Shown here one piece after another: positions 1 to 64,000 of a stretch of DNA of 64,000 nucleotides (position 1 is its first letter; each line of letters opens with the position of its first letter). The notes beneath the pieces are model-generated. The model worked only from the letters and a program-made list of their open reading frames with translations. It was not told the DNA's origin and made no database searches. This DNA comes from Thermoanaerobaculia bacterium (GTDB taxonomy: Bacteria > Acidobacteriota > Thermoanaerobaculia > Gp7-AA8): contig JADGNY010000002.1 of the NCBI GenBank assembly GCA_017883235.1, forward strand, positions 62,001 to 126,000, in the 5' to 3' direction. The position numbers and the translations under genes were made by a program.

Positions 1-504
1 AAGAACTTCCAGTTCGAAACGGTGCGGAGGGAGGTGGAGCTCGATCCGCTGTTGCGTCTCGTGCGCGCGCCGCGGCGTCCGTCCGACGGCTACTTTCTTC
101 GCGCCGAGAGTTTCTTCAACGTGGCCACGGAGATCGACCGCCTCTGCGTCACGCGCGGATACGGCGGCCAGTCGCTCCACGAACAGTCGCACGGCGAGTC
201 GTTCATGGCCCTGCTCCTCAACCGATTCCTCGGCGACGGTCTGTACGTCCTCGACGAACCGGAAGCCGCTCTCTCCCCGATGCGGCAGCTATCGATGCTC
301 GCTCGCATCCACGATCTCGTCCGCGCCGGCTCACAGTTCATCATCGCCACCCACTCACCGATCCTCATGGCGTATCCCGACGCCACTCTCCTTTTGATGG
401 AGCAAACCATCCGCGAGGTCGCGTACGAAGAGACGGAACACTACACGGTGATGCGCGATTTCTTCAATCACCGCGCGGCGATGCTGCGGGAGTTGATGGG
501 GTAG
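1..504 (+). CDS. ABC/AAA-type ATPase, C-terminal part (5' end outside window)
   Basis: The frame is open from base 1 and ends at TAG, so the gene starts upstream of the window. The visible 167 residues hold the C-terminal half of an ABC-class nucleotide-binding domain: a signature-like block LHEQSHGESF, a Walker B block LYVLDEPEAALSP with the catalytic DE, and a switch-histidine block IIATHSPILMAYPDA. This pattern matches small predicted AAA ATPases (RecF/SMC/OLD-like architecture) that occur alone or with toxin or defence partners. No nuclease domain follows; the protein ends about 45 residues after the H-switch. The gene just downstream on the same strand is of unknown function, so a functional link is only a possibility. 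Confidence 0.8.
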   Translation, partial: KNFQFETVRREVELDPLLRLVRAPRRPSDGYFLRAESFFNVATEIDRLCVTRGYGGQSLHEQSHGESFMALLLNRFLGDGLYVLDEPEAALSPMRQLSMLARIHDLVRAGSQFIIATHSPILMAYPDATLLLMEQTIREVAYEETEHYTVMRDFFNHRAAMLRELMG

Positions 505-598
505 TGGAGCAGCCGAACTCGAAGTGGGCCCGCGAGATGCCTTCCGGCTCGCCCCGCTCAAAACGCTTCTCGCGATACCGAAACTGGAAACCTGTGGG

Positions 599-1339
599 AT
601 GATATCAACGTCAAACACTCCGATGAGTTGGAACGCACGCAGCCTCCGTCTGACAATTTTTCCGGCGGGCGAAGGCAACTGGCCATCGTGGAGCGACGTC
701 ACCGGCGCTACAGCCGAAACGTCCCTGACGCGTGCGGGGCTGATCCAAGAGGAGGGAGCTTTTGCCGATGGGCAATTGAGTCTATTGCGGCAAATTCCTC
801 TCCGGCTCGACCTACTCTACTCGGCGGCAATATCGCCGACGCCGGAGTCAACTAGCGGCCCTCGGAGCGTAGGTCAGCTCGACACCGCTTTGGTCGTGTT
901 CACCCCTCTCGCGGACCACTTTCTGGTCAGCGCCCCCCAGGCACTCAGAATTGCTTTCGGACTGCAACTCGTCAAACCATCGCGGAGTCGTGCCGAAGCG
1001 TACGACATCCTTAACGCTTCGATTTGTAACGCAAAGTTTGATTTCGAGAATGCTCAAGAGTTTTCGTATCAAATCAACCGTCCAAGAAAATCGACCGGTG
1101 TCGATAACGACCTCCTTCTAAACCGACTCTCAAAATGGTCGGCACTTATGGAAAGGCTTGTGGTTGACGATCTTTCTAGCGGTCGAGTCGTCACGGCAAG
1201 TGAATCTTATGGTGCCTCGCTGGAAATAGACGTCAACACGGCTGCGGATCGAGGAGATCCTCTTCAAAACCCTGCTGAACTGTTTAGGGAATTGACACGG
1301 CTTGCCGTCGAAATAAGCGAGAAGGGAGACGTGAAGTGA
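599..1339 (+). CDS. unknown protein, first of three overlapping genes
   Basis: This 246-residue soluble protein is not one I recognise. The ATG at 599 is chosen because the open frame before it has no good start. A second ATG ten codons later (MSWNARSL) is possible. The middle contains LRIAFGLQLVKP and then QINRPR and LLLNRLSKWS blocks that look like family signatures. The C-terminal third is rich in acidic residues and looks helical. The stop overlaps the GTG start of the next gene by four bases (GTGA), which indicates translational coupling. Base composition is less GC-rich than in the metabolic genes of the window, consistent with accessory DNA. Function unknown. Confidence 0.65.
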   Translation: MISTSNTPMSWNARSLRLTIFPAGEGNWPSWSDVTGATAETSLTRAGLIQEEGAFADGQLSLLRQIPLRLDLLYSAAISPTPESTSGPRSVGQLDTALVVFTPLADHFLVSAPQALRIAFGLQLVKPSRSRAEAYDILNASICNAKFDFENAQEFSYQINRPRKSTGVDNDLLLNRLSKWSALMERLVVDDLSSGRVVTASESYGASLEIDVNTAADRGDPLQNPAELFRELTRLAVEISEKGDVK

Positions 1340-2004
1340 CAGCTGCGCCTGGATCTTCAAAACGCTTGACCTTAACCGGAGCCTCGACGGCGTTGAGCGA
1401 GCAGATCACGCCCGCGCAATCACTTGTCAAGAATGCGCGAGGCGCTCTCATGCCGTCGGGTTTTCAGTGGGTGGACGGCCCTCTACTTGGTGAACAGAGA
1501 CTCACGTCTCACGTGCGCTCACCGGCGAACAGGTGGTTTCTGGTTGTAACGTCCTCGACCGCGCGCCCGGATCGCGGACGGCTACTGGCCGAGATTCGAT
1601 TTGAACGCTTTGAGCGAAGCGTGCGAGAACAAGATGAGCCGGACGATTGCGATATTTTGGAGCCACTTCGTCAGTTCTTGATTTCTACGCAAGGGGCTGG
1701 GCTATCACTTGTCATTGACCTTTTGGAATCACGTGTCCCCAAGAATTCGTTGATCTGTCGCATTCTTGAAGATATGGCGTTGATAAAGATGGATGACGTT
1801 CGGGATGAGATACTCGAAGTCTACCGGGCGGCCTTTGCTCACCCTTCTCCTGCAGTTCGGGATGCGGCTGCTCTGGGGTTACTGGACCTAGGCAGCAGGG
1901 CGGCTCGCATGCTGCTTGAACATCAAAGCGCGATTGAGGACAATCGAAACGTTCGAAATAGCCTCCGTCAAGTGTTAGCCTCGTTTCCGACGTATGCTGG
2001 CTGA
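1336..2004 (+). CDS. unknown protein with HEAT-like C-terminal helices
   Basis: This 222-residue protein starts at a GTG inside the preceding stop codon. Residues 1 to about 100 look mixed alpha/beta (for example RLLAEIRFERFERSV). From about 105 onward the sequence reads as paired helices with a HEAT-repeat feel: VRDEILEVYRAAFAHPSP followed by AVRDAAALGLLDLGSRAARM. Known HEAT-type repeats act as protein- or DNA-binding solenoids; that such a solenoid exists here is inference from spacing only. The 3' end overlaps the next gene by 11 bases, so the three genes form one translational unit. I do not recognise the family. Confidence 0.65.
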   Translation: MTAAPGSSKRLTLTGASTALSEQITPAQSLVKNARGALMPSGFQWVDGPLLGEQRLTSHVRSPANRWFLVVTSSTARPDRGRLLAEIRFERFERSVREQDEPDDCDILEPLRQFLISTQGAGLSLVIDLLESRVPKNSLICRILEDMALIKMDDVRDEILEVYRAAFAHPSPAVRDAAALGLLDLGSRAARMLLEHQSAIEDNRNVRNSLRQVLASFPTYAG

Positions 2005-2518
2005 AGCGAAACTTTATCTCCGAAAAATCAGTAAGCAGCGGTGGCTCGACGAGCCACTCTGGTTGCCTGCCGGGGAAACGCCGGCCGACTGCGTTTCCGA
2101 ACTCAGGACCGACGAGAACGCTTTGTCGGTGTACCTCGTGGACTTACGGGAACCTGAAGCGTGGATAGCGAGGGTCGCAGCGGCAATCGCTACCAAATCC
2201 GAAAGTCTTCGCAAAATGGATTTCTTTTATCTCTCAACCGACCTCCTCGAGCGCCTCTCAGTGAAAGTCGTTCAGACGCCCGGGAAAACACCTGACGCTA
2301 TCGTAAATGCCTGGCATTTTGAGCTGCAGGAGTTGACTGCCACTAAGCTTGCCGAGATCGCGCGGGAGGTGCGAGTCATCATCGGCGCTTACGAAGACTC
2401 GACAGTTCGTCTGCTTAGGTCGGCGGTAGAAAAGGAACTTCGTGCAGCACTCGCGGAGAGGCGGTTTGCGTCGGTGGATCTAAACGAAAAGCTCGCGAAG
2501 AGTTTGGGCCCGACCTAA
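1994..2518 (+). CDS. unknown protein, third of three overlapping genes
   Basis: This 174-residue soluble protein begins 11 bases before the end of the previous gene. It opens with LYLRKISKQRWLDEPLWLPAGETPADCV, followed by an alternating beta/alpha stretch, and ends in a long charged helical region (LAEIAREVRVIIGAYEDS... VEKELRAALAERRF). There is no signal peptide or membrane segment. The three-gene block is compact, co-directional and lies directly after an ATPase, which is how many accessory or defence cassettes look. That is a contextual guess, since none of the three has a recognisable catalytic motif. Confidence 0.65.
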   Translation: MLAEAKLYLRKISKQRWLDEPLWLPAGETPADCVSELRTDENALSVYLVDLREPEAWIARVAAAIATKSESLRKMDFFYLSTDLLERLSVKVVQTPGKTPDAIVNAWHFELQELTATKLAEIAREVRVIIGAYEDSTVRLLRSAVEKELRAALAERRFASVDLNEKLAKSLGPT

Positions 2519-2577
2519 AAGCGACATCATTTCCCCCTTGCCTCCCCCACCCACTTCGGCGTAACTTTCCACCACAA

Positions 2578-4086
2578 ATGAAAACTCTGCGACCCGTCGT
2601 CACCGCGGTGATGTTCGTGTTCCTTTTGTGGCCGGTGGTTGGAAAGGCGGCTGCGCTGCCGAAACCGTCCGCCGCGTACGAGTGGCTGGACATCTCGCTC
2701 GAGGCGACGGCGCGCGAGGTCGATCGGCATGGGGCGCGGCCGACGATCATCTCGCGGACGCTGGCCATCGCTCTGACGGCGATGTATGACGCGTGGGCGG
2801 CGTATGACGACAAAGCGGTCGGGACGCGGCTGGGTGCGGCGTTGCGGCGGCCGGCGGGGGAGCGGACGCTGGCGAACAAGGAGAAGGCCATCGCCTATGC
2901 GACGTATCGGGCGTTGATCGATGTCTATCCCGAGGACAAGGCCTGGATCGATGAGCAGATGCGGGGGAAGGGATTCAATCCTGATGACGCATCGACCGAT
3001 CCCTCCACGCCGCAGGGCGTCGGCAATCTCGCGGCGCGGGCGGTCTGCGCCTACCGGCATCACGACGGGGCGAATCAGTTCGGCGATGAGGTCGGGTCGA
3101 ACGGCGTGCCGTACTCCGACTACACCTACTACGCGCCGGTGAACACGGTTGAGAAAGTCAACGATCCGAACCGGTGGCAGCCGATTCCGTTCGTCAATCC
3201 GAAGGGCGGCACCATCGCGCCGGGCTTCCTCACGCCGCATTGGTATCGGGTCAAGCCGTTCGCGCTCGATCGCAGCGATCAGTTCCGGCCTCCGGCCCCG
3301 CCGCGGGTGGACTCCGAGCGGTTGCGCAAAGAGACGGACGAGAACATCGCCTTGAACGCGGGTCTGACCCCGGAACAAAAAGCAACAGTTGAGTTCATGC
3401 GCGACGGGCCGCGCTCCACCGGCCAGTCGGGGCACTGGCTGAAGTTCGCGCAGCTCGTTTCGAAGCGCGACCACAACGACCTCGATCGCGATGTGAAGCT
3501 GTTCTTCACTGTCGGGAACGTGGCCATGGATGCCTTCATCGCCTGCTGGGAGGCGAAGCGCTACTACGACACCTCCCGCCCGTGGACGCTGGTTCGTTAC
3601 TACTACGCGGGAAAGAAGATCACCGGCTGGGCCGGGCCTGGCAAGGGGGTTGTCGAGCTGCCCGCCGAGGAGTGGCATCCGTATTCGCCGTTCACGTTCG
3701 TGACGCCGCCGTTCCCAGGCTACGTCTCGGGACACAGCACGGTGAGCGGGGCGTGTGCGAAGACGCTCGAGCTCTTTACGGGCAGCGACGTTTTCGGCGA
3801 GGTGGAGCGGCGCAAGGCCGGCGTCATCACCGAGGCGGATTTCGATTGCGCAACGATCCAGACTCGCGATGGGAAAACGGGCACGGCTGTGAACTGTGAC
3901 GTCGATTTGAAGATGCCGACATTCACCGCCACCGCGGAGATGGCAGGCATTTCACGGGTCATGGGCGGCTATCACATCCAGGCTGACAACGTCGAAGGCC
4001 TGGCCCTCGGGCGGAAGGTCGCGCAGTTCAGTTGGCCGCGCATCCGCGCCTACTTCGACGGGACTGCTCCGGCCGCGAAGGATTAG
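2578..4086 (+). CDS. vanadium-dependent haloperoxidase / PAP2-family enzyme
   Basis: This 502-residue secreted protein begins with a signal peptide (hydrophobic residues 9-24, then GKAAALP). The vanadate/phosphate-binding motifs of the haloperoxidase-PAP2 superfamily are all visible. There is an RPWTLVRY block near residue 337, PFPGYVSGHSTVSGA near 378-392 with the acid-base His, and SRVMGGYHIQADN near 459-471 with the second Arg/His pair. Length and the long N-terminal helical region fit bacterial vanadium haloperoxidase-like proteins, which either oxidise halides with peroxide or act as acid phosphatases; the sequence alone does not decide between them. The next gene starts four bases after the stop, so the two are probably co-transcribed. 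Confidence 0.85.
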   Translation: MKTLRPVVTAVMFVFLLWPVVGKAAALPKPSAAYEWLDISLEATAREVDRHGARPTIISRTLAIALTAMYDAWAAYDDKAVGTRLGAALRRPAGERTLANKEKAIAYATYRALIDVYPEDKAWIDEQMRGKGFNPDDASTDPSTPQGVGNLAARAVCAYRHHDGANQFGDEVGSNGVPYSDYTYYAPVNTVEKVNDPNRWQPIPFVNPKGGTIAPGFLTPHWYRVKPFALDRSDQFRPPAPPRVDSERLRKETDENIALNAGLTPEQKATVEFMRDGPRSTGQSGHWLKFAQLVSKRDHNDLDRDVKLFFTVGNVAMDAFIACWEAKRYYDTSRPWTLVRYYYAGKKITGWAGPGKGVVELPAEEWHPYSPFTFVTPPFPGYVSGHSTVSGACAKTLELFTGSDVFGEVERRKAGVITEADFDCATIQTRDGKTGTAVNCDVDLKMPTFTATAEMAGISRVMGGYHIQADNVEGLALGRKVAQFSWPRIRAYFDGTAPAAKD

Positions 4087-4090
4087 ATCG

Positions 4091-5380
4091 ATGAGCCGGC
4101 GCCTGCTCTGGTCGCTGCTGGTGATCATCGCGGCATTGGCGCTGGCCGTGGTCATCGTTCCGGCATGGGTGATCCAGCCCTTCCGGCCGCAGTCGCCGCG
4201 CGGATTGGAAGTCTCGTTCGCGCTGAAACGACTCGCGCCGTTCGTCACGATCGCGGCATTGCTCGCCTGCGTCGCATTGGTCGTGAAGCTGTGGCGCGGC
4301 GCGCGGTGGAGCAGGGTGTTTCTCGTCATCATCCTTCTGCCTCCGGCGGTCAGCGCATGGTTTGCGCGGCAGAACCACTTCGAGTGGATGTTCAACCCGC
4401 TGGCGAATGCCGGCTATGCGCGGGCGGATGCGGCATCGTTTGTCGGCGACGGCGATCTGGTCATGGCAGTGGCGCGGAACGGCGAGGCGGTTGCCTATCC
4501 CATCCGGCAGCTCGCCTATCACCATCTCGTGCAGGACACGGTTGGCCGCGTGCCGATCGTCGTCACCTATTGAACGCTCTGCCACACCGGTCTGGTGTGG
4601 GAGACGACGATCGACGGACGGACGCTCCATTTCCATCTCGCGGGGATCAACAACCAGAACTTCATCATGCGCGATGAGGAGACCGGCTCCTGGTGGCAGC
4701 AGGTCACCGGCGAGGCCATCCTCGGCCCGCTGAAAGGCCAGCGCCTGACACGGGTGCCTCAGGACGAGATTTCGTTCGTGCTCTGGAAGCGCGAGCAGCC
4801 GATGGGGCGTGTGTTGCGTCCCGATCCGCGCGCAGCGGCGGCAGGCCGTTACGCACCGGCGGATTGGGAGACGGGAATTGCAAAACTTCCCGTGGCCACG
4901 CGGATACGCGACCGGCGCCTCGATCTGCGCGAGCTGGTCGTTGGCGTAACCGTGAACGGCCACGCCAAGGCGTATCGAATGACCGACGTGCAGCAGCAGA
5001 ATCCGATCATCGATACGGTCGGCGGCGTTCCCCTCGTGATTGTGGTCGCCGTGGATGGTCATTCCGTGCGCGCGTTCTCGCGCATGGTCGATGGAAAGCC
5101 GGTCGATTTCTTCGCCAAACCGGAGGCAACGGTCCTGGTCGACACTGCGAGCGGCAGCGAGTGGGATTTCACCGGACGCGCGATTCGTGGCCCCCTGACC
5201 GGGCGTCAACTCGCGAAGATCGAGTTGCTTCGCGACTACTGGTTCGACTGGCGCGCGTATCACCCCGACACCACGATTTACAGCGCGGGGTTGCACACGG
5301 CGTTTTTCGTAGCCGGCTACCGCGCCATCCTGGTCAGCTCCACGAATGCCCGATCGTCCTTCATCGAAGCGAAGACGTAG
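4091..5380 (+). CDS. DUF3179 membrane protein, probable selenoprotein (UGA at codon 161)
   Basis: Read through one in-frame TGA at 4571-4573, this frame gives a 429-residue protein. The N-terminus has about three membrane helices (residues 5-25, 48-67, 74-92). The first DUF3179 domain then follows: AVAYPIRQLAYHHLVQDTVG, then VVTY-Sec-TLCHTGLVW, then a conserved tail including GSWWQQVTGEAILGPLKGQ. DUF3179 proteins normally have Cys-x-x-Cys after VTY; here the first Cys is the UGA and the second is C164, giving a Sec-x-x-Cys redox pair. A second, Cys-free DUF3179-like half follows (residues 275-415, IIDTVGGVPLV, WDFTGRAIRGPLTG). Homology and frame continue without a shift on both sides of the UGA, which argues against decay. 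Its last 64 bases overlap the convergent TPR gene. Confidence 0.82.
4574..4600 (+). promoter_or_regulatory. SECIS-like hairpin directly after the in-frame UGA
   Basis: Eight bases after the UGA lies a perfect hairpin at 4582-4600: a 7-bp stem CCACACC/GGTGTGG with the 5-base loop GGTCT. GGTCT is also the apical loop of the E. coli fdhF SECIS that SelB binds. The loop starts 15 bases after the UGA, near the short end of known bacterial spacings. The hairpin lies inside the coding sequence (residues CHTGLVW) as bacterial SECIS elements do. SelB binding is inference. Confidence 0.7.
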
Positions 5381-6735
5381 TCCACACGCGCCTCCCACAT
5401 CTCCATGGCCCGGACGTCGTCATAGCGCTCGTACTGATAGAAGTGGCGCTTGAGCAGTTCCATCGCCTTTCCCTTGTTGCCGAGAAGAGCGTAAATCGCG
5501 GCGAGGTTGTACGACGCGGCCAGTTCCCCTTCGTTCTCCTTTGCGATGCGAAGCGCTTCCTCTTTTCTTCCGCTGTCGGCGAGGTAGGTGGCTGCGAAGA
5601 TGAGGTTGAAAGGATCGTGGGGATCGATGGCAAGAGCCTTCTGTACGTATTGGTCCGCTTTGGTCCGCTGGCGTTCGGAGTTCCAGTAGACCGCGAGATT
5701 GCGATAGGTGAGCGCCAGCGGGTAGGCGTCGATGGATTGCTCGAAGAGCGCGAGACCTTTCGCGGAATCGCCCATGTGGATGGTCATCTTTCCGAGGCCG
5801 TGCAGAGCCACGGCGCGGGAAAGCGGATCGGGCTGCATGGTCAGGAGGTGCTCGAACGTTTGACGGGCCAGGACCCACTCACCGGTGTGGTGGCGATACA
5901 GCTCGCCGAGAAAGCGGCTCGGGACAGGGTCGGCGGGATCGATGGCCGCGGCGGCGCGATAGAGAGCACCCGCGTTCCGATAGTCCGCCGCGAGCTCGGC
6001 GCGGAACGCGTCGCGCATCGCCTGCGTGATGCGGGCATTCATCTCCAGGGAAAGATCGGGGTCCGTGCTTCGCAACTCCGCGTCCTTCACCGTGACGCCG
6101 AGCCGCTTTAGAGCTTTTTGCGCGTCTCGTCCCTGCCTTGGAGCAAGGCAACGCTGCTGCCAGACCTTTTGATACGTGGCGATGGCCGCCTCTTTGTCGG
6201 TGGAGCTCTGGTTCTTTGCCGTCTCCATCAGCGAATCGAGGGCAGTCTCACGTTGAAAGAGCTCGTGGTGGATCATGTTCTCGACGCTGCTCACAGTGAT
6301 GGCGCGTCCGGTTGGTCCGGCGTGATCGACCACCTTGCCGTCGACGACGAGCAATACGATGGGGCGCTTCGCGGCGACGTCGAACCTGGCGATCGTGCCG
6401 GCGTCGTCGGGCTTGACCAGTTGCAAACCGACGCACTGCGCCGAGTACAGCGTGAGCATCCGGGAGACGTTCAGCTCCGCCTGGTCGCTCTCTCCCGCAT
6501 CCGCGGGAAACCACATCGCCACGATCGGCGTCGACAGCGGTTTGTCACCCGGTGCCACGATCTTCCACGGCACGACGTAGACCTCGGGCTGCGGCTGGCC
6601 GTTGCGTCCGCTCATCGAGCTGCGTGGCATCGTGCCGCCCATTCCACCCCCACCGCCGCCCCCACAAGTGGCGCGCAGGGGTTGGACGGGTGTGATCAGG
6701 GCGATGGCTATGACAGCGAGAAGGATTTTGCGCAT
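5317..6735 (-). CDS. secreted TPR protein with thioredoxin-like N-terminal region
   Basis: The start is set at MRKILLAVIAIALITPV, a signal peptide, although the frame is open 40 codons upstream. The mature protein begins with a Cys-Gly-rich stretch (TCGGGGGGGMGGT). Residues about 55-150 resemble a thioredoxin fold (TPIVAMWFPADAG ... AAKRPIVLLVVDGKVV), but the position of the redox CxxC reads FPAD and has no cysteine. Residues about 215-470 are TPR-like helical pairs (AGALYRAAAAIDPADP, ALAIDPHDPFNLIFAATYL). The protein probably acts outside the cytoplasm as a scaffold. The final 64 bases overlap the end of the convergent DUF3179 gene. There is no Shine-Dalgarno sequence. Confidence 0.75.
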   Translation of the reverse strand: MRKILLAVIAIALITPVQPLRATCGGGGGGGMGGTMPRSSMSGRNGQPQPEVYVVPWKIVAPGDKPLSTPIVAMWFPADAGESDQAELNVSRMLTLYSAQCVGLQLVKPDDAGTIARFDVAAKRPIVLLVVDGKVVDHAGPTGRAITVSSVENMIHHELFQRETALDSLMETAKNQSSTDKEAAIATYQKVWQQRCLAPRQGRDAQKALKRLGVTVKDAELRSTDPDLSLEMNARITQAMRDAFRAELAADYRNAGALYRAAAAIDPADPVPSRFLGELYRHHTGEWVLARQTFEHLLTMQPDPLSRAVALHGLGKMTIHMGDSAKGLALFEQSIDAYPLALTYRNLAVYWNSERQRTKADQYVQKALAIDPHDPFNLIFAATYLADSGRKEEALRIAKENEGELAASYNLAAIYALLGNKGKAMELLKRHFYQYERYDDVRAMEMWEARVDYVFASMKDDRAFVELTRMAR

Positions 6736-6867
6736 GTTGTTGTCGTTCCGTAGCTCGAGATGTCGATGGTACCGTTGAATGTCATGGAGAACCATTACCC
6801 TGGACATTCCTATTCGCGACTCCACGAGGGCCAATCGTTCAGGCAGTCCAGCCACAACGGCGAACGC

Positions 6868-6995
6868 CTACTCCGCGCGAAGCGCGTCTACCGGCTCCAT
6901 TCGTGCGGCGCGGTGGGCGGGGAAGACACCCGCCGCGAGACCGACAAGCACGGCGATTCCTTCCGCCAGCGCGGCGAACCACCACGGAGTGCTGA
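6868..6995 (-). pseudogene. remnant of a MacB/FtsX-type ABC transporter permease C-terminus
   Basis: Minus-strand reading gives WWFAALAEGIAVLVGL and then AAGVFPAHRAARMEPVDALR and AE before a TAG. This is the typical last transmembrane helix and ARRAARLDPVEALR tail of MacB/FtsX-family permeases. The frame is stopped again upstream at about 7012, so only about 42 residues survive. The rest of the gene is absent, and this is a decayed fragment between intact genes. Confidence 0.7.
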
Positions 6996-7043
6996 CCGGA
7001 TGGTGATCCGCTCACCCAGCGGTTTCATCACGAGAGTGGAGGG

Positions 7044-7112
7044 TTCGACTGGCGCGCGTACCACCCTGACACCGTGATTTACAGCGCCGGGCTGACCAGA
7101 CAGCGATCCTGA
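7044..7112 (+). pseudogene. remnant of a second DUF3179 gene 3' end
   Basis: The reading FDWRAYHPDTVIYSAGL at 7044-7094 repeats the C-terminal FDWRAYHPDTTIYSAGL of the intact DUF3179 gene (around 5250). The nucleotide match is close, with about four changes in 51 bases. It then runs into unrelated sequence and a TGA. Together with the permease remnant next to it, this shows that deletion or recombination took place here. Confidence 0.75.
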
Positions 7113-7147
7113 GCAGACCGCGCCCGGCCCGCGATCGATCGCGTTTC

Positions 7148-7428
7148 GATCTCCATAACCAAAGATCGGATCTGCATAGATCGAGTCGGGAATTACATAG
7201 ATCGACTTCGGAGCTAAATAGTTCCGCCGCGGAACTAAATAGGTCGTCCCGGGATCTAAATAGATCCGCTTGGGATATGAATAGTTCCTCTTCCGATCTA
7301 AATAGATCGCCTTCGGAACTAAATAGATCGTCTTCGGAACTAAATAGCTCCCGATCGGAACTAAATAGCTCCCGATCGGAACTAAATAGCTCCCGATCGG
7401 AACTAAATAGGTCGACTCCTGATCTATT
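7148..7428. repeat. 21-bp degenerate tandem array (about 13 units)
   Basis: Units of 21 bp follow each other with a conserved core AACTAAATAG and a variable 11-base part, such as ATCGTCTTCGG or CTCCCGATCGG. The last three units are nearly identical and the outer ones diverge. Both strands lack stop codons because 21 is a multiple of three, but there is no gene-like start. The array fills the gap between gene remnants and the next gene; the rest of 6736-7568 holds only those remnants and no other recognisable feature. Confidence 0.85.
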
Positions 7429-7568
7429 TCGATTGATTTTGGAACGCTCGAGACTCTTGGCATCGTGAGATCTGATGGTGAGTGACTCATGTTGATGGCG
7501 GCCGAGTCCCGTCGTTCGAGCGAAGGTTCCCGGCGACAGCGACTCATTTGACCCGGTATGCTTCGTTC

Positions 7569-8903
7569 ATGACCACGCGTACTACCATCGCCACCGCCCT
7601 CCTCGTTTTCGCTCCGCTCCTGGCACGGGCCAACACGGAGCTCACCGTGAAGTTCGAGCGGAGCAGTTCTCCGGTCAAAGGCCTGCAGATGCAGAGCGGC
7701 GAGAAGCCGCCCGCGAGTCAGACCGTCCATCTCACCCTCGGGAAGCGCTGGATCGAGTGGGCGGATGGCAGCAATCGTGGTGTTTACGACTTCGCGAAGC
7801 GCGTCATCATCGGTGTCGATCCGCAAACACACCATCTCGTCGAAGTGTCGATGTACGCCGCGTTCAGCGGCAGAGACGCGGAGCTCGAAAACCGGATGAT
7901 GCTGGGCCGCGCCCTGGAAGCGGGAAAGGTCGAGAGCAATCCGATGTCACCGACGCTCGCGGAGCATCAGCTTTCGCTTCGGCGCGACGCCAAGCGCGTA
8001 TCCGGGATCGAGCGTAAGAGCAGCGACGGCGAGCAGCGCTATCTCTGGCAGGGGAAAGAGCTCTTTGCGTATTCGACGAAACTCGTGCCGCTCGCCGCGG
8101 CGGACCGCGACCTCTACATCCGCTACATCCGTTACACCGCCGGCGGCCATCCTGAGATTCTCGATGACTTGCAGAAGCTCGACGGCATTCCGAAGTGGGT
8201 CCGCTACAGCGATCCGATGCTCGGCGCCGTGCTGCGTCTGGAGGTGCTGGAGAACAGGAAGACCCCCGATGCGGATTACGTCCTGCCGCCGCTCGAGAAG
8301 GCGCCGATGAAGAATCCTGGTGCCGCCGCTGCTGCAGCCAGGGTTGCATCGTCGACACCCGAGTCGCGCGCCGCCTTTGCCGCCCGCATCCTCGCCTCGG
8401 CGAATGAGGCGGCCGGTATGGGCAGGCCGCTTCAGGCGATGCTCGGGTACATCGAGCTCCAACTGATGATCGGCGGCGAGATGCCCCCCGACTTCAACAA
8501 GCGTGCGGAAAGCATCACCCATGACGGAAATGTCCGGGCGCTTACGGGCGCGTTCCAGGCCGCGAGTGAGGCTCAGGCCAGGGCCAGTGTCGCTACCCTC
8601 CAGGGACTGGCGGCGCTCGCCGGCGACAAGGCCTACGTTCTCGGCATCTTCCGGGCGAACATGGAATCGAGCCTTGGCAACCGCGAGGCGGCAACCTCGC
8701 TGCTGGTGGCCGCGCTCACGAAAAATCCGTTCATCACCGGTGTCTGGAAGGACCTCGGCGACAGTCTCGACACCGGCTACGACGCCGTCGACACCTGGCG
8801 CTGCTACGAGACGGCCCGGATCATCGCGCCCGGGCACAAACTGCTTGACGGCATTGCTCGCGGCGAGGCGGCGATGGTCAAGGAGCATCCCGAGTACTTC
8901 TGA
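7569..8903 (+). CDS. secreted protein of unknown function with TPR-like C-terminus
   Basis: This 444-residue protein starts at MTTRTTIATALLVFAPLLARA, a signal peptide with an Ala-x-Ala cleavage site; the longer open frame upstream has no such feature. The first 250 residues are beta-rich (LTVKFERSSSPVKGLQMQ, KRWIEWADGSNRGVYDF) and unknown to me. From about residue 275 the sequence becomes Ala-rich and helical, and it ends with a TPR-like pair (NREAATSLLVAALTKNPF ... VDTWRCYETARIIAPGH). A TATGCT box lies six bases before the ATG with no Shine-Dalgarno sequence, so the transcript may be leaderless. The next gene follows after 22 bases. Confidence 0.75.
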   Translation: MTTRTTIATALLVFAPLLARANTELTVKFERSSSPVKGLQMQSGEKPPASQTVHLTLGKRWIEWADGSNRGVYDFAKRVIIGVDPQTHHLVEVSMYAAFSGRDAELENRMMLGRALEAGKVESNPMSPTLAEHQLSLRRDAKRVSGIERKSSDGEQRYLWQGKELFAYSTKLVPLAAADRDLYIRYIRYTAGGHPEILDDLQKLDGIPKWVRYSDPMLGAVLRLEVLENRKTPDADYVLPPLEKAPMKNPGAAAAAARVASSTPESRAAFAARILASANEAAGMGRPLQAMLGYIELQLMIGGEMPPDFNKRAESITHDGNVRALTGAFQAASEAQARASVATLQGLAALAGDKAYVLGIFRANMESSLGNREAATSLLVAALTKNPFITGVWKDLGDSLDTGYDAVDTWRCYETARIIAPGHKLLDGIARGEAAMVKEHPEYF

Positions 8904-8925
8904 CAGGCAGGCTACAATTCGCCGC

Positions 8926-9519
8926 ATGGCAGACGTCAGCGACACCATCAACGAAGTCCTCGAACACGCCTCGGAATCGCGGCTGAACTCCATCATCGCC
9001 TTGCTCGTGGCGATCACGGCCACGTTTATGGCGCTTTGCAACGTCAAAGACGGCAACATCGTCCAGGGGATGCAACAGGCGCAGGCGAACGCGGTCGATC
9101 AGTGGTCGTACTACCAGGCCAAGGGGATGAAGCAGAACCTGGCCGAGGCGACGCTCGACGAGCTTCAGCTTCAGCGAGCGATGCTGACCGATCCAAAGTT
9201 CGCTCCGATGCTGGACGCGAAAATCGTCTCGTACCAGAAACAGGTCAAGAAGTACGAGAAAGAGAAGGCCGACATTCGCAAGGAGGCTGAGGGCGATCAG
9301 AAGCAGTACGACGCCCTCAACTTTCACGACGATCAGTTCGACATGTCGGAAGCATGCCTCTCCGTCGCCATCGCATTGTTCGGGGTCACGGCGCTGACGA
9401 AGAAGCGTTGGCTGCTCGCCGTCGCCTCGACGTTCATGTTCTTCGGTGTGCTGTTCGGGCTGGCCGGTTTCTTCGGCTGGACCATTCACCCCGATTTCCT
9501 GGCGAAGTTCCTTTCGTAG
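8926..9519 (+). CDS. DUF4337 family membrane protein
   Basis: This 197-residue protein matches the DUF4337 layout: a short amphipathic start (MADVSDTINEVLEHASES), a first membrane helix at about 23-40 and a long charged coiled-coil stretch (LQLQRAMLTDPKFA ... KKYEKEKADIRKEAEG). Two C-terminal membrane helices follow (ACLSVAIALFGVTAL and ASTFMFFGVLFGLAGFFG). The family has no known biochemical role. A TACAAT box at 8913-8918 sits seven bases before the ATG and no Shine-Dalgarno sequence is visible. The gene ends just before a palindromic repeat and a convergent gene. Confidence 0.85.
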   Translation: MADVSDTINEVLEHASESRLNSIIALLVAITATFMALCNVKDGNIVQGMQQAQANAVDQWSYYQAKGMKQNLAEATLDELQLQRAMLTDPKFAPMLDAKIVSYQKQVKKYEKEKADIRKEAEGDQKQYDALNFHDDQFDMSEACLSVAIALFGVTALTKKRWLLAVASTFMFFGVLFGLAGFFGWTIHPDFLAKFLS

Positions 9520-9555
9520 GCTAGGAGCCTGCGCGGTAGAAACGTTCTTACGCCA

Positions 9556-9600
9556 CTGCTGGCGGAGCCTTGGGCAACCAACGCTGCCGGCCGTGCCGGC
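9556..9600. repeat. dispersed palindromic repeat, copy 1
   Basis: A block reading GGCGGAGCCTTGGGCAACCA, then ACGC and a GCCGGCCGTGCCGGC hairpin, lies between convergent genes. Related copies are at 25683-25729 and 26555-26597, both next to tRNA 3' ends. The short GC hairpin may act as a terminator. Confidence 0.65.
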
Positions 9601-10905
9601 CTACGGGGAATCGTCGAATTGGTAGCGCACCGCGTCCTTGGGGAGCGGTCCGATCGCCAGACGGCCGTCCCGGTAAGGCGGCATGCGCACGAGCGAATGC
9701 AGGCCGTAGCGATCGCTCATGTACTTGTTGCCGATGGGCTCGTGCGCCAGAAATACCAGCGTACCGACGGTAACGGGCGCTCTGTCAACAAAGACATCAC
9801 GCCCTCGCTGCGTGCGGAGAAAGGCGTCGAAGCGATCCCACCCTCTTGCAAACGTCCGGGCCGGTGGGATCTCACGAACCATTTGTACAGCGGTGATGAG
9901 GGGCAGGATCGCGGTGATCATCAGGGCGGCCGCGAGGGGACCGCTCCATCGTTCCCTCAGCGGAACCGCGGCGCCGAGGGCCGCTACGGCGGCAACGAGG
10001 AGGGCATAGGGGACGATCCGCGCCCGCTGCGGCAGGGCCATCAGGATTGTTGCCTCGGCCGGGGTGAACGTCACGAATACGCAGGCGACCGCGCACAGCA
10101 GCGTCACGATCAACAGCCGGCGGGATACGCGCGGCGCGAAGAGAGCCGAGGCGAGAAAAACGAAGAGGAGCACGATGCCGGCAGCAGCGAACGTGTCGAG
10201 AAAGAACGCTCGGGCATCACCGGCGGTGGTTTCGATCAGGCGGCTTAGCGGCGGTATCGGCGGATACGCTGCCTTCCTCACGGCATTACCGGGGGCCGCG
10301 GCCATGATGGCTAACGAGAACAGTGATCCGAGGAACGCGGCGAGCATCGGCTTCCGCCGCCAGGCGGCGAAGGCGATCGTACAAACCACGAGCTGCATCA
10401 GTACTCCCGTTTCGGAGCAGCCACCCGCCGCCAGTGGCACGACGACGTCGAACCACCGCCACTGCTCTCGTCCGGCAGCGTTGCCGAGCCACCAGGCGAA
10501 TGCCACCAGGGGAATCGTGTAGGAGGTAAGGCCTGTCTGCCACAGGACCGATTGCGGCACGTCGCTGGTGCCGAGGAGGATTGCCCAGGTCATCGCCAAC
10601 GCCAGGGGCCAGCCCAAACGTGCTCGCAGAGCAGCGATCATTCCGATGACGGTGAGCGTCACGAGGAGAGCAGCCGTCCACGACCCCATCGAAGCGAGTA
10701 CGGCCATGACGAACGTACAAACGTAGCGGCCGCTCCAGACGCGGTACCAGTGAGCCTGCCCGCCCCAGAAGCCGTGGATGGCGGTGACACCGGGGATCCA
10801 GTAGTCGTCAGCAAACCAGCGGATGTAGATACCGCGCAGGCAAAGAACTGCCAGCGCAGCCGCGGTCGTGACTTCCGCCGTGATTGCCGCCGCGCGGGTT
10901 CTCAT
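9601..10905 (-). CDS. polytopic membrane protein, GT-C glycosyltransferase-like
   Basis: This 434-residue protein has about ten hydrophobic helices through residue 330 and a C-terminal soluble tail of about 100 residues. An acidic pair in the first loop (WFADDYW) is placed as in GT-C membrane glycosyltransferases and DUF6056-like proteins, which use lipid-phosphate sugar donors; the assignment is by layout only. The ATG at 10905 is preferred over a TTG nine bases upstream because a TACGAT box lies eight bases before it, which suggests a leaderless transcript. The -35 region would fall inside the terminal repeat of the element that starts at 10921. Confidence 0.6.
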   Translation of the reverse strand: MRTRAAAITAEVTTAAALAVLCLRGIYIRWFADDYWIPGVTAIHGFWGGQAHWYRVWSGRYVCTFVMAVLASMGSWTAALLVTLTVIGMIAALRARLGWPLALAMTWAILLGTSDVPQSVLWQTGLTSYTIPLVAFAWWLGNAAGREQWRWFDVVVPLAAGGCSETGVLMQLVVCTIAFAAWRRKPMLAAFLGSLFSLAIMAAAPGNAVRKAAYPPIPPLSRLIETTAGDARAFFLDTFAAAGIVLLFVFLASALFAPRVSRRLLIVTLLCAVACVFVTFTPAEATILMALPQRARIVPYALLVAAVAALGAAVPLRERWSGPLAAALMITAILPLITAVQMVREIPPARTFARGWDRFDAFLRTQRGRDVFVDRAPVTVGTLVFLAHEPIGNKYMSDRYGLHSLVRMPPYRDGRLAIGPLPKDAVRYQFDDSP

Positions 10906-10920
10906 CGGTGGCAATCGTAC

Positions 10921-11562
10921 CCTGGGAGCGCGGGCGTCTCGCCAAGCGTCTCGCCCGCGCTACCGCCAGCGAAGCTGGCGTCTGGAGATTGGACGTTACG
11001 AGCGCGAACGCGGCACGTTTCGCCGGCTTCGCCCGGGCTGGGACCGGAATCGCATCAAATTGGACCGATACCGCTCCAAACGGACCGAAATCGCATCAAA
11101 TTGGACCGATGCCGCTCCAAATTGGACCGATGCCGCTCCAAATTGGACCGATGTCGCATCAGATTGATTCGATACCGCATCAAATTGGATCGATGCCGCA
11201 TCAAATTGGATCGATACCGCATCAAATTGGACCGATACCGCTCCAAATTGGACCGATACCGCTCCAAATTGGACCGATGCCGCATCAGATTGATTCGATA
11301 CCGCATCAAATTGGATCGATACCGCATCAAATTGGATCGATACCGCATCAAATTGGATCGATGCCGCATCAAGTCGGATCGATACCGCATCAGATTGGAT
11401 CGATGCCTCTCCAGAATGATCGAGTAACTGACTCTGGGAACGAGTCAACTGCTTCTGGTGAAACGGCTTACTGCCTCATTGCCACGAAGCCGGCTTGCAA
11501 ACAGCAGGATGCCGAACGTCAAACGCGGGCGAGACGCCTGGCGAGACGCCCGCGCTCCCAGG
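10921..11562. mobile_element. MITE-like element with 39-bp terminal inverted repeats
   Basis: The sequence 10921-10959 is the reverse complement of 11524-11562 with one mismatch in 39 bases. Each repeat is itself palindromic (GCGGGCGTCTCGCC ... GCGTCTCGCCCGCG). The interior holds a 21-bp tandem array and no convincing gene. No clear target-site duplication is seen. A shorter relative of the repeat lies at 62157-62283. The gap 10906-11596 contains nothing else. Confidence 0.75.
11043..11412. repeat. 21-bp degenerate tandem array (about 17 units)
   Basis: Units approximate GATACCGCATCAAATTGGATC with variation mainly at GATACC/GATGCC, GCATC/GCTCC and GGATC/GGACC. The period is exactly 21 bp and the reading frames are open on both strands as heptapeptide repeats, but no start or ribosome site goes with them. 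The period equals that of the arrays at 7148 and 52040, although the sequences differ. Confidence 0.9.
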
Positions 11563-11596
11563 AACGGCGTGGCAAGACATTCAAGAGAAATGCAGG

Positions 11597-11973
11597 CTAA
11601 GTCGTTACGGCTGCGTCTGTGATCTCGAGGGCCCGATCGATGATGGTGAACGCCTCCCGCAACTGCGGCTCCGTGATGCAGAGCGGTGGATTGGTGAACA
11701 GGTTGTTCCAGTTGATGAAGGCGTACATCCCCTGGTCGCGCAGGAACGCGCCGAGGCGTTGCATCTCGGGGCTGGTTGCGTTGAAGGGAGCCATCGGCTC
11801 CTTTGTCTGGCGATTGCGTACGAGCTCGAGCACGCCGAAGAGGCCGATGGAACGGACGTCGCCGACTGAGGGGTGCTTCTCCTTCATCTTCGCGTGCAGC
11901 TCGGACAGCACGCGGCCCATCCGCTGCGTGTGCGTCATCGTGTCGTCGTCGATCATTACCTGCAGGCAGGCTC
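11597..11973 (-). pseudogene. displaced 3' fragment of the class III aminotransferase gene
   Basis: The 119-residue reading (MIDDDTMTHTQRMGRVLSEL onward) matches the last 119 residues of the intact aminotransferase at 15599-16957 with about 11 substitutions. Homology stops abruptly at 11973, in the middle of the codons for ACLQV. The fragment has the same strand as the full gene. It is therefore one of two direct repeats bracketing the NACHT gene, and the likely leftover of an insertion into the gene's 3' end. Confidence 0.85.
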
Positions 11974-12243
11974 GACGCTCTAGGTCAAGGGTCCGAGCAC
12001 AGCAGCGTCGCCGTCGTTGGCTTCGTCAATCCGGCGATAGCCGTTCCGTTCTACACCCCCAGATTGAGAGGTTCCGAACGCTTCCGTACGTCTGATCATC
12101 AATCCCGGAAAGACTACCTGCAGGCCGGGTCTTCCAGGTATCCCCCGGCAGATCGTCTGAGGTGTACTAGCTCGCCAGGTCGCCTATGCACTAAAGTACA
12201 TCTGTACGTCCCGGGCGCTTTGGGCCGACTGACATCGAGCGGC

Positions 12244-12273
12244 TTGAGACTGACGAGAACGCGGCGATATAAC
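12244..12273 (+). promoter_or_regulatory. sigma-70-like promoter of the NACHT gene
   Basis: TTGAGA at 12244-12249 and TATAAC at 12268-12273 are 18 bases apart. The predicted start near 12280 falls just before AGGAG at 12281-12285, the ribosome site of the gene, so the untranslated leader would be very short. Confidence 0.6.
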
Positions 12274-12290
12274 GTACTTGAGGAGCCTTG

Positions 12291-15200
12291 ATGCGAAAAC
12301 CGGCACTCCGCTTATTGGCACGGACGAATAACGCTCGAGGCGACCTGTTTACGCGGCTCGTCAAAGACCTTTTCTTTGCTCTCGGCTATGACGACCTGCG
12401 TCTGGATGTCCATAAATCAGGCCGCGAGCTCGATTTGCAGGGGGTGCATCGCTTTGAATCACGCCGCGTGATTGCCGAATGCAAGGCTGAAAAGGAGCCG
12501 ATCGGCGGCCGTGACGCGAATACCTTTCTTGGAGTCTTGACACGGGAACGAGACAAAGATGCGTTAACACCGGTCAGCGGTTATTTCGTTTCACTCAGCG
12601 GGTTTCGTGGAAGTGAAGTAGAGCAGGAACTGGAGACCAGTCTCCCAAACCGCGTCATCCTGCTTGATGGACCGAGAGTGGTGACCGAGCTAGTGACCGC
12701 ACACCTGCTCGTCGATCGCGAGCTTGCGGTCGAGCGGGCCGGACGCTGCGCGGAGCGCGCCGGGCTGAGTGACGCCGTGCTTGAGGAGGTGGAACTGCTC
12801 GCACACGAGCTCGGGTACCTTTGGGCAGTGTTCTATACACACAGCAAGCAGCCGACTCACTTCACCCTAATCCACGCCGATGGAACTCCGCTGGCGGAAG
12901 CAGTGGCTCGGGATGTGGTCAAAGTAGACCGCAAATGCGACGGCACACTTTACAAGTTGAAGTACTTGGCTCCGCCACTCGCTGGGCCTGACAGCGCGGA
13001 GCTAAGCAAAGCTGCCGTTGCGCGATACTGCCAGTGGGTAGCCGAAGAGTGCGGTTTCATCCAACTCGATGGACTGCCCGCCGATACCGATCTTAGTGCG
13101 ACGCGGATGAAGCTCGAACGGCTTTTCGTTCCACTAAAGATCGTAACGACGGAAATCAAAATCGTACGCGGCGAACGGAAAGAGACGGAGCACATCGGAC
13201 CGCTGGCTGAGCATCTCGGTCCGCACCCACATCTGGCGCTTGTAGCGAAACCCGGCGGCGGAAAGAGCACGCTATTGAAGCGTCTGGCGACCGCATATGC
13301 CATTCCTGCGAGGAGGATAGAAGCAAGCGACGAGTTGCCGGACCACGACTGGTTGCCGTTATTCCTGCGCTGCCGCGAATTGCGTGACCGGACGCAACGC
13401 CCGATTCTGGAGCTCCTCGACGATCTTCCGCGGCATGCAGGGTTGAATGATGACGAGGGCGTTGCTTTTCGCGAACAGGTCCACGAGGCTCTCCGTTCGG
13501 GGAAGGCGCTGCTCCTGGTCGATGGGCTCGATGAGATTTCCGACGAAGGGGCACGTCAAGTCTTCGCACAGCATCTGCGTACGTTTGTGGCGATGTTTCC
13601 GCACGCGGCTATCATAATTACCTCGCGCGAAGCTGGGTTCCGGCTTGTCGCTGGCGTCGTGGCCAGCGTCTGTATCCAGGCTCGGCTCGCCCCGTTCGAC
13701 AAGGCGGACGTGCTGCGGTTGTGCGAGAGCTGGCACGTCGAGGTCGTAGGTGACAGCGACAAGGTGCGTTCCGAAGCGGCCAGTTTGGCTGGGACGATCT
13801 GGAGCAACGAACGGATTCGAGCTCTGGCCGAAAATCCGCTGATGCTGACCACGCTTTTGGTGGTTAGACGCTGCATTGGCGAGCTGCCCACCCGTCGGGT
13901 CGAGCTCTATCGCGAAGCCGTTCGTGTACTGATCCGAACGTGGAACACTGAAGGCTTTGTGCCGTTGGACCTCGACGAAGCTCTCGCACAGCTCTCATAT
14001 GTCGCTTGCTCGATGATGGAAGCAGGCCAGCAGCAGATCGCTTACAAACCACTCTTGAAACTGCTCCAGCAGGCGCGACGCGAGCTGGAGGCGGAGCTGC
14101 AGTTCGCCCACGTAAGCCCGGCGGAATTCATCGAGCGGATCGAATACCGGAGTAGCCTTCTAATGCAGACTGGCCATGCCTCGGTCGATGGTGAGTTGCA
14201 GCCGGTTTATGAATTTCGGCACCTGACGTTTCAGGAATATCTGGCCGCCCTTGGTCTCGTCCAGGAGCAGTATCCTGGCCGCGACGAGGGCAGAAGTCTG
14301 CCCGACTTAGTCCAACCGCATTTCTCCGACGAGCGCTGGCGAGAAGTCATTCCGCTAGCCACGGTTTTAGGTGGTCGCAAGGCGGAACAGATTATCCAGC
14401 GTTTGGCAGCGGCATGTGAGTCGATGACGTGCGAGAAGACCTATCCTAGCAGGGAAGAGATTAACGATCCACATGTCGTTCTGTTGCGCCAGTGTCTTCT
14501 GGATGAGGTGCAGGTATCGCCCGCGACACTCCGTGTCGCTCTTCGAGAGATGGCCCGGTATGGTAATGAAGAATGGAAAAGAGGATCGGTTCTCGATTTG
14601 CGACGGGGGAAGTATGGGATGGTCTTTGAGCAAATTGCTGAGCAGGCCTATTTCGGGGAGGGTGCGAGGTGGTACGAGTTTAAGGCCGCTGTACTCTCTC
14701 TCGCGTTATATGCTGTTTTTCGTGATAGAGAGCCGGAAATCTCGGAAGAGATCGCACGATCGCTCACGCAATCAGTATTGTCAGGCAATCGTGTCGAGCA
14801 GAGTCGTTCAGCCTTTGTTTTAGTTTGGCTGGCGTTCAAACATAATCGGACGCCAGTCGAGTTAGGCGAGCGGCTGGATGGACTGTGCCGACTGTTGCGC
14901 GACGCCCTCGGTAGACTACTTGTGCATGACGATCGACCACTCGCACTTGCAGTCTCATGGGCGCTCGTCTGGGTCGGCGTGTCACGACTTACGAAGACTC
15001 CACCGGAGCCTGCGGTGATGCTGTCGCTCTACCACCTTATGCGCGAGGCCAAACTATCTGAACTTGCTCGTCTCGCGGCTTGGGCATTCTCCACTCAACC
15101 CCTGTTACCTCGCGACACGTTTCTCAGCTCGGCATGGGGCGACAGCGACGGTTGGTTCGAGCAGATGGCCGAACTACCGGAGCACCGATCCGCAACAGTA

Positions 15201-15383
15201 GTCCTGGCCTGGTATCGCCGCACGCATTGGAATGACGCGGAGTTTGCGGAGAAGGTGAAAGAACTTTGGGATAGACATTCGGTTAATGTTACTGCCCGCG
15301 AAATCCTTGGAGCACTTGGCCATCCCGGGCGGCGTGTTCTTGAAGAATGGAAGCAGGAGGAACGGGAAGGTGGCGGCTCGTGA
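12291..15383 (+). CDS. nuclease-NACHT STAND NTPase, probable antiphage protein
   Basis: This 1030-residue protein starts at the ATG five bases after AGGAG. Residues about 15-95 form a PD-(D/E)xK nuclease of Mrr type: GDLFTRLVKDLFFALGYDDL, then GRELDLQG with the Asp, then IAECKAE with the Glu and Lys. Residues about 320-560 are a NACHT module with Walker A LVAKPGGGKSTLLKR and Walker B ALLLVDGLDEISDE. A STAND helical region follows (ENPLMLTTLLVV; FRHLTFQEYLAAL), and the last 350 residues are a helical sensor-like repeat region. In known bacterial NLR-like/Avs proteins, binding of a phage protein activates the nuclease. The gene sits alone in an insertion. Confidence 0.88.
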   Translation: MRKPALRLLARTNNARGDLFTRLVKDLFFALGYDDLRLDVHKSGRELDLQGVHRFESRRVIAECKAEKEPIGGRDANTFLGVLTRERDKDALTPVSGYFVSLSGFRGSEVEQELETSLPNRVILLDGPRVVTELVTAHLLVDRELAVERAGRCAERAGLSDAVLEEVELLAHELGYLWAVFYTHSKQPTHFTLIHADGTPLAEAVARDVVKVDRKCDGTLYKLKYLAPPLAGPDSAELSKAAVARYCQWVAEECGFIQLDGLPADTDLSATRMKLERLFVPLKIVTTEIKIVRGERKETEHIGPLAEHLGPHPHLALVAKPGGGKSTLLKRLATAYAIPARRIEASDELPDHDWLPLFLRCRELRDRTQRPILELLDDLPRHAGLNDDEGVAFREQVHEALRSGKALLLVDGLDEISDEGARQVFAQHLRTFVAMFPHAAIIITSREAGFRLVAGVVASVCIQARLAPFDKADVLRLCESWHVEVVGDSDKVRSEAASLAGTIWSNERIRALAENPLMLTTLLVVRRCIGELPTRRVELYREAVRVLIRTWNTEGFVPLDLDEALAQLSYVACSMMEAGQQQIAYKPLLKLLQQARRELEAELQFAHVSPAEFIERIEYRSSLLMQTGHASVDGELQPVYEFRHLTFQEYLAALGLVQEQYPGRDEGRSLPDLVQPHFSDERWREVIPLATVLGGRKAEQIIQRLAAACESMTCEKTYPSREEINDPHVVLLRQCLLDEVQVSPATLRVALREMARYGNEEWKRGSVLDLRRGKYGMVFEQIAEQAYFGEGARWYEFKAAVLSLALYAVFRDREPEISEEIARSLTQSVLSGNRVEQSRSAFVLVWLAFKHNRTPVELGERLDGLCRLLRDALGRLLVHDDRPLALAVSWALVWVGVSRLTKTPPEPAVMLSLYHLMREAKLSELARLAAWAFSTQPLLPRDTFLSSAWGDSDGWFEQMAELPEHRSATVVLAWYRRTHWNDAEFAEKVKELWDRHSVNVTAREILGALGHPGRRVLEEWKQEEREGGGS

Positions 15384-15598
15384 ACGCGGTGAGCCTCGGT
15401 AACCGAAAAGAACTCCCTCCTTTCTTGCCGCGATGAGCGGACGACCCTATTCGGTTTCGGTTCATCCGCCACCCACTCTCGCTGGCACTACGAGCGAATT
15501 CGCAAGGACTTCGCTGCCCGGGCGGCTCAGATGATCCTACGCAGGGGTGTTCCTACGCAGGAAGTGGCCGGTTCCGTTAGATTAGCATTAGACGAGGG

Positions 15599-16957
15599 TC
15601 ATTCCCTTACCGCGGCGTCGGTGATCTCCAACGCCCGGTCAATGATCACAAACGCATCCCGAAGCTGCTCCTCGGTGATGCAGAGCGGGGGGTTGGTAAA
15701 GAGGTTGTTCCAGTTGATGAAGGCGTACATCCCCTGATCGCGGAGGTAGGCGCCGAGGCGTTGCATCTCGGGGCTGCTGCCGTTGAAGGGAGCCATCGGC
15801 TCCTTCGTCTGGCGATTGCGAACGAGCTCGAGAACGCCGAAGAGACCGATGGAGCGGACGTCGCCGACCGAGGGATGCTTCGCCTTCATGTCCGCGTGCA
15901 GCTCGGATAGCACGCGGCCCATCCGTTGCGTGTGACCCATGGTGTCGTCGTCGATCATCACCTGCAGACAGGCTTCGGCCGCGGCGAGGCTCATGGGGTG
16001 GGCGTTGTAGGTAAGGCCGCCGAAAAACGTGTTGCGGTCGAAGTAGCTGGCGATGCGGTCGCTGATGGCCACGGCGCCGAGGGGGAGATAGGCGGACGTC
16101 AGCCCTTTGGCCATGGTGATCATGTCGGGGATGACGTTCCAGTGATCGGCGGCAAACCAGCGACCGGTTCTGCCGAGGCCGCACATCACTTCGTCGCAGA
16201 CGAGAAAGATGCCGTGGCGGTCGCAGATCTGGCGAAGACCCTGCAGGTAGCCGTCGGGAGGGACGATGAGTCCATTCGTTCCCGTGACCGTCTCGACGAA
16301 GATCGCGGCGATGGTCTGCGGACCTTCGTAGGCAATCGTCTCCTCGATTTCATCGAGACAACGCTGCACGAATGAGGCGTCGCTGTCGCCCTCGCGATAG
16401 AGATGGCTGCGGTATTTGTAAGGATCGAAGAAACGGACCACGCCGGGGATGCCGGGCTCGTTGGCCCACCGGCGCGGATCGCCGGTGAGCGAGATGCTGC
16501 CGGCCGTAGCGCCGTGATAGGAGCGGTAGCGGGCCATGATCTTCTGCCTTCCGCTGACGATCCTGGCGATCCGGATGGCGTTTTCGTTGGCCTCGGCACC
16601 GCCGAGGGTGAAGAAGAAGCGATTGAGATCGCCGGGCGTGAGATCGGCCAGCATCTTTCCGAGGCGTGCGCGAACGGGGCTGGCCATCCCGGGGCCGGCG
16701 TAGACCAGCTCGTCGGCCTGACGCTTGATGGCCTCGATCACGCGCTTGTCGCCGTGGCCGATGTTCACGCACATGAGCTGCGAGTTCATGTCCATGTAGC
16801 GCTTGCCGTCGGCATCCCAGAAGTAGATTCCTTCGCCGCGCACCATCGCGATCGGATTCACGCTCGCCTGCGCGGACCAGGAAAAAATCGTGTGGCGCTT
16901 GGTGAGCGCGATCATCTCTTCGGCGGTCATCGCACCGGCAATTTCTGCTGTCGTCAT
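15599..16957 (-). CDS. class III PLP aminotransferase (taurine/omega-amino-acid type)
   Basis: This 452-residue enzyme is of normal family length. GGAEANENAIRIAR, a SYHGAT block, DEVMCGLGRTG with the cofactor-binding Asp, and MAKGLTSAYLPLG with the Schiff-base Lys are all present. The N-terminus (IFSWSAQASVNPIAM) resembles taurine-pyruvate and related omega-aminotransferases; the substrate is not proven. It is the last gene of an operon with a flavin monooxygenase (six bases upstream) and an ATP-grasp ligase. Its last 375 bp are duplicated at 11597-11973, and the present 3' end may be of foreign origin. Confidence 0.85.
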   Translation of the reverse strand: MTTAEIAGAMTAEEMIALTKRHTIFSWSAQASVNPIAMVRGEGIYFWDADGKRYMDMNSQLMCVNIGHGDKRVIEAIKRQADELVYAGPGMASPVRARLGKMLADLTPGDLNRFFFTLGGAEANENAIRIARIVSGRQKIMARYRSYHGATAGSISLTGDPRRWANEPGIPGVVRFFDPYKYRSHLYREGDSDASFVQRCLDEIEETIAYEGPQTIAAIFVETVTGTNGLIVPPDGYLQGLRQICDRHGIFLVCDEVMCGLGRTGRWFAADHWNVIPDMITMAKGLTSAYLPLGAVAISDRIASYFDRNTFFGGLTYNAHPMSLAAAEACLQVMIDDDTMGHTQRMGRVLSELHADMKAKHPSVGDVRSIGLFGVLELVRNRQTKEPMAPFNGSSPEMQRLGAYLRDQGMYAFINWNNLFTNPPLCITEEQLRDAFVIIDRALEITDAAVRE

Positions 16958-16962
16958 AGGTA

Positions 16963-18051
16963 CTAGGTTATCAAGACTCGTTCGCTATCGGGAATGCGTC
17001 GTTCCGCGCCATGGGACAGCGCGCCGCGTTTGGCGATGACTTCCGCGGCGAATCGCTCCATCTCCTCCGCCTGCGGGCTGAACTGGAGGAGCGTGAGATC
17101 GATGCCGATCCGTTCCAGCTCATCGAGCCGCGCCGAGATCCGCTCCGGCGTGCCGACCAGTCCCGTTCGCAATCCTCGGTTGGAGACCGAGTAGTCCTCC
17201 AGCGACACGTGTTGATCGAGCTTCGTGCCGGAGAGCCACTGCTCGTAGTTGGAAAAGCCGCGCGCGGTCGCTTTCACGTCGGTGATGCGGGCCAGCTCGC
17301 GCCGGGCGGCCTCCTCGGAATTGCGGCAGACGACGAAGCCGGCCACGCCGAACTGCAGCGGCGGTTTCCCCGGGGCGAGACGTTCGCGGCGCGCGGCCAT
17401 GTCGGCAATCTTCGGCGCCAGCCGTTCGGGCGGATCGCCATGCATGACGTAGGCGTCGGCACGCTCCGCGATGAGGTTTTTGGCCGTTTCCGACTCGCCT
17501 CCGGCGTAAATCACCGGTTTGCGTACCGGCTTCGGCTCGAGGATGGCGTTGCGGATCGTGTAGTGAGTCCCTTCGTAACTGAAGCGCGGTTGCGACCAGA
17601 GCCCATCGACGACGGCCAGCCATTCCGCGGTCCGCTCGTAGCGCGTGTCGTGCTCATCGAACGCGAGACCGTATTGCAGTGCTTCGTCGCGCCACCAGGC
17701 GGAGACGACGTTGAGCGAGATACGGCCTTTGCTGATCTGATCGATGCTGGCCGCATGCTTGGCGAGAAGGGCCGGATGATGAAACGTCGGACGGACGGCT
17801 ACCATCAACTCCAGGCGATCGGTGACGGCGGCCAGCGCGGCGGCGGTAGTCCAGGCGTCGAGACTCGGCTCATCGACGCCTTTGATGTCGTTCAGATTGA
17901 GCTCGGCAAGGAGGCTGATGTCGTAGCCGATCTGTTCGCTGCGCACGGCCAGGTCGCGCACGTAGCGCCAGCTCGCCTCCATCCGCTCATCGTCGACGTT
18001 GCGAAGCCATCCTCCGAACATCGGAAGCCAGTAACCGAATCGAATGCTCAT
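16963..18051 (-). CDS. LLM-class flavin-dependent monooxygenase
   Basis: This 362-residue protein has the luciferase-like TIM-barrel pattern. It opens with FGYWLPMFGGWLRN, followed by SEQIGYDISLLAEL, ISLNVVSAWWRDEALQYG with the flavin-site residues, KPVIYAGGESETAKNL and GTPERISARLDEL. It is closest in style to SsuD/SfnG-type FMNH2-dependent enzymes that cleave sulfonates or sulfones, so an organosulfur substrate is a fair guess but not shown. It overlaps the upstream ATP-grasp gene by four bases and is followed by the aminotransferase after five bases, so the three are translated from one message. Confidence 0.85.
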   Translation of the reverse strand: MSIRFGYWLPMFGGWLRNVDDERMEASWRYVRDLAVRSEQIGYDISLLAELNLNDIKGVDEPSLDAWTTAAALAAVTDRLELMVAVRPTFHHPALLAKHAASIDQISKGRISLNVVSAWWRDEALQYGLAFDEHDTRYERTAEWLAVVDGLWSQPRFSYEGTHYTIRNAILEPKPVRKPVIYAGGESETAKNLIAERADAYVMHGDPPERLAPKIADMAARRERLAPGKPPLQFGVAGFVVCRNSEEAARRELARITDVKATARGFSNYEQWLSGTKLDQHVSLEDYSVSNRGLRTGLVGTPERISARLDELERIGIDLTLLQFSPQAEEMERFAAEVIAKRGALSHGAERRIPDSERVLIT

Positions 18052-19025
18052 GACGCACTCTCCGCGCGGGCAACGAGGGCGTCGACGAGTCGCGCTGTCG
18101 GATCAAACCCGACGACCGAGACGGGGTCGGCCACGAAGTTCGAGAGGGCGTTGATGTCGTAGAAGTAGATCTTGCCGTCACGCTCGCTTTCGAGATACTC
18201 AATGCCTCCGACGTCGAGGTGCGCGGCGGCGGCGATCCGTTCGACGGCGTCGATGATCTCCGCGGGCGGCTCGTACGGCTCGACGCTGAGGCCGCGCTTC
18301 ACCGCATCAGCAGGGCAGGCGGAGGAGGTCAGCTCACGGCCGTCGGTCGTTTTACAGACATCGGCCGGGCAGAGATCGAAGCCTTCCTCATCGCCGAGGT
18401 GGACGCGGATGCCGTAGAGGTAGCGGTGCTCCAGCGTTTCCACGCGCACGATGCTGCGATTGCGCGGCGGGTGGTACTCCTGAAGGAGGAGCGTGCCGTC
18501 GATGCTGTCGGCGAGCGAGGGATCTTCGGATGTCTCGACGAGCGAGAGAAACGTATCGAAGCGGCGGATCCCCGCGCCGCTGCCGCCGATGTTCGGCTTG
18601 ACGATGAGAGGGAAGAGCAGCCCCTCCGCCGCTTCCGGCAACAGCGAGGGATGGTTGACGATGCGCGTGCGCGGGCTGGGAAATCCGAGTTGCGACAGCA
18701 GCGAAAGCTGCAACGCCTTGCTGGTCTCGAAGCGGTAGGAAGCGGCGCCGTTGAACACGGCCACGTTCTCGCGCTCGAGGTGGGCGAGGTAGTCGTGCGT
18801 GTAGAAGATGGCCGAACGGCGGCCGCGCTTCCAGGCCGAGGGCGACATGCGGTTGAAGAGCAGCGCGGGACGCGAGCCGTTGCGCGGCCCTTCGCCGGGG
18901 GTGAAGCGATGCTGGCCGGCATCGATGCGGACGTAGGGAGTCTCACGCCGCTCCAGCTCGTGAAACAGGGGACGGAACCACTGCGGGTGCTCGTAGTAAA
19001 TCGCGATCGGTCTCTGCTGCGCCAT
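18048..19025 (-). CDS. ATP-grasp ligase family protein
   Basis: This 325-residue protein has the ATP-grasp layout. An N-terminal pre-ATP domain (IAIYYEHPQWFRPLFHELER) is followed by FPLIVKPNIGGSGAGIRRF with the nucleotide-binding Lys and Gly loop. The C-terminal part VGGIEYLESERDGKIYFYD then INALSNF carries the metal-binding acidic residue and Asn. The family is RimK-like and forms amide bonds between a carboxylate and an amine or amino acid. The start has AAAGGA seven bases upstream. It is the first gene of the operon and lies behind an attenuator-like leader (19079-19258). The product made with the monooxygenase and aminotransferase is unknown. Confidence 0.82.
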   Translation of the reverse strand: MAQQRPIAIYYEHPQWFRPLFHELERRETPYVRIDAGQHRFTPGEGPRNGSRPALLFNRMSPSAWKRGRRSAIFYTHDYLAHLERENVAVFNGAASYRFETSKALQLSLLSQLGFPSPRTRIVNHPSLLPEAAEGLLFPLIVKPNIGGSGAGIRRFDTFLSLVETSEDPSLADSIDGTLLLQEYHPPRNRSIVRVETLEHRYLYGIRVHLGDEEGFDLCPADVCKTTDGRELTSSACPADAVKRGLSVEPYEPPAEIIDAVERIAAAAHLDVGGIEYLESERDGKIYFYDINALSNFVADPVSVVGFDPTARLVDALVARAESAS

Positions 19026-19078
19026 CGGTCATCCTTTCTGGTTGACCCGGACGGCGTGTGAGAGGTGGGCAGAAACAG

Positions 19079-19108
19079 AAAACCCGCGACGGCACGCCGT
19101 TGCGGGTT
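19079..19108 (-). terminator. attenuator-type terminator hairpin before the ATP-grasp operon
   Basis: The minus strand folds into AAACCCGC/GCGGGTTT (8 bp), one mismatch, then ACGG/CCGT with a 4-base loop, followed by TCTGTTTCT. It lies between the leader peptide stop and the first structural gene, 53 bases before the ATG, where an intrinsic terminator would control read-through. Confidence 0.65.
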
Positions 19109-19133
19109 TGAAGTTCGTTCGTGGAAGCCTGGA

Positions 19134-19190
19134 TCAGCTCTCGAAGAAATCGTGCCCGCGCATGGGACACATCGGACATGCGCAGGTCAT
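19134..19190 (-). CDS. Cys/Met-rich leader peptide (putative attenuation leader)
   Basis: A short frame reads MTCACPMCPMRGHDFFES and then TGA. The start at 19190 has GGTGG eight bases upstream; an in-frame ATG at 19202 would add four residues. Three Cys and three further Met occur within twelve codons, far above chance. Promoter, leader and terminator lie in the order expected for translational attenuation. The downstream enzymes look like organosulfur enzymes, so starvation for cysteine or methionine would be a fitting signal. An alternative is a small metal-binding or modified peptide acted on by the ATP-grasp enzyme. Confidence 0.5.
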   Translation of the reverse strand: MTCACPMCPMRGHDFFES

Positions 19191-19228
19191 CGTCGCCACC
19201 ATCGAGAGCACGGAAGACATTGGGTCAG

Positions 19229-19258
19229 GTTATACGCGAGGATGGAGGATGGCGTCAA
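19229..19258 (-). promoter_or_regulatory. sigma-70-like promoter of the ATP-grasp operon
   Basis: On the minus strand TTGACG (19253-19258) and TATAAC (19229-19234) are separated by 18 bases. The predicted start is near 19222, about 20 bases before the longest leader-peptide start. Confidence 0.7.
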
Positions 19259-19278
19259 GCAGCCGCGGCGCGAGTGAT

Positions 19279-19512
19279 TCAATCGAAGAGATCCCTGGGC
19301 AGACCAAAGTACCGGATGATGTCCCGCAGATAATGCCGGCCGATTTCGGTGCCGTCGTCGTGACAGGGGAACGGGTAGTGTCTCACGCCATCCTCCGTTG
19401 CGAGAACAACCATGCGATGGCTGCCTTTGCCTCGGTCCTCCCACACCTCGAAGCGTTTATCGACCGTTCGAAGCCGCTTCAACATATCGCGGCAGCGAAG
19501 CGGTTTAGGCAC
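19279..19512 (-). CDS. hicA: HicA-type mRNA interferase toxin
   Basis: This 77-residue protein has the HicA double-stranded-RNA-binding fold pattern: MLKRLRTVDKRFEVWEDRGKG, then the catalytic block GSHRMVV with the active His, then VRHYPFPCHDDGTEIGRHYL with a helix IRYFGLPRDLF. HicA cleaves mRNA in a ribosome-independent way until it is bound by HicB. It overlaps the preceding hicB-like gene by eight bases. The order antitoxin then toxin is reversed from the classical pair but common. Confidence 0.8.
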   Translation of the reverse strand: MPKPLRCRDMLKRLRTVDKRFEVWEDRGKGSHRMVVLATEDGVRHYPFPCHDDGTEIGRHYLRDIIRYFGLPRDLFD

Positions 19513-19867
19513 GCGCCGTCGTCCACGCGTCTCGATGTTTCAACGCGAGCAGGGGGATTGGAACGAGATCGGCGAATTCGTCCGTGGGCGCTTCCGAGCC
19601 CGAAACCTCCGCGACGAACTGATTCCTGCGAGCCTTCTCCCACATCCGCCAATACTTTTCTTCGGCGGGCTTCCAAATGCTCTCGACGTGACCCATCTGT
19701 GAGGCGAAGCTGACCTGGGCCACGATCATGGCGAGAGCGTCATCGACGGCTGATTCTCGTGTCGGTCCGTAGCCGCGGATATCCATTTCCAGCGCCAGCG
19801 CCGTCCACGTCGTTCCCTCGCGGAAGAGGATGACGCTGATTTCGAAAGCTTTCGTCTCTTCACTCAT
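19505..19867 (-). CDS. hicB: HicB-like antitoxin
   Basis: This protein of about 120 residues starts at MSEETKAFEISVILFREGTT; a TTG 24 bases upstream is also open. The first 60 residues show the partial RNase H-like HicB core (WTALALEMDIRGYGPTRES, then AVDDALAMIVAQVSFASQ). The C-terminal half is a longer tail without an obvious ribbon-helix-helix domain (FADLVPIPLLALKHRDAW). The eight-base overlap with hicA supports co-expression. No operator palindrome was found upstream. Confidence 0.72.
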   Translation of the reverse strand: MSEETKAFEISVILFREGTTWTALALEMDIRGYGPTRESAVDDALAMIVAQVSFASQMGHVESIWKPAEEKYWRMWEKARRNQFVAEVSGSEAPTDEFADLVPIPLLALKHRDAWTTARA

Positions 19868-19967
19868 GCTGGAACCATCATCGTAACTCAAGCTGTCACG
19901 GTTGGGAGTACCCTGAGAGGGCCTCTAACCAAAGTGCCCCATTTCTTGCATCAGTCACGAGAACATC

Positions 19968-20378
19968 ATGGACCATCGGCTCGCTACGCCCTTCTGGGTA
20001 CTACGCATCGGCCTGGGACTCGGTGCGTTCCTGGCGGGGCTGGACAAGTTCTTCGACATCCTCACCGAGTGGGCTATGTACCTGAGCCCGCAGGCAACGC
20101 GTGTTCTGCCGGTCAGCCCTACCGTCTTCATGCGGTGCGTCGGAGTGATCGAGATGATCGTTGGCCTGGCAATTCTGGCTGGCTTTTCACGGATCGGGGC
20201 CTACGTATTGATGCTTTGGCTGATCGCCATCTCGATCAACCTGATCGCCACGAAGCTGTATTACGATCTCGCCGTTCGAGACATCGAGATCGCCCTGGGC
20301 GCCTTCGCTCTCGCTCGTCTGTCGGAAGTGCGTATGCTGTCGTCTGAAAGAGGTTCATCGCGTGCGACTCACGCGTGA
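19968..20378 (+). CDS. DoxX-like membrane protein
   Basis: This 136-residue protein has four hydrophobic helices. The DoxX pattern is visible in WVLRIGLGLGAFLAGLDKFF, then SPTVFMRCVGVIEMIVGLAI, RIGAYVLMLWLIAIS and a last helix near IEIALGAFALARL. DoxX-family proteins are linked to quinone or thiosulfate oxidation and stress, but single genes like this are generally unassigned. The following small secreted protein starts 20 bases later with a clear AAGGAG site. Confidence 0.8.
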   Translation: MDHRLATPFWVLRIGLGLGAFLAGLDKFFDILTEWAMYLSPQATRVLPVSPTVFMRCVGVIEMIVGLAILAGFSRIGAYVLMLWLIAISINLIATKLYYDLAVRDIEIALGAFALARLSEVRMLSSERGSSRATHA

Positions 20379-20398
20379 GCATTGAAAAGGAGAAACAC

Positions 20399-20734
20399 AT
20401 GAAGAAAGTAGCCCTGGTCATTCTGGCCCTCACTCTTGCCCTGCCGCTCGCGGCAGAAACGTGGAAGAGCGTTTCCATCATGGACAGCAGTTGTTCCGCG
20501 AAGAAGGACGTTGTGGCCAATCCTGACTCGCATACGCGCTCCTGCGCGCTGAAATGCGCGAAATCGGGCTATGGCGCGATCGTCGACGGAAAGTTCGTCA
20601 AGTTCGACGCGAAGGGCAGTGACATGGCGAAGGAAGCGCTGAATAAATCCGACAAGAAGGATCACCTTCGCGCGACAGTCAGCGGCGAGTTGAAGGACGG
20701 CGTCATCCACGTCTCGTCACTGAGTCTCGATTAA
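20399..20734 (+). CDS. small secreted protein of unknown function
   Basis: This 111-residue protein has AAGGAG eight bases before the ATG and a clean signal peptide (MKKVALVILALTLALPLAAE). The mature part contains SIMDSSCSAK and HTRSCALKCAKSGYGAIVDG, with four Cys in all (one plus three), then FVKFDAKGSDMAKEALNKS and a beta-like end ATVSGELKDGVIHVSSL. This pattern recurs in small exported proteins of Acidobacteria and other groups with no known role. The Cys arrangement could bind metal or form disulfides. A perfect GC hairpin terminator follows 19 bases after the stop. Confidence 0.75.
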   Translation: MKKVALVILALTLALPLAAETWKSVSIMDSSCSAKKDVVANPDSHTRSCALKCAKSGYGAIVDGKFVKFDAKGSDMAKEALNKSDKKDHLRATVSGELKDGVIHVSSLSLD

Positions 20735-20753
20735 CGGCATTCTGGAAAGACCA

Positions 20754-20777
20754 AGCCCCGCGCTGACGCGCGGGGCT
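20754..20777 (+). terminator. GC-rich hairpin terminator
   Basis: A perfect 10-bp stem AGCCCCGCGC/GCGCGGGGCT with loop TGAC follows the secreted-protein gene. There is no long T run, only ACACATATTT. Confidence 0.6.
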
Positions 20778-20923
20778 ACACATATTTCGCCGCTCCGCGG
20801 ATCAAACGCCGTCTGTTTTGAGACGGTCTGCTTATCGCTACTCACATGCAGAGCGAAGCGAGAGCGGTCGGTTTAGGCCGCCACTCTCCAGATCGATTCC
20901 CCTAACCTATACTCCGGCCCGTC

Positions 20924-23473
20924 ATGAAACAGCCCCGTCCGGAGGTATTCAAGTTTGGCGGCGTCGCGGTCGGCGATGCCGAGGCGATTCGCATTGCGCT
21001 GGCGCACGTGCGGCGCGCGGCTCCGAATGTCGTGGTCGTCGTTTCGGCGATGAACGGCATCACCGACCTGCTGCTCGACGCGGGGCACGCGGCGTTACGG
21101 CGCGACCGTGGGCATTGCGAAGATGCGGCGGCGGAGCTCGAAGCGCGGCACATGTTGCTGGTCTCGGAGCTGATCGCATCGAAGCGTCGTGCCGAGGAGC
21201 TCACGGGCGTGATTCGCGATTCGGTGCACGAGATGCGCTCGATGATGGAGAGCATCGCCGTGCTCCGGGAGTTGACACCGCGCGCACTGGATGCACTCGT
21301 CGCGCGCGGAGAACGCGCCGTCGCACGGATCTTCTCGGCGGCAGCGAATGAAGCGGGGATCGATGCCGTCTACGTCGATGCGGTCGACGTCATCCAGACG
21401 GAGAATCGTCTCGGCACGCTCTGGCCGAACCTCGCCAGATGCGAACGCGAGGCGAAGAAACACATTCTGCCGCTGCTCGCCAAGGGGAACGTCGTGATCA
21501 TTCCCGGCTACATCGCCAGCGGTCCGGACGGCTCGCTCGTCACCCTCGGGCGCGGAGGCAGCGACTTCTCCGCCGCCATCGTGGCCCGCAGCGTACGCGC
21601 GCGCGCTTTGACGCTCTACAAAGAAGTCGACGGCCTCATGACCGCCGATCCGAAGAGCGTTCCCGCCGCGCGCGTCATCGCCAGCATGCATTACCGCGAG
21701 GCGGCGGAGCTGGCCTACTACGGTGCCAAGGTACTGCATCCGCGCACGATGATCCCGCTCGTCGACAGGAAGATCCCGCTCTTCGTGCGGAACACATTTC
21801 GCGAGACGAGCAGCGGCACGCGCATCGCCGGCGATGTGAAACCGGGCGCATATCCCGTCAAAGCACTCACGGCCATCCATCGCCAGGCGCTGATTTCCAT
21901 CGAAGGCAAAGGGATGATCGGTGTGCCGGGCGTGGCGGGCCGCGCATTCACCGCGCTCTCGATTGCGGGTCATTCGGTCTCGATGATCAGCCAGGCCTCC
22001 AGCGAATCGAGCATCTGCTTCGTCGTGCCGGAAACGGAGGCCGATCATGCCGTGGCCGCGCTCGAGCGTGTTTTCGAATCCGAACGGAAGCTTTTCCTGA
22101 TCGACCGCATCGACGCCGAGAAGCGTGTTGCGCTGCTCGCCGTGGTGGGTCTCGGCATGCGCGGCACCTCGGGTATCGCCGCCCGCACCTTCTCCGCCAT
22201 CGCCGCGGCCGGCGTCAACATCGTGGCCATCGCGCAGGGATCGTCGGAGCTGAACATCACCGTTGCCGTTGCCGAGAGCGATGCCACGCGCGCGCTCCTC
22301 GCGCTCCACTCCGAATACCAGTTGCACAAGATTCGCCCGCTCGCCGACACGACCGGGCGCGAGGCGAAGCTCACTCTCCTCGGTCTCGGCCAGATCGGAC
22401 GCGAGCTGGCACGGCAGCTCATCGCCCAGCAGCCGCACCTTCGCCGCGATCTCGGCATCGATCTCAAGGTCGTCGCCGTTGCCGATCGTTCCGGCATTCA
22501 GATCGACGACAAAGGCTTTGCCCCCGGAACCCTGCGGCGATTTGCCAAACAGAAGGCATCCGGCGCGCGCCTCTTCGAGCGCGGCTCGCCGCTGACATTG
22601 CGCGAGCTCGAAGCGATGATGCGCAGCGAGCTGTGGATGCTGCCGTCGTACCGGCCGGTGCTGGTCGATCTGACCTCCGAGGAGACCGCGCCGCTGCTGC
22701 AGGAGGCGCTCGAGCATGGTTTCCACGTCGTCTGCGCGAACAAAAAGCCGCTGGCCGGGCCGCAGATCGAATTCGATCGCCTGATGGCCACGGCGAGGGA
22801 GCGCCACCTATCGATCCGCTATGAAGCCACCGCCGGCGCCGGTCTGCCGGTGCTCGACACCATCGCCAAACTGCAAAGCGCCGGCGATTCGATCGAGGTG
22901 ATCCTCGGCTGTTTCTCCGGCACGCTCGGTTTCATCACCACAGCGCTGGAGGATGGCGTGGCATTCTCCGAGGCCGTCAGAAAAGCGTGGGAGCTCGGAT
23001 ACACGGAACCCGATCCGCGCGACGATCTCTCCGGCAAAGACGTGGCGCGCAAAGCGCTGATCCTGGCGCGAACGCTCGGTTACCGCGCGGAACCGGACGA
23101 GATCGAGCTCGAGCCGCTTTTCCATGGCGATGGTGTTCACGCGGACGCGCGCGCCTTCGTTCTCAGTCTCGGCTCGCTCGACGAGGCCTGGCGCGAACGC
23201 GTCGAACGCGCGCGGCGCGGGGGGAAGGTTCTGCGATATGTCGCCAGGATTCGCAGCCGCTCGATCTCGGTCGGCATCGAGGCCGTCCCGGCAAGCTCGC
23301 CGCTTGCGCATCTCCGCGGCACCGACAATCAGGTGGCCATCTATTCGAAGCGTTACAAGGCCAACCCGCTCGTCGTGACCGGTCCGGGCGCGGGGGCGAC
23401 GGTGACTGCGGCCGGAGTTCTGAACGACATCGTGGCCATCGCCATGGAGGAGCGGCGGAGGCATCCCCGGTGA
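20924..23473 (+). CDS. thrA: bifunctional aspartate kinase / homoserine dehydrogenase
   Basis: This 849-residue fusion carries both enzymes of the ThrA type. Residues 1-290 are the aspartokinase (start FKFGGVAVGDAEAIR, VVVVVSAMNGITDLLLD, LGRGGSDFSA). Residues 310-460 are the paired ACT regulatory domains (GMIGVPGVAGRAFTAL; VGLGMRGTSGIAARTFSAI). From about 480 comes the NAD-binding homoserine dehydrogenase (LTLLGLGQIGRELARQL, CANKKPLAGPQ, GTLGFITTALEDG, DPRDDLSGKDVARKALIL). Aspartate is phosphorylated, and later the semialdehyde is reduced to homoserine. A TATACT box lies ten bases before the ATG, with no Shine-Dalgarno sequence. The stop overlaps thrB by four bases. Confidence 0.95.
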   Translation: MKQPRPEVFKFGGVAVGDAEAIRIALAHVRRAAPNVVVVVSAMNGITDLLLDAGHAALRRDRGHCEDAAAELEARHMLLVSELIASKRRAEELTGVIRDSVHEMRSMMESIAVLRELTPRALDALVARGERAVARIFSAAANEAGIDAVYVDAVDVIQTENRLGTLWPNLARCEREAKKHILPLLAKGNVVIIPGYIASGPDGSLVTLGRGGSDFSAAIVARSVRARALTLYKEVDGLMTADPKSVPAARVIASMHYREAAELAYYGAKVLHPRTMIPLVDRKIPLFVRNTFRETSSGTRIAGDVKPGAYPVKALTAIHRQALISIEGKGMIGVPGVAGRAFTALSIAGHSVSMISQASSESSICFVVPETEADHAVAALERVFESERKLFLIDRIDAEKRVALLAVVGLGMRGTSGIAARTFSAIAAAGVNIVAIAQGSSELNITVAVAESDATRALLALHSEYQLHKIRPLADTTGREAKLTLLGLGQIGRELARQLIAQQPHLRRDLGIDLKVVAVADRSGIQIDDKGFAPGTLRRFAKQKASGARLFERGSPLTLRELEAMMRSELWMLPSYRPVLVDLTSEETAPLLQEALEHGFHVVCANKKPLAGPQIEFDRLMATARERHLSIRYEATAGAGLPVLDTIAKLQSAGDSIEVILGCFSGTLGFITTALEDGVAFSEAVRKAWELGYTEPDPRDDLSGKDVARKALILARTLGYRAEPDEIELEPLFHGDGVHADARAFVLSLGSLDEAWRERVERARRGGKVLRYVARIRSRSISVGIEAVPASSPLAHLRGTDNQVAIYSKRYKANPLVVTGPGAGATVTAAGVLNDIVAIAMEERRRHPR

Positions 23474-24384
23474 AAGGGAGCGCGTTCGCCCCCGGTTCGA
23501 TCGGCAACGTCGGACCCGGCTTCGACGTACTCGGCCTGGCGATCGAAGGGCTCGGCGATCGCGTGACCGTCGAGCTCACCGGCGGCGACGCGCGCATCGA
23601 CGCCATCACCGGGGTCGACGCCGCGCACGTACCGCTCGATCCCCAGCGCAACGCGGCGGCGATCGCGGCCATCGCCTGGCTCCGCGCGCATGGCGACGCG
23701 CGCAATCCGATCGTCACCATCGACAAGGGTCTCCCGCTCTCCGGTGGTCTTGGCGGCAGCGCGGCCAGCAGCGTCGCCGGAGCGTTCGCTGCGGCGCTGG
23801 CGATGGGATTGGAGGCCTCTCCCCGCGAGCTGGCCGCCGCCGCCCTGCAAGGGGAAATGATGGTCGCAGGCGAGCATCTCGACAACATCGCGCCATCGAT
23901 CCTCGGCGGACTGGCGCTCTCGCGCTCCGTGCGGCCGATCGACATCGTCGCGCTGACGGTGCTGGCGGACTGGCGCCTCGCACTCGTGACTCCTGACGTG
24001 CGCATTGAAACGAAAGCGGCGCGTGAGGTCTTGCCATCGACCTCCGGCCGCGCGGTGTGGGTGCAGCAGATGGCGAACACCGCCGGTGTCGTCCACGCCT
24101 TCGCCACCGGCGACGGCGAACTGCTGCGCCGCGCGCTCGACGATCGCTATGCAGAGCCGCGCCGCGCGGCGCTCATCCCGCACTTCAACGCGGTCAAGCG
24201 CGCGGCCACCGACGCCGGCGCCTTCGCCTGTACCATCAGCGGCTCCGGGCCGACGCTCGTGGCCATCTGTGACGATGACGATGCCGCGCGGCGCGTCGCC
24301 AGGGCGATGCAGACCGCGTTCGGCCAAGTCGGATCGATTGCGAACGTGTCGCCGATCGCGCGGCGGGGAGTGCGTGCCGTATGA
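23470..24384 (+). CDS. thrB: homoserine kinase
   Basis: This 304-residue GHMP kinase starts at GTG inside the thrA stop (GTGA overlap). The family motifs are clear: APGSIGNVGPGFDVLGLA at the start, the ATP loop LSGGLGGSAASSVAGAFAA near residues 90-110, and the C-terminal ACTISGSGPTLVAI. It phosphorylates homoserine for threonine synthase. It is the second gene of a tightly coupled thrABC operon and itself overlaps thrC by four bases (ATGA). Confidence 0.95.
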   Translation: MKGSAFAPGSIGNVGPGFDVLGLAIEGLGDRVTVELTGGDARIDAITGVDAAHVPLDPQRNAAAIAAIAWLRAHGDARNPIVTIDKGLPLSGGLGGSAASSVAGAFAAALAMGLEASPRELAAAALQGEMMVAGEHLDNIAPSILGGLALSRSVRPIDIVALTVLADWRLALVTPDVRIETKAAREVLPSTSGRAVWVQQMANTAGVVHAFATGDGELLRRALDDRYAEPRRAALIPHFNAVKRAATDAGAFACTISGSGPTLVAICDDDDAARRVARAMQTAFGQVGSIANVSPIARRGVRAV

Positions 24385-25652
24385 GCGAATGGCTCCAGTG
24401 CATCGGTTGCGGCCGGCGCTTTGATCCGTCCGAGGTGCGGTACACGTGCGAGTGCGGCGAGCTGCTGAGCGTCGAGCGCGACGTCATGCCGCGGCGGGAG
24501 ACATTCGACGCCCGTCTCTCCAGCCGCCGCACCATCGACAAAAGCGGCGTCTGGCGGTTCCGCGAAGCGGTGCTGGAGGTCGATGAGAACGAGATCGTCA
24601 CGCATCCGGAAGGGGCGACGCGGATGTATGAACGGGAGTCGGGAGTCGGGGGTCGGGAGTCGGAGCTTGGCGTTGTTTCTTCCGACCCCCGACCCTCGAC
24701 CCCCGACACCCTCTTCTTCAAACACGAAGGCGAAAACCCCACCGGCTCCTTCAAAGATCGCGGCATGACCGTGGCCATGACGCAGGCCAAACGCCTCGGC
24801 GCGCGCGCCGTCGCCTGCGCATCGACCGGCAACACGAGTGCGTCGCTCGCCGCGTACGCCGCGCAGGCCGGCCTGCGCGCCATCGTCTTCATTCCATCCG
24901 GGAAGGTATCGACCGGAAAACTGGCCCAGACCCTGGCCTACGGCGCCACCGTGCTCGCGGTTCGCGGCGATTTCGATGCGGCGATGCAGCTCGTCCGCGA
25001 AGCCAGCGACCGCCTCGGCATCTATCTCGTCAACTCCATCAATCCGTTCCGCATCGAGGGACAAAAGACGATCGTCTGGGAACTGCTGCAGGATCTGGAG
25101 TGGAACGCTCCCGACTGGATCGTCGTCCCGGCCGGAAACCTCGGCAATACCAGCGCGTTCGGCAAAGCACTTGGCGAGGCCTTTGACGCCGGCTGGATCT
25201 CCACGATGCCGCGGCTGGCGTCGATCCAGGCCAGCGGCGCCAATCCGTTCTACCGCAGCTATCGGGACGGCTTCGCCGAACGGCATCGCATCACCGCGGA
25301 GACCATCGCCAGCGCCATCCGCATCGGCGATCCGGTCAGCCACGCCAAAGCGGTCACGGCGATTCAACTGACGAACGGCATCGTCGAAGAGGTGACGGAT
25401 GAAGAGCTGATGCTCGCCAAGCGCGAGATCGACGAGATGGGCATCGGCTGCGAGCCGGCGTCGGCAACGACCCTGGCAGGGGTGAGGAAGTTACACGCCG
25501 CGGGGGTCATGAAGGAGGGCGAACGGGTCGTCTGCGTCCTGACCGGCCACCTGCTGAAGGATACGGACGCGATTCTCCGCAACGTCCCGCCGGAGCGAAC
25601 GATCGAGATTGACGCAACGATCGATGCCGTCGAACGAGCTCTCAGCCGCTGA
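24381..25652 (+). CDS. thrC: threonine synthase with in-frame repeat insertion
   Basis: This 423-residue PLP enzyme converts O-phosphohomoserine to threonine. It has an N-terminal zinc-ribbon-like stretch (CIGCGRRF ... YTCECGELL), the PLP lysine in NPTGSFKDRG, the phosphate loop VVPAGNLGNTSAFGKAL and a C-terminal TGHLLKD. Between TRMYE and LFFKHEGENPTG lies an extra segment of about 25 residues encoded by a palindromic intergenic-type repeat (24634-24707). The frame is kept and no stop is introduced, so the gene probably stays functional. The segment lies on the surface side before the PLP loop, where related enzymes read straight through. Confidence 0.93.
   Translation: MSEWLQCIGCGRRFDPSEVRYTCECGELLSVERDVMPRRETFDARLSSRRTIDKSGVWRFREAVLEVDENEIVTHPEGATRMYERESGVGGRESELGVVSSDPRPSTPDTLFFKHEGENPTGSFKDRGMTVAMTQAKRLGARAVACASTGNTSASLAAYAAQAGLRAIVFIPSGKVSTGKLAQTLAYGATVLAVRGDFDAAMQLVREASDRLGIYLVNSINPFRIEGQKTIVWELLQDLEWNAPDWIVVPAGNLGNTSAFGKALGEAFDAGWISTMPRLASIQASGANPFYRSYRDGFAERHRITAETIASAIRIGDPVSHAKAVTAIQLTNGIVEEVTDEELMLAKREIDEMGIGCEPASATTLAGVRKLHAAGVMKEGERVVCVLTGHLLKDTDAILRNVPPERTIEIDATIDAVERALSR
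24634..24707. repeat. heptad G-rich palindromic repeat inside thrC
   Basis: Heptamers of GGGAGTC/GGGGGTC (24634-24663) face inverted heptamers of GACCCCC/GACCCTC (24682-24707). The left arm has four G-runs of at least three with short loops, a G-quadruplex motif. The same repeat lies in the intergenic region at 57904-57993. Confidence 0.85.
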
Positions 25653-25682
25653 GGCTCGCTGCTGTAGCGTGAGGGCAAGGAA

Positions 25683-25729
25683 TGGTGGCCGAGGCTTGGC
25701 CAACCAACGCGCCGGGCCGTGCCCGGTGG
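25683..25729. repeat. dispersed palindromic repeat, copy 2, at tRNA-Ser 3' end
   Basis: GGCCGAGGCTTGGCCAACCA, then ACGC and the hairpin GCCGGGCCGTGCCCGG, sits between thrC and the 3' end of the convergent tRNA-Ser gene and includes the encoded CCA. It matches copies at 9556-9600 and 26555-26597. Confidence 0.7.
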
Positions 25730-25819
25730 CGGAGAGAGAGGGATTCGAACCCTCGGTAGAGCTTTAGACCCTACGACGGTTTAGCAAACCGTTGGTTTCA
25801 GCCACTCACCCATCTCTCC
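25727..25819 (-). tRNA. tRNA-Ser (anticodon GCT)
   Basis: On the minus strand the acceptor arms GGAGAGA/TCTCTCC pair and the anticodon stem ACGGTTT-GCT-AAACCGT presents GCT. A long class II variable arm follows, then the T arm GAGGGTTCGAATCCCTC, discriminator G and an encoded CCA. Length is 93 nt. Confidence 0.95.
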
Positions 25820-26027
25820 GTGGCTCAGACCGTGGTGCCAAATGCACACCGCAGAATGCGGAATGAGCAGGGTCAATTCCCCGTCCGGGCAGATCCGGGT
25901 CGAAGCAGTAGTTATTGCGGAGTTCATGGCACAGTTCGTGAACCCGATAAGCTCGCCTCACAAAGTTCGTACGCAGTTCTCGCGGTACCGACTTCGAAGA
26001 ACTCAGGAAGAACTCAAGGAGATACTC

Positions 26028-26426
26028 ATGGCGAATACAAGCAAGCGCGGTTTTGCCTCGATGGATCCGTCCAAACAGCGCGAGATCGCGAGCAAAGGTG
26101 GGCGAGCGGCCCACTCGAAGGGAACCGCTCACGAATTCACATCCGACGAAGCACGCGTGGCCGGCCGCAAAGGCGGCGAAGCGGTGAGCCGCGACCGCGC
26201 GCACATGTCGGCGATCGGCCGCGAGGGCGGTCACAGCCGAGGGCGGACACGTCAGCCGGTTGAGGGGGAGAACACCACTCCCGTTGCCACCGACACCGAG
26301 CGTCAGAATTACATCGGCCGCGCAAGCGACCGGGGCACGTACGGAGAGATGGAACGGAGCGCGTCGCCGCGTCCCGAGAACAACGAGTTCCGCCCCGACG
26401 ACAGCGCCAACCGCCGGTCGATGTAG
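26028..26426 (+). CDS. KGG-motif stress-type protein
   Basis: This 132-residue hydrophilic protein starts at the ATG nine bases after AAGGAG. It contains repeated KGG/GREGG-type blocks (REIASKGGRAAHSKGTAHEF, VAGRKGGEAV, MSAIGREGGHSRG) typical of GsiB/Em-like stress proteins. These are thought to protect cell components during desiccation or starvation. The C-terminal half is a disordered, polar tail without repeats. Such proteins are common in soil bacteria. The gene faces a palindromic repeat and the tRNA-derived attachment site downstream. Confidence 0.8.
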   Translation: MANTSKRGFASMDPSKQREIASKGGRAAHSKGTAHEFTSDEARVAGRKGGEAVSRDRAHMSAIGREGGHSRGRTRQPVEGENTTPVATDTERQNYIGRASDRGTYGEMERSASPRPENNEFRPDDSANRRSM

Positions 26427-26554
26427 CCCAGCGCGACGGGGTTTCGCGGTTGCGCGGCATGTTCCCGCGGATCGCGGAATCATGAGCTGGCCGGCAGCGC
26501 TGGTTCGCTGCCCGCCAGACTTGGCCAGATCGCCGACCCGGCCAATTCGACACC

Positions 26555-26597
26555 GGTGGCGGAGGTTTGGCCAACCAACGCCGCCCGCCGTGCGGGC
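26555..26597. repeat. dispersed palindromic repeat, copy 3, beside the tRNA-Arg fragment
   Basis: GGCGGAGGTTTGGCCAACCA, then ACGC and the hairpin GCCCGCCGTGCGGGC, directly precedes the tRNA-Arg 3' fragment. Before integration it would have stood at the 3' side of the intact tRNA, as at tRNA-Ser. Confidence 0.7.
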
Positions 26598-26646
26598 TGG
26601 CGTCCCCGGCAGGGATCGAACCTGCGACCCACAGCTTAGAAGGCTG
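26598..26646 (-). other. att site: displaced 3' half of tRNA-Arg (49 bp)
   Basis: These 49 bases are identical to 30663-30711, the 3' half of the intact tRNA-Arg gene from the anticodon stem through the encoded CCA. After them the tRNA sequence stops and island sequence begins. This is the classical left-over of site-specific integration into a tRNA gene. Confidence 0.9.
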
Positions 26647-26764
26647 ACCGGGGGCTACCGGATGTCCGCAGCTATCCGGTAGCTCTCCGATTTGGGGCGT
26701 CTGTAAGCGTCCGGTAGTGTCGCGATGCGTAGGCCAGCGGCGAAACTGCCACCCAAGTGACACC
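26640..26764. repeat. 125-bp element-end repeat, copy 1
   Basis: It starts with the last bases of the tRNA core (AAGGCTG). Then comes an inverted repeat CTACCGGAT ... ATCCGGTAG (26655-26682), a further half-site CCGGTAG, and AGGCCAGCGGCGAAACTGCC. The inverted half-sites beside an att core look like recombinase arm sites. Confidence 0.75.
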
Positions 26765-26844
26765 CCGTCGAGAGCGCGGCGAGCGATGAGCCGAAACGCA
26801 CCGCCACGGAATCGGCGGTCGTCACCGACAGTTTTGGCTCAGAC

Positions 26845-28338
26845 ATGCACCATGAGGATGTGAGACGGGAGATCGAGCGAGGAGAGGGCTCTTCAATCGA
26901 GTTCAAATCGACCCTTCGATGGAACATCAAGGCCGCGAAGAACGACGGCGGTATAACTCTCGAAGTCCTGAAGGCCGCTGCCGGTTTTCTGAACTCATCA
27001 GGCGGCCTTCTCTTCATTGGTGTCACCGACTCCGGATCACTTCACGGCATCGCGACAGACCGATTCAGGAATGAGGACCAGTTCCTCGTCAACCTCTTCA
27101 GCTACCTCAAGGATGGTCTCGGCGCAGACACTGCTCCGTACGTGGAAGCAACAACGCACACGCTTGATGGTGTAACCATCTGTCGAGTCGCATGTACTCC
27201 GAGTCCGAAGCCGGTCTTCGTGACGTTCGAGAAAGAGAAGGATGCCTTCTTCATCCGAACCGGGCCAATGACCACGAAGCTTCCAGCCAGCAAGATTCAC
27301 GTTTACATCAACGAACATTGGCCCGCTGGCAAACAAGTGAACGTGATCGCTCCTACGACGGCTGGAACGGGCACCTCGGAGTCGTTCCGCCAGTCCGCGT
27401 TAACAGACGCACTACAAGCCCTAAGCATTCCTTGTGAGGCATACCGCAGGCTCTCATCGGACATCGAAGACTTCACTCGGCAAGGTCTGATCGTCCACGC
27501 AATCGGCATGGGACCGTCGCCGCATGTCGAGAACGCGCTCGGCGCGTTTCGTGATCGGATGCACGGATTTCGCGAAAAGATTGAGACGGCCGTCCGAATC
27601 CTCAGCACGATCGGAAGGCGAGACTCCGCAGATGGAAGGAGTGCGGCAAAGCTCACCGAGGATCTGGAGGCAGCCCGCGCTGCAACTGACGGAACTGGCA
27701 GCTTGGCCAACGAAATCCTAAAAGGGATGACACTCTCTCAACTGCTCCTCGATCAACGGTACGAAGCGGTCCGATCCCTCACTTCTAAAGCGACGGAAGA
27801 GATCGTCCGACTTATTGATCCCGAACCGAAGCCCTACATCTTCCTGAGACCTGAACTAACTTTCACCCCCGGCGCTACCGGCCGGGATGAACATGATTTT
27901 TCCCTCCACGTGAAGCTTGTAAATGCCGGTGAAAAAGCGACGAACGACTACAAGGTCGAGGTGCGCTTTCCTACGCGATTTCTCGCTGGGCGTCCCCCCG
28001 ACCTAACTGATCACGCGGCGAGCACGCCATCGACGACGCTATTACGCTATCCAAGCAGCACCTCGGCGGCTACGCGCATCCATCCCGGCAAGCCGGAAAC
28101 AATCATGAATATCAGCTACCGCATCATGTCCAAACAGATCGAGAGCGACGATCCGTTGAATGATGCCGTTCAGGTCACCGTCTTTCAGCCGGACAGAAGT
28201 TCCGTACGCATCGAACGGCAGGTTTCGGGACTTCACGATTGCATACTGGACAGCAACGGAACCGTGCGGAAAAGGCCGACGATCCGAGAAATCGAAGAAA
28301 GTTTCCGGCGAGGCGCCCCTCCCACCCCTACGGAGTAA
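26845..28338 (+). CDS. AlbA_2 / Schlafen-type ATP-binding domain protein
   Basis: This 497-residue protein begins with the AlbA_2 (Schlafen AAA_4) domain: IERGEGSSIEFKSTLRW, then VLKAAAGFLNSSGGLLFIGV, then TDSGSLHGIATDRFRNEDQF. A middle helical region (FRDRMHGFREKIETAVRI, LTEDLEAARAATDGTG) and a beta-rich C-terminal third (YIFLRPELTFTPG, NYKVEVRF-like) follow. AlbA_2 domains occur in transcription regulators and in many defence or toxin proteins. The C-terminal module is not one I know and could be a sensor. The gene fills the first unit of a tRNA-integrated island, which makes a defence cargo role plausible but unproven. Confidence 0.75.
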   Translation: MHHEDVRREIERGEGSSIEFKSTLRWNIKAAKNDGGITLEVLKAAAGFLNSSGGLLFIGVTDSGSLHGIATDRFRNEDQFLVNLFSYLKDGLGADTAPYVEATTHTLDGVTICRVACTPSPKPVFVTFEKEKDAFFIRTGPMTTKLPASKIHVYINEHWPAGKQVNVIAPTTAGTGTSESFRQSALTDALQALSIPCEAYRRLSSDIEDFTRQGLIVHAIGMGPSPHVENALGAFRDRMHGFREKIETAVRILSTIGRRDSADGRSAAKLTEDLEAARAATDGTGSLANEILKGMTLSQLLLDQRYEAVRSLTSKATEEIVRLIDPEPKPYIFLRPELTFTPGATGRDEHDFSLHVKLVNAGEKATNDYKVEVRFPTRFLAGRPPDLTDHAASTPSTTLLRYPSSTSAATRIHPGKPETIMNISYRIMSKQIESDDPLNDAVQVTVFQPDRSSVRIERQVSGLHDCILDSNGTVRKRPTIREIEESFRRGAPPTPTE

Positions 28339-28392
28339 CGCACAGAGATGTGGGTGCGGCGCTAGGGAGCAACTCGCCGAAGATATTGAATG

Positions 28393-28517
28393 AAGGCTGA
28401 CCGGGAGCTACCGGATGTCCGCTGCTATCCGGTAGTTCTTGGAATTGGGAGTCCGTAAGCGTCCGGAAGCGTCGTGATGCGTAGGCCAGCGGCGAAACTG
28501 CCACCCGACTGACACCC
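28393..28517. repeat. 125-bp element-end repeat, copy 2
   Basis: It aligns with 26640-26764 over its full length with roughly 15% differences, including the inverted CTACCGGAT/ATCCGGTAG pair. Only seven bases of the tRNA core precede it here. Confidence 0.75.
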
Positions 28518-28566
28518 TAACGGCAGTCTCTCTCTCGACGCGGAACACGTCGCCCTTGGTTGAGTG

Positions 28567-28812
28567 TTAGCGCTTCCGAGTATCGAACCATCCACGACCG
28601 CCACAGCTCGTACACAGCTCTGAACCAACGAAGCCTGTGACCCCGCACGTCTTGCATTCCTGCCAGTCGCCCTCCGACATCCTGCTACGCATCGCTCCCC
28701 CGCAGTTCGGACACCGTTGTCTCGCAGACATCGTGAGGACGGAAACTTCTTCGCCACAGCGGTCACATTTGCCTGCCGGTGGCGATCGTCTCGGTCGTTG
28801 CTGATCGGCCAT
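28567..28812 (-). CDS. small double zinc-ribbon protein
   Basis: This 81-residue protein carries four CxxC knuckles: CDRCGEE, CPNCGG, CKTCGVTG and CTSCGGRG. The last two are spaced like DnaJ CxxCxGxG motifs, so two zinc ribbons are expected. The start at MADQQRPRR is chosen because the longer frame upstream is low-complexity and not protein-like. Such small ribbons bind nucleic acid or partner proteins. It is divergent from the DUF4238 gene in the second island unit; a functional link is unknown. Confidence 0.6.
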   Translation of the reverse strand: MADQQRPRRSPPAGKCDRCGEEVSVLTMSARQRCPNCGGAMRSRMSEGDWQECKTCGVTGFVGSELCTSCGGRGWFDTRKR

Positions 28813-28952
28813 TGTCCATGAGGTTACACCGTTAACGCGCTTTCTACCCCGCGTAGAGCGGTCCGTGAAGCGACGACGCTGCCGAAGAGGATAGCCGGTG
28901 AGACTAGCGACGATCGTCTCACCGCGCGCCACAGAACGCTTAACCTTGCACG

Positions 28953-29849
28953 ATGATCCAGCCCGCTCCTGAGACCGACGCAAAGCTCCATCACCTCGTT
29001 TCACAAGGCTACATGCGCCGGTTCTCCCCCGATGGCGAACGTGTTCACGTGTTCGACAGAATCACAGGCAAATACCGTTTCAGCAAGACGAGGAACGTCG
29101 CCGCTCAAATCGACTTTTACACGATGAAGACGAAGGACGGCGCAAGTGAACGGTGGATCGAGTCGAGGCTCGCCGAGATTGATGCAGGCGTAGGCATCTT
29201 CGACAAACTGGAGCGCGGGGAACCGTTCACACGGGATGAGCGCTGGAGAGTGGCTTTCTTCGCCGGGTTTGCCGACTCACGCGGCTCAGGATTTCGCAGC
29301 ACAACACCGCCGCTATCGGCGCGCAGCAACGACGAAGACGACGAAGAATTCTTTCTGCGCTTCGCTCACGCACTCTCCGTCACTACGGGTGTGATTCTCG
29401 AACCTTGGGTGCTCAAAACCATCGTACGCGAAGACGTAGCGCATCTGGCTCTGTCCGGAGGTTTCGATCAAAACAGCGTCATGATCGCCCACGGTTGGGA
29501 ACTGGCAATGCATCTGTTCTGGACGCACTGGCTCATCGGGCTCGCGCCGGAAGGTTCGGCCTTCATCACGAGCGATCGGCCCATCGGTCTTCTCATTCCG
29601 GGCGGCGGATTCGGTGACGATGCGTTCGACGGGAACCTGATTCGAGCTTTCCCGCTTTCGCCGCGCGCTGCTCTCTTTATTGGGCGACCGACCCAAGAAA
29701 CGTCACTTGATCGCATCACCTTGAAGGCAGAGGCAGTCCGAACCACAAACATCGCCGTCGCACGGCGTGCGGACCGCAACGTGCTTGCGGAATCCGAGTC
29801 GCTATTGCGGGCAGCCGTTGCAGATGCAAACCTCTCAGCCGTGAACTGA
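28953..29849 (+). CDS. DUF4238 family protein
   Basis: This 298-residue protein shows the DUF4238 pattern at the N-terminus: HHLVSQGYMRRFSPDGERV, HVFDRITGKYRFSK, AAQIDFYTMK and RWIESRLAEIDAG. A second conserved part near residue 205 (SAFITSDRPIGLL) and then SPRAALFIG complete it. The family has no established activity; members are scattered and often found on mobile DNA. There is no signal peptide. The start has no Shine-Dalgarno sequence. It is the main intact gene of the second island unit. Confidence 0.8.
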   Translation: MIQPAPETDAKLHHLVSQGYMRRFSPDGERVHVFDRITGKYRFSKTRNVAAQIDFYTMKTKDGASERWIESRLAEIDAGVGIFDKLERGEPFTRDERWRVAFFAGFADSRGSGFRSTTPPLSARSNDEDDEEFFLRFAHALSVTTGVILEPWVLKTIVREDVAHLALSGGFDQNSVMIAHGWELAMHLFWTHWLIGLAPEGSAFITSDRPIGLLIPGGGFGDDAFDGNLIRAFPLSPRAALFIGRPTQETSLDRITLKAEAVRTTNIAVARRADRNVLAESESLLRAAVADANLSAVN

Positions 29850-30505
29850 CAATCGGAAGAATCAAAGTTCGTAGGAGGTGGGTAGCCGATGAGCGGCCGA
29901 AAACCCCTGAAGAGCCAGAATCAACACGAGCTTCCCGCACGAAGAGGTTTACGCTCCAGCACCCGACGAATGGATTCACAACGCTTGGAACTTCGGTGTG
30001 ACGTTCGACTCAAACGGCGCTCGTATCAATCGATCAGTTGCCGTTCATCACGAGTGAGTCGCTCGAACCGCAGCGCCTCTTTAGTAGCCCCGCTTCTTTC
30101 GCTCAGCGTCACAGCGTCGCTTCCATGCTTCGACACGCTGTTGCGCATCGTCTGTCCAGTTCAGATGGTACACGCCCTCACCTCGGGCCGATGCAACAAC
30201 CTCTCGTTCGCGGCTGTATGAAAAACAACCAGTTCGTACCTGCGAACCGTGAGGTGATCTGCCACATCGGGATCGCGCAGTGATTCATCCTTGGGCGTAA
30301 GAATCGGTGGTGATGATGAAGGTCGAGAGCGCCTCTTCGGCTCGTCGGGGCCGGGCTGAGCTGGTAAATCCAGTCCTGCAACCTGCCTCGGCGAATCGAC
30401 CTGCGACGAACAGCTCCGCGAAATAGTCAGCATCCATCAGCCCCCGCTTCGACCGCATGTCTGAGCTACGAACTGTCGGTCCCTTGCATCAACTCACGCT
30501 GCCGT
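29850..30505. other. decayed island DNA, no intact gene
   Basis: No complete gene is supported. A minus-strand stretch ending at 30081 reads EGVYHLNWTDDAQQRVEAWK and then RRCDAERKKRGY before a stop. It looks like a real protein C-terminus without a start. Another frame around 30200-30430 reads ESLRDPDVADHLTVRRYELV and looks like a piece of the same or another gene joined by frameshift. Confidence 0.4.
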
Positions 30506-30634
30506 CTATCTGCGTTTGTCGAAAGGCCGAAACAGCTCAGACGGAGTAACGTCAAGCGCTCGTGCTACGAGGATGAGACTCCACACGCCCGTGTTCCGCG
30601 CTCCGAGTTCGATGTCGGCGATGTGATTTCGCGA
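30506..30634 (-). pseudogene. truncated XRE-type helix-turn-helix regulator
   Basis: The reading [20 protein letters not shown], then [20 protein letters not shown] and KRR, is the second half of an XRE/Cro helix-turn-helix. Upstream the frame runs into tRNA-flanking sequence, so the first helices are missing. The integration junction has cut the gene. Confidence 0.6.
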
Positions 30635-30662
30635 CACGCCCGGCCCGCCGTGCCGTGCCTGG

Positions 30663-30739
30663 TGGCGTCCCCGGCAGGGATCGAACCTGCGACCCACAGC
30701 TTAGAAGGCTGTTGCTCTATCCGACTGAGCTACGGGGAC
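30663..30739 (-). tRNA. tRNA-Arg (anticodon TCT)
   Basis: The minus strand has the acceptor GTCCCCG/CGGGGAC, D arm GCTCAGTCGGATAGAGC, anticodon loop CTTCTAA presenting TCT, T arm GCAGGTTCGATCCCTGC, discriminator G and an encoded CCA; 77 nt. It is the integration target of the island on its 3' side. Confidence 0.95.
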
Positions 30740-30759
30740 CGGTGGGGAAGAAGAGAAAT

Positions 30760-30836
<77 letters not shown>

Positions 30837-30878
30837 ACGGGATCTCACACAACAGCGGCCGTGCCGGACGCGATTCCG

Positions 30879-31304
30879 TCAGACGGCTTTGGCACGATCG
30901 ATACGGCGGGCCGGCAGCGCCGCTTCCCACTGTTTGGCGGTCGCCAGATCGAGGGTGAACTCGAATACGTGATTGTGCGCACGGAGGCGCAGAACCTTGC
31001 CAGCCACCGTGTGTCCGGTCGCCGTCTCATCGTCGTATTCGACCTCCTCGATCAGCGGCAGCTCGATCGATGCCTGCAGATCGCTGTTCTCGTAATAGAT
31101 CGCGTCGGCGGTGAGCACGAGCGCGACCGGAATCTGTTCCATCCCCTCGAGGAGACATGCCCGGCTGCAGACCCGGGCGGTGCCGCGATGCTTCGCCAAC
31201 ACCTCCTCGACTCGATCTTTGCCGCGCAGCCGGACGAAAAACCAGATCAGGACCACCAGAACGACGACCCCGACGACGGTGATGATTTCAAGCGAAGGCA
31301 CCAT
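30879..31304 (-). CDS. membrane-anchored protein of unknown function
   Basis: This 141-residue protein has one N-terminal membrane helix ([20 protein letters not shown]) and a soluble domain that reads as a small beta-barrel of PH/GRAM style. Examples are [20 protein letters not shown], then [31 protein letters not shown] and a final helix with TAKQWEAAL. The ending W-x-x-A-L helix is typical of PH-like domains, an inference from pattern only. AGGAGG stands three bases before the ATG. It is divergent from the DUF11 gene. Confidence 0.6.
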
Positions 31305-31438
31305 GAACCTCCTGTCAATCGCTTCTCGAGACGGAAAAAAGCGTACCCCTTTTTCACCGTTACGTCACGTCTTTGCACCGGAATCGTTCATCGGGACGAT
31401 AATGTCCCGTCCGAAGTCCATCCAGGGAGACCCATCCG

Positions 31439-33202
31439 ATGTTCAAAAGCAGTGCCGCCGCGACGATCGTTTTCGCCGCTCAGTTTTTCTTTGCCCCGCA
31501 AGCAGTGATGGCCCAGACGGCCAGCGCCTCCATCCAGGTGTCCGTGACACAGCCGCAACCGGTAGCCGCGGGCACGAACTTCGACTACGTCATCCAGGTG
31601 AACAACGAAGGACCTGACAACGCGGCCAATCCATCGCTGAGCTTTCCGCTTCCCGCCGGCCTCGCTTTCCAATCGGAGAGTGTTGCCCCCGGCTGGTCGT
31701 GCAACTCGATCACCCCCGGCACGGTCGGAGCGACAGTCACCTGCACCGCCGCGACGCTGGCGGTGGGCTCGGATGCATTCACGATCACCGCATCGAGTCC
31801 ACCGACCGCGTCGGGCACGTTCAGCACGACGGCCACCGTCTCCAGCACCACTCCCGACCCGGAAAGCAACGACAACTCCTTCGATGTCACCGTGATCATC
31901 CAGCCCTCCAGCGATTTCAGCATGGCGCTTTCGGCATCGCCGAATCCGGTGAGCGCGGGAACGAATCTGACCTGGACGATGACGGTGACAAACAATGGTC
32001 CGAGCACCGGCTTCAATGCCTCGGCCGATCTTCCGCTGCCGCCGCCCACGACCTTTGTCTCGGTTGCTGCCCCTCCGGGTTGGTCGTGTGTTACGCCATC
32101 TGTCGGCGCCAACGGCAGCGTGACCTGCTCACTCACGTCGACGATCAATTCCGGGGTATCGGCAACATTCACGGTCGTTTCGCAGGTCCCATCATCGCTC
32201 GCCGCCGGCACCACGCTGCCGGCGACGGCCACGGTCTCCTCGCCGGACGACTCGATCCCCGCGAACGACTTCGCAACCGCAAGCGTTCAGTCAGCGGTCG
32301 TCTTCGACCTCGGCATCACCAAAACGCGCACCCCAGGGCTTGTCCTCCCCGGCAGTTCGCAGCAGTACACAATCGTGGTGACGAACTCCGGGCCAAGCGA
32401 CGCGGCGGGCGTGACGATGACCGACGTTCTCCCTGCACCGCTACGGTTTGCGTCCCTCGCTTCTCCCGGTGGCTGGTCCTGTACGACACCAACTCCTGGT
32501 ACCAACGGCACGATCACCTGTTCAATCCCCTCGCTTGCCGCTTCGGCCGTTGCCACCTTCACCCTCAACGTCGTCGTCGATCCGGCCACGCCGGGAGGGA
32601 CGCCGATCAACAACACCTCCAGCGTCGCCGCCTCCGTGCCCGACTCCAACGGTTCGAACAACTCCGCGACCGCGTCCGCGGCAGTCGGCACTCCTGCCAA
32701 CATCTCCGCGGCGAAGTCGGTCGCCGGTGGCACCACACACGGTGAGGGCTCGGTGGTCACGTACACGATCGTACTGACCAACGCCGGAACGCTGGCCCAG
32801 GCGGACAACCCAGGTAACGAGCTCACCGACGTGTTGCCGTCTTCGCTGACGCTCATCGGCGCAAATGCGGCCAGTGGAACGGCGATGGCAAACATCGGCA
32901 CGAACACGGTCACCTGGAACGGTGCCATCCCCGGCAGCGGAAGCGTGACGATCTCGATTCAAGCGTTCGTCCACTACGGTACGGCGGGAACGACGATCTC
33001 GAATCAGGCCACCATCTCCTATGACTCGGATGCCAACGGCACGAACGATGCCTCGCGCCAATCGGACGATCCATCCACCCCCGCGCCGTCGGATCCCACC
33101 TCGTTCACGGTCGCCGGGAGCGTTCCGGCGCTATCGACGACGATGCTTGTTCTGCTGGGGGCTCTCCTCGCGGCGATGGCTCTGTTCGTGATGAAAACGT
33201 AG
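31439..33202 (+). CDS. DUF11-repeat surface protein with C-terminal sorting-like tail
   Basis: This 587-residue exported protein starts with a signal peptide (IVFAAQFFFAPQAVMAQ) behind AGGGAG. It has four immunoglobulin-like DUF11 repeats of about 120 residues. Each opens with a VTQPQPVAAGTNFDY- or SPNPVSAGTNLTW-like strand and contains a VAPGWSC/APPGWSC/PGGWSC block. The last repeat is closer to the isopeptide-type variety (NAGTLAQADNPGNELTDVLP). The C-terminus VPALSTTMLVLLGALL then AAMALFVMKT resembles an IPTL-CTERM-type sorting signal, though the motif is not canonical. The protein is probably displayed on the cell surface. Confidence 0.82.
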   Translation: MFKSSAAATIVFAAQFFFAPQAVMAQTASASIQVSVTQPQPVAAGTNFDYVIQVNNEGPDNAANPSLSFPLPAGLAFQSESVAPGWSCNSITPGTVGATVTCTAATLAVGSDAFTITASSPPTASGTFSTTATVSSTTPDPESNDNSFDVTVIIQPSSDFSMALSASPNPVSAGTNLTWTMTVTNNGPSTGFNASADLPLPPPTTFVSVAAPPGWSCVTPSVGANGSVTCSLTSTINSGVSATFTVVSQVPSSLAAGTTLPATATVSSPDDSIPANDFATASVQSAVVFDLGITKTRTPGLVLPGSSQQYTIVVTNSGPSDAAGVTMTDVLPAPLRFASLASPGGWSCTTPTPGTNGTITCSIPSLAASAVATFTLNVVVDPATPGGTPINNTSSVAASVPDSNGSNNSATASAAVGTPANISAAKSVAGGTTHGEGSVVTYTIVLTNAGTLAQADNPGNELTDVLPSSLTLIGANAASGTAMANIGTNTVTWNGAIPGSGSVTISIQAFVHYGTAGTTISNQATISYDSDANGTNDASRQSDDPSTPAPSDPTSFTVAGSVPALSTTMLVLLGALLAAMALFVMKT

Positions 33203-33212
33203 AATCTGCCGA

Positions 33213-33674
33213 ATGCCCGACTCGCGCCGAAAAACCCGCAATGAGCATTCCTCCGGCGGCGCGGTCATAGCTCTTCGCGACGGCGCGCCGTTCGTGGCCA
33301 TGATCGCCACGCGCGGCCGTTCGCGATGGGGCCTGCCCAAGGGGGCGGTCTCGCCCGGCGAGACGTCCGAGCAGGCGGCGTTGCGAGAAGTGCAGGAGGA
33401 GACGGGCCTCGATGCCGAAATCATCGGTCTCCTCGACACCATCGAGTACTTTTTCCGCGCCGGCGACATGTTGATCAAGAAGAGCGTCGACTTCTACCTG
33501 ATGCGTTACGCCGGCGGGACGATGACTCCGCAGCTCAGCGAGGTGGACGACGTCGAGTGGGTGGCACTGCCGGAGGCGATCCGGCGCGCGAGCTTCGACT
33601 CGGAGCGGAAGCTGCTTTCTTTGGCGCTCGATCAGATCGCGTCGGTGGCGAAGCGGACGGGCGCTTCCTCGTAG
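33213..33674 (+). CDS. Nudix hydrolase
   Basis: This 153-residue protein has a full Nudix box: GAVSPGETSEQAALREVQEE, then TGLD, matching the G-x5-E-x7-R-E-x2-E-E-x-G form. The WGLPKG block precedes it and an EVDDVEWVALPEA block follows. Nudix enzymes hydrolyse nucleoside diphosphates linked to another moiety; the substrate cannot be read here. A TAGAAT box lies seven bases before the ATG with no Shine-Dalgarno sequence. The last 140 bases overlap the convergent phosphoesterase gene. Confidence 0.9.
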   Translation: MPDSRRKTRNEHSSGGAVIALRDGAPFVAMIATRGRSRWGLPKGAVSPGETSEQAALREVQEETGLDAEIIGLLDTIEYFFRAGDMLIKKSVDFYLMRYAGGTMTPQLSEVDDVEWVALPEAIRRASFDSERKLLSLALDQIASVAKRTGASS

Positions 33675-34362
33675 ATTTCTTCGCCTTTTCCGCTTCCAGA
33701 CGGCTGGCCAGCGTCGGCGCATGCCCTGCCGAGGATGGTGATGTCGATGCCGGCCGGTTGCTCTGCCACGTTCGCTTCGAGGTACCAATTGCAGCGCCAA
33801 ACTCTTCAAGCGTCATATCCGAAATGATCGAGCGGGGAGCCACCTCCGTCACATCGACGTCCGGATTGGCGAACTCGTCGCGATGTTTGAGCAGCAGCCA
33901 CTCGTTTCCCTTGCTCCCCGGCCGGCCTTTGATCCTCACCAGCGCCCACTCGCCGAACATCTTCTTCCCGTACATACGAAAGGCGAGCTTCCCCGATTTG
34001 ATCCCCTCGACCGGATCGTCGGGCTCCGTGAGCTCCCAGGTGCCGTTGTCCCAGATGATGACGTTCCCGCCGCCGTAGTTGCCGGCTGGGATTACGCCTT
34101 CGAACGAGGCGTAATCGTAGGGATGGTCTTCCGTCATCATCGCCAGCCGCTTCACCGTGGGGTCGTACGACGGCCCCTTCGGTATCGCCCACGACTTCAG
34201 AACTCCCTCCACCTCCAGGCGAAAGTCGTAGTGAAGACGGGTTGCCGCATGCTTCTGGATGACGAAGATCGGCAATCTGCTCTTCTTCGGCTTCCCTCCC
34301 GAAGGCTCCGGCGTCGCGCCGAAGTCGCGCATGGAGCGGTATTTCTCGAGCAGGTCAGACAT
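33535..34362 (-). CDS. stand-alone LigD-type 3'-phosphoesterase (NHEJ)
   Basis: This 275-residue protein is the phosphoesterase module of LigD without polymerase or ligase. Its landmarks are FVIQKHAATRLHYDFRLEVE with the catalytic His and Asp, SWAIPKGPSYDP, EDHPYDYASFEGVIPAGNYG, GGGNVIIWDNGTWE and EWLLLKHRDEFA. In NHEJ the domain trims 3' phosphates and ribonucleotides at breaks. The last 70 residues are Ser/Pro/Arg-rich and lie antisense to the Nudix gene, so the tail may be a read-through extension. The gene lies downstream of ku, separated by a palindromic repeat. Confidence 0.85.
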   Translation of the reverse strand: MSDLLEKYRSMRDFGATPEPSGGKPKKSRLPIFVIQKHAATRLHYDFRLEVEGVLKSWAIPKGPSYDPTVKRLAMMTEDHPYDYASFEGVIPAGNYGGGNVIIWDNGTWELTEPDDPVEGIKSGKLAFRMYGKKMFGEWALVRIKGRPGSKGNEWLLLKHRDEFANPDVDVTEVAPRSIISDMTLEEFGAAIGTSKRTWQSNRPASTSPSSAGHAPTLASRLEAEKAKKSTRKRPSASPPTRSDRAPKKAASAPSRSSRAGSPPAVPPTRRRPPR

Positions 34363-34363
34363 G

Positions 34364-34451
34364 CGGTTTCGTGGTTACGAGGTTTCGCGGTCGCGCTGTG
34401 TAAGGCTGCTGAGCCGCGAGACCTCGCGACCCCGAAACCGCGCGACCGCGT
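34364..34451. repeat. octamer-type inverted repeat between ku and the phosphoesterase gene
   Basis: Units like GGTTTCGCGGTCGCGC on the left face GCGAGACCTCGCGACCCCGA and CGCGCGACCGCG on the right. A related palindrome (GAGACCGC units) fills 60934-61017. Confidence 0.65.
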
Positions 34452-35300
34452 TCACGATGCCTTTCTCTTCCTCGCCGTGGTCTTTCTTCGCGCCACAGGC
34501 CTCGCGCGTGCCGGTTTCGCCGTGCCGCGGCCTTTGCCCAGACTGCGGCGGAGCGCCTCCATGATGTCGATGACTTCGCCGCCTTTCTCCTCTTCTTTTT
34601 CCTCCGGCTCGATCGCTTTGCCTTTCGACTTGGCGCGGATGCGGTCCAGCAGGCGTTTGCGGTATTCATCCTTGAACGCGAGCGGATCGAACTTCGTCTC
34701 GGTCAACTCGTCGATCAGCATCTCTGCGAGTTTGACCTCCTTCTCGCTCGCTGGTGACGATTCGAGATCGATCGCGCTGAAGTCGCGTACCTCGTCGGCG
34801 TAATACATCGTGTGCAGCACCAGACCCTTATCGTACGGCCGCAGGACCACGAGCTGCTCCTTGCCCGCCGCGACCCAGCGGGCCACGGCCACTTTGTCCT
34901 GCTTCTTCATGGCCTGGGAGAGTAGCCGGTAGGTCTTTCCGCCGCCGGGCGCCGGTCCCAGAAAATAGGCCTTCTCGAAGAAGAGCGGATCGATCTCATG
35001 AAGATCGACGAACTCGGTGATCTCCAGGGCACGGTTGTCGTCCGTCTCCAGCGTCTCGATCTCCTCATCGGTGAAGGTCACGTACTTTGATTTCGAGATC
35101 GCGTAGCCGCGAATCAGCTCATCCGAGTCGACGATCTTCTCGTGATGCGGGCACCACCATTTGCGATTGACGCGGGTGCCGCAACTTGCGTGCAGCAGAT
35201 GGAAGTGGACATCTTCCGATTTCGTGGCCGTGTAGAAGCGGACCGGGATCGCCACGAGCCCGAACGAAATCGTTGCGTTGCGCAACGGTCTGAGTGCCAT
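34452..35300 (-). CDS. ku: Ku DNA end-binding protein
   Basis: This 282-residue homodimeric Ku starts at MALRPLRNATISFGLVAIPV, preceded by GGAGGAG. Typical Ku blocks are HLLHASCGTRVNRKWWCPHH, RGYAISKSKYVTFTDEEIE, FFEKAYFLGP and MYYADEVRDF. The C-terminal tail is basic and Lys/Arg-rich (VARRKTTARKRK), as in Ku proteins that recruit LigD. It binds double-strand break ends. No ATP-dependent ligase or primase domain is in the window; only the phosphoesterase follows. Confidence 0.93.
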   Translation of the reverse strand: MALRPLRNATISFGLVAIPVRFYTATKSEDVHFHLLHASCGTRVNRKWWCPHHEKIVDSDELIRGYAISKSKYVTFTDEEIETLETDDNRALEITEFVDLHEIDPLFFEKAYFLGPAPGGGKTYRLLSQAMKKQDKVAVARWVAAGKEQLVVLRPYDKGLVLHTMYYADEVRDFSAIDLESSPASEKEVKLAEMLIDELTETKFDPLAFKDEYRKRLLDRIRAKSKGKAIEPEEKEEEKGGEVIDIMEALRRSLGKGRGTAKPARARPVARRKTTARKRKAS

Positions 35301-35444
35301 GAGACTCCTCCGCGGACCGATGTTGCATCCGCCGTTCCAGCGATGTCCGTCTGGAAGTCGCTGAAACGAAGGTACTTGAATCACTGCTTGGCCACAGGGC
35401 ACCGGCTTCGATCTTGCACTTGGCAACCCGCTGAGCCGGCAAGT

Positions 35445-37331
35445 ATGGATTCCTCGATTCGCAGCACGTTGTGGAGCGCCTTCGCGGTGCTGGTGGTACT
35501 CATCGCCGCCGGCCTGGCGCTGACGATCGGAGTCCTTCACCTGACTCTGCTGATGGTGATCGTCAGCGCCATCATCGTCGTCCTGGCGGCATACCTGATC
35601 TGGCGTATCCAGCAATCGCTCATCGCATCGATCAACAGGCAGGTGAAACGCACCGAGACGATGATCGGAGGCATGTCGGACGGCGTCGTGCTGGTCGACG
35701 CCGAGGGGAAAACCGCCTACCTGAATCGGGCCGCGAAAAATCTGCTTGGACGAGCGGACGTTGGCGTTCCGATCTTTCAACATGCCGAGGTTTATGGGCT
35801 GTTGAACGACGCGGGCGAGCCGGTCGACGCCAGCGAGCTGCCGGCGGCGCGGGCGCTGTCCACCGGCCGCCCCGTTCGCGACATCACGATGATGGTGGTG
35901 CGGGAGGAGCGGCAGATCGCCATCTCCGTGAGCGCTACGCCGCTGCGCGACGACGGCCGCATCTCCGGCGTTATCGTCACGTTCCGCGACATCACCGAGC
36001 GGCGGCGGCTCGAGGAGGCGATGCAGTTGCAGGCCGAGCGGGCGCAGATCCTGGCCGACGCCGGAGCCTTCTTCGCCAGCAACATCGATCCGGTCTGGGT
36101 CACGCAGGCGATCGCGGAACGGGTCGCCGAGGTGCTGGGCGACTGGGCCGCGGTCATCCTCAAATCGTCAGACTCGAGCGAGCTGCGTGTCGCTTCGATC
36201 TATCACCGGGAGATGACCTCTCTCGGGCTGGCCTGGTCGTACATCTACCGGCAGCCGCTCGTCGTCGGCGAAGGGATCATCGGCCAGGTCGTCAGCACCG
36301 GCTATCCCTCACTGACACAGAACCTCGGCGGCGCCCAGCCGGTCGCACCCGAGCTCGAAGGCGGCTATCACGCCGCGCCGATGAAGCTGGCCTCGCTGCT
36401 GATTCTTCCGCTGCGCACACGCCGCGAGATGCTCGGAGCGCTGGTCATCGCCGCAAACGATCCCGATCGCGCCATGAGCGACGAGAAGCTGCCGCTGGCC
36501 GAGATCCTCGCCGAACGCGCCGCCCTGGCCATCGAAAACGCCAAGCTCTACACCGATCAGGTCGATGCGCGGCGCAAGGTAGAAGACCTCTCGCGCCTGA
36601 AGGACGAGTTCCTTTCCATCGCCTCGCACGAGCTCCGCACTCCGGTGACATCGATCAAGGGGTACACGCAACTGGCGAAGACGCTGATCCGTGAAAACGA
36701 CCTGCGTACCTCGGAGGAGTATCTCGACATCGCCCTCGATCAGATCGATCGGATGTCGCGTCTCATCCTCGAACTGCTCGACGTCTCACGGATCGAGACC
36801 GGCCGCCTCGAGATCCGGCGCGAGCCGATTCCGTGGACGACGTTTGTCAGCGACGTCGTCCATCGCCATCACACCGCCGTCAGCGAGCGCCGTTTTCAAC
36901 TCAATCTCCCCGTCGGTCACAAGCGCGTCCTCGGCGACCGCGACCGCCTCGAGCAGGTCCTCGGAAACCTGATGGAGAACGCGGTGAAGTATTCGCCCGA
37001 CGGCAGCGAGATCCTCGTCACCGTCGAAGAACGAGGCGATCAGCTCGTGACGTCCGTGGCCGACCGCGGCATCGGCATTCCGACCGATGAGCTTGGACAA
37101 GTCTTCGAGCGCTTCCACCGTGGACGCCATGTGTCATCGACGAACTACGGCGGTCTCGGGCTGGGTCTCTACATCACCAAGCAGATCGTCGAGCGCCACG
37201 GCGGCTCGATCTGGGTGGAGAGCCGCGAGGGGCAGGGGACGACCTTCTCGTTCTCGCTGCCGGTTACTCCCGCGGTCGAGCAGTTGCCGATACCCACGGC
37301 CGAGGAACCGCAAACGGCCTCGGCCACGTAG
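35445..37331 (+). CDS. PAS-GAF sensor histidine kinase
   Basis: This 628-residue kinase starts at ATG 35445, directly before the membrane part. Two membrane helices (residues about 8-28 and 30-50) are followed by a PAS domain (MIGGMSDGVVLVDAEGKTAY ... VIVTFRDITERR), then a GAF domain (ILADAGAFFASNIDPVW ... GALVIAAND). The HisKA dimerisation domain carries the phospho-accepting H395 in SIASHELRTPVTSIKGY. The ATPase domain has N (LGNLMENAVKYSPDG), G1 (DRGIGIP), F (FERFHRG) and G2 (GGLGLGL) boxes. No response regulator is adjacent, so its partner is elsewhere. Confidence 0.9.
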   Translation: MDSSIRSTLWSAFAVLVVLIAAGLALTIGVLHLTLLMVIVSAIIVVLAAYLIWRIQQSLIASINRQVKRTETMIGGMSDGVVLVDAEGKTAYLNRAAKNLLGRADVGVPIFQHAEVYGLLNDAGEPVDASELPAARALSTGRPVRDITMMVVREERQIAISVSATPLRDDGRISGVIVTFRDITERRRLEEAMQLQAERAQILADAGAFFASNIDPVWVTQAIAERVAEVLGDWAAVILKSSDSSELRVASIYHREMTSLGLAWSYIYRQPLVVGEGIIGQVVSTGYPSLTQNLGGAQPVAPELEGGYHAAPMKLASLLILPLRTRREMLGALVIAANDPDRAMSDEKLPLAEILAERAALAIENAKLYTDQVDARRKVEDLSRLKDEFLSIASHELRTPVTSIKGYTQLAKTLIRENDLRTSEEYLDIALDQIDRMSRLILELLDVSRIETGRLEIRREPIPWTTFVSDVVHRHHTAVSERRFQLNLPVGHKRVLGDRDRLEQVLGNLMENAVKYSPDGSEILVTVEERGDQLVTSVADRGIGIPTDELGQVFERFHRGRHVSSTNYGGLGLGLYITKQIVERHGGSIWVESREGQGTTFSFSLPVTPAVEQLPIPTAEEPQTASAT

Positions 37332-37372
37332 ACCGCCGAATTTTCGCTGTAACCTCACGGTTTGCGGGACGG

Positions 37373-40300
37373 ATGCAGCGGCTCCTGGTCTCTCTCGTTC
37401 TCCTGCTCCCCGCGGCTGCCGTCCATGCCCAGGACCTGCGGCTCGACTATGAGCGCGAGTCGCTCGTCGGCACGTACCGGCACTACACGCAGTATGTCGA
37501 CGGCCTGCCAGTCGTTGGTGGAGAGGTGATCGAGCGCGCCGATCACGATGGCAGTGTCCGCGAACTGCATCGCGCCATCGCCAAGGCCGCTCCGAAACGC
37601 GCGCTGATTGCGAAGAGTGCCGCGCTGGCAAGCGCTCCCGCGGGTTTGCTGCGCGACGAGCAACTCGTCGCCGTCAACGTCAGCGGCGAAGCGCGGCCGG
37701 CATGGCGCGTCGTCGTCGAGCAGAATCCGCACGAACCGGTGGCGCACTACATCGACGCCGCGACCGGCGCGATTCTTCGCTCGCAGCCGCTCTTCGCCCA
37801 CATCACGGCGAAGGGAAAAGTCTTCGACCCGAATCCGGTGGCGAAGCTGAACGATCCTTCGCTTCGCGATCAGAACGACTCCGCCGCGGCGGTCCCCGAG
37901 GCCGCGTACTCGCTCGTCGATCTGCTCGAGCTCAATCCGGTCGGCATGCTGGCCGGACCGAACGTCCAGATCGTCGATACCGACTTTCCATTCACCCCCC
38001 ACGCCGATGCCGCACAGCCGCTGCTCTTCGACCGCAGCCAGCCGCAGTTCGAAGAGGTGAACGTCTATTTTCATATCGATCGCAGTCAACGCTACATGCA
38101 GTCGCTCGGGTACACGGGCTCCCGGCGCGTCGTCGGCTACTCCCTTCCGGTCGATCCGCACTCGCTTTCCGGCGCGGACAATTCGCTCTACGTCGGAAGC
38201 ACTCTGACGCCGGGGGAGGGAAAGCTGTATTTCGGCGATGGCGGCGTCGACGACGCGGAGGACTCCGACATCGTGCTGCACGAGTTCTTTCACTCGGTGG
38301 AGGATTGGATCGCGCCATCAGTCTTCTTCGGCACCTCGGCGAGCCAGTCGCGGGCGATGGGCGAAGGGTTCAGCGACTACTGGGCCTTCTCATCGAACTA
38401 TGAGCCGGGTCTCGCCGGCGGCCGCGACCCGTACTGCATCGCGGATTGGGACGCGCGCTGCGGCGGTGACGACGATTCGCAGAACTGCGGCTATCCCGCC
38501 GGCGCCGACTGCCTTCGCCGCGTCGACGGCACGAAGACGATGAACGAGTTCCTGACCAGTGGATCGTCGGGAACGGAGCACAAGAACGGCGAGATCTGGT
38601 CATCGGCTCTCCGCGAGATTTTCGACGCACTCGTGCGCCGTCACGGCGTGACCGATGGCCGACGGATGGCGGACACGCTGGTGCTGGAATCGATGTTCGG
38701 CGCGCCTTCTGATCCGACGTATGCCGTGATCGCCGGCAAGCTGCTCGATGCCGACCGCGTTCTCAACGGCGCCGCGCATGCGAGCACGATCTGCGCCGCC
38801 TTCACCGCCCGGCTGATCCTCGGCAGCTCCGACTGCAATCCGGCGCCGCACGGCGAGGTGACGTTGTTCCAGTCGCCGCGGCAGGGTCTGGCCATTCCTG
38901 ACAACACGCCGGTGGGAATCACGTCGACGCTCGATCTCACGGACAGCCGCACGATCGACAACCTCTCCGTCAACGTCAACATCGCGCATCCCTCCCGAGG
39001 AGACTTGCAGATCGTGCTCACCGCGCCGGATGGGACGGCGGCCATCCTGCAGAACTCTTCCACCGATCACGCGCCGGCAACCCAGGTGACGTACGGAGTC
39101 GATGCCGATCCTGCCGAGCGGCTCGACATCTTCCGCGGCCACGCCGCCGGCGGAAGGTGGACGCTGACCGTTCGCGATCTTCAATCGCAGAACAGCGGCA
39201 CGCTCATCTCGTGGGCGCTCGGTATCACCTTCACGGGCGACGTCGCCGCGACGACGCGTCCGGCGTCGTTTTCGCCGCGCAAGCACATCGCGGCGGTCGC
39301 CCACGTAGCGGGAGCCCTGGGGACCAACTGGCAGACCGACGTCCGCCTCTTCAACAGCAGCTCGGTAGCGGCGAACGTCACGGCGATCTTCACCCACGCC
39401 GGCGAGGACGGCTGGAGTCACTTCGCGGCGGTGAAGCTGTCGATCGCGCCGAAACAGGTCATGGCGCTCGACGACGTCGTCTCCGCCACGATGCGAACGA
39501 GCGGCGTCGGCCAGCTCGAGTTTCTCGGCGACACGGACGCACTCGTCGTCACCAGCCGCACATATACGCATGCAAATGGCGGGACGTACGGCCAGTTCAT
39601 CCCGGCGGTCAGCACGCTCGACGCCTCGACGCTTGCCTACGTGCCGCAGATCCAGGCGACGGCCGACTTCCGTACGAACACCGGCTTTGCGGAGGTGGCC
39701 GGCGGCAGCGGCACCGTTCGCATGACCTTGTTCGAGGCCACGACCGGCGCGGTGCTCTCGACGCAGGACTTCGCCGCCGTTCCGTTCGACCAGATGCAGT
39801 TCCCGGCCACGGGCGCGCCGCTGATGATCGCCGAGTTGCGCGTGATCAGCGGCGACGCCCGCATCGTCGCCTACGGTTCGGTCATCGACAATCACAGTGG
39901 CGATCCGATCTACGTCGCCGCGGCGAATCCGCGTACCGGGGCGTTCGTGGCGCCGGTGATCAGCCAGCCGGGAGTGAATACCTTCTGGCGGAGCGACGTC
40001 TTTCTCAGCGCGCCCACCGACAGCGGCGGGAGCTTCGATCTGACCTATGTCGACGCCGTCACGGGAGATAGTGTTGTGAAACACGGCAGCGTAGCGGGGC
40101 ATCAGACCGTGCGGCTCGACGATGTGATCGGTAACTACTTCGGCCGGAGCGGCGGATTCGGCACGCTTCGCGCCGATCTAGCCGGAACCATCGTCGTCAC
40201 CTCGCGCACCTTCACCTCGTCCAGCAACGGTACGTACGGCCAGTTCATCCCCTTGACCTTCACCGGAGACATCCGGAGCGCTCCCCAGGAGATGCTGCAC

Positions 40301-40591
40301 ATCGAGCGCTCTTCCTCCTTCCGCACAAACCTCGGCGCAATCAACGCCAGCGACGCGGTGCTGGTTCTGCGCTTCACGCTCTACGATTCCGCCGGCAATT
40401 CGCTCGGCAGCACGGAACGAGCGATCGACCCGTGGCGGCTCGTGCAGTTTCCTGTCGATGCATTGACGTCGTCACCAATCGTGAACGGACGCATCGACGT
40501 GCAGGTGATCGCCGGCACCGGCAAAACGCTGGCCTGGGCGTCCGTCGTCGACAACAACACCGGCGATCCGATCTTCGTGCCTGCTCAATGA
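37373..40591 (+). CDS. M36 fungalysin-type metalloprotease with P-domain
   Basis: This 1072-residue secreted protease has a signal peptide (LLVSLVLLLPAAAVHAQ) and an FTP-like propeptide (GTYRHYTQYVDGLPVVGGEV). The catalytic domain has the zinc motif HEFFHSVEDW (H303) and the downstream Glu in MGEGFSDYWAF. A proprotein-convertase P-domain covers about residues 505-615 (IPDNTPVGITSTLDL ... GRWTLTVRDLQSQNSGTLIS). The last 430 residues are four repeats with LFNSSSVAANV, then VVTSRTYTHANGGTYGQFIP-like strands, frequent at the C-terminus of acidobacterial secreted enzymes. It probably degrades extracellular protein. Confidence 0.9.
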   Translation: MQRLLVSLVLLLPAAAVHAQDLRLDYERESLVGTYRHYTQYVDGLPVVGGEVIERADHDGSVRELHRAIAKAAPKRALIAKSAALASAPAGLLRDEQLVAVNVSGEARPAWRVVVEQNPHEPVAHYIDAATGAILRSQPLFAHITAKGKVFDPNPVAKLNDPSLRDQNDSAAAVPEAAYSLVDLLELNPVGMLAGPNVQIVDTDFPFTPHADAAQPLLFDRSQPQFEEVNVYFHIDRSQRYMQSLGYTGSRRVVGYSLPVDPHSLSGADNSLYVGSTLTPGEGKLYFGDGGVDDAEDSDIVLHEFFHSVEDWIAPSVFFGTSASQSRAMGEGFSDYWAFSSNYEPGLAGGRDPYCIADWDARCGGDDDSQNCGYPAGADCLRRVDGTKTMNEFLTSGSSGTEHKNGEIWSSALREIFDALVRRHGVTDGRRMADTLVLESMFGAPSDPTYAVIAGKLLDADRVLNGAAHASTICAAFTARLILGSSDCNPAPHGEVTLFQSPRQGLAIPDNTPVGITSTLDLTDSRTIDNLSVNVNIAHPSRGDLQIVLTAPDGTAAILQNSSTDHAPATQVTYGVDADPAERLDIFRGHAAGGRWTLTVRDLQSQNSGTLISWALGITFTGDVAATTRPASFSPRKHIAAVAHVAGALGTNWQTDVRLFNSSSVAANVTAIFTHAGEDGWSHFAAVKLSIAPKQVMALDDVVSATMRTSGVGQLEFLGDTDALVVTSRTYTHANGGTYGQFIPAVSTLDASTLAYVPQIQATADFRTNTGFAEVAGGSGTVRMTLFEATTGAVLSTQDFAAVPFDQMQFPATGAPLMIAELRVISGDARIVAYGSVIDNHSGDPIYVAAANPRTGAFVAPVISQPGVNTFWRSDVFLSAPTDSGGSFDLTYVDAVTGDSVVKHGSVAGHQTVRLDDVIGNYFGRSGGFGTLRADLAGTIVVTSRTFTSSSNGTYGQFIPLTFTGDIRSAPQEMLHIERSSSFRTNLGAINASDAVLVLRFTLYDSAGNSLGSTERAIDPWRLVQFPVDALTSSPIVNGRIDVQVIAGTGKTLAWASVVDNNTGDPIFVPAQ

Positions 40592-40618
40592 ACGATCAGT
40601 GAGGTATTCTTCAAGCCT

Positions 40619-41221
40619 ATGCCCCTAACCCAAGTCGAGCCGCAAACGCTCGCGCAAATGCCGTTCAAGGTTCTCGATGAGACGCTGCGTCAGCTTCGGA
40701 GCACGCGCAACGACATCATTCGCTACGGCGTCTGGAACACCCGCAATCTGACGGACGACGAGTTCAATCACGCCGACGACCGCAAGCTCCTCGGCTACTT
40801 CCGGCAGGACCTGCTGGAGACGAGGTTCCTCTCCAAAGGCCGGCGCATCGACCTGATTCAGCTCTGGCACTGGTTCGACGACCAGATGACCGGCACCGAA
40901 CCGATGCTGATCAACGGCGAAGAGCTTTTCGTGAACGTGCAGGACAAGGATCTCGACAAGGTGCGGAAGCGCGTCGCCGAGATCCAGTCCTTCCTCCCCA
41001 CGCTGCGCGGCGACGATCTCGAGGCCTTCAAGCGCGTCAAATACAAGCTGCGCCGCACGGTGCTTCGTCTGACCTACGATCTGCACCACCTCTTCAAGCG
41101 CCTGGAGAAACACCGCAAGAACTTCGGCGGCCCGATGCCCCCCCGCCCGGAGCGCGTACCACTCGAAGCCGCCATCGATATGCCCGAGCCGCCGCCGATC
41201 GACGAGCACGATGAGGAGTGA
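40619..41221 (+). CDS. unknown helical protein
   Basis: This 200-residue soluble protein is not one I recognise. It is mainly helical and charged, with notable blocks FKVLDETLRQLRSTRNDIIR, LIQLWHWFDDQMTG, LDKVRKRVAEIQSFLP and LRRTVLRLTYDLHHLFKRLE, and a Pro/Glu-rich acidic tail. A TATTCT box lies eight bases before the ATG and there is no Shine-Dalgarno sequence, which suggests its own leaderless transcript even though the protease gene ends only 27 bases upstream. It converges on the VapC gene with one base between the stops. Confidence 0.65.
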   Translation: MPLTQVEPQTLAQMPFKVLDETLRQLRSTRNDIIRYGVWNTRNLTDDEFNHADDRKLLGYFRQDLLETRFLSKGRRIDLIQLWHWFDDQMTGTEPMLINGEELFVNVQDKDLDKVRKRVAEIQSFLPTLRGDDLEAFKRVKYKLRRTVLRLTYDLHHLFKRLEKHRKNFGGPMPPRPERVPLEAAIDMPEPPPIDEHDEE

Positions 41222-41222
41222 G

Positions 41223-41648
41223 TCAGTGGACGTAGTCGGCGAGCAAGCTGACATGATCGCCGGCCGGAGTACCGGCTAACTTTCGGACGAGCTTCTCGTC
41301 GGCGGTGATGCAGAGAACGTTAAGACGCACTGCAAGAGCAACATACGAGGCATCGTACGCGCTCACGCCGGTTGCCATTGCGAGATCAATCGCGTCCCGG
41401 GCAAGGCTCTCGTTGGTGTACGTGATCAATGGTGATGCCACGATCTTCTCGATGATTTCGCTCGCATGTGCCGGCTGCATTTCTCCTCGTCTTACGAGCT
41501 TCCAGAGAATATTGGACGACTCCACAAATAGCAGATCGGGAGTAGCCAGCCGTACTCCCGGCGCGCGCAGCGCCAGCGCGGCGGCGAGATCCTCTTCCGG
41601 AACGTACCACTTGATGACTACGCTGGCATCGACGACCCAGAGCGTCAA
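41223..41648 (-). CDS. vapC: VapC-type PIN-domain toxin
   Basis: This 141-residue PIN nuclease starts at TTG 41648 inside the antitoxin stop (TTGA overlap). The acidic metal-binding residues appear in WVVDASVVIKWYVPEE, FVESSNILWKLV, GVSAYDASYVALAV and CITADEKLVRKL. VapC toxins cleave tRNA or rRNA until bound by their antitoxin. The coupled upstream gene encodes a ribbon-helix-helix protein, so the pair is complete. Confidence 0.87.
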   Translation of the reverse strand: MTLWVVDASVVIKWYVPEEDLAAALALRAPGVRLATPDLLFVESSNILWKLVRRGEMQPAHASEIIEKIVASPLITYTNESLARDAIDLAMATGVSAYDASYVALAVRLNVLCITADEKLVRKLAGTPAGDHVSLLADYVH

Positions 41649-41878
41649 CGATCCCGATCCTCTCGCAGTAGCGCGGTCGTATCGGAGAACTTCTGTCCGC
41701 TCCGGCGCAACTCCTCGAAGATTCGATCGGCGGCGGCCCAGGTTTCTTGCCAATCATCAGACGCGGCTTCCTGCAGAATCGTCTTCAACTCGGCTTGCAG
41801 CGAACGCTTGCTGTTGCTGGCGCGCTTCTTCAGCGCTTTGACCGTCTTCTCGTCGAGGTCACGTATCAGGACGTCCAC
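41645..41878 (-). CDS. vapB: FitA/VapB-like ribbon-helix-helix antitoxin
   Basis: This 77-residue protein begins with an RHH DNA-binding domain, VLIRDLDEKTVKALKKRA then SNSKRSLQAELKTILQEA, of the FitA/Arc type. The C-terminal 35 residues (WAAADRIFEELRRSGQKFSD) should wrap the toxin. The start is GTG, and a perfect palindrome abuts it (41879-41895), leaving no room for a Shine-Dalgarno sequence. The gene is coupled to vapC by a four-base overlap. Confidence 0.85.
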   Translation of the reverse strand: MDVLIRDLDEKTVKALKKRASNSKRSLQAELKTILQEAASDDWQETWAAADRIFEELRRSGQKFSDTTALLREDRDR

Positions 41879-41895
41879 GATATCAAAATGATATC
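41879..41895. promoter_or_regulatory. operator palindrome of the vapBC pair
   Basis: GATATC-AAAAT-GATATC is a perfect 6-bp inverted repeat that ends exactly at the vapB start codon. AT-rich in a GC-rich genome, it fits an RHH autoregulation site and possibly the -10 region of a leaderless transcript. Confidence 0.6.
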
Positions 41896-41910
41896 AGACA
41901 TCGACATCCC

Positions 41911-44900
41911 TCACGGCGGTGTTGACGGCGAGAGCTTGAATTGCAGGTCCTCGGGTGCCGAATCGCCGATCGTGATCTCTCGTTCTTCGCGTCCGAAGCC
42001 CGGTTTGTCGGCCGTGATTTGGTACGTACCGGCGGCGACGTTCTCGAGGACAAAGTTTCCTGAGGCGTCGGTCTGCGCGGTGCGGCCGCCGAACATCGGC
42101 TGGCCTGGTATCCAGAGCTCCACGTTCACCTCGCTCAGTGGCCGCGTATCGATCGCGCCGGTGACGCGTCCGCGCAGGGTCACGGTCTTGATGGTGATGT
42201 CGAACGTGTCCGATCCATGCACTTCGTACTGGGTGATGAACGGGAAGGCCAGCAGCGCCATATCCACCGTCCGCACGACATAGGTACCGTCGTCGAGGCC
42301 TCCCAGCTCATACCGGCCTTCCGCGTCGGCCGACGCACTGGCGCTGGTCTGACTTTTCCCGTCCCGAGGCACGAATATGACCTGCGCGTTGGCGACGGGA
42401 GCCCCATTTCGCGTGATCCGGCCGTGGATGACCGTGTTCGATTTGAAGTCGATTTCGACCTGCGCCGTGCCGCCGTCGAAATCGACGACCTTCGTCGCCG
42501 CCGACCTGGTCGATCCGCCGAACAGCACGCCGGTGCGCGCCCCAATGCGGACCGTGCCGGACGGCACTCCCTCGATTCTGAAGTTGCCTGCGCCGTCGAC
42601 CGGCGCCGTCACCGGGCCCCCAGGGCCGGCGACGCCGGCATAGATGGTTGTCTGTTCGAGCTCCTGCGCCGTCAGACCGCTGACGTGGCCGGTGATCACA
42701 CCACCGCTCTTCAGAATGATGCGCACCGGCCCCGACGAAGCGATGTCGATGTCGCGCAGCGTGCCCGGCGCGAAGCCCGTTTTCGTCGCCATGAACGTGT
42801 AGTTGCCGGGAGCGAGCCCTTCGATCGTAAAACCGCCGCCTGCATCCGTGCGGTTCTCACGGTTCCCGTCGGCGGACACCGCACGCACGGACGCGTCAGG
42901 GATCGGCACGCCGCCGTCAGTGACGACAAGGCCGGTTGCACGTATCCCGTTTGCAATCTGTACGTCCAGCCGCGCATCTTTGCCGGACACGATCGTTACG
43001 GTCTTCTGTTGTGGTTGATATCCGCTTCGCGAGAACGAGAACGTCTTCTCTCCCGGTTCCAGCGATTCGATCGTGTACTCGCCGTTCGCATCGGTCGTGG
43101 GGCTGTCTTCCACCATGTTGGTGGGCGGTGAACCGGCAGACTTCACAACACTTCGCACAGACACGCCGGCGAGGGCAGTGCCCTCCGGACCGGTGACACG
43201 GCCGGTCAGCTTCGCGCCGGTCTCGAGGCCCACCTCCACATCCGGCAGCGTCCTGCCGTCCTCCACTTCGATAGTCGGCGAGCGCGCCATGATGTAGCCC
43301 GGTGCGTTCACGACGACCTGTGTCGGGCCCGGCTTGACGCTCTCGAGCATGAACGTGCCGTCGTCGGTTGTGAACTGCTTCTGCATCGGCGGCATCGTCA
43401 TGCCGCCTCGCGGGGCCGTCACTCCCGCCAAAAACGACGTCACAGGCTGATGCGTCATCTTGTCGACGACGCGCCCGGGGATACGGCCACCTGGCGGAAG
43501 CTCGATGACGAAATTCCGAGCTGGGGCAGCGACGGGGCGCATCTCTGAGATGAATGCCTCCGGCTTGTTGATGATCAGCATCATTTGCCCCGGATTGAGG
43601 TCAGCGATGCGGAAACTCCCGTCTGAGCCGGTCATCGCCACTGCGAAGGTGTCCTGCGCCGCGGCGATGACGTTCACGCCTTCCACGCCTGCGCCGCCTC
43701 TCGTCACATGGCCGATGATCTCGACGCCCGGATCGAGCATCACCTCGACCGGCTTCGTCGCGGAGTCGACTTTGATGCCCCGCAACAACTTCGCCGAATA
43801 GTCTTCACCCTTGAAGGCGAGGTCGTACGTCCCTTCCTTGACTCGGGTCGTGAACGTGCCGTCGCTGCCGGTGCGGACGTTCTCGTTCCGTCCACCCTGC
43901 ATGGCCGACATGGTGAGGCGGCGGAGGCCAGCCATCGGATCTCCGGACGACTCGATCGGTTCGACGCCGACGCCGGACAGAGGCTTACGGTCTTTGTCGG
44001 TCACGCGCCCTGTGACTGCGAGGCCGAGCGGAATCGTGATGGTCACGCCGCTCTTCCGCTCGCCCGCGGCCAGCTTGAGAGACGGCGACTTGCCGGCCGG
44101 ATAGCCGCGTTTCACCGCATCGATCTGTAGCTCTGCATCGGTTTCCGCCTCGCTGAGGACGAAGTGGCCGTCGGGCGCGCTGTAGCCCTCGCTGACACCG
44201 CCTGCGCCCACGCTGAGGAACGAGGGCACGTTGTTGTCGCGTGTGGCCGCTCGCGCCGAAAGTTTCGCCGCCGAAACCGGCCGCTTTTCGTCATCAATGA
44301 CCGAGCCGGTGATGCAGCCATGGGCCGTCGCGAGGAGGTCTTTCTGAACCGCGTCGGCGCCCTTCACGTTCACCGCCTGCGCGCCGGTGATGCCGTAGCC
44401 CGGCCGTGACGCCCGCACGTCGTAAGTTCCGCCGGCGATCGGCCTGAGTGTGAAGTTTCCCTTCCCGTCGGTGATGGCATCGAGTGTCACCCCGCCAAAA
44501 CGGCCCGGTGCAATCGCCACGCGTGCGCCCACTACCGGCAGTTTCGACTTCACGTCGCGCACGTTGCCGCTGATCAGCGCCCCATTGGCCAGCTTCAGCG
44601 TCAGTGCCCCTCCGCTCGCACGCACTCGCCGAGCGATCCGGTTGCCGCTACGGGCCTCGACCGTGATCCACTCCTTCCGCGCGTGCGCGATCGTGAACGT
44701 GCCATCGGCCCCCGATTTGCCGGCAGGCCAGCCGTCGAGGAAGATCGGCACATCGCCGGCGGGGGTCTGCCCGTCGTCGCTCACCACACGGCCGCTGATG
44801 GCGACACCCGCGATCATTGTGAAGCTCGCACTTTTCTTCGCCCCGAAGGGCAGGATCGGTTCGTCGACCAATGCAAAATCGGGATGAAGCACGAGGATCT

Positions 44901-45396
44901 CAGAGACCCATTTCGATGGGTCGGGGGCGCTGTAGTGGCCGTCAGCATCGGTTTTGGTCGTGTACTCGGCGGCACCGAGGACCACCACCGTCGCATTCGC
45001 GAGCGGCTTGCCATTCGCCGTGATCGTCCCGCGCACGGCTGGTGCCTGCGTCATCAGCATCGCGCCCGCATCTTCGTCCGCGGCGAACCAGCCTGCCAGC
45101 GGAGCGTAGCCAGCCGCTTCGACGCGGATGTCGGCGACCGGCTGTTCCTTCGGCACGTCGATGCTGAACCGGCCATTGGAGTCGGTCGAGACCGTCGTAA
45201 GCGGCGTTCGTTGCGGTTCCGCACCCAGGAGGCGGGACCGCTGCGCCGCGATCAGCTCCGGTGCGAAGAGCGATACCTTCGCTCCGGGGAGCGGCTTTCC
45301 GTCGATGTTGATGACGGTTCCGATGACGGCCGCGTGCAGCGGCGCAACGAACGACAGCACGAACAACACCCGGGGAAACAGGCGAATCGCGCGCAT
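41911..45396 (-). CDS. giant carboxypeptidase-regulatory-repeat protein (shorter paralogue)
   Basis: This 1161-residue exported protein starts with a signal peptide (LFPRVLFVLSFVAPLHA). It consists of about twelve carboxypeptidase regulatory-like (CarboxypepD_reg) beta-sandwich repeats, each beginning with a VTGRVTDKDRKPLSGVGV- or ISGRVVSDDGQTPAGDV-like strand. A typical interior is GSFRIADLNPGQMMLII. It is a close paralogue of the next upstream gene, colinear over its full length, but ends at FKLSPSTPP and so lacks about 150 C-terminal residues of the other. It is probably a surface or periplasmic binding scaffold. No enzyme domain is visible. Confidence 0.85.
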   Translation of the reverse strand: MRAIRLFPRVLFVLSFVAPLHAAVIGTVINIDGKPLPGAKVSLFAPELIAAQRSRLLGAEPQRTPLTTVSTDSNGRFSIDVPKEQPVADIRVEAAGYAPLAGWFAADEDAGAMLMTQAPAVRGTITANGKPLANATVVVLGAAEYTTKTDADGHYSAPDPSKWVSEILVLHPDFALVDEPILPFGAKKSASFTMIAGVAISGRVVSDDGQTPAGDVPIFLDGWPAGKSGADGTFTIAHARKEWITVEARSGNRIARRVRASGGALTLKLANGALISGNVRDVKSKLPVVGARVAIAPGRFGGVTLDAITDGKGNFTLRPIAGGTYDVRASRPGYGITGAQAVNVKGADAVQKDLLATAHGCITGSVIDDEKRPVSAAKLSARAATRDNNVPSFLSVGAGGVSEGYSAPDGHFVLSEAETDAELQIDAVKRGYPAGKSPSLKLAAGERKSGVTITIPLGLAVTGRVTDKDRKPLSGVGVEPIESSGDPMAGLRRLTMSAMQGGRNENVRTGSDGTFTTRVKEGTYDLAFKGEDYSAKLLRGIKVDSATKPVEVMLDPGVEIIGHVTRGGAGVEGVNVIAAAQDTFAVAMTGSDGSFRIADLNPGQMMLIINKPEAFISEMRPVAAPARNFVIELPPGGRIPGRVVDKMTHQPVTSFLAGVTAPRGGMTMPPMQKQFTTDDGTFMLESVKPGPTQVVVNAPGYIMARSPTIEVEDGRTLPDVEVGLETGAKLTGRVTGPEGTALAGVSVRSVVKSAGSPPTNMVEDSPTTDANGEYTIESLEPGEKTFSFSRSGYQPQQKTVTIVSGKDARLDVQIANGIRATGLVVTDGGVPIPDASVRAVSADGNRENRTDAGGGFTIEGLAPGNYTFMATKTGFAPGTLRDIDIASSGPVRIILKSGGVITGHVSGLTAQELEQTTIYAGVAGPGGPVTAPVDGAGNFRIEGVPSGTVRIGARTGVLFGGSTRSAATKVVDFDGGTAQVEIDFKSNTVIHGRITRNGAPVANAQVIFVPRDGKSQTSASASADAEGRYELGGLDDGTYVVRTVDMALLAFPFITQYEVHGSDTFDITIKTVTLRGRVTGAIDTRPLSEVNVELWIPGQPMFGGRTAQTDASGNFVLENVAAGTYQITADKPGFGREEREITIGDSAPEDLQFKLSPSTPP

Positions 45397-45438
45397 GGCT
45401 TCCTCCCCGCGATCGACGATCCATCCGTCGTTACGCTA

Positions 45439-45480
45439 AGAATGCCGATGCCGCCAGCAATGGCGATGCATCGGCATTCT
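45439..45480. terminator. hairpin between the two repeat-protein paralogues
   Basis: A 13-bp inverted repeat AGAATGCCGATGC/GCATCGGCATTCT with a 16-base interior lies downstream of the longer paralogue and upstream of the shorter one. It is probably a transcription terminator. Confidence 0.6.
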
Positions 45481-45514
45481 CTTAGAGAGGCCCGATCGGC
45501 TCAGATTCTCAGAT

Positions 45515-48500
45515 TCACACGTTGATATTGCTCTGCTGCCCGTCCAGCACGTCGATCTCCACCGTCTTCGTCACGCGGCCGCTGCTCTTGTCGATGACTT
45601 CCAGCCGGTAGTGGCCGGCGGTGACGTTGTTCAGCGGTGTGGTTCCGGGAGGGAGAGAAAAAACGCCTTGTGAAATTGGATTCATCCCATACGGGACGCC
45701 GGACGAATCGATCAGCCTGGCGCTACGTGGCGTTGAGTCCGTCGAATGGAGGACGATCGAGCCGCCCGGCGAGAAGCGAACCATCTGCTGCGACGGCGAC
45801 GCCATCGAAATTGTCTGCGGCGCGTAGTTCCGCGCCGTGACCGTGACGCCGTAGACGCCCGGTGCCAGAGCCAGCTTGACCACCTCACTGCTGCCGCCGA
45901 AGAAGCCCTGCTGGGGCGGGACCTCATTGCCTTGCGAGTCGAGCACGCGAAGAACGTTTACGGTGAGGGCCGTGTTGTCGCGCGTGTCGACCGCGCGAAT
46001 GGTGATGCCGTCGCCCGGCGAGAGCTGAAACTGCACATCGTCGGGTACCGAATCACTGATGGTGATCGTCCGCGCGTCATGCCCGTAGCCGGTCTTGTCC
46101 GCGGTGATCTGGTAGTTCCCGGACGGCACATTGTCGATGGTGAAGTTTCCCGCGGGATCGGTCACGGCGGTACGGTTGCCGATGAACGATTGCCCCGGGG
46201 CCTGAAGCTGCACGTTCGCCTCATTCAGAGGATGCGAATCGCCGGCGTCGATGACGTGGCCGCGCAGGGTCACCGTCTTCATGGTGATGTCGAACGTATT
46301 CGAGCCATGGACTTCGTACTGCGTGGTGAACGGGCTCATGCTGGCCATGTCCACGACCTGCACCGTATAGGTGCCATCATCCAGGCCGTTCAACGAATAA
46401 CGTCCGTCGGAGTCAGCGGATCCACTCGCGGGGGTCTGGCTGCTGCCTCCGCGCGGGATGAACATCAACCTCGCGCTCGCGACCGGAGTGCCGTTGCGTG
46501 TGACACGGCCGCTGATGACCGTGCTCGATTTAAACTCGATGTCCACCTGCGCCGTTCCGCCGGCTTCGAGCTCAACCGTCTTTGGGGGTGCCGTTTTGAT
46601 CGACCCGCCGAACATCGCACCGGTAACCGCCGATACGCGGACGGTGCCGGACGGAGCCCCGTCGATGCGGAAGTTGCCGGCGGCATCGACGGCAGACGAG
46701 GCCGCGCCACCGCCTCCGAACGGCCCGCCGCCGCCACTTCCGGCGACGCTGGCGGAAATCGTGGCCTGCTCGAGCTCCGGCGCGGTCAGGCCGTTGACGT
46801 GGCCGGTGATGACGCCGCCGCCCGTCAGAATGACGCGCACCGGTCCCGATGTGGCGATGTCGATGTCGCGCAGAGTGCCCGGTGCGAAACCGGCTTTCCC
46901 CGCCGTGAATGTGTAGTGACCGGGAGCGAGACCTTCGAAGGCGAAGGCCCCGTTGGCGTCGGTGCGTGCATCGCGGCCGCCGTCCATCTCGGCGGCGGAG
47001 ACCGCGCGCACCGATGCATCCGGAATCGGCGCGCCGCCGTCGGTGACGACGAAGCCGGCGGCCCGCATCCCGCTCGAGAGCTGCACGTCGAGACGCGCGT
47101 CTTTGCCGCCCGTGATCGTCACCGTCTGCTGCTGGGCGACGTACCCGCTCCTGGAGAACGTGAACGTCTTCTCGCCGGCCTCGAGCGAATCGAACGAGTA
47201 CTCGCCGCTCGGGTCGGTCGTCGCGCTGCTGTCGGTCGCGTCGAAGCGCATCACACGCCCGCCGCCCCCGGCCATTGGATTGCTGCTCACCGCCACGCCC
47301 GCCAGCGGGGTGCCGCTCGCATCGGTAACGCGGCCGGTCAGCTTCGATCCGCTCTCGACGTCGACCTCCACGTCAGGCGCCGTCTTGCCGTCCTCGACCT
47401 CGATGTTCGGCACGCGCGCCGTCGTGTAACCGGGTGCGTTCACGACGACCTGCGTCGTGCCCGGCTTGATGCCGTCCAGGACGAAGGAGCCGTCGTCACT
47501 CGTGAACTGCTTCTGCATCGGCGGCATCATCACCACCATGCCCCCGCCGCCGCGGGAAGTAGTCACGCCTGCCTGAAATGATGTCACCGGCTGGTGCGAG
47601 CTCTTGTCCAGCACGTGTCCGGTGATCCGGCCGCCGGGAGGGAGATCGATGAGAACGTCGCGCGCGGGGGCGGTGACCGAGCGCATTTCCTGGATGAACG
47701 AGTCCTGTTTGGTGGCGTTCAGCATCATCTGGCCGGGGGTGAGATCGGTGATGGTGAACGAGCCGTCGCTCGACGTCACCGCCGAGGCCATGCCGTCCTG
47801 CGAGATGCTGCGGACGCTCACTCCCTCCACGCCCGCCCCTGCGCGCGTGACGCGGCCGCTGATCTCGACGCCGGGAGCGAGCATGACCTCCAGCGGCTTC
47901 GTGTTCGCGTCGACTTTCGTGCCGCGCACCGTCTTGGCCGAGTAGCCTTCGCGTTTGAAGGCCAGGTCGTACGTCCCCTCCTTGACGCGGATCAGGAACG
48001 TGCCGTCGCTGCCGGTTCGGACGGCTTCGTCGTTGCGGTTGCCCATATTCGACAGGACCATCCGGCGCATGCCGCCCATGGCGTCGTTGGACGATTCGAT
48101 CGCCTCGACACCGACGCCGGACAGCGGCTTGTGGTCCTTGTCGGAGACCTTGCCCGTAATGGCCACGCCGCGCGGAATGGTGATCGTCAGGCCGGTCTTC
48201 CGCTCCCCCGCGGCCAGCTTGAGGGAAGGCGACTTCGCCACCGGATAGCCGCGCTTCACCGCATCCACCTGCAGGTCGGCCTCGGTTTCCACGTTGCGGA
48301 GGACGAAATGGCCGTCAGGCGCGCTGTAGCCGTCGCTGCCGGCACCCCCTCGCATCATCATTGCGAACATGTCGTTGTTGCGCGAAGCCGGACGCGTATT
48401 CAAATGCGCCGCCGCCACCGGCCGCTTGTCCTCGTCGATCACCGACCCGCTGATGCGTCCGCGCGCGGTGGCGTAGAGCGTTTTCTGGACGGCATCGGCC

Positions 48501-49549
48501 GCTTTCAGATGTACCGCCTGCATGCCGCTGATGCCGTAGCCTGGCCGGGTCGGCCGGATCTCGTAGGTGCCCGCGGCCACTCCCGTGATGGTGAAGTTTC
48601 CTTTGGCGTCGGAGATGGCATCGACCGAGGCGTCGCGGGCGCCGAAACGTCCCGTGGGGCCGAGGGAGACGCGCGCACCGGCAACCGGCAGTTGCGACTT
48701 CACATCGCGGACGTTGCCGCTGACGGTCGCGCTCTTGCCCAGCTTCAGCGTGGCCACGGCTGCCGTCCGTGCGCGCTGCGCCACCCGGGTGTCTTTGCGT
48801 GCCACGACCGTCTCCCAATCTTTGGGAGCATGGGCGATGGTGAAGGTTCCATCGGCCGCCGATTTGCCGGCCGGCCAGCCGTCGAGAGAGAGCTGCGCGT
48901 CGGCGAGGGGCGTCTGGCCGTCTTCCGCGACCACGCGGCCCTTGATGGCCACGCCGGCGGTCATCGAAAAGTCGGGCCCCTTCTTGGACCCGGCGGGGCC
49001 GAGCAACTCTTCGACCATGGCGAAGTCGGGATGAAGAACGACGACGCGAAAGGCCCACTTCGAGGGATCGGGGGCCGTGTAGTGACCGTCGGCGTCCGTC
49101 GTGGTCGTGTACTCCGCGCCGCCGAGGATAATCACGGTGGCGTTCGCGACCGGCTTCCCGTTTGCGCTGATCGTCCCGCGGACGGAGGGCGCCTGTGTCA
49201 GCAGCATGGCCCCGGCGTCGTCATCGGCGGCGACGAGACGGATGGCGGAGGGGGCGTATCCGGCGGCATCGACGCGCACGTCGACGACGGTCTGATCCTT
49301 GGGGACGTCGAAGGAGAACTTGCCGCCGGAGTCGGTGGCCATCGTCGCCAGCGGCTTCCGCTGCGGCTCGGCCGAGAGGAGGCGCGGCCCCTGTGCCGCG
49401 ATCAGCTCCGGCGCGAAAAGCGACACCTTGGCACCGGTGACCGGCTTCCCGTCGATGTTGATCACGGTACCGGTGACGGCCGCGCGCAGCGGCGCAATCA
49501 GCGGCGACATTACGAACAATACACACAGCAGGCGACGGAATGCGCGCAT
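45515..49549 (-). CDS. giant carboxypeptidase-regulatory-repeat protein (longer paralogue)
   Basis: The start is set at MRAFRRLLCVLFVMSPLIAP, a signal peptide behind GGAGGACTCC, giving 1344 residues; the frame upstream is open but not protein-like. It has the same chain of CarboxypepD_reg repeats as its neighbour (GTVINIDGKPVTGAKVSLFA; ISGRVTRAGAGVEGVSV; GSFTITDLTPGQMML), plus a distinct C-terminal domain of about 150 residues (GDGITIRAVDTRDNTAL ... VDVLDGQQSNINV-like end). Such proteins form extended surface rods or outer-membrane-associated scaffolds. The two genes arose by tandem duplication and have since diverged. Confidence 0.87.
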   Translation of the reverse strand: MRAFRRLLCVLFVMSPLIAPLRAAVTGTVINIDGKPVTGAKVSLFAPELIAAQGPRLLSAEPQRKPLATMATDSGGKFSFDVPKDQTVVDVRVDAAGYAPSAIRLVAADDDAGAMLLTQAPSVRGTISANGKPVANATVIILGGAEYTTTTDADGHYTAPDPSKWAFRVVVLHPDFAMVEELLGPAGSKKGPDFSMTAGVAIKGRVVAEDGQTPLADAQLSLDGWPAGKSAADGTFTIAHAPKDWETVVARKDTRVAQRARTAAVATLKLGKSATVSGNVRDVKSQLPVAGARVSLGPTGRFGARDASVDAISDAKGNFTITGVAAGTYEIRPTRPGYGISGMQAVHLKAADAVQKTLYATARGRISGSVIDEDKRPVAAAHLNTRPASRNNDMFAMMMRGGAGSDGYSAPDGHFVLRNVETEADLQVDAVKRGYPVAKSPSLKLAAGERKTGLTITIPRGVAITGKVSDKDHKPLSGVGVEAIESSNDAMGGMRRMVLSNMGNRNDEAVRTGSDGTFLIRVKEGTYDLAFKREGYSAKTVRGTKVDANTKPLEVMLAPGVEISGRVTRAGAGVEGVSVRSISQDGMASAVTSSDGSFTITDLTPGQMMLNATKQDSFIQEMRSVTAPARDVLIDLPPGGRITGHVLDKSSHQPVTSFQAGVTTSRGGGGMVVMMPPMQKQFTSDDGSFVLDGIKPGTTQVVVNAPGYTTARVPNIEVEDGKTAPDVEVDVESGSKLTGRVTDASGTPLAGVAVSSNPMAGGGGRVMRFDATDSSATTDPSGEYSFDSLEAGEKTFTFSRSGYVAQQQTVTITGGKDARLDVQLSSGMRAAGFVVTDGGAPIPDASVRAVSAAEMDGGRDARTDANGAFAFEGLAPGHYTFTAGKAGFAPGTLRDIDIATSGPVRVILTGGGVITGHVNGLTAPELEQATISASVAGSGGGGPFGGGGAASSAVDAAGNFRIDGAPSGTVRVSAVTGAMFGGSIKTAPPKTVELEAGGTAQVDIEFKSSTVISGRVTRNGTPVASARLMFIPRGGSSQTPASGSADSDGRYSLNGLDDGTYTVQVVDMASMSPFTTQYEVHGSNTFDITMKTVTLRGHVIDAGDSHPLNEANVQLQAPGQSFIGNRTAVTDPAGNFTIDNVPSGNYQITADKTGYGHDARTITISDSVPDDVQFQLSPGDGITIRAVDTRDNTALTVNVLRVLDSQGNEVPPQQGFFGGSSEVVKLALAPGVYGVTVTARNYAPQTISMASPSQQMVRFSPGGSIVLHSTDSTPRSARLIDSSGVPYGMNPISQGVFSLPPGTTPLNNVTAGHYRLEVIDKSSGRVTKTVEIDVLDGQQSNINV

Positions 49550-49627
49550 GGAGTCCTCCCGACGACGTACGAATGTACGACCTTTAGACGAAGAATGCTG
49601 AACCGGGTTTCGACGTTTGAGCCGGAC

Positions 49628-50476
49628 ATGCCCAGAATGCCGGTGCGAGGGGAGCTGCTCCGGCAGCGCCTGGACGCCCTCGTGGCCACGTTCGACGTCT
49701 CGACCATCGAGCCCGATCCGCTCCAACTCGTCCTCCGATACGGCGATCCGCGGGACCAGGAAGTGGCCGGTATCCTCGCCGCCGCCTTCGCCTACGGCCG
49801 CGCCGACATCGTCGTCGCCAACGCCGGTCGGGTGCTCGACCGTATGGCTCCCTCCCCCTATCTCTATCTGACGTCGTTCGTTCCCGCGGAAGGCAGACGG
49901 AGATTTGCCGGCTTCACCCACCGCTTCCACAAGACCCCGGAACTGGTGGCCCTGCTGGCCTGCCTCGCTGCCGCTATCCGCACGCACGGCACGCTCGGTG
50001 ATCTCTTCCGCGTCTGCTACGACGACGCCGACAAGGACATCGGCCCCTCCCTGACCCGCTTCGTCGCCGCCCTGATCGGCAAGCGCCGCACGAAGGCGCT
50101 CGACTATCTCCTCACCTCTCCCGCAAACGGCTCCGCCTGCAAACGGATGAACCTCTTCCTCCGCTGGATGGTCCGCACCACCCCCCCCGACCTCGGCATC
50201 TGGCCCTTCGTCGACCCGTCAAAGCTCGTGATGCCGGTCGACACCCACGTCCACCGCATCGCCACGTTCCTCGGCCTGAACAACCGCAAATCTGCCGACT
50301 GGAAAGCCGCCCGGGCCCTGACCAACCGCCTCGCCAAGTTCGACCCCGCCGACCCCGTCCGCTACGACTTCGCCATCTGCCGGCTGGGGATACTCGATCT
50401 CTGCAGCAGGAGACGGAGGAAGGAGAACTGCGACGTGTGTTTGCTGAGGGATGTGTGCCGGTTTCCGGTGAGGTGA
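49628..50476 (+). CDS. TIGR02757/DUF2400 family protein
   Basis: This 282-residue protein matches the TIGR02757 family: DPLQLVLRYGDPRDQEVAG, AAAFAYGRADIVVANAG, KRMNLFLRWMVR, PVDTHVHRIATFLGL and a C-terminal four-Cys cluster (CSRRRRKENCDVCLLRDVC) like that of endonuclease III iron-sulfur proteins. The helix-hairpin-helix resemblance suggests a DNA-glycosylase-related fold, but no activity is established. The start could also be ATG 49637 or ATG 49595. The gene is divergent from the giant repeat protein. Confidence 0.85.
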   Translation: MPRMPVRGELLRQRLDALVATFDVSTIEPDPLQLVLRYGDPRDQEVAGILAAAFAYGRADIVVANAGRVLDRMAPSPYLYLTSFVPAEGRRRFAGFTHRFHKTPELVALLACLAAAIRTHGTLGDLFRVCYDDADKDIGPSLTRFVAALIGKRRTKALDYLLTSPANGSACKRMNLFLRWMVRTTPPDLGIWPFVDPSKLVMPVDTHVHRIATFLGLNNRKSADWKAARALTNRLAKFDPADPVRYDFAICRLGILDLCSRRRRKENCDVCLLRDVCRFPVR

Positions 50477-50500
50477 AGACGATTCGTTTTACGCCGAGAG

Positions 50501-50611
50501 CTTTTAACCACAGAGGCACAGAGGACACAGAGAAAGACCTCTGTGATCTCTGTGTCTCTGTGGTTAAAAGGTTTTTGAAATGCGCGGGCGCGCCTTCGGA
50601 CGCGCCCGCGC
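50501..50611. terminator. two stacked hairpins at a convergent junction
   Basis: CTTTTAACCACAGAG (50501-50515) pairs with CTCTGTGGTTAAAAG (50556-50570), followed by GTTTTTG. Then GCGCGGGCGCG/CGCGCCCGCGC (50582-50611) forms an 11-bp stem. The first belongs to the widespread ACCACAGAG-type genomic repeat. Together they separate two convergent genes. Confidence 0.7.
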
Positions 50612-50633
50612 GGGGCTTACTATACGAAACCGA

Positions 50634-51221
50634 TCACGCCGTCGTCTTCGGAGCGGTCGTCGGTGACGATGGCGTCACCGGCGAGGGCTCGGCCGGAGTG
50701 GACGGAGCCGGGGTTGCCGGCGTCGGGGCCGGCTTGGCTTTGGCCTTGCGGCCAGCGCCGAGGGCGATCTTCATGTCGGCGACATGCGGAGCGAGAGCGG
50801 CGGTCTCGGGACGTTTGGCCAGACGCTTCGCCATGGAGTAGGTCAACAACGCGTTGCTCCCGGCGCTGTTTCTCGCCACGCGTACGCTGTGGCGGATGAA
50901 GAGAGCCAGCGCTTCCAGCTCATCCGCCACCGGATCATACGCATCCGCGAAGTCCATCTGATCCCGCATCTGTACGGAACCCGAGTTTCCTCCACGGGTC
51001 AGCTCCTCGTTGTTCCGGATCGCCAGCGCCGCCAGGTCGACGAACGGCGGCGGTACCGATGCGGCGGCCGCGAGTTGCCGGCCGGAGTTCTTGGTCTCCG
51101 GAACCGAGAAATTCGGCACTCGCTGCTTCATCGCGCGAATGTCGTCGATGAGCGCGACCGCCTCATCCAGGTGGGACGGCTGTGGGGTTGTTGTAACGGG
51201 TACTTCAGTAACCTGAGTCAT
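50634..51221 (-). CDS. unknown helical protein with Pro/Thr-rich tail
   Basis: This 195-residue protein has AAAGGAG seven bases before the ATG. The central part is helical (HLDEAVALIDDIRAMKQRV; DPVADELEALALFIRHSVRV; LLTYSMAKRLAKRPETA). The last 40 residues are a low-complexity Ala/Pro/Thr tail. It is not a family I recognise. It is the second gene of a two-gene operon with the protein at 51257-51937, 35 bases apart. Both are helical and of similar size, which hints at a shared structural role. Confidence 0.7.
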   Translation of the reverse strand: MTQVTEVPVTTTPQPSHLDEAVALIDDIRAMKQRVPNFSVPETKNSGRQLAAAASVPPPFVDLAALAIRNNEELTRGGNSGSVQMRDQMDFADAYDPVADELEALALFIRHSVRVARNSAGSNALLTYSMAKRLAKRPETAALAPHVADMKIALGAGRKAKAKPAPTPATPAPSTPAEPSPVTPSSPTTAPKTTA

Positions 51222-51256
51222 GGTTTTCTCCTTTCTCAGTCTCAAACTTGCAGTGA

Positions 51257-51937
51257 TCAGAGCGAGCAAGTTGAGACGAGCGGAGGAGCACGGCCCCTGG
51301 AAACCCGTCTTGGAGCCTCGGCGACGGTCACACGAACGGACTGCTGACGCCGGACATGAATGCAGCAAATGCGATCGTTCTCGAGCGACAGGACCCTCGG
51401 CGCCGGATGCCGGGCGAGCACCGGAACCGGATGGACGCGTCTCTTGAGCAGTTCGGAGAGATCGAGCGGGGCGTTGCCGCTCTGGGCATATTCGATCAGC
51501 TCGGCGAATGATTTGTCGAACCGGTTCCCGAGCAGGGCCAGCTTCGTGCCGGTCTCGATCCAGCTCTGCATGTCGGCGATCATCCGCGCGGGAGCGTCCC
51601 CGGCGTATCCCGGTGCCTCGGCGATACGATCGTACGTCTCACTAATACACTTGCCGAGACGCGCGAGCCGATCGGCCGCTTCGACGAGCAATCCCGTCAC
51701 GCGACACATGTCATGTACAGCTTTGATCGGGTGTTCCAGCGCGATGGTCTCGCAGACGTCGATGATCTGGCGCGCCATGCCGAGGAAACCCTCCGCGGAA
51801 CGGAGGTTCTGCCGGCCACGCTGAAACAGACGATGCCACGACTCCCGCCCCTTCATCCGCGATCCACCCGAACGCACCCCGCCCCGCCGCGACGTTTTCG
51901 CGTTCGTTCCAAGGGGGGCTTCGAGCAAATCTGCCAT
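51257..51937 (-). CDS. unknown helical protein behind a consensus promoter
   Basis: This 226-residue protein is not one I recognise. An Arg-rich N-terminal 45 residues precede a helical core (GFLGMARQIIDVCETIAL; MCRVTGLLVEAADRLARLG; WIETGTKLALLGNRFDKSF) and a basic tail. What makes it convincing is the near-perfect promoter directly upstream and the second gene with a good ribosome site downstream. The leader would be about 16 bases with no clear Shine-Dalgarno sequence. The core resembles four-helix-bundle proteins such as those studied in variable-repeat defence accessories, but this is only an impression. Confidence 0.6.
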   Translation of the reverse strand: MADLLEAPLGTNAKTSRRGGVRSGGSRMKGRESWHRLFQRGRQNLRSAEGFLGMARQIIDVCETIALEHPIKAVHDMCRVTGLLVEAADRLARLGKCISETYDRIAEAPGYAGDAPARMIADMQSWIETGTKLALLGNRFDKSFAELIEYAQSGNAPLDLSELLKRRVHPVPVLARHPAPRVLSLENDRICCIHVRRQQSVRVTVAEAPRRVSRGRAPPLVSTCSL

Positions 51938-51959
51938 AACTTAACTTTAACCAACAGGT

Positions 51960-51988
51960 ATCATATCACATTCCCACACTTGTGTCAA
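51960..51988 (-). promoter_or_regulatory. consensus sigma-70 promoter
   Basis: On the minus strand TTGACA (51983-51988) and TATGAT (51960-51965) are separated by exactly 17 bases. It is the strongest promoter match in the window and drives the two helical-protein genes. Confidence 0.8.
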
Positions 51989-52039
51989 CTTGCCATCGCC
52001 GTAAAGATGTTCACCATTATTGGTGAGATTCCGATGTCA

Positions 52040-52370
52040 TCGACGACGTCCTTGGACCTCAACCGAGCGTTCGTTGCCGTCACGCGAGCGGTTCGTTGTC
52101 GTCACGCGAGCATTCGTTCTCGTCACGCGAGCGGTTCGTTCTCGTGACGCGAGCCGTTCGTTCTCGTGACGCGAGCATTCGTTCTCGTCACGCGAGCGGT
52201 TCGTTGTCGTCACGCGAGCGTTCGTTTACCTCAACCGAGCGGTCGTTCGACCTCAACCCAGCCTTCGTTAACCTCAACCGAGAGGTCGTTTGACCTCAAC
52301 CGAGAGGTCGTTTGACCTCAACCGAGCGGTCGTTTGACCTCAACCGAGCCTTCGGCGAAGTCATCGAATA
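52040..52370. repeat. 21-22-bp degenerate tandem array, two unit types
   Basis: Units of type TCGTCACGCGAGCGGTTCGT dominate 52075-52225. Units of type ACCTCAACCGAGCGGTCGTT lie at 52055-52075 and 52225-52360. The period is 21-22 bp. No gene lies in 51989-53192; the rest of that gap is the dispersed repeat at 52382-52931 and about 260 bp without a recognisable feature. Confidence 0.8.
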
Positions 52371-52381
52371 GGTCCGACAAC

Positions 52382-52931
52382 GTCATCGAATGGGACGTTG
52401 AACCTCGGCGAACCCACGAATGTCAGCCCTTCGGACTTAACCGCGGTGCTGCCAGGATTTGCTCAACCCATGTTTCTTCAAACGCTTACGTAGATTCCCG
52501 AGGAGGCGTCCGATGTCGGTTCAGCGAACGATCGAAGGCCAGGTGATGGAAAACGCGCCACTTACGCTCGTCGCAACCTCGCCAATCAAAAATCGAAGGC
52601 CTGGTCCTCGCGGCTTTCGGTCAATGGGACGTTGAACCTCGGGAATCCACGAATGCCAACCCTCGGACTTAACTGCGGTGCTGCCCGGGTTTGCTTAACC
52701 CTTGTTTCTTCAAACGCTTACGTAGAGTCGTGGCGAAGCGTGCCGATGCCGTATCAGCGAACAATCGAAGGCCAGGTGATTGAAAACGCGCCACTTAACG
52801 TTCTTCACAACCTCGACCCGAACACCCGCATATCACTTGGTGATTGGCTGTAACGCATTCTAACAACTGCACTTACTGGATTTGAGAGTCCGCCAACCGA
52901 AAAAACGAAGGCCTGGCCCTTCGCGGCTGGT
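52382..52931. repeat. two imperfect copies of a long dispersed repeat
   Basis: Segments starting TGGGACGTTGAACCTCGG (52391 and 52624) run in parallel for about 180 bp through AACGCTTACGTAGA and GATCGAAGGCCAGGTGAT. Each is followed by a hairpin part such as CGAAGGCCTGGCCCTTCG (about 52580-52610 and 52868-52931). A contracted copy lies at 54083-54214, on the other side of the DUF3800 gene. Confidence 0.7.
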
Positions 52932-53192
52932 CGACATCCGTTTCGACCGGGGTGTTCCCGTATTTCCGCCGCGGCCCGGCGCCCCCGTGCTCAAGGTCGA
53001 AGATGTTGATCGCCTGACAAACGGCGAAGAGGTCCGATGTGGCTAACGAGGCGATAACGTCAATGGTTCGTGAAATTTAAGCGTGGGGTATTGCCCTTAA
53101 ACGTTCTGGAATCTATATTCAGGGTTGCCCGGTGGTGGGTGAACGTCGGCCACGTGCCGTGTGTTTCGGAGGCGGTACTCTGTCCCCGAAGC

Positions 53193-54044
53193 CTAGCTCA
53201 CTACGGGCAATATTTTCGTGGCGTCGATGAACTTCCACTGCCCTTTGGCGTTGTAGTACTCGCCTGTCGCACGCCTTCGGACATCGTCGATATCGCAGAT
53301 CATGCGGTACTTCGGTTTCAGGTATTCGAAGTACCGCATCTCGCCTCTCTCCAGCACTCGACTGAGAGCCCAGAGGCAGTAGTCGATGGCCTGCAACCCA
53401 GCTACCTCCGAGGGATGAGCCGAGTAGATCGTCGTTTGGGGCTGCCGATCGCCCATCCGCGCGGCCAATGCTTCGGCATGGTGAGCCGTGAACGAAGCCC
53501 GCGCCTTCGCAATCACCGATTCGAGCGCTTGCTTTCGCTCTCGCTTACCTCGGCGCGCAAACCAGATATGACTGTGCTCAGCCAAGTGGAGACGATCGCG
53601 CATCACCCTCTCAACAAGCCCATCATAAATCTCATGGTCGGTGACTTTGACGCCGGTCTCGGCGAAGCGGCGTGCGGCGAAGTCAGCAAGTATGTTTTTC
53701 CGACGAATCGCTACGACAACATGCATCTCGTGAGCGCGGAGCACTTGAAAAACCTCTCGTCGCACCTCGGGTAGATCGTCTTTGGCATGAAAGTAGAGCG
53801 CCGTTTTCCTCGCCTCTGGCTGAAACGAAGGCACACCACTGAAGTAGCCATCACCCAATAGTTTGAGCCGGAGAAATGCGAGATCTGACTGGAGCGCTTC
53901 AGGGTTCTTTATCCACGCTGCGCCCAGAGTGAATGTCCGCGACACCCCCGGCTGCCCCACGATGCACCGTCCTGAGGCGTCGAAGAGGACAAGATCACCC
54001 GATTCGTCGATGAAGTAGTGTTGCGCTGGGCGAAGCTTCCGCAT
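53193..54044 (-). CDS. DUF3800 family protein
   Basis: This 283-residue protein shows the DUF3800 signature: YFIDESGDLVLF at the N-terminus, VGQPGVSRTFTLGAAWI, a central LYFHAKDDLPEVRREVF, and near the end SEVAGLQAIDYCLWALSRVL followed by CDIDDVR. The conserved acidic residues suggest an RNase H-like nuclease fold, but no member activity is settled. DUF3800 genes are often carried on mobile or defence loci. Here the gene is bracketed by copies of the same dispersed repeat (52382-52931 and 54083-54214), consistent with arrival as a cassette. Confidence 0.87.
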   Translation of the reverse strand: MRKLRPAQHYFIDESGDLVLFDASGRCIVGQPGVSRTFTLGAAWIKNPEALQSDLAFLRLKLLGDGYFSGVPSFQPEARKTALYFHAKDDLPEVRREVFQVLRAHEMHVVVAIRRKNILADFAARRFAETGVKVTDHEIYDGLVERVMRDRLHLAEHSHIWFARRGKRERKQALESVIAKARASFTAHHAEALAARMGDRQPQTTIYSAHPSEVAGLQAIDYCLWALSRVLERGEMRYFEYLKPKYRMICDIDDVRRRATGEYYNAKGQWKFIDATKILPVVS

Positions 54045-54082
54045 CGGTGCGCGTCATCATGCTACATCGTTGGTGCGCGTTA

Positions 54083-54214
54083 GACCTTCGGACTTGACGG
54101 CGGCGCTGCCAGCCTTGGCTAACCAACGTTTCCTCAAACGCTTACGTAGATTCCCGGACTTACCGGATTTGAGCGTCCGCACAACCGAAAAGCGAGGGTC
54201 TGGCCCTCGCGCCT
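54083..54214. repeat. contracted copy of the dispersed repeat downstream of DUF3800
   Basis: It reads CCTTCGGACTTGACGGCGG through AACGCTTACGTAGATTCCCG and then GGATTTGAGCGTCCGC, ending in the hairpin GAGGGTCTGGCCCTC. The two halves are joined directly; in the copies at 52382-52931 they are separated by a spacer. The remainder of 54045-54417 shows no gene. Confidence 0.7.
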
Positions 54215-54417
54215 CTCGCTTTGATTCGCCGTTCGCTCGGGCCCCGTCGTGGATGCCAATAACTGCTGCATCGCGGTGCGCATCGAGGGCGACATCGCAA
54301 GTAGCTGTGCTCTCAATCGGTTGCGGATGGTCAAAGAACGAGAGCTTGACCCCTATCACTCACCCACGAAAGTGGGACTTCGACTCTCGACCTGACCCTC
54401 TCTACCCTCCTGCCTTC

Positions 54418-55179
54418 CTACACTTCAGTCGACTCGCTTACGTCCGGCGTTCCACTCGCGGCGACGCGATCAGATTGTTCGTTCACCAAAGCCTCTACCG
54501 CATTAAACGCCTCTGGCCCGAGTTCATGAAGTTTGTAGAAGAGTTCCGAAATTCGTTCTTGCCTGTATTCATCTTCCAGGCTGTAGATTTTCACGGTCAA
54601 TCTTCGCTGTCCCGAGATGAGTGAGCCGAAATCGGACCTGATCTTTTCGAGGCTCTCAGACATCTTTTCAAACGGTGAGTCGCCAACGCGCGAGATTCCT
54701 TCAAACTCTGAGAAATCAATGGTAAAGCTCTCCGAATAGATTCTATCGGCAGCATCTCGATACCGAACGCCGATAGTCCATGGCTGTTGTTTCAGCACGT
54801 CTAGGTTTCCGATCGCATTCGCGACGAACATGTCGATACGCTCATGTGGCGCGAGATAGTGCAAGCCCTTTCGGAAGAAACCGATTTTCGCAAGATCCTT
54901 CACGCCCCGGCGTTCTTGGCAATACTGCTTGACGGTAAACTCAAGAGAAAGTACCGGACCGTTCCCGAAGTTCTCGATCGCTAAGTTAAGAAGATGAATT
55001 TGTGTCTCATGAATCGACAACCTGATCACGACGCTGGGTCGCGAGGAGGCCTCTCGCACTGTAACGCTCTCGCGAAGTAGTTGGCGTGTAAGAAAGACGT
55101 AGATTGTCGTCGCGATGGTGAGCACGAATGTGAGGATCGCCGAAATAGCGCCAGTGTTTGCATTTATCCAGTTCATCAT
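54418..55179 (-). CDS. single-pass membrane protein of unknown function
   Basis: This protein of 253 residues starts at MMNWINANTGAISAILTF; the second Met is equally possible. One membrane helix (AISAILTFVLTIATTIYVFL) is followed by a cytoplasmic-type domain. That domain begins with a beta-rich part (PSVVIRLSIHETQIHLLNLA, then IENFGNGPVLSLEFTV) and ends with a helical part (MSESLEKIRSDFGSLISGQR; EERISELFYKLHELGPEAFN-like). The pattern FGNGPVLSLEF recurs in uncharacterised membrane proteins of accessory regions. AT content is higher than in neighbours, suggesting transfer. Function unknown. Confidence 0.7.
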   Translation of the reverse strand: MMNWINANTGAISAILTFVLTIATTIYVFLTRQLLRESVTVREASSRPSVVIRLSIHETQIHLLNLAIENFGNGPVLSLEFTVKQYCQERRGVKDLAKIGFFRKGLHYLAPHERIDMFVANAIGNLDVLKQQPWTIGVRYRDAADRIYSESFTIDFSEFEGISRVGDSPFEKMSESLEKIRSDFGSLISGQRRLTVKIYSLEDEYRQERISELFYKLHELGPEAFNAVEALVNEQSDRVAASGTPDVSESTEV

Positions 55180-55353
55180 TCCGATGATGATACCTCGCGC
55201 CGTCAAGTGGCTACTGAACCCAGGATCCATTCGCGCGGAGGCGCGGCGTTTGTGGATGTCAACGGTGACCCCATTGGCTGACCCCAAGAGCGAATGTGTG
55301 GCCCCGAGTATTCACACTTTGCCGCCTCGCTGGTGCGTTACTATCGCGCCTAA

Positions 55354-55638
55354 GCGCTCGAAACCGACCTCATCGACCGCATTCGTCACATCTTCCTAAT
55401 CAAAGAGGCGCTCAGGGACGACGCGGACGGCATCCTGCCGCAGGCGATCCGAAGCGCGGAGCTGCGGGTGCGGCTGCCGCGGCATCACATCGACATGCTG
55501 GAGTATCGGGCGGAGCAACAGGAGACCACCGTCAGCGGGGTGCTGGCGCGGGAGCTGGATGGGAAAGCCAGTGCGCACATCGAGGAGCTGTCGGCGGCGT
55601 TGCCGGGGTTCGCGGAGGCGATGGCGTGGCCGGGGTGA
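55354..55638 (+). pseudogene. 5'-truncated ribbon-helix-helix-like gene
   Basis: The frame opens after a TAA at 55351 and has no start codon for 30 codons, but it reads as a real protein: DLIDRIRHIFLIKEALRDDA, then ELRVRLPRHHIDMLEYRAEQ, QETTVSGVLARELDGKAS and ALPGFAEAMAWPG before TGA. The VRLP...LEYRAEQQETTVSGVLAREL part fits an RHH/CopG DNA-binding domain. Codon use is GC-rich like the core genome, unlike the island gene upstream. It is either truncated or starts at an internal GTG. Confidence 0.5.
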
Positions 55639-55640
55639 CC

Positions 55641-55715
55641 TTATCTGCAGATGACGCAGATAGACGCAGATGGGAGACGGTTTTATCTGCGTACATCTGC
55701 GACATCTGCGGATGA
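55641..55715. repeat. ATCTGCG-type palindromic repeat at a convergent junction
   Basis: TTATCTGCAGATGACGCAGA and further GCAGATagACGCAGATG units face TATCTGCGTACATCTGCGAC. This is a known type of repeat that produces spurious protein calls in many genomes. It separates the RHH remnant from the convergent kbl gene. Confidence 0.7.
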
Positions 55716-55789
55716 TCGGGCGGAGAGTGACCATACGATCGCGCGAGAACGCGCGTGCGGGACGCACGCGGTCCCAGGGGGGCGAGAAC

Positions 55790-56974
55790 CTAGCCGACTA
55801 CTTCGAACTTTCGGCCCACCTCCACGATCGCATCGATGGCGCGGTCGAGGTGGTCGCGGGTGTGGGCGGCGCTGATCTGGCAGCGGAGGCGGGCGGCGCC
55901 CTGGGGGACGACGGGGAAGCCGAAGCCGGAGACGTAGACGCCGCGGGTGAGCAGCTCGGCGGAGATGGCGATCGCTTTGGCGGTGTCGCCGATGATGATC
56001 GGGACGATCGGGTGGATCCCTTCGCGTACGTTCACGCCCTTGGCCGTGAGTTGCTGGCGGAAGTAGGTGGTGTTCTCGCGCAGCCGGGTGAGGAAGCTCG
56101 GATCGTTTTCGAGGAGGTCGAAGGCGGCGATTGAGCCCATGACCACGGCCGGGGGCAGCGTGTTCGAGAAGAGGTAGGGACGCGATCTCTGGCGGAGGTA
56201 GTCGATGAGCGTTTTGGGGCCGGTGGTGAAGCCGCCGTGCGATCCGCCCAGCGCCTTGCCGAGGGTGGAGGTGTGGGCGTCGATCTTGTCGAAGACGCCA
56301 AGCTCCTCGCCGGTGCCGCGGCCGGTGTTGCCGAGCACTCCGGTGGCGTGTGAATCGTCGACGACGAGGAACGCCTCGTACTCGGCGGCGAGGTCGACGA
56401 TTTCCGGCAGCGGGGCGAGCGAGCCTTCCATCGAGAAGACGCCATCGGTGACGATCACCTTGTTCCGTGAGTCGCGCGTCGCTTCGAGGGCACGGCGCAG
56501 GTCGGCCATGTCGCGGTTTTTGTAGCGTTCCTTCTTCGCCTTCGCCAGTCGGACGCCGTCGATGATCGAGGCGTGATTCAGCTCGTCCGAGATGATGGCG
56601 TCCTGCTCCTGGGCGATGGTCTGAAACAGTCCTTCATTCGCATTCCAGCAGGAGCCGTAGAGGATCGTGTCCTCGGTGCCGAAGAAGCGGGCGATCCGCT
56701 CTTCGAGCTTCCGGTGGATCGTTTGCGTACCGCAGATGAAGCGGACGGAGGCCAGGCCGTAGCCGTAGTCGCGCTCCCCTTTTTCCGACGCCTCGACGAT
56801 GGCGGGATGGTCGGCCAGCCCGAGGTAGTTGTTGGAGGTCAGCATGATGACGTCGCCGAAGCCCTCGACGTCGACCACCGCCCCTTGCGGCGATTTCATC
56901 AGCAACTCGCGTTTGAGCGTGCCGGCGGCAGCCATCTGATCGAGCTCGGTTTGCAGCGTGGAAATCAACGACAT
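55790..56974 (-). CDS. kbl: glycine C-acetyltransferase (2-amino-3-ketobutyrate CoA ligase)
   Basis: This 394-residue alpha-oxoamine synthase starts at MSLISTLQTELDQM with AGGTGA upstream. The family blocks are clear: MLTSNNYLGLADHPAI, YGSCWNANEGLFQTI, DELNHASIIDGVRLAKA, VTDGVFSMEGSLAPL, DDSHATGVLGNTGRG, and the PLP lysine in TSTLGKALGGSHGGF. It condenses glycine and acetyl-CoA or, in reverse, cleaves the product of threonine dehydrogenase. Tdh itself is not adjacent. A related role (serine palmitoyl- or other aminoacyl-CoA condensation) is possible but the sequence is closest to Kbl. Confidence 0.9.
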   Translation of the reverse strand: MSLISTLQTELDQMAAAGTLKRELLMKSPQGAVVDVEGFGDVIMLTSNNYLGLADHPAIVEASEKGERDYGYGLASVRFICGTQTIHRKLEERIARFFGTEDTILYGSCWNANEGLFQTIAQEQDAIISDELNHASIIDGVRLAKAKKERYKNRDMADLRRALEATRDSRNKVIVTDGVFSMEGSLAPLPEIVDLAAEYEAFLVVDDSHATGVLGNTGRGTGEELGVFDKIDAHTSTLGKALGGSHGGFTTGPKTLIDYLRQRSRPYLFSNTLPPAVVMGSIAAFDLLENDPSFLTRLRENTTYFRQQLTAKGVNVREGIHPIVPIIIGDTAKAIAISAELLTRGVYVSGFGFPVVPQGAARLRCQISAAHTRDHLDRAIDAIVEVGRKFEVVG

Positions 56975-57207
56975 CAGGTCACCTCGGCGGGATGAAAATT
57001 CGCGGCGGTTGATTCTATCAGCGCCGTTCCAGCAGCTCGATGCGAAGTCTATCGCTGGAAAGGTCGAGCTGATTTTGGATAAACCACTGCTGCGCGTCCG
57101 CCCCAGTTTGCGCATCTTGAGATCCTTCGCCGTCCTCCGCCGCTTTTCGCTCGCTACGCTCGCTCAGCGGCTGCGGCAGTCTCAGGATGACAATTTGGCC
57201 GGGGCAA

Positions 57208-57861
57208 CTAGGCCGCGGGCCCAGCCGGCTCGTTGTCGTACTTCAGGTCGCGGCGGAAACATCGGCCGGCCTCGAGGTCGAAGACGACGCAAGAGTCGAT
57301 GGGGCGTGAGTAGACGTGGACGCTGACGGCACGCTCGTTCCACTCTTCGAGATTCTTGATGCGGTGGATGGTCTGCGTCTTGTCGACCGTGTTGAGCGGT
57401 CCGCCCGGGACGCAAAGCTCCGTGCCGAGGGACTGCATCTCGATGCGGGTGGCGCCGGCGAGGCAGTCCATCCCCACGACCTGCTGATTCTCGGGGCGGT
57501 TGCAGCCGAGCTGCTTGTAGTTCTCGACGATCAGCTTCCCCTCGACCATCGTCATCCATCCGAGCTGGCCGTTGTGCGTGTGAAGCGGGGTGATGGCTCC
57601 GATCGGCCAGCAGATCACCATCGCTTCGATCATCTCGTTGCGGAAGACTTTGTTGCGGGTATGGCGGTCGGGTAGCCACATCTTGTAGCGCTCCAAATCC
57701 TCCGCGCGAATCTCGTACGTGGCCAGGAAGTCGTAGATCTTCTGCTTCGTGATCAGCCCGGAGGCCAGCTCGCGGATGCCGTCGACGAACTGTTCGACGG
57801 GAACGGCCGTCGGCGAATCGATAGGCTGGGGAGGGGTAGAGGGGATGTTGTGCAGATCCAT
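57208..57861 (-). CDS. cysteine dioxygenase type I (cupin)
   Basis: This 217-residue cupin oxidises cysteine to cysteine sulfinate. Iron ligands appear in PLHTHNGQLGWMTMVEGKL (two His) and a later His in VSVHVYSRPIDSC, which also holds the family SRPxxxC ending. The start has AAGGAA seven bases upstream, and a TATAGT box lies about 32 bases before the ATG. The enzyme is consistent with the sulfur theme of the ATP-grasp operon, although the genes are 38 kb apart. It faces a palindromic repeat and divergent purA. Confidence 0.88.
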   Translation of the reverse strand: MDLHNIPSTPPQPIDSPTAVPVEQFVDGIRELASGLITKQKIYDFLATYEIRAEDLERYKMWLPDRHTRNKVFRNEMIEAMVICWPIGAITPLHTHNGQLGWMTMVEGKLIVENYKQLGCNRPENQQVVGMDCLAGATRIEMQSLGTELCVPGGPLNTVDKTQTIHRIKNLEEWNERAVSVHVYSRPIDSCVVFDLEAGRCFRRDLKYDNEPAGPAA

Positions 57862-57903
57862 GGGTTCCTTGCTTGCTCGCTTGATGAACTATAGCTGGTT
57901 CGG

Positions 57904-57993
57904 AGGGGGTCGGGAGTCGGGGGTCGTAGAGGAGATCGCGCGATACCGCGCCGCTTTCTCTCCGACCCCCGACTCCCGACCCCCGACTCCCGA
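57904..57993. repeat. heptad G-rich palindrome upstream of purA
   Basis: GGGGGTCGGGAGTCGGGGGT on the left and CCGACCCCCGACTCCCGACC plus CCCGACTCCCG on the right form the same heptad palindrome as inside thrC (24634-24707), with a 38-base interior. Confidence 0.85.
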
Positions 57994-58018
57994 ACAACAT
58001 GCTAGGCTCCGCGCCGCA

Positions 58019-59293
58019 ATGCAGAACCTTGCCGTAATCGGCACGCAATGGGGCGACGAGGGGAAGGGGAAGATCGTCGATCTTCTCTGCGAATCCTTCG
58101 ATGTCGTGGCCCGCTATCAGGGTGGTCATAACGCCGGCCACACGGTGAAATTCGGCGAGAAGCATTTCTCGCTGCGGCTCATCCCGTCGGGGATTCTCCA
58201 TCCTGACAAGCTCTGCATCCTCGGCAACGGAATGGTCATCGACCCCGAGGCGCTGCTGGACGAGATCGAGAAACTGCGGGCGCTCGGCGTCGTCATCAAT
58301 TCAAACCTCAAGATCAGCGACTCCGCCCAGGTCATCCTGCCGTACCACAAAGCGCTCGATCTGGCCCGCGAGGAAGCGGCCGGCGAGGGGAAAATCGGCA
58401 CGACCGGACGCGGCATCGGCCCCGCGTACGAGACGAAAGTGAGCCGCTACGGTATCCGCGTGGCTGACCTGCTCGACCCCTACGTTCTGCGCGATCGCAT
58501 CGAATTCGCCTGCGCCGAGAAGAACCCGGTGCTCAAGGGCGTCTACGGCAAGGACGGCTTCGACCCGAAGAAGCTTTACGACGACTACACACGCTACGGC
58601 GAGGTGCTGGCCGACCGCATCACCAACGGGACGATCCTGATCAACGAGCAGATCCGCGCCGGCAAGAAGGTGATGTTCGAAGGGGCGCAGGGGGCGATGC
58701 TCGACATCGACCACGGCACCTACCCGTTCGTGACGTCCTCGAGCACGGTCGTTGGCGGCGTCTGCACCGGCCTCGGCGTGGCCCCGAAGCACATCCACCG
58801 CGTCATCGGCGTGGCCAAGGCCTACACGACGCGCGTCGGCGGCGGCGCGTTTCCGACGGAGTTGAACGATGCCAGCGGCGAGCATCTGCGCGCTCGCGGA
58901 AACGAGTTTGGAACCGTCACAGGCCGCCCGCGCCGCACCGGCTGGCTCGATCTCCCCGTCCTCCGTACCTCGGCGATGCTGAACGGACTCGATGCCATCG
59001 CCTTGACCAAGCTCGACGTCCTCGACGAGTTCGACGAGATCCCGGTCTGCATCGGCTACAACGTCCGCTCCGAGGTCTGGAAGACGTTTCCCGCCTTCGC
59101 GGTCGCGCACCACGACTACAAGCCGGAGTACCGGATGTTCAAGGGCTGGAAAGAGCCGACGGTCGGAATGACGTCGTACGACGACCTCCCGCAGGCGGCG
59201 AAGGATTACGTGCGGTTCATCGAGGATGAGGTGGAGTGCCAGGCCACGATCATCTCGACGGGGCCGCGGCGCGAAGAGACGATCGTGCGGTAG
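58019..59293 (+). CDS. purA: adenylosuccinate synthase
   Basis: This 424-residue GTP-dependent enzyme makes adenylosuccinate from IMP and aspartate. The start MQNLAVIGTQWGDEGKGKIV carries the GTP-binding loop. Further blocks are YQGGHNAGHTV, GTTGRGIGPAYETKVSRYG, FEGAQGAMLDIDHGTYPFVT and GRPRRTGWLDL. Length and motifs are normal. The upstream extension of the frame passes through a palindromic repeat and is rejected. A TAGGCT box lies ten bases before the ATG and there is no Shine-Dalgarno sequence. Confidence 0.96.
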   Translation: MQNLAVIGTQWGDEGKGKIVDLLCESFDVVARYQGGHNAGHTVKFGEKHFSLRLIPSGILHPDKLCILGNGMVIDPEALLDEIEKLRALGVVINSNLKISDSAQVILPYHKALDLAREEAAGEGKIGTTGRGIGPAYETKVSRYGIRVADLLDPYVLRDRIEFACAEKNPVLKGVYGKDGFDPKKLYDDYTRYGEVLADRITNGTILINEQIRAGKKVMFEGAQGAMLDIDHGTYPFVTSSSTVVGGVCTGLGVAPKHIHRVIGVAKAYTTRVGGGAFPTELNDASGEHLRARGNEFGTVTGRPRRTGWLDLPVLRTSAMLNGLDAIALTKLDVLDEFDEIPVCIGYNVRSEVWKTFPAFAVAHHDYKPEYRMFKGWKEPTVGMTSYDDLPQAAKDYVRFIEDEVECQATIISTGPRREETIVR

Positions 59294-59313
59294 GGGGTCG
59301 CGAGCCAGGACAA

Positions 59314-59700
59314 ATGTGGCACAGACACTCTTGTCTGTGCCCCGGCCGGAGCCGCCGCCGCTGAGTGCTTGCGATGTACAGCTTTGCAAGCCCCGGCACA
59401 GACAAGAGTGTCTGTGCCTTCGCCGGCGGGAGCCGGCGAAAGATCGTAGCCCCCGGTTTCAACCGGGGGTTTCATGGTCGCCCCAGGATTGCGAGCCCGC
59501 TTTAGCGGGCGACAGAGCAGGCAGGTGCGGACGTCCCGGCGGAATGCACCTCGGATTCTGTCGCCCGCTAAAGCGGGCTTGCAATCAGGGGCGACCTCGA
59601 ACCCCCCGGTTGAAACCGGGGGCTACGACCTCAAGCCGGCTTCGCCGGCAAAACGTCCAATCTCCATGGCACAGACAAGAGTGTCTGTGCCACATTAGCC
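59314..59700. repeat. nested mosaic of three palindromic repeat families
   Basis: GGCACAGACA ... TGTCTGTGCC occurs three times (59324, 59394, 59671). AGCCCCCGGTTTCAACCGGG and its inverse flank 59446-59475 and 59604-59630. GAGCCCGCTTTAGCGGGCGA and its inverse lie at 59491 and 59560. The families are arranged almost symmetrically around 59530. No gene is seen in 59294-59754. Confidence 0.85.
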
Positions 59701-59754
59701 CCGGATCATCGAATCCGCCGAGGCAAGCCGTGATCAATGTGGCATGCCACAAAA

Positions 59755-59922
59755 TCACGCGCCAAAGGTCTCTACGTGAAACTGAATCGCCGACCGGACG
59801 TCAGCCAGCGCCTGATCGTACGTGTCGCCTTCGCCGATGACGACACCCCGCATTCCGACGGGATAGGCGACGTAGCCGTCATCGTGTTTTTCTACGATGA
59901 TCTTGATCGAGCTCACGAGCAT
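59755..59922 (-). CDS. orphan HicB-like antitoxin
   Basis: This short 55-residue gene reads MLVSSIKIIVEKHDDGYVAY, PVGMRGVVIGEGDTYDQALA and DVRSAIQFHVETFGA. It is the compact HicB fold: a strand with an acidic pair, a GDTYDQAL helix start, and FHVETFG at the end, typical of HicB proteins that pair with HicA. No HicA gene follows; the downstream DNA is the repeat mosaic at 59314-59700, so the toxin was probably lost. Start codons ATG 59922 and GTG 59916 are both possible. It is divergent from the dehydratase gene. Confidence 0.7.
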   Translation of the reverse strand: MLVSSIKIIVEKHDDGYVAYPVGMRGVVIGEGDTYDQALADVRSAIQFHVETFGA

Positions 59923-59960
59923 CAGTATGCCACGGGCGGCGTCTCTTACAATGTCGCCAT

Positions 59961-60932
59961 ATGCCGACCGCCGCCCCTCCCGTCCGTCCCGTCACGCTCG
60001 ATGAAATCTACGCCGCGCGCGAGCGGATCCGCGGCATCATTACGCGCACGCCGCTCATCAAGCTACGGCATGACGCGGCGGCGCCGGATATCTGGCTCAA
60101 GCTCGACAACCTGCAGCCGATCAATGCCTTCAAGATCCGCGGCGCGGCGAACGCCGTGGCCATGCTCACGCCCGAGGAGCGGGCCAAAGGGGTCTGGACC
60201 ATCAGCGCAGGAAACGCCGGACAGGGAGTGGCGTTCGCGGCGCGTGCGTACGGCATCCCGTGCACAGTGGTCACGATCGAGACCGCCCCGGAGACGAAGA
60301 TCGAGCGTATGCGCAACCTCGGCGCGCGCATCGTGAAAGTGCCCTTCGATGCCGCGTGGCATGCCATGGAGGATCGGGCGTTCGAAGGAGTGGAGGGATC
60401 GTTCATCCATCCCTTCGATGACCACAACTTCATCGCCGGCAATGCTTCGCTCGGGCTGGAGATCCTCGAAGATCTGCCGGAGGTGAGGACCGTGATCGCC
60501 GCCATCGGCGGCGGCGGACTGGTCTCCGGCATCGGAAGCGCCATCCGTCAGCTCGCGCCGTCAGTGAGGATTCTCGGCGCGGAGCCGGAGACTGCCTCGC
60601 CGGGGGCGAAATCATTCGAAGCCGGGTCGCCGCAGAAGTTCGACGACTTCCAGCCGTCGTTCGTCGACGGCGCGGGTGGCAAGAGCGTCTTCCCGCGCAT
60701 GTGGGAGCGGATGCAGGGGATCGTGGACGGATCGATCGTGGTCACGCTCGATGAGACGAAGCGGGCCATGCGCCTCGTCGCCGAAAAAGTACGCGTCATC
60801 GCCGAGGGGGCAGGGGCGCTCTCCGTTGCGGCGGCGCTCAGCGGAAGAGCAGGCGAAGGACCGATCGTCGCCGTCATCTCCGGCGGGAACATCGATCTGA
60901 AGAAGTTCGCGGAGTTGATCGGGGCGGTGTGA
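59961..60932 (+). CDS. threonine/serine dehydratase family PLP enzyme
   Basis: This 323-residue enzyme matches catabolic threonine dehydratase/serine racemase proteins without a regulatory ACT domain. The PLP lysine lies in INAFKIRGAANA, the Gly loop in VIAAIGGGGLVSGIGSAIRQ, SAGNAGQGVAFAA binds the substrate carboxylate, and the C-terminal ISGGNIDLKKF is typical. It deaminates threonine or serine. TACAAT eight bases before the ATG and the lack of a Shine-Dalgarno sequence suggest a leaderless message. With thrABC and kbl it gives this window a full set of threonine-related genes. Confidence 0.88.
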   Translation: MPTAAPPVRPVTLDEIYAARERIRGIITRTPLIKLRHDAAAPDIWLKLDNLQPINAFKIRGAANAVAMLTPEERAKGVWTISAGNAGQGVAFAARAYGIPCTVVTIETAPETKIERMRNLGARIVKVPFDAAWHAMEDRAFEGVEGSFIHPFDDHNFIAGNASLGLEILEDLPEVRTVIAAIGGGGLVSGIGSAIRQLAPSVRILGAEPETASPGAKSFEAGSPQKFDDFQPSFVDGAGGKSVFPRMWERMQGIVDGSIVVTLDETKRAMRLVAEKVRVIAEGAGALSVAAALSGRAGEGPIVAVISGGNIDLKKFAELIGAV

Positions 60933-60933
60933 G

Positions 60934-61017
60934 ACGGTTGCGGGGTCTCGCGGTGTCCGGCGTCTTCAGTCGCCGATCAACTCAGAAACCCCGAGACCGC
61001 GAGACCGCGAGACCGCG
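60934..61017. repeat. GAGACCGC-type palindrome at a convergent junction
   Basis: GCGGGGTCTCGCGGT on the left faces CCCCGAGACCGCGAGACCGC on the right, between the dehydratase and the convergent iron-permease-like gene. It is related to 34364-34451. Confidence 0.65.
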
Positions 61018-61494
61018 CTACGGCGCCACCCTTGCCTTCCTCCGATCCTCCTTGAAGTTATGCCTCACCTCGGCTTCCTCAACGGAATGCGATTCGGTGA
61101 TTGTCTCGTCGCGTTTGGCCATCTCGGCCAGGCGCTGGAAATGAATGCGCAGGACCTTCAACTCCGCTTCCGACAGATCCTCGACTGAGATGAGACGGTT
61201 GCTGGCACCTTCCAGCGCGGCCACGATTTCGTCGAGCTTGAGCTGTACCGCCATCGAATCCTTGTTCTGGGCGCGTTGGATGAGGAAAACCATCAGGAAC
61301 GTGACGATGCTCGATCCAGTGTTGATGACCAATTGCCACGTGTCGGAATAGTGAAAGAGCGGGCCGGTGACACCCCAGACGACGATGATCAGAGCCGCCA
61401 GGACAAACGCGTATGTCGAACCTGACCACGCGGTCGCCGCCGTCGCGAAGCGCGACAGCATGTTGCCTTTTGCTTCCTGCCGCCGTTCGTTCAT
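61018..61494 (-). CDS. low-affinity iron permease family protein
   Basis: This 158-residue protein matches PF04120 (Iron_permease, FET4-like bacterial form). It has a short N-terminal basic segment, two membrane helices (STYAFVLAALIIVVWGVTGP; WQLVINTGSSIVTFLMVFLI), the conserved IQRAQNKDSMAVQLKLDEIV, and a soluble acidic C-terminus (LISVEDLSEAELKVLRIHFQ). Bacterial members are two-helix proteins without demonstrated transport. AGAGG is present upstream. Confidence 0.87.
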   Translation of the reverse strand: MNERRQEAKGNMLSRFATAATAWSGSTYAFVLAALIIVVWGVTGPLFHYSDTWQLVINTGSSIVTFLMVFLIQRAQNKDSMAVQLKLDEIVAALEGASNRLISVEDLSEAELKVLRIHFQRLAEMAKRDETITESHSVEEAEVRHNFKEDRRKARVAP

Positions 61495-61553
61495 GAAACC
61501 TCTTGGGCAGAACCTGTTTCACGGCGGGTGCCAGCACGTTTAGAATGTGCGGC

Positions 61554-62138
61554 ATGGTCCGTTCCATCGTCCGGCTGGCAGTTCTTCTGCTCCTGCTTTC
61601 CTCGCCCGCGTTCGCCGGCGATTTCAACATCTATCTGGCCAATGCGAAGAGTGAGACAAACCGCCACGGCCAATCGCGCTTCCGGATGATCAGCTTCGAA
61701 CTGATTGGCCGCCCGAAGCTTCCCAGACTTCTCGAGCGCTACCTGCCCAATGCCCGGGCGGGTGTCGACATCGACTATTCCGACGTGCGCCAGCCGCGGA
61801 GCTGGTTCGGTTACACCTACGGCGATCCCGACGACTCGGTGCGCGCGGAGTGGGCGCACTTCTTCATCCGGCAGTATTGGGGATCGTCATCGAACACCCT
61901 GCGGCCGTACGTCGACCTCGGCACCGGCCCGATGTGGTCGAACCGCCGCATCCCCGCGGCGACGTCGAAGCTCAATTTCAATTCGCAGCTCGGCCTCGGC
62001 GTCGCGCTCTTCCCGAACGCGAGGACGCCGCTGTATATCGGCTATCGCTTCTTTCACATCTCCAACGGTGGCCTGTTAGCCGGCCGCAACCCCGGCTTGA
62101 ACGTGAACGGATTCTTCATCGGGACCCGGGTGCGCTGA
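61554..62138 (+). CDS. PagL-like lipid A 3-O-deacylase family protein
   Basis: This 194-residue outer-membrane barrel protein starts at MVRSIVRLAVLLLLLSSPAF, a signal peptide. The C-terminal block YIGYRFFHISNGGLLAGRNP, then GLNVNGFFIG, matches the acyloxyacyl hydrolase/PagL family, with His and Ser of the active site in FFHISNGG. Strand-like segments (IDYSDVRQPRSWFGYTYG; LRPYVDLGTGPMW) fit an eight-stranded barrel. Removal of an acyl chain from lipid A is the known role of the family. A TAGAAT box seven bases before the ATG suggests a leaderless transcript. Confidence 0.8.
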   Translation: MVRSIVRLAVLLLLLSSPAFAGDFNIYLANAKSETNRHGQSRFRMISFELIGRPKLPRLLERYLPNARAGVDIDYSDVRQPRSWFGYTYGDPDDSVRAEWAHFFIRQYWGSSSNTLRPYVDLGTGPMWSNRRIPAATSKLNFNSQLGLGVALFPNARTPLYIGYRFFHISNGGLLAGRNPGLNVNGFFIGTRVR

Positions 62139-62156
62139 CTGCGGCTGTGCCGCAAC

Positions 62157-62283
62157 GGAGCGCTGGCGTCTCGCCGGCTGGCTCGGCGGCGTCTCGCCGC
62201 TGAGGGTTACTCGCGAATGTATGGAGTCTTGCCAGACCTGGGGCGAGACGCCCCCGGGCCAGCCGGCGAGACGCCAGCGCTCC
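62157..62283. repeat. 26-bp-arm inverted repeat at a convergent junction
   Basis: The 26 bases 62157-62182 are perfectly complementary to 62258-62283. Inside is a smaller GGCGGCGTCTCGCCGC palindrome. The arms share GGAGCGC-GGCGTCTCGCC with the terminal repeats of the element at 10921-11562. Confidence 0.85.
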
Positions 62284-62302
62284 GGGCACGGCGCCGCAGC
62301 AG

Positions 62303-62896
62303 CTACTTCACCGTCGCCAGCGGTGCCTGCATTGAAGGAGGCGTCGGGTAATCGAGACGGTCGATCATCTGGTTGATCGGCGTACGCATTACCGGGACCC
62401 GCTGACCGGCGACGGTGGCGAACGCGCCGGTGGGTGCGGCTTTGTCGATGTTGTCGGCGAGGCGCACCTTGACGCTGGCGGGATCGAGGAGCGCGACACC
62501 ATCCCGCTTCAACATCATGGCCGGGACGAAGACGTCGGCATTGCCGGGGATGTTGCCCAGGACCAGACGCGCCGCGGGGGCGCCGGGGGCCGAGAAGGTG
62601 ATCGTGACATTGCCGGGCGGCACGTCGAGAAGGAGGAATGCTCCCGTCTCCGCCACGCCGCCCGAGACATACGGCGCGTTCTCGATCCAGACATTCGTTC
62701 CGCGGAAGAGATTCTGCTTGCGGGCCGCTTCCGTTTCGATGGTGTGATAGGCGTTATTGGGGCCGGTATCGACGTCGACGATCCAGCCGCGGACGCTGAT
62801 CGGATCTCTTGCCACATGCGGGCCGGCAGGCTCTTTCCCGCCACCGCAGGCGGCCGCAAGCAGAGCCAGAATGAGGATGAATCGTTTTGCATTCAC
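62303..62896 (-). CDS. lipoprotein of unknown function
   Basis: This 197-residue protein has a lipoprotein signal (ILILALLAAACGGG, lipobox LAAAC with Cys 17). The mature part is a beta-rich domain reminiscent of carboxypeptidase-regulatory folds (VRGWIVDVDTGPNNAYHTIE; GAFLLLDVPPGNVTITFSAP). The last 50 residues (VAGQRVPVMRTPINQMIDRL) are unlike known families. A TATCCT box lies ten bases before the ATG. The 5' end overlaps the divergent patatin gene by ten bases if that gene starts at its first ATG. Confidence 0.75.
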   Translation of the reverse strand: MNAKRFILILALLAAACGGGKEPAGPHVARDPISVRGWIVDVDTGPNNAYHTIETEAARKQNLFRGTNVWIENAPYVSGGVAETGAFLLLDVPPGNVTITFSAPGAPAARLVLGNIPGNADVFVPAMMLKRDGVALLDPASVKVRLADNIDKAAPTGAFATVAGQRVPVMRTPINQMIDRLDYPTPPSMQAPLATVK

Positions 62897-63777
62897 CGCA
62901 AGAGGATAAGCTGAAGTCCTTGGATCGCCTCGCGCTGCTTCGAAACGCCGGAAAGGTTGGCTACGTCTTCTCGGGTGGCTCCTCGCGCTGTGCCTTTCAG
63001 ATCGGCGCCATCGAGGCGCTGGCCGAGCTCGGAGTGAAGCCGTCGCTGGCGATCGGCGTCTCCGCCGGCGCGTGGAACGCCGCCATCGTCGCCGCCCGCT
63101 CCGAGTCGCGGATCCGCTACTACTGGCGGTCGTTCATGCGCATGCCGCACATCGATCTGCGTAACCTGCTGGTCGACCATTCGCCATGGCGCTTCCGCCA
63201 CATGCACAAGCGCAACTTCGACCGTTTCATCGGGTCCGATCGTTTTCGCCAGCCGGACGCGCTTCCGCTCTTCGTCTCCGTCACCCGCTTTCGCGACGGC
63301 GCCAACGTCATCTTCAACGTGCGCGACGTCGACGATCCGCTCCAGCTTCTCCTGGCCACCAACTACCTGCCGCCGTTCTATACGCATCGGCCCCTCATCG
63401 ACGGGGTGGCCTACGGCGACGGCGGCATCTCCGACAATGCCCCGTACGAAAAAGCGCTGGCCGAGGGATGTGACGCGGTGGTCGTGGTGACGCAGAAGGG
63501 GGAATCGGAAGGTGGGATCTTCAAAAAGAAAGGCGACTATGAACACGTCGTCACCGATCCGCGTGTCGTCGTGATCCGTCCCCGTCATCGTCTGCCGTTC
63601 GGCTTCACCGAGCGCCGTTGGGAAGTGCTCGACGCGCTGACACGCATCGGCTATCTCCGAACACGCGAGGTGCTTCTCGGTGAAGATCACGCGGAGACTT
63701 ACGTTCGCGCCAAAGGAGAAGCGCCGAGCGCACGGGCCAGGCGAATCCTCCGTGCGATAATCCCCAAGTCCCTATGA
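62887..63777 (+). CDS. patatin-like phospholipase
   Basis: This 296-residue protein has the patatin catalytic dyad. The oxyanion strand is GYVFSGGSSRCAFQIGAIEA, the nucleophile Ser lies in LAIGVSAGAWNAAIV and the catalytic Asp in GVAYGDGGISDNAPYEKAL. The oxyanion loop reads SGGSSR where many members have GGGxRG. Family members hydrolyse acyl esters of phospholipids. The start is uncertain: ATG 62887 overlaps the divergent lipoprotein gene, and a TTG near 62919 is possible. The stop overlaps the next gene by four bases. Confidence 0.85.
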   Translation: MHSPQEDKLKSLDRLALLRNAGKVGYVFSGGSSRCAFQIGAIEALAELGVKPSLAIGVSAGAWNAAIVAARSESRIRYYWRSFMRMPHIDLRNLLVDHSPWRFRHMHKRNFDRFIGSDRFRQPDALPLFVSVTRFRDGANVIFNVRDVDDPLQLLLATNYLPPFYTHRPLIDGVAYGDGGISDNAPYEKALAEGCDAVVVVTQKGESEGGIFKKKGDYEHVVTDPRVVVIRPRHRLPFGFTERRWEVLDALTRIGYLRTREVLLGEDHAETYVRAKGEAPSARARRILRAIIPKSL

Positions 63778-64000
63778 CTGGTCCCACGCTTGGTTCTATG
63801 CCTCGTTCCCTCGGTCTCCTGGCGATCGCGCTCTCTTCCGCATTGCTCCTCCTGGCGCAGGCCCCGACCCCGGCCGCCCCTCCGCCGAACCCGGCCAATC
63901 AGGCCATTCTGCGCGCCGCGAACGGCGACCACGTCATCACCGTCGCGCACCAGAATGGCCAGACCTACTTTGCCGCCGACGAGGCGATGGCCGCCCTCGG
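63774..64000 (+). CDS. secreted protein, N-terminal part (3' end outside window)
   Basis: The frame starts at ATG 63774 inside the patatin stop (ATGA overlap); a second ATG at 63798 begins the signal peptide proper (MPRSLGLLAIALSSALLLLA). A Pro/Ala-rich linker (APTPAAPPPNPANQ) follows. The first domain, ANGDHVITVAHQNGQTYFAA then DEAMAALG, resembles the copper-amine-oxidase-N-like domain found before N-acetylmuramoyl-L-alanine amidases. The catalytic domain is not in the window, so the amidase idea is only a guess. Confidence 0.6.
   Translation, partial: MTGPTLGSMPRSLGLLAIALSSALLLLAQAPTPAAPPPNPANQAILRAANGDHVITVAHQNGQTYFAADEAMAAL

Follow-up and report, generated by a model that had tools for sequence, protein, structure and literature searches.

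A probable DUF3179 selenoprotein of Acidobacteriota with a Sec-x-x-Cys motif and a compact SECIS-like hairpin

What does an in-frame TGA mean when it falls exactly on the first cysteine codon of a protein family's CxxC motif, in a frame that is open on both sides of it? This question is raised by a gene of the DUF3179 family (PF11376) from a Thermoanaerobaculia bacterium, located within a 64,000-nucleotide stretch of contig JADGNY010000002.1 (assembly GCA_017883235.1), which is here called the window and to whose numbering all positions of the gene refer. The gene occupies positions 4091-5380 of the forward strand, and its frame is interrupted by one TGA alone, at 4571-4573, with 160 codons ahead of this TGA and 268 past it; read through, it would encode 429 residues with selenocysteine (Sec) at residue 161. 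A preliminary description of the locus placed the TGA at the first Cys of VTYCxxC and held that homology continues for the 268 codons beyond, and both the reading of the frame, where the motif is VTY[TGA]TLCHTG, and the family profile, which matches on either side of the codon, agree with it. The PF11376 match that spans the TGA reaches 221.8 bits (residues 106-394, profile positions 9-292), membership in DUF3179 requiring the gathering score of 27 bits, and the segment after the TGA scores 154 bits by itself. The CxxC-type motif (C/U-x-x-C/T/A) is present in the first of two repeats, and Cys codons occupy the aligned site in 47 other stretches. A genome search found DUF3179 a single time in the source genome. 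About 1.7 kb downstream of the gene, at 7042-7094, there is a 53-bp stretch (FDWRAYHPDTVIYSAGL) with 89% identity to the 3' end of the gene, apparently the leftover of a second copy.

The reading favoured here is that UGA 4571-4573 encodes selenocysteine and that 4091-5380 is a DUF3179 selenoprotein gene, to which we would assign, on comparative sequence evidence, a probability of roughly 95%. The search for selA, selB, selC and selD that had been suggested as a check returned all of them: the source genome (6.9 Mb in 246 contigs, listed as 100% complete) contains a gene for tRNA-Sec (anticodon UCA, 68.5 bits), SelB (352.7 bits), SelA (483.3 bits) and SelD (365.7 bits). The selD gene of the same genome (locus L014) has an in-frame TGA of its own, at TTGG[TGA]ACK, which we take to fit the known Sec/Cys site of SelD, and it is probably a second selenoprotein gene.

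The comparison of relatives points in the same direction. A scan of genome_contigs yielded 62 loci, mainly from Acidobacteriota, plus two from Gemmatimonadota and several from Nannocystis, and all stretches of the window's subtype in this set that cover the codon have TGA. Further loci were added from a draw of 297 genomes from the phylum; among the 150 family stretches that cover the codon, some genomes being represented twice, it is TGA in 103, TGC in 39 and TGT in 8 (47 Cys codons in total), with no other codon encountered. An in-frame UGA that is aligned with Cys in homologues and has homology on both sides is one of the marks of a bacterial selenoprotein gene, and this is the pattern that the alignment of homologues, also called for in the preliminary description, returned: TGA in all same-subtype relatives, alternation with TGC or TGT elsewhere in the family, and a hairpin that is kept. 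A TGA-containing DUF3179 match was obtained in 46 genomes of the phylum draw; SelA lies over the cut-off in 43 of them, and the remaining three (G046, G080 and G140) have a tRNA-Sec at 69-71 bits, so that SelA or tRNA-Sec is present in 46 of 46. Among genomes with a TGA-free DUF3179 alone, 10 of 45 are without SelA over the cut-off (p = 5e-4 against the TGA genomes), a comparison based on hand-transcribed counts in which one of the ten SelA-less genomes, G266, is 72% complete, and in which the identity of the codon was read directly in the fetched stretches only rather than in every genome of the draw. In Nannocystis poenicansa (L069) two copies of the TGA plus hairpin lie about 660 bp apart, at ~4409 and ~5072 of that locus; the upstream copy has a second stop directly after the hairpin and looks broken.

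The hairpin itself, the candidate SECIS element, lies at 4582-4600 of the forward strand and begins eight bases 3' of the TGA. It has a perfect 7-bp stem (CCACACC at 4582-4588 with GGTGTGG at 4594-4600) and a GGUCU loop (GGTCT in DNA, 4589-4593), as the preliminary description had it. The 40-nt fold is at -18.8 kcal/mol (z = -3.4), with one of 200 shuffles equally good, and of all 1826 TGA trinucleotides that the window contains, only 0.9% have a comparable hairpin after them. The bSECIS model specifies an apical loop of 3-9 nt with a G at loop position 1 or 2, an upper stem of 4-16 bp and a distance of 16-37 nt from the UGA (PMC13188914). The hairpin agrees with this model in stem and loop, and its spacing falls at the lower edge of the range: the 5-nt loop starts after 15 nt, a figure that becomes 16 nt when the G-U pair in the loop is counted. 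It had also been claimed that the fdhF SECIS of E. coli has GGTCT as its apical loop, and this is borne out by the fdhF sequence and its fold, since there too the hairpin stands directly 3' of the UGA with GGUCU at its apical loop. The two folds nevertheless differ, in that GGUCU starts 18 nt after the UGA in fdhF versus 15 nt in the DUF3179 gene, and the perfect 7-bp stem of the latter does not reproduce the bulged-U arrangement of fdhF as such.

Selection on this hairpin can be judged from synonymous sites. Across 62 Sec forms (median pairwise identity 48%, 102 conserved amino-acid columns) the seven strongest synonymous constraints are found at codons +1, +2 and +4 to +8 past the TGA (p = 9e-6). 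The stem pairs are retained at 93-100% in 68 non-redundant Sec forms of the window subtype, with both-sided changes at two of the pairs; covariation is modest in the test itself, as the choice of codons is limited by the protein motif HTGLVW. The comparison shows the hairpin to be under RNA-level selection, beyond the requirements of the protein. In the mechanism that these comparisons suggest, SelB and Sec-tRNA would decode UGA 4571-4573 as selenocysteine with the aid of the hairpin.

Two other explanations of the TGA have to be weighed against this evidence. In an assembly of 246 contigs, a TGA seen in a single gene could in principle be a nonsense mutation or a miscalled TGC or TGT, in which case the product would be truncated; yet every same-subtype relative in genome_contigs shares the TGA, both halves of the gene are conserved, and the synonymous sites past the codon are the most constrained of the gene, so that a pseudogene or sequencing error is rejected as having almost no probability. 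The other explanation, in which TGA would be read as an ordinary amino acid genome-wide under a recoded genetic code, might draw on the presence of an in-frame TGA in selD too, but that TGA falls on the Sec/Cys site of SelD. There is, moreover, no in-frame TGA inside the selA or selB match, and among 40 long ORFs of the window that were picked mechanically, 24 end in TGA. With TGA behaving as an ordinary stop elsewhere and absent from selA and selB, genome-wide recoding is dismissed as well, its likelihood being negligible.

If UGA 4571-4573 is a selenocysteine codon, it belongs to a family in which both the amino acid and the hairpin have a varied history. DUF3179 Sec forms other than those of the window subtype, such as AATW[TGA]PLANTGVVY, have their best hairpin centred 5 nt farther downstream, with loops (CGUGU or GU[UC]) about 20 nt past the UGA. 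This arrangement was seen in 17 of the 25 cases listed; among the eight that depart from it, two (L046 and L069) are truncated copies of the window subtype. Pairs at the downstream position are formed in 93% of cells in Sec forms versus 47% in Cys forms, and several compensatory pair types occur there. The family tree requires seven Sec/Cys changes, at least four of which are forced by well supported branches, and Sec has therefore been gained or lost repeatedly. The existence of two SECIS positions in different Sec lineages fits separate origins; it may instead be that one SECIS element shifted its position.

One such change can be followed within the window subtype, where six Cys orthologues (in genomes G094, G130, G155, G163, G171 and G233) carry TGC. 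All six genomes lack SelA and a clear tRNA-Sec, and SelB does not exceed the cut-off in any of them; in the tree, the Sec clade encloses the six orthologues. None of these has the GGU loop codon, which is present in 60 of 68 Sec forms (p = 1.6e-5), the innermost stem pair is gone in five of the six, and folding is weaker on average, although one orthologue (L146) still folds well. From the nested position, the machinery-free genomes and the degraded hairpin it follows that Cys replaced Sec in this lineage and that the hairpin decayed.

What kind of protein is specified by the gene? In the whole AlphaFold2 model, which has a mean pLDDT of 91, three helices at the N-terminus are followed by a beta domain in two copies. 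The helices, predicted to be transmembrane, comprise residues 3-27, 36-68 and 74-92 (4097-4366 for residues 3-92, forward strand as for the repeats). The first DUF3179 repeat (residues 106-250, 4406-4840) is modelled as a Rieske-like beta domain that holds Sec161, Cys164 and His165, and has a pLDDT of 94 when modelled separately; the second (residues 282-394, 4934-5272) is likewise modelled as a Rieske-like beta domain, without Cys. The second repeat is homologous to the first (hhalign 99.8%, E = 5e-29), and the motif is present in repeat 1 only. Helices 2 and 3 are joined by a strongly positive loop, and by the positive-inside rule this would place the DUF3179 domain outside the cytoplasm. 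Within the model, a strand of a beta-hairpin ends at Sec161, and the turn is made by the residues that follow.

Structure searches match the predicted fold of both repeats to that of Rieske [2Fe-2S] proteins and of NirD, and the 50 matches listed for repeat 1 look Rieske-type or NirD-like. In the structure search, the VIA Z to Rieske folds is at most 10.0 for the whole model or repeat 2 and at most 8.0 for repeat 1, and the Foldseek E-values of the Rieske matches are weak, at about 0.01-0.05. Profile comparison with seven Rieske domains gave a weak match for repeat 2 (E = 0.003, probability 10%) and none for repeat 1, and a sequence search of solved structures returned no match. Unlike in Rieske proteins, the DUF3179 domain is duplicated, and its Sec motif is modelled in a beta-hairpin turn, apparently off the cluster-ligand position. 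Cys60, Sec161 and Cys164 are the only Cys or Sec residues in the protein, and the Rieske cluster ligands (two Cys and two His in C-x-H and C-x-x-H boxes) are absent from its sequence; a standard Rieske cluster therefore cannot form, and an identity as a Rieske iron-sulphur protein was dropped.

The product would most likely be held in the inner membrane by its three helices, with the two predicted Rieske-like beta domains on the extracytoplasmic side. The first of these domains would place Sec161 and Cys164 in the beta-hairpin turn, where the selenol most likely serves as the redox nucleophile, with Cys164 supplying the resolving thiol. That the DUF3179 selenoprotein has an extracytoplasmic redox role is, in our judgement, somewhat better than an even bet. 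One observation bears directly on the chemistry: outside the window subtype, 18 of 28 Sec forms have another residue in place of the second motif Cys, versus 1 of 39 Cys forms (p = 2e-8, an optimistic value that counts related sequences and not independent events). Loss of the second Cys would hardly be tolerable for a two-Cys metal site but is tolerable for a selenol, and an extracytoplasmic selenol/thiol oxidoreductase is therefore favoured. It is conceivable that the protein is a selenoprotein whose motif is instead a metal-binding knuckle, composed of a CPxCG-like turn plus His144, since the CxxC does sit in a beta-hairpin turn of the model and most of the DUF3179 family retains His144, a conserved His of this kind occurring in some metal sites. 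Many Sec forms, however, keep just UxxA or UxxT, which leaves too few ligands, and Sec as a purely structural metal ligand is unusual; such a knuckle is thus considered unlikely. Less likely still is the suggestion, made in the preliminary description, that the neighbouring vanadium-haloperoxidase-like gene hints at peroxide or halogen chemistry shared with the DUF3179 gene. The neighbour is real: a vanadium-chloroperoxidase-like gene (DUF6851, VCPO second domain, PAP2) at 2578-4086 lies on the same strand with a 4-nt gap upstream of the DUF3179 gene, and the K-x6-R, SGH and R-x5-H active-site motifs of its product look intact by eye. The adjacency recurs in the two nearest relatives (L017 and L018), but it is confined to these three loci, even though 49 of the 59 related stretches compared contain at least 1.5 kb of upstream sequence. 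A conserved operon with this gene was accordingly rejected, and a joint function in peroxide or halogen chemistry seems very improbable.

The other recurrent neighbours, judged by eye, vary by lineage and include a response regulator, FG-GAP-type proteins and small membrane proteins, with no common partner gene seen across the related DUF3179 loci. Elsewhere in the window there are two tandem arrays of 21-bp units, at 7166-7426 and 11051-11404, which look related (AAATAGATC / AAATTGGATC) and lie outside clear genes, and a tandem-repeat cluster at 52064-52815 with periods of 22, 43, 65 and 232 bp.

A selenium form of DUF3179, whose novelty the preliminary description had left open, is supported here but has been tabulated before. 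A 2022 review (PMC9312934) lists a DUF3179 (PF11376) selenoprotein of the type UxxC/T with MBW1804167.1, a 2026 review (PMC13188914) lists one of the same type with MDJ0986319.1, and both cite Zhang and Gladyshev 2007, on an Olavius algarvensis symbiont, for it. The protein described here shares with the tabulated entry its PF11376 domain, Sec at the first motif position and the UxxC form; judged against the entries as tabulated, it differs in its three N-terminal helices and its distribution in Acidobacteriota, Gemmatimonadota and Nannocystis. A search for DUF3179/PF11376 in a full-text literature collection yielded no account of the fold, of the SECIS position or of Acidobacteriota, and no biochemical data on any DUF3179 protein. 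The following were not found described: a membrane-anchored subfamily with three helices that spans Acidobacteriota, Gemmatimonadota and Nannocystis; SECIS elements at two positions, separated by 5 nt, in different Sec lineages; a second Cys that is lost almost exclusively in Sec forms; and the predicted duplicated Rieske-like fold without cluster ligands.

Put together, and only tentatively, DUF3179 may be a duplicated Rieske-fold domain without Fe-S ligands that bears an extracytoplasmic selenol/thiol redox centre in a hairpin, and in which Sec was acquired or restored on more than one occasion, with SECIS hairpins at two positions in the gene. A first testable idea of the function of DUF3179 comes from its predicted fold, together with the disappearance of the second Cys from Sec forms. 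Genes such as this one are readily split or truncated by standard annotation, and what emerges is one widespread selenoprotein subfamily of the Acidobacteriota, with members in Gemmatimonadota and Nannocystis. Within it, the replacement of Sec by Cys, with decay of the hairpin in a lineage free of the Sec machinery, represents a clean natural experiment in which the cost of selenium can be set against its benefit.
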